A stretch of DNA of 5,925 nucleotides. Source: Streptosporangiaceae bacterium (lineage in GTDB: Bacteria > Actinomycetota > Actinomycetes > Streptosporangiales > Streptosporangiaceae). The notes below the pieces were generated by a model, which was not told the origin of the DNA, made no database searches, and saw only the letters and a program-made list of their open reading frames with translations. The first letter of the stretch is position 1; each line of letters begins with the position of its first letter. A program made the translations under genes and the position numbers. The stretch covers positions 1 to 5,925 of the forward strand of contig JASHOI010000476.1 in the NCBI GenBank assembly GCA_030041195.1. The letters run 5' to 3'. This document shows positions 1 through 5,925 of this stretch, one piece after another.

Positions 1-1
1 A

Positions 2-2050
2 GCCAATCATGTCGGCATCGTTTGGCTGATACTCAGCAAGTGCGACGGTAACAGGTCTGCTGATGCTATCGCATCCGCGACCCGGAAGGAGTTGCGAGAC
101 CCCCAAATTGGCCTTGTCTCGCCCATAATGGAGAATCTCATCCGCATCGGCGTGCTCATTGACATCCAAGAAGCTTGGAGGCCGTTTCATCGGCTAACTT
201 GCCAGCCAAGATCATATGGCAGCGAGTTGCCAGCTTCTGACGAGAATGACCTTGCTTCAGAGTCGATCTCCCGTCGTTTGGGCCCAGCCATGGGAAGTGC
301 ACGCACTTTCACGTCTGGGGAGGTTGATCCAGTGGATCTCCACGCCGTGCTAAAAGCGGCAGCTACGTGGCAGCTACCGGCTGGTGCGGATACCGTAGCT
401 ACTTGCCCGGCACCAATTCAGATATGTCTTATTCACAGGAGCCATCAGGCAGACCTAAGCCGTGGTTACTATCACTATGATTCTGTTCGCGGGCTGCTGA
501 CTCATACCGGCGATGTCGACGATCAGCAGCTGCGCTACGCGTTTAATAGTGACTCATTGCTTGGAGGCGCGCCAGCAATATTGGTGATAGCTATCCATTT
601 GCATCGGCGAGTCGGCGCAGATATGAACCGGAAGTACAGAACGGCGGTGATCGAGGTCGGCCGTGCCATTCAAAGGGTCATTTCGGCAGCGGCATCTCAA
701 GGTCTGACTGCGCTCGAACGCACTGAGTTCATGGATGCGGTTCTTGCCGAGGAACTGGGCATGGACGCGGTTCAGGCCGACATTGAGGTGTTGCCGGCAG
801 CTGCCGTTGCAATTGGTCACCCAGCCAAGAGTGAGGAGATCAGCACCGGGGAGCAGATGACGATGCTGCGGCGCGTCCTCGTGGGGAAGGCCAGGCCAGT
901 CCAAAAGGCGTGGGTAGCTCTCGGCTTGCGGCCGGACGAAGAGCCTTTCGCGTTCTTCAGCGCCTATGCCCGCGCTCACTCGCCTAGCACGGTTGGGCGG
1001 AATATCATCGCCAGCGGAACAGGCTCGTCATCTGATGAGGCGCTACTTAAAGCCATCGCTGAGGCGTACGAGCGATTTGTGGCGAGTCTGCTCCGAGTAG
1101 AGCGTTCAGCCACGGCCGCAAGCTTCACCAAAGAAGGCATTAGTTGGCTCGATCCGCGAGATATAGCGCCGCTCACTCAAGAACAATACGCATTCCGGCC
1201 AGACCTGCAGCAATTCGACGCTCGACGTGCCTGGCAATGGGTGGATGGAAGGAAGATCGCAGAAGGCTCGTCGATATGGATACCAGTCGATCTGGTTTTT
1301 AAAGACTTGACCTTTCGTCAGCTAGGCCGACGAGTTTGTGCACCCGCTACGTCTTCTGGCGTGGCAGCAGCCTTCTCGGAGGAAAAAGCAACGGAGCGCG
1401 CCTTGCTTGAGCTCGTTGAGCGGCACGCGCTGATGAGGTCGTGGTTCGAGCAAAGTGCGCCAAAGCGGATTGCACCCTCTGCTCTCACGTTCCATTGCCA
1501 ACGACGGATCAACTTTTGGCAGGAACATCACCGAAGCATTTACGTGCTTGACATGAGTACGTTCGGCGTTGCCGTGGCTGTTGCTATTATGCTGTCGGAC
1601 GAGTATCCTTGTCTCTTGGCGGGCGCTGCGGCGTCTATCACTGGCTTTGACGACGCAGCCGTCAAGGCCTTTCGCGATGTGGAACTTCACCTGGCTCAAT
1701 GGACGATGCGACGCAAGATGCATCCGATCGACCCGGAGAATGTCAGGAATAGCCTCGACCATGCACGCCTATATTTCTGGCCAGACTATCTTGGTCAGGT
1801 GGCGTGGTTGTGGAGCGGGGACGAGGTGCATACGACCCCCGTGCCTTCCGCAAGTGCTGAGGAGCTATATGAGAAACTGGATGCTATTGTTATCAATCTC
1901 TCACCGCAAGATTCATTTCTCAAGGTTGTGCGAGTTCTCAGCCCTTGCCTCGTACCGTTAACATTCGGCTTCGGATTGACACATTATACGCATCCGGCGA
2001 TTAATCGCGTATCTCCCGCCAACGTCCGGATGCCTCACTACTTCGCATGA
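2..2050 (+). CDS. Fused SagB-type dehydrogenase / YcaO cyclodehydratase (TOMM RiPP enzyme), 5' end outside window
   Basis: The frame is open from base 2, so the gene begins left of the window; the in-frame TTG at 92 is only an internal codon. Numbering from that TTG, with 30 visible residues before it: the segment from about -28 to 33 (KCDGNRSADAIA, LIRIGVLIDIQEAW) resembles the small winged-helix N-terminal region of TOMM enzymes. Residues about 55-242 match SagB/nitroreductase-fold dehydrogenases (YYHYD at 126-130; KYRTAVIEVGRAIQ at 181-194; GL at 204). Residues about 285-652 are YcaO, with the ATP/Mg-binding signatures GTGSSSDEALLKAIAEAYER (309-328), TSSG...ERALLELVERHA (420-446) and ELHLAQ (531-536). 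YcaO domains use ATP to cyclise Cys/Ser/Thr of a precursor peptide to azolines, and SagB-type partners oxidise these with FMN to azoles. The product is inferred to be a thiazole/oxazole-modified peptide. No precursor gene or E1-like partner is visible. Family assignment is firm; the product is unknown. Confidence 0.88.
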   Translation, partial: ANHVGIVWLILSKCDGNRSADAIASATRKELRDPQIGLVSPIMENLIRIGVLIDIQEAWRPFHRLTCQPRSYGSELPASDENDLASESISRRLGPAMGSARTFTSGEVDPVDLHAVLKAAATWQLPAGADTVATCPAPIQICLIHRSHQADLSRGYYHYDSVRGLLTHTGDVDDQQLRYAFNSDSLLGGAPAILVIAIHLHRRVGADMNRKYRTAVIEVGRAIQRVISAAASQGLTALERTEFMDAVLAEELGMDAVQADIEVLPAAAVAIGHPAKSEEISTGEQMTMLRRVLVGKARPVQKAWVALGLRPDEEPFAFFSAYARAHSPSTVGRNIIASGTGSSSDEALLKAIAEAYERFVASLLRVERSATAASFTKEGISWLDPRDIAPLTQEQYAFRPDLQQFDARRAWQWVDGRKIAEGSSIWIPVDLVFKDLTFRQLGRRVCAPATSSGVAAAFSEEKATERALLELVERHALMRSWFEQSAPKRIAPSALTFHCQRRINFWQEHHRSIYVLDMSTFGVAVAVAIMLSDEYPCLLAGAAASITGFDDAAVKAFRDVELHLAQWTMRRKMHPIDPENVRNSLDHARLYFWPDYLGQVAWLWSGDEVHTTPVPSASAEELYEKLDAIVINLSPQDSFLKVVRVLSPCLVPLTFGFGLTHYTHPAINRVSPANVRMPHYFA

Positions 2051-2056
2051 GCAGGC

Positions 2057-2307
2057 CGAGTAGCTCCACGGCACAAGGCTCCCAAGCAGGGGGGTGCGGA
2101 AGTTCGGCACAGGGGACAGACCCCCGCCGACCGCGCGGAACTCCGCGAACGTACCCAGGTCGAGCACGCTCTAGCCCACATCGGGCACTGGCAAGGCCGC
2201 CGCGCCCGCTACCGCGGCGCCAGCAAGAACCTATTCGACCTGCGTCGCGTCGCCGTAACCTGCACGTCATCGCCGACCTGGAACCAGCTCGTCAGCAGGT
2301 CGCTTGA
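2057..2307 (+). pseudogene. IS transposase, 3' remnant with frameshift
   Basis: Reading in the frame of the upstream YcaO gene after its stop gives TPADRAELRERTQVEHALAH, then IGHWQGRRARYRGASKNLFD and LRRVAV. This resembles the C-terminus of DDE transposases of the IS4/IS5 type, which commonly carry VEHALA..GHWQGRRARYRG..KNLFDLRR followed by (V)HNLHVIA. After GTC GCC GT at 2249-2256 the expected continuation NLHVIADLEPARQQVA and its TGA (2305-2307) appears in another frame, so a deletion of a non-multiple of three bases lies at about 2256. Only the last ~80 codons remain. The catalytic core and the left IS end are missing, and the left limit is approximate. It cannot make an active transposase. 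The exact IS family is not certain. Confidence 0.8.
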
Positions 2308-2350
2308 GGCATCATTCGACCGGCGTTCCACCCGCGAGTAGGCCGACGGG

Positions 2351-2482
2351 ATGGAAGGTCTCGGTTTCGGGCTGGGAGTCGAGTTCGCGATCGCGGCGGG
2401 CGAATCTGGGAAGCCGATAGCGGCCAGGCGTGCGGGATTGGTGTCAGTGCAGATGATCGACCTGGCGCCTGGGTCGTTCTGA
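2351..2482 (+). CDS. Small ORF of 43 codons, unknown, doubtful
   Basis: ATG at 2351, TGA at 2480-2482, with an in-frame TAG just upstream at 2339-2341. The product begins MEGLGFGLGVEFAIAAGESG and ends MIDLAPGSF. It is a balanced, non-repetitive sequence with no Cys and few Ser/Thr, so it does not look like an azole-peptide core. Only a weak purine run (GACGGG) sits directly before the ATG, with no proper spacing. It may be the tail of a gene broken by the same event that left the transposase remnant, or chance. No family is recognised. Confidence 0.2.
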   Translation: MEGLGFGLGVEFAIAAGESGKPIAARRAGLVSVQMIDLAPGSF

Positions 2483-2802
2483 TGACCGCGGGAGTCGACT
2501 ACTAGCCCGGCCATTGTTCCCGCACCTGTTCCTGGATGCCGCACCATGCGAGGGCTAGCCACACGACCATGCTTATCCCCGGGCGCGCGCTATCCGTGCA
2601 GATCCGGAGGGCCTCTGGTCGTGGAGTTGAGCGGTTATCGACGTTCCGGGCGGCGACTTACTATTCCCCGGGGAGCTGGATGGCTGCGCTGCGCCCGGAC
2701 GGGCTTGCCGTGCAGCGGTGCCGCAGCGGGCAGGCTGCGCAGGCGTGCTTCGGGAAGTGCACCGTCTCACCTCACCCCCATCATGGGATCCGGGCAGGTG
2801 AG

Positions 2803-2841
2803 GTCAGGACCAGCAGCAAGCGTGTCGGGTCAGGCCAGCAG
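2803..2841. repeat. Imperfect direct repeat, 13-14 bp, two copies
   Basis: GTCAGGACCAGCAG at 2803-2816 and GTCAGGCCAGCAG at 2829-2841 differ by one base (the A at 2809), with starts 26 bp apart. There are only two copies. It could be a protein-binding repeat or a chance duplication in non-coding DNA. Confidence 0.4.
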
Positions 2842-2853
2842 GGCAGCGGGAGA

Positions 2854-2905
2854 AACCATCGGGGGAACCCTTCCCCCGATGGTCCAAGGGGTTCTCCCGA
2901 TGGTT
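2854..2905. repeat. Two nested, mutually exclusive inverted repeats
   Basis: A perfect 12-bp inverted repeat, CCATCGGGGGAA (2856-2867) and TTCCCCCGATGG (2871-2882), closes a 3-nt CCC loop. The same left arm can instead pair further right: 2854-2872 with 2887-2905 gives a continuous 19-bp stem (two G-T/G-U pairs at 2864/2895 and 2871/2888) around a 14-nt loop. The sequence CCCGATGG or its complement occurs three times. The two folds share the left arm and cannot coexist. No T-run follows on either strand, so a classical intrinsic terminator is not supported, although a hairpin-only terminator is possible. Confidence 0.75.
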
Positions 2906-3112
2906 ACCCCCCCACCTCCCATCCTTAAGCCCCTCCTGGGCCCACCCAGGCATCCCCGGTACCGGCAGTCACTAGTTCAGGAGGAAATAGCCGGCGGACG
3001 TTACCGCGTATGGTCGGCCCGCGGCCTCCATCAGCCACGCTGCGCGCGGCACACGACAGCACAGGCAAAATGAGTCAAGCCAGCGCGGAACAACGATGCC
3101 GCATCACGAGGC

Positions 3113-3376
3113 CTACTCAGGTCGGGGGCCCACATAGGTTCCTCGATGGGGCACGGTGAAGACCAGTCCTTCATGACGCAGCAGCGCGATCGCCGCCCGC
3201 ACCGTGCCCCGGCCGACGCCGTACGTCTGAACCAGTGCCTTCTCGCTCGGCAGCACGTCGAGATGCCCGAACTCGCTGCTCTGGATCTGCTTACGCAGGA
3301 TGTCTGCGATCTGGCGGTAGACGGGCACGTGTGAGTATGGATTGATCACGTTGGCAGCGTCCCCCGCAACGCTCAC
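3113..3376 (-). CDS. Small GntR-family transcriptional regulator (DNA-binding domain only)
   Basis: 87 residues. They form a GntR winged helix-turn-helix: VYRQIADILRKQI at 19-31, LPSEKALVQTYGVGRGTVRA at 42-61, and the wing LRHEGLVFTVPHRGTYV at 66-82. GntR proteins normally add a ligand-binding domain of 150 residues or more; this one ends at the wing, like many short actinomycete GntR proteins, some of which sit in integrative elements. The GTG start at 3374-3376 overlaps the TGA of the upstream tetR gene as GTGA, which argues for translational coupling and supports this start. A second GTG at 3347-3349, preceded by GGGGGA, is possible. It probably binds DNA as a dimer; its target and any inducer are unknown. 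No effector pocket is present. Confidence 0.88.
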   Translation of the reverse strand: MSVAGDAANVINPYSHVPVYRQIADILRKQIQSSEFGHLDVLPSEKALVQTYGVGRGTVRAAIALLRHEGLVFTVPHRGTYVGPRPE

Positions 3377-4005
3377 GTACCCAGTGATCGCTCGGCTTCG
3401 CGTAGCAGTGTTTCACCGGTTTGCCGCAGCTGGTGTGCTGGGCCGTCCTTGCCGAGGGCTTGGCTGTTGGCGAAGGCACCATCAATCACCAGGGTCAGCT
3501 GATCGGCTAGGAGGTCCGGGTCGGCAAGCCCGGCGGCTTGGGCGAGGGCCTTGATGCGGTTGCGTAGTTCGGCTTTGTGTTCTCGGCACACAGTGCGCGA
3601 CTGATGGTCTGGGCTGGGAAATTCGGCTGCGGCGTTGAGGAATGGGCAGCCGCGGAACCGGGGGGTGGTGATGTAGCGGCCGATCCAGTTCAGCTGGGCA
3701 CGCAGTTCGGCCAGGGGCTCGCTGGCGCTGGCCGCTGTCCGGTCCCACTGTGCCCAGAATTGCTGGTCCTCGGCCCGGAGGAATGCTACAACGAGGTCGT
3801 CTTTGGATCGGAACAGCCGGTAAAGGCTGCTTTTCGCGACCCCTGATCGCTCCACGATCGTGTCGACGCCGATGGCCCGTATGCCCTCGGCGTAGAACAA
3901 CTCCCGGGCCGTCGCCAGGATCCTGCCGCGGGCGCCCCTTTCTCTTCCTGTGGGGGCGCCTGCGCCCGCCTGTTCCAGATCGGGTCTTCCGCTCATGGTT
4001 GACAT
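3373..4005 (-). CDS. TetR/AcrR-family transcriptional regulator
   Basis: 210 residues, a normal length for TetR. The N-terminal DNA-binding domain spans about 24-76: RGRILATARELFYAEGIRAI is followed by the helix-turn-helix VDTIVERSGVAKSSLYRLF at 47-65 and the usual FRSKDDL. The C-terminal effector domain carries FRGCPFLNAAAEFP at 117-130, a signature of the YxaF/LmrA-like TetR subgroup. The start is ATG 4003-4005; a second ATG three codons in (3994-3996) is equally possible, and a 20-bp palindrome abuts the first ATG. It is divergent from the SnoaL-like/oxidoreductase pair and overlaps gntR by 4 nt at its end. Such proteins are mostly local repressors that release DNA on binding a small hydrophobic ligand; here it is inferred to control both directions. 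Confidence 0.93.
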   Translation of the reverse strand: MSTMSGRPDLEQAGAGAPTGRERGARGRILATARELFYAEGIRAIGVDTIVERSGVAKSSLYRLFRSKDDLVVAFLRAEDQQFWAQWDRTAASASEPLAELRAQLNWIGRYITTPRFRGCPFLNAAAEFPSPDHQSRTVCREHKAELRNRIKALAQAAGLADPDLLADQLTLVIDGAFANSQALGKDGPAHQLRQTGETLLREAERSLGT

Positions 4006-4025
4006 AGTACCGACCTGTCCGTACT
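4006..4025. promoter_or_regulatory. Probable TetR operator, copy 1
   Basis: AGTACCGACCTGTCCGTACT is an imperfect palindrome with 16 of 20 symmetric positions, of the form AGTACnGACnnGTCnGTACT. Size and symmetry fit a TetR dimer site. It directly abuts the first possible ATG of tetR, so binding should block that gene's own expression. Confidence 0.72.
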
Positions 4026-4032
4026 CTCCGAT

Positions 4033-4052
4033 GGAACAGACCTGTCCGTACT
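4033..4052. promoter_or_regulatory. Probable TetR operator, copy 2
   Basis: The 14 bp GACCTGTCCGTACT at 4039-4052 repeats 4012-4025 exactly, 27 bp away. The core GAC-CT-GTC and the right arm are intact; the left arm (GGAAC) is degenerate, so it may be a weaker site. It lies upstream of the SnoaL-like gene and overlaps its candidate -10. Confidence 0.62.
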
Positions 4053-4054
4053 AT
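4049..4054 (+). promoter_or_regulatory. Candidate -10 of the rightward promoter
   Basis: TACTAT resembles the vegetative -10 hexamer and lies 22 bp before the GTG at 4077, within operator copy 2. The region 17-18 bp upstream (CTCCGA) is a poor -35. The overlap with the operator is what would be expected for repression, but the promoter call itself is weak. Confidence 0.35.
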
Positions 4055-4064
4055 TTCGCGCGAT

Positions 4065-4072
4065 GGGAGGAG
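4065..4072 (+). promoter_or_regulatory. Ribosome binding site of the SnoaL-like gene
   Basis: GGGAGGAG ends 4 nt before the GTG at 4077, a strong Shine-Dalgarno match at workable spacing. It decides this GTG as the start. Confidence 0.8.
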
Positions 4073-4076
4073 CACC

Positions 4077-4442
4077 GTGACCGACGTAACAGCCGCGCTT
4101 CAGGGGATCGCAGAACGGTATGCCGGGGCCTGGAACAGTCACGATCTGGCCGCGATCATGGAACTGCATACCGCTGACACCCGCTACCAGCTGCACGGTC
4201 GTACCACCCCAATGACCGGCAAGGAAGCTGTCTCGGTGGCGTTCGCCGCCGACCTGGACGCGATGCCGGACATCCACTTCGACCTGGTGACCATGCACGT
4301 CGGCGCGGAGCATGTCGTCTTCCAGTCCCAAATTACCGGCACCCGGGACGGCCGGGCGTTCCGCATCGACGCGATGGACTTGCTCACCGTCCGCGATGGT
4401 CTTGTGCACACTAAGGACACCTACCTGGGTATGCCGCAGTGA
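4077..4442 (+). CDS. SnoaL-like / NTF2-fold small protein
   Basis: 121 residues with the layout of the SnoaL/NTF2-like superfamily: an N-terminal helix with IAERYAGAWNSHDLAAIMEL (11-30), the turn MTGKEAVSVAFA (46-57), and beta strands ending in FRIDAMDLLTVRDGLVHTKD (95-114). The fold is a cone with a hydrophobic pocket. Members include polyketide cyclases, isomerases, hydratases and pure binding proteins, so the reaction cannot be read from the fold alone. No signal peptide or membrane segment; cytoplasmic. GTG start with a strong ribosome binding site. Its TGA overlaps the GTG of the next gene (GTGA, 4439-4442), so the two are probably translated together and act in one step or pathway. Likely repressed by the divergent TetR. 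Confidence 0.85.
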   Translation: MTDVTAALQGIAERYAGAWNSHDLAAIMELHTADTRYQLHGRTTPMTGKEAVSVAFAADLDAMPDIHFDLVTMHVGAEHVVFQSQITGTRDGRAFRIDAMDLLTVRDGLVHTKDTYLGMPQ

Positions 4443-5461
4443 CCGGGCGCGTTCTGGTCTACGGCGCGTACGGCCATACCGGGCGCTTCGCTGTCGCTGA
4501 ACTGCTTCGGCGCGGGTGGCCGGTGACTGCGGCAGGCCGGGACACGCAGGCGCTGCTGAGCGTGACCGGCAGCGGGGTCACGACCCTGCCGGTCACGATT
4601 GACCAGCATGGCATCCTCACTGACCTCGCCCGGGACAGTGTGGCCGTCTTGAACTGCGCAGGACCATTCAGCAAGACAGCAGCCCCGCTGGTCAGCGCAG
4701 CTATCGCGGCCGCAGTGCCCTACCTCGACGTCTGCGCGGAACCCGAGGTGGTCGCTCAGGTCTTCGAGCGCTTTGCGGTGCCTGCCCGGGAACGCGACGT
4801 CGCGGTGATGCCTGCCGCAGCGTTCTTCGGTGCGCTGGGGGACGTCCTCGGCACCGCAGCGCTCGGCGTGTGGGACAACGCCGACTCAATCAGCATCGCC
4901 TACGCCCTGGACGAGTGGAAGCCGACCGCCGGCACCCGCCGGGTCATCCAGGAAATGGACGGCCGTCGGAGGGTGTACCGGGACGGAAAGCCGGCCATGG
5001 TGAGCACGCCTTTTCCGCAGCAGGCCTGGGACTTTCCCGCGCCGGTTGGTCGGCGGACAGTTATCGGCGAGTACCCGGCCCCTGAAACGGTCTTGCTGCC
5101 GCATCACGTCAGCACCACGGCCGTCAGCACCTACCTGACTGTCGAGGCAATCCAGGACCTTCGAGATCCCGCGGCTGGCGGCCCGGTGCCCGTGGACCAC
5201 GATGGCCGCTCGGCCCAGACCTTCCTGGTCCACGCCCAGGCCATGCGAGGAAGCCAGCAACGCCGCCTATGGGCGCACGGACGTGATATTTACGCCACAT
5301 CCGCGGTGATTGCTGTCTCATTGCTGGAACGATTGCTCAACGGGCCCCAGCGGTCCGGCGTCCTGACTCCAGCCCAGGCATTCGGCTCGCCGACCTCACT
5401 GAGCGACCTGACCGGACTCGGAGCCCTCGTGGGCGGCGGGGATACCGGTGCCGGGGATTGA
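4439..5461 (+). CDS. Saccharopine dehydrogenase-like NAD(P)-dependent oxidoreductase
   Basis: 340 residues. The N-terminus is a Rossmann nucleotide-binding fold with the glycine loop VLVYGAYGHTGRF (5-17), a second-strand end AAGRD (31-35), and the later strand AVLNCAGPF (69-77), typical of the saccharopine dehydrogenase NADP-binding family. YLDVCAE (95-101) and the region VAVMPAAAFFGALGDVLG (121-138) also fit this family. The C-terminal half is the family's mixed domain and keeps GRDIYATSAVIAVSLLERLL (281-300). Many relatives are not lysine-pathway enzymes but unassigned reductases or trans-acting enoyl reductase-like proteins, so true saccharopine dehydrogenase activity should not be assumed. 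The GTG start lies within the 4-nt overlap with the SnoaL-like gene, and no separate promoter is seen. Cytoplasmic. Confidence 0.88.
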   Translation: MTGRVLVYGAYGHTGRFAVAELLRRGWPVTAAGRDTQALLSVTGSGVTTLPVTIDQHGILTDLARDSVAVLNCAGPFSKTAAPLVSAAIAAAVPYLDVCAEPEVVAQVFERFAVPARERDVAVMPAAAFFGALGDVLGTAALGVWDNADSISIAYALDEWKPTAGTRRVIQEMDGRRRVYRDGKPAMVSTPFPQQAWDFPAPVGRRTVIGEYPAPETVLLPHHVSTTAVSTYLTVEAIQDLRDPAAGGPVPVDHDGRSAQTFLVHAQAMRGSQQRRLWAHGRDIYATSAVIAVSLLERLLNGPQRSGVLTPAQAFGSPTSLSDLTGLGALVGGGDTGAGD

Positions 5462-5480
5462 TGCCGGCGTGACGCGGTGA

Positions 5481-5843
5481 TCAAGACATCCCCGCGGCTC
5501 TAAGATCATGATCTTCCGATGGGCGCATGATCAGCAGAGAGCCGCGGCGTGAGGGCGTCGGACGCGGCGCGGATCCTGCGGGAGATCGCCCCCGTTGCGC
5601 GGCGTCAGCGGTCAGGGCCAGCCGGTCTCCCGGCCGCCAGCCCAGCACGCTGGTCATGGCCCGGTCGGCAACCCGGCCCGACGCGTCGATGCGGCCGAAC
5701 CCGTAGACCACGTCATCGGGGACCGCCGGGACCCCGGGCACGGCCGCGACCGGCAGACGGCGGGCCGTTCCAGTCCCCCCCGGCCGGCCACGGTCCCGCC
5801 GGACACCGGAACGGATAACAGGGGCGATGAGCTGAGCAGTCAC
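5481..5843 (-). CDS. AbrB/SpoVT-like DNA-binding protein, apparently truncated
   Basis: 120 residues from GTG 5841-5843. Residues 46-77 (VYGFGRIDASGRVADRAMTS, then VLGWRPGDRLAL) match the swapped-hairpin AbrB-like proteins of actinomycetes, where a 'D.SGRv..r..l..LGW.pGDrl' segment is normally followed by a second similar segment. Here the recognisable part ends near residue 80, and the last 40 residues (Arg, Pro, Ser rich) look like random translation through the palindromes. The frame also stays open upstream to the window edge, but a GGGAGG just before the GTG supports the start given. Such proteins are small dimeric regulators, often found in mobile or accessory islands. With half the domain missing, function is doubtful. 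Confidence 0.6.
   Translation of the reverse strand: MTAQLIAPVIRSGVRRDRGRPGGTGTARRLPVAAVPGVPAVPDDVVYGFGRIDASGRVADRAMTSVLGWRPGDRLALTADAAQRGRSPAGSAPRPTPSRRGSLLIMRPSEDHDLRAAGMS
5492..5547. repeat. 10-bp inverted repeat enclosing a 14-bp perfect palindrome
   Basis: CCGCGGCTCT (5492-5501) and AGAGCCGCGG (5538-5547) are perfect complements, 36 bp apart. Directly inside the left arm is AAGATCATGATCTT (5502-5515), a perfect palindrome, and CATGATCAG recurs at 5526-5534. It begins 31 bp after the oxidoreductase stop and overlaps the end of the leftward AbrB-like frame. It may be a bidirectional terminator (no T-run) or an IS end or recombination site. Confidence 0.55.
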
Positions 5844-5848
5844 GGCAG

Positions 5849-5854
5849 CCTCCC
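5849..5854 (-). promoter_or_regulatory. Ribosome binding site of the AbrB-like gene
   Basis: On the minus strand GGGAGG ends 5 nt before the GTG at 5843. This favours that start over an upstream one outside the window. Confidence 0.6.
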
Positions 5855-5925
5855 GGTCAGGAGGCAGCCAGACCTCAGCCCGGATGCCCGGCGGCCGCCG
5901 TGGGCAGGCCGCCGGCGCGGGTGTT

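Follow-up and report, generated by a model that had tools for sequence, protein, structure and literature searches.

The fused gene at the left edge of the window

The window, the whole stretch of 5,925 nucleotides analysed here, begins inside an open reading frame on the forward strand that runs open into its left edge and encodes 682 amino acids. These are identical letter for letter to residues 34-715 of a complete database protein of 715 amino acids, P0001, whose residue numbering is used throughout unless ORF residues are stated. Pfam matches the ORF to the nitroreductase family (PF00881) at ORF residues 99-272, with 41.5 bits against a cut-off of 23.5, and to YcaO (PF02624) at ORF residues 338-649, with 116.3 bits against a cut-off of 25.7. 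An AlphaFold2 model built from 21 family sequences has a mean pLDDT of 85.4 and a pTM of 0.82. Three parts make up the single chain that the gene encodes: a winged helix resembling RRE/PqqD, a domain of the SagB/nitroreductase fold and a YcaO domain. A preliminary description of this DNA had read the same order of a winged-helix-like piece, a SagB-like domain and a YcaO domain, noting that the window edge truncates the chain and that at least 682 residues are visible, and Pfam, AlphaFold2 and the HHalign comparison given below agree with it. It had placed the dehydrogenase at ORF residues 55-242; similarity to nitroreductases is indeed found, but Pfam locates it at 99-272, and a low-confidence linker takes up ORF residues 67-99. 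The features of the gene are listed below.

2..2050, forward strand: fused RRE-(pseudo)SagB-YcaO protein from residue 34 to residue 715, with the stop codon; the first 33 codons lie to the left of the window
2..199, forward strand: helical part of the RRE/PqqD-like winged helix, residues 34-99, with the N-terminal strands outside the window (AlphaFold2, HHalign)
200..298, forward strand: low-confidence linker, residues 100-132 (ORF residues 67-99), pLDDT below 50
299..838, forward strand: SagB/nitroreductase-fold domain, residues 133-312, predicted to be catalytically dead
287..310, forward strand: broken R-x-S-x-R-x-F motif, residues 129-136, AMGSARTF in P0001 with the first Arg gone and the second present
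389..421, forward strand: lost PSAGG-LYP motif, residues 163-173, DTVATCPAPIQ instead
617..622, forward strand: lost Lys-Tyr pair, residues 239-240, Ala-Asp instead; aligned with McbC K201-Y202
722..730, forward strand: lost Gly-Gly-Phe motif, residues 274-276, TEF instead
839..2047, forward strand: YcaO domain, residues 313-715
1061..1075, forward strand: YcaO EAYER with E387, E390 and R391, invariant in 57/57 rows
1409..1423, forward strand: YcaO ELVER with E503, E506 and R507, invariant in 57/57 rows
2033..2047, forward strand: C-terminal tail PHYFA where a discrete YcaO has PHPFP (PxPxP)

The fused family

At least 61 fused proteins with the same architecture were found in two database searches, each of which scored about 8000 candidates, and one contig scan. 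The search with the window protein returned at least 24 proteins, 23 of which have both Pfam domains, and the search with a relative from Rothia returned at least 38, 37 of them new, which all have both (38/38). The fusion is therefore not an assembly artefact. Annotation pipelines also see it, since the JGI name of P0041 spells out both halves. The sources include Rothia nasimurium, Dietzia maris, a Rhodococcus sp., Varibaculum massiliense, a member of the Saccharimonadales and a Nitrospira MAG. The main alignment comprises 57 of the 61 fused proteins, P0011 and P0044-P0046 being left out as short, and a smaller alignment of 21 of the 24 matches to the window protein served for profile comparisons. 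P0012 is a YcaO-only fragment from the clade of the window protein and lies outside the main alignment, while P0025 and P0026 have no nitroreductase domain and are excluded from the fused count.

The first scan of contigs for relatives found none; the second gave at least 17 loci with an identity of 23-37%, of which one is fused. No relative was found in viral contigs or phages. The smaller alignment matches 62 of 396 Actinomycetota genomes (E≤1e-20), in most of which two candidates were scored, and among the places listed none has both halves in one frame. A search with P0037 gave no match in 397 genomes of a single order, a negative that carries no weight. Of 398 Pseudomonadota genomes 6 match (1e-25), where the listed places have both halves in one open frame, of 804 codons, only in Herbaspirillum, the centre genome of that sample; in another of its genomes (G413) SagB and YcaO are adjacent genes. 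Among 72,556 plasmid records P0001, P0037 and P0053 each find one place at 80% query coverage or more, which is always the same Rothia plasmid.

The N-terminal RRE-like region

The N-terminus of the AlphaFold2 model is made of strands at residues 8-10, 14-17, 20-23 and 31-33 followed by helices at 37-46, 53-62 and 72-81, an order which we take to be that of the RiPP recognition element. When residues 1-99 of the 57 aligned fused proteins (56 used by the program) are compared in HHalign with 20 PqqD-family (PF05402) sequences taken from genomes, the probability is 95.0 over 64 columns. The controls give at most 6.6 for 100 column-shuffled alignments, 8.8 for the GntR protein of the window, 0.3 for its TetR protein and 0.3 for the nitroreductase part of the family. 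Both the winged fold of beta-strands and three helices (AlphaFold2 topology) and the relation to PqqD (HHalign) that mark an RRE are present. Pfam does not match PqqD in the window ORF, and an alignment to the LynD N-terminus reaches 5.8 bits, which is not significant alone. Structural alignments to LynD and BmdC, for which only the end points are considered, start at residues 3-7. The N-terminus of the window clade alone, defined below, reaches 65.3, and this weaker match counts against reading the window gene as an azoline synthetase.

The preliminary description had also placed the precursor peptide and the partner genes on the left side, provided that the cluster is intact. For the partner genes this does not follow, because the RRE-like domain is part of the chain itself.

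Motif loss in the SagB-fold domain

The nitroreductase fold of the middle domain is present both by sequence, above the PF00881 cut-off, and by predicted structure. A maximum-likelihood tree computed from the YcaO columns only places P0001 and nine further rows, together the window clade, on one side of a branch with a support of 100/100. The Lys-Tyr pair is found in none of these ten rows and in all 47 others of the 57-row alignment, and neither Lys nor Tyr stands at either position in any of the ten. The column of the pair coincides in a profile alignment with McbC K201-Y202, which we take to be catalytic residues. Three further motifs, which presumably hold FMN, are affected in the same rows. 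S-[AG]-G at 165-167, counted in the columns of the motif itself, is present in 0/10 clade rows and 47/47 others, the two Arg at 130 and 134 together in 0/10 and 45/47 (the second Arg alone is kept in 4/10 clade rows), and Gly-Gly at 274-275 in 0/10 and 39/47. Among the proteins too short for the alignment, P0011 of the window clade lacks the Lys-Tyr pair and P0044-P0046 carry it, while P0012 does not cover the region.

On the YcaO-only tree, whose remaining topology is uncertain owing to several long rows and 19 unresolved forks, the Lys-Tyr state changes once. The change is read as a loss rather than a gain, since McbC and all the remaining fused rows have the pair. P0001 does have a displaced Lys-Tyr, which was considered and rejected because the other nine clade rows lack it. 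As a control, 33 standalone SagB-like matches from two phylum samples include 27 with Lys-Tyr, 5 with Arg or Gly followed by Tyr and 1 with no such motif; the Lys alone may therefore be dispensable.

The rate of divergence points in the same direction as the motifs. Relative to YcaO, the dehydrogenase domain diverges with a median ratio of 1.49 in the window clade (45 pairs), and with ratios of 1.01 (122 Rothia-type pairs), 1.04 (10 pairs), 0.91 (3 pairs) and 0.78-0.88 (three single pairs) elsewhere. Within the clade it has a mean identity of 61% with 51 of 180 positions invariant, and the YcaO domain has a mean identity of 74% with 171 of 403 positions invariant. Judged from the ratios, constraint on the dehydrogenase domain is relaxed in the window clade, although the identity and the invariant positions just given persist. 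Against TIGR03605, the model of the SagB/McbC azoline dehydrogenase with a cut-off of 78.4, P0001 and P0008 score 30.9 and 32.7 bits, both below, and the Lys-Tyr-bearing relatives P0014, P0037 from Dietzia and P0027 score 101, 75.7 and 71.2 bits. Since two of these three relatives also fall just under the cut-off, the score alone is no proof of a dead enzyme.

The breakage of four motifs makes the SagB-fold domain of the window clade seem catalytically dead, and FMN binding would have been lost with them. The domain could instead still be an active flavin dehydrogenase that works through other residues, with azoles as the product. This is quite unlikely, as it would have to accommodate four separate motifs that are incomplete in 10/10 clade rows, a displaced Lys-Tyr that no other clade row shares with P0001, and a domain whose median divergence, taken relative to that of YcaO, is 1.5 times faster where groups bearing the pair stay at about 1.0.

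The YcaO domain

E387, E390, R391, E503, E506 and R507 are invariant in 57/57 aligned fused proteins, and the two ExxER stretches to which they belong presumably form the ATP/Mg site of YcaO. In other respects the domain departs from the SagD type. P0001 scores 120.4 bits against TIGR03604, the SagD-type cyclodehydratase model, and does not reach its cut-off of 219.25; the same holds for 5/5 fused proteins examined, whereas a discrete Corynebacterium YcaO passes with 247.9. SSG replaces SNG in 52 of 57 rows of the fused family. The PxPxP C-terminus, which we take to be a feature of SagD-type TOMM cyclodehydratases, is found in 0/60 fused-family chains, P0001 ending in PHYFA where the discrete Corynebacterium YcaO ends in PHPFP. 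Tails like PHYFA, PHFIA or PHFFA stand in its place in 52 of the 60 chains.

Because these departures run through the whole fused family, azoline chemistry is not assured. The YcaO domain might carry out another backbone activation, leading to a thioamide, an amidine or a macrocyclic amidine, in which case an oxidase would be useless for want of an azoline. This reading is unlikely. The SagD-type model scores far higher than the thioamidation model (120.4 versus 45.9 bits for P0001, both below cut-off), no TfuA-like match is found among the four right-hand ORFs searched, and the altered YcaO features are common to the Lys-Tyr-bearing relatives, which should still oxidise azolines. The preliminary description had seen a dehydrogenase-YcaO protein for azole synthesis. 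The YcaO half of that view is borne out by the glutamates kept in 57/57 rows, and the dehydrogenase half is not, given the absence of Lys-Tyr from all ten clade rows and the three further broken motifs.

The DNA to the right of the fused gene

The GC content is 0.54-0.60 in the fused gene and 0.63-0.70 to its right, where Pfam recognises GntR, TetR, SnoaL-like and saccharopine-dehydrogenase-like ORFs. These genes have only distant matches in the records of a plasmid collection (Caballeronia, Rhizobium, Nonomuraea, Streptomyces and others). The GntR ORF (window 3113-3376, reverse strand) encodes an 87-aa DNA-binding domain with no effector domain. The TetR gene is divergent from the SnoaL-like and saccharopine-dehydrogenase-like genes, which overlap by four bases, and this region (window 3373-5461) resembles a small, unremarkable operon under its own regulation. 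Closest to the fused gene, the translation of window 2126-2338 (forward strand) resembles what we take to be the C-terminus of a DDE transposase in broken form, for which Pfam gives no match. Lying at the jump in GC, it may mark where an acquired island ends on the right.

The window gene could be what is left of an azole synthetase next to a mobile element, either decaying or silent. The shift in GC, the transposase-like stretch and the broken dehydrogenase motifs are in line with this. The frame of 715 amino acids is intact, however, and the losses are common to a clade with a mean YcaO identity of 74% and invariant glutamates. As decay would not keep this identity and these glutamates across the clade, a remnant is very improbable. 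Azoline synthesis by the window gene has its own difficulty here. The preliminary description had looked to the flanking DNA for RiPP genes, and nothing RiPP-like is found among the four right-hand ORFs searched. In the DNA covered, neither the window gene nor any clade member shows a RiPP gene beside it, be it for a precursor, an exporter or another function, which counts against an azoline synthetase.

Relatives in Rothia and Herbaspirillum

A fused relative is borne by a 40 kb plasmid of Rothia nasimurium (NZ_CP056081.1). This enzyme retains all four dehydrogenase motifs, with GGY in place of GGF. Upstream of its gene lie two tandem small ORFs on the same strand (L018:14374-14490 and 14540-14686), each preceded by a purine-rich stretch, the second of which ends 314 bases (about 315) ahead of the fused gene. 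The two have the common leader MF..E.LTTLSV.VR.D, with an alignment score that is reached by 0/5000 shuffles, and their ends, SPNCTSCCDFTSPEN and GKCGNGGSSCNGGGGGGCHALPPK, contain Cys, Ser and Thr. Neither matches Pfam, tblastn with one of them finds only itself, and both are absent from the PLSDB gene table of the plasmid, which is incomplete and names no ABC transporter. The tandem arrangement and the common leader make them a likely candidate precursor pair, and the locus a possible two-component azole peptide system made of a precursor and one enzyme.

Herbaspirillum sp. alder98 encodes a divergent fused protein (L001:9440-11725) with both domains above cut-off. The gene lies amid secretion genes (L001:2654-12704), together with an HlyC-type acyltransferase (PF02794). 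Its neighbours are presumed to be ABC transporter-like, HlyD-like, TolC-like and ATP-grasp-like genes. A neighbouring protein of 248 aa has what we take to be a Hint-like start, placed after a CDSGSC stretch, and no Pfam match. The locus may perhaps direct the production of a peptide that is acylated and heterocyclised and leaves the cell through type I secretion.

Comparison with known systems

One related system is the microcin B17 synthetase McbB-McbC-McbD (6gos), in which McbC and McbD align with the SagB-fold and YcaO domains of the window protein, and McbB is given as the leader binder in the available part of PMC10634744. It differs in being made of three separate proteins where here there is one chain, and in having K201-Y202 of McbC where the window protein has Ala-Asp. 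The C-D fusions LynD and TruD (4v1t, 4bs9) are likewise single chains, of about 780 aa, that begin with a leader-binding part and end with YcaO. The best structural match of the model is to LynD, but the whole-chain rmsd of 15-16 means that the two proteins arrange their domains differently. Their middle part is an E1-like fold according to the available part of PMC10634744, whereas that of the window protein is a nitroreductase fold: for P0001 no E1-type NCBIfam model is found at E≤0.01, and residues 133-312 match nitroreductase. BmdC and ThcOx (7ly4, 5lq4), named as oxidases in their structure titles, have an N-terminal part followed by the SagB fold, which align with model residues 3-5 to 309-311. 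Unlike the window protein, these azoline oxidases have no YcaO domain.

The mobilisin and haloazolisin groups of TOMMs are described as uncharacterised in the accessible text of PMC4603692, which places mobilisins in Actinobacteria such as Mobiluncus and Rhodococcus, where some of the fused relatives also occur. The clusters of these groups are described there as having a fused cyclodehydratase along with B, C and D proteins, and the mobilisins could be related to the fused family. PflD is a further RiPP enzyme with a fused nitroreductase domain, but its partner is an MNIO domain and its nitroreductase makes dehydrophenylalanine, as far as the available portion of PMC12636437 relates.

C-D fusions and protease-dehydrogenase fusions are described in the accessible portion of PMC4603692, which holds no dehydrogenase-YcaO fusion. 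The available part of PMC7470986 (RRE-Finder) reports 14 RREs fused to dehydrogenases, perhaps vestigial, and that of PMC12710340 holds nothing further on the RRE-SagB-YcaO architecture. No description of such a chain was found in the literature searched by keyword, through titles and the starts of abstracts, a partial coverage that gives weak evidence of absence; within it, the suggestion that the architecture is undescribed stands.

Proposed function and implications

On balance the window gene is best read as a single-chain RiPP azoline synthetase, composed of an RRE, a dead SagB-fold scaffold and a YcaO domain. It is proposed that the N-terminal RRE captures the leader of a putative precursor peptide, and that the C-terminal YcaO would activate the amide with ATP and cyclodehydrate Cys, Ser or Thr of the core to a ring. 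In the members that bear Lys-Tyr the SagB domain, probably an active FMN dehydrogenase, would then oxidise the azoline. In the window clade this step is probably gone and the chain would halt at the azoline, with the SagB fold retained between RRE and YcaO as a structural spacer that perhaps forms dimers. This course follows the TOMM scheme in the available parts of PMC10634744 and PMC7136475, the former of which describes leader binding, cyclodehydration and oxidation as coordinated differently in micrococcin and microcin B17. Modification of a peptide, the loss of FMN, an azoline rather than an azole product and the scaffold role are what we infer for the window protein.

For the family as a whole, the chances are about even that it is a self-contained RiPP synthetase, uniting RRE, oxidase and cyclodehydratase and needing only a precursor gene, and that in one clade the flavoenzyme turned into a non-catalytic scaffold in a single step, the product changing from azoles to azolines or else to a different modification made by YcaO. 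Azole-forming RiPP machines usually consist of several proteins, and with a chain that holds all three parts testing would be simple. A natural clade where the oxidase alone seems disabled, beside many relatives with intact motifs, would allow the structural role of SagB to be tested apart from oxidation. Finally, the arrangement in Rothia suggests a system of a precursor and one enzyme, which could serve peptide engineering.
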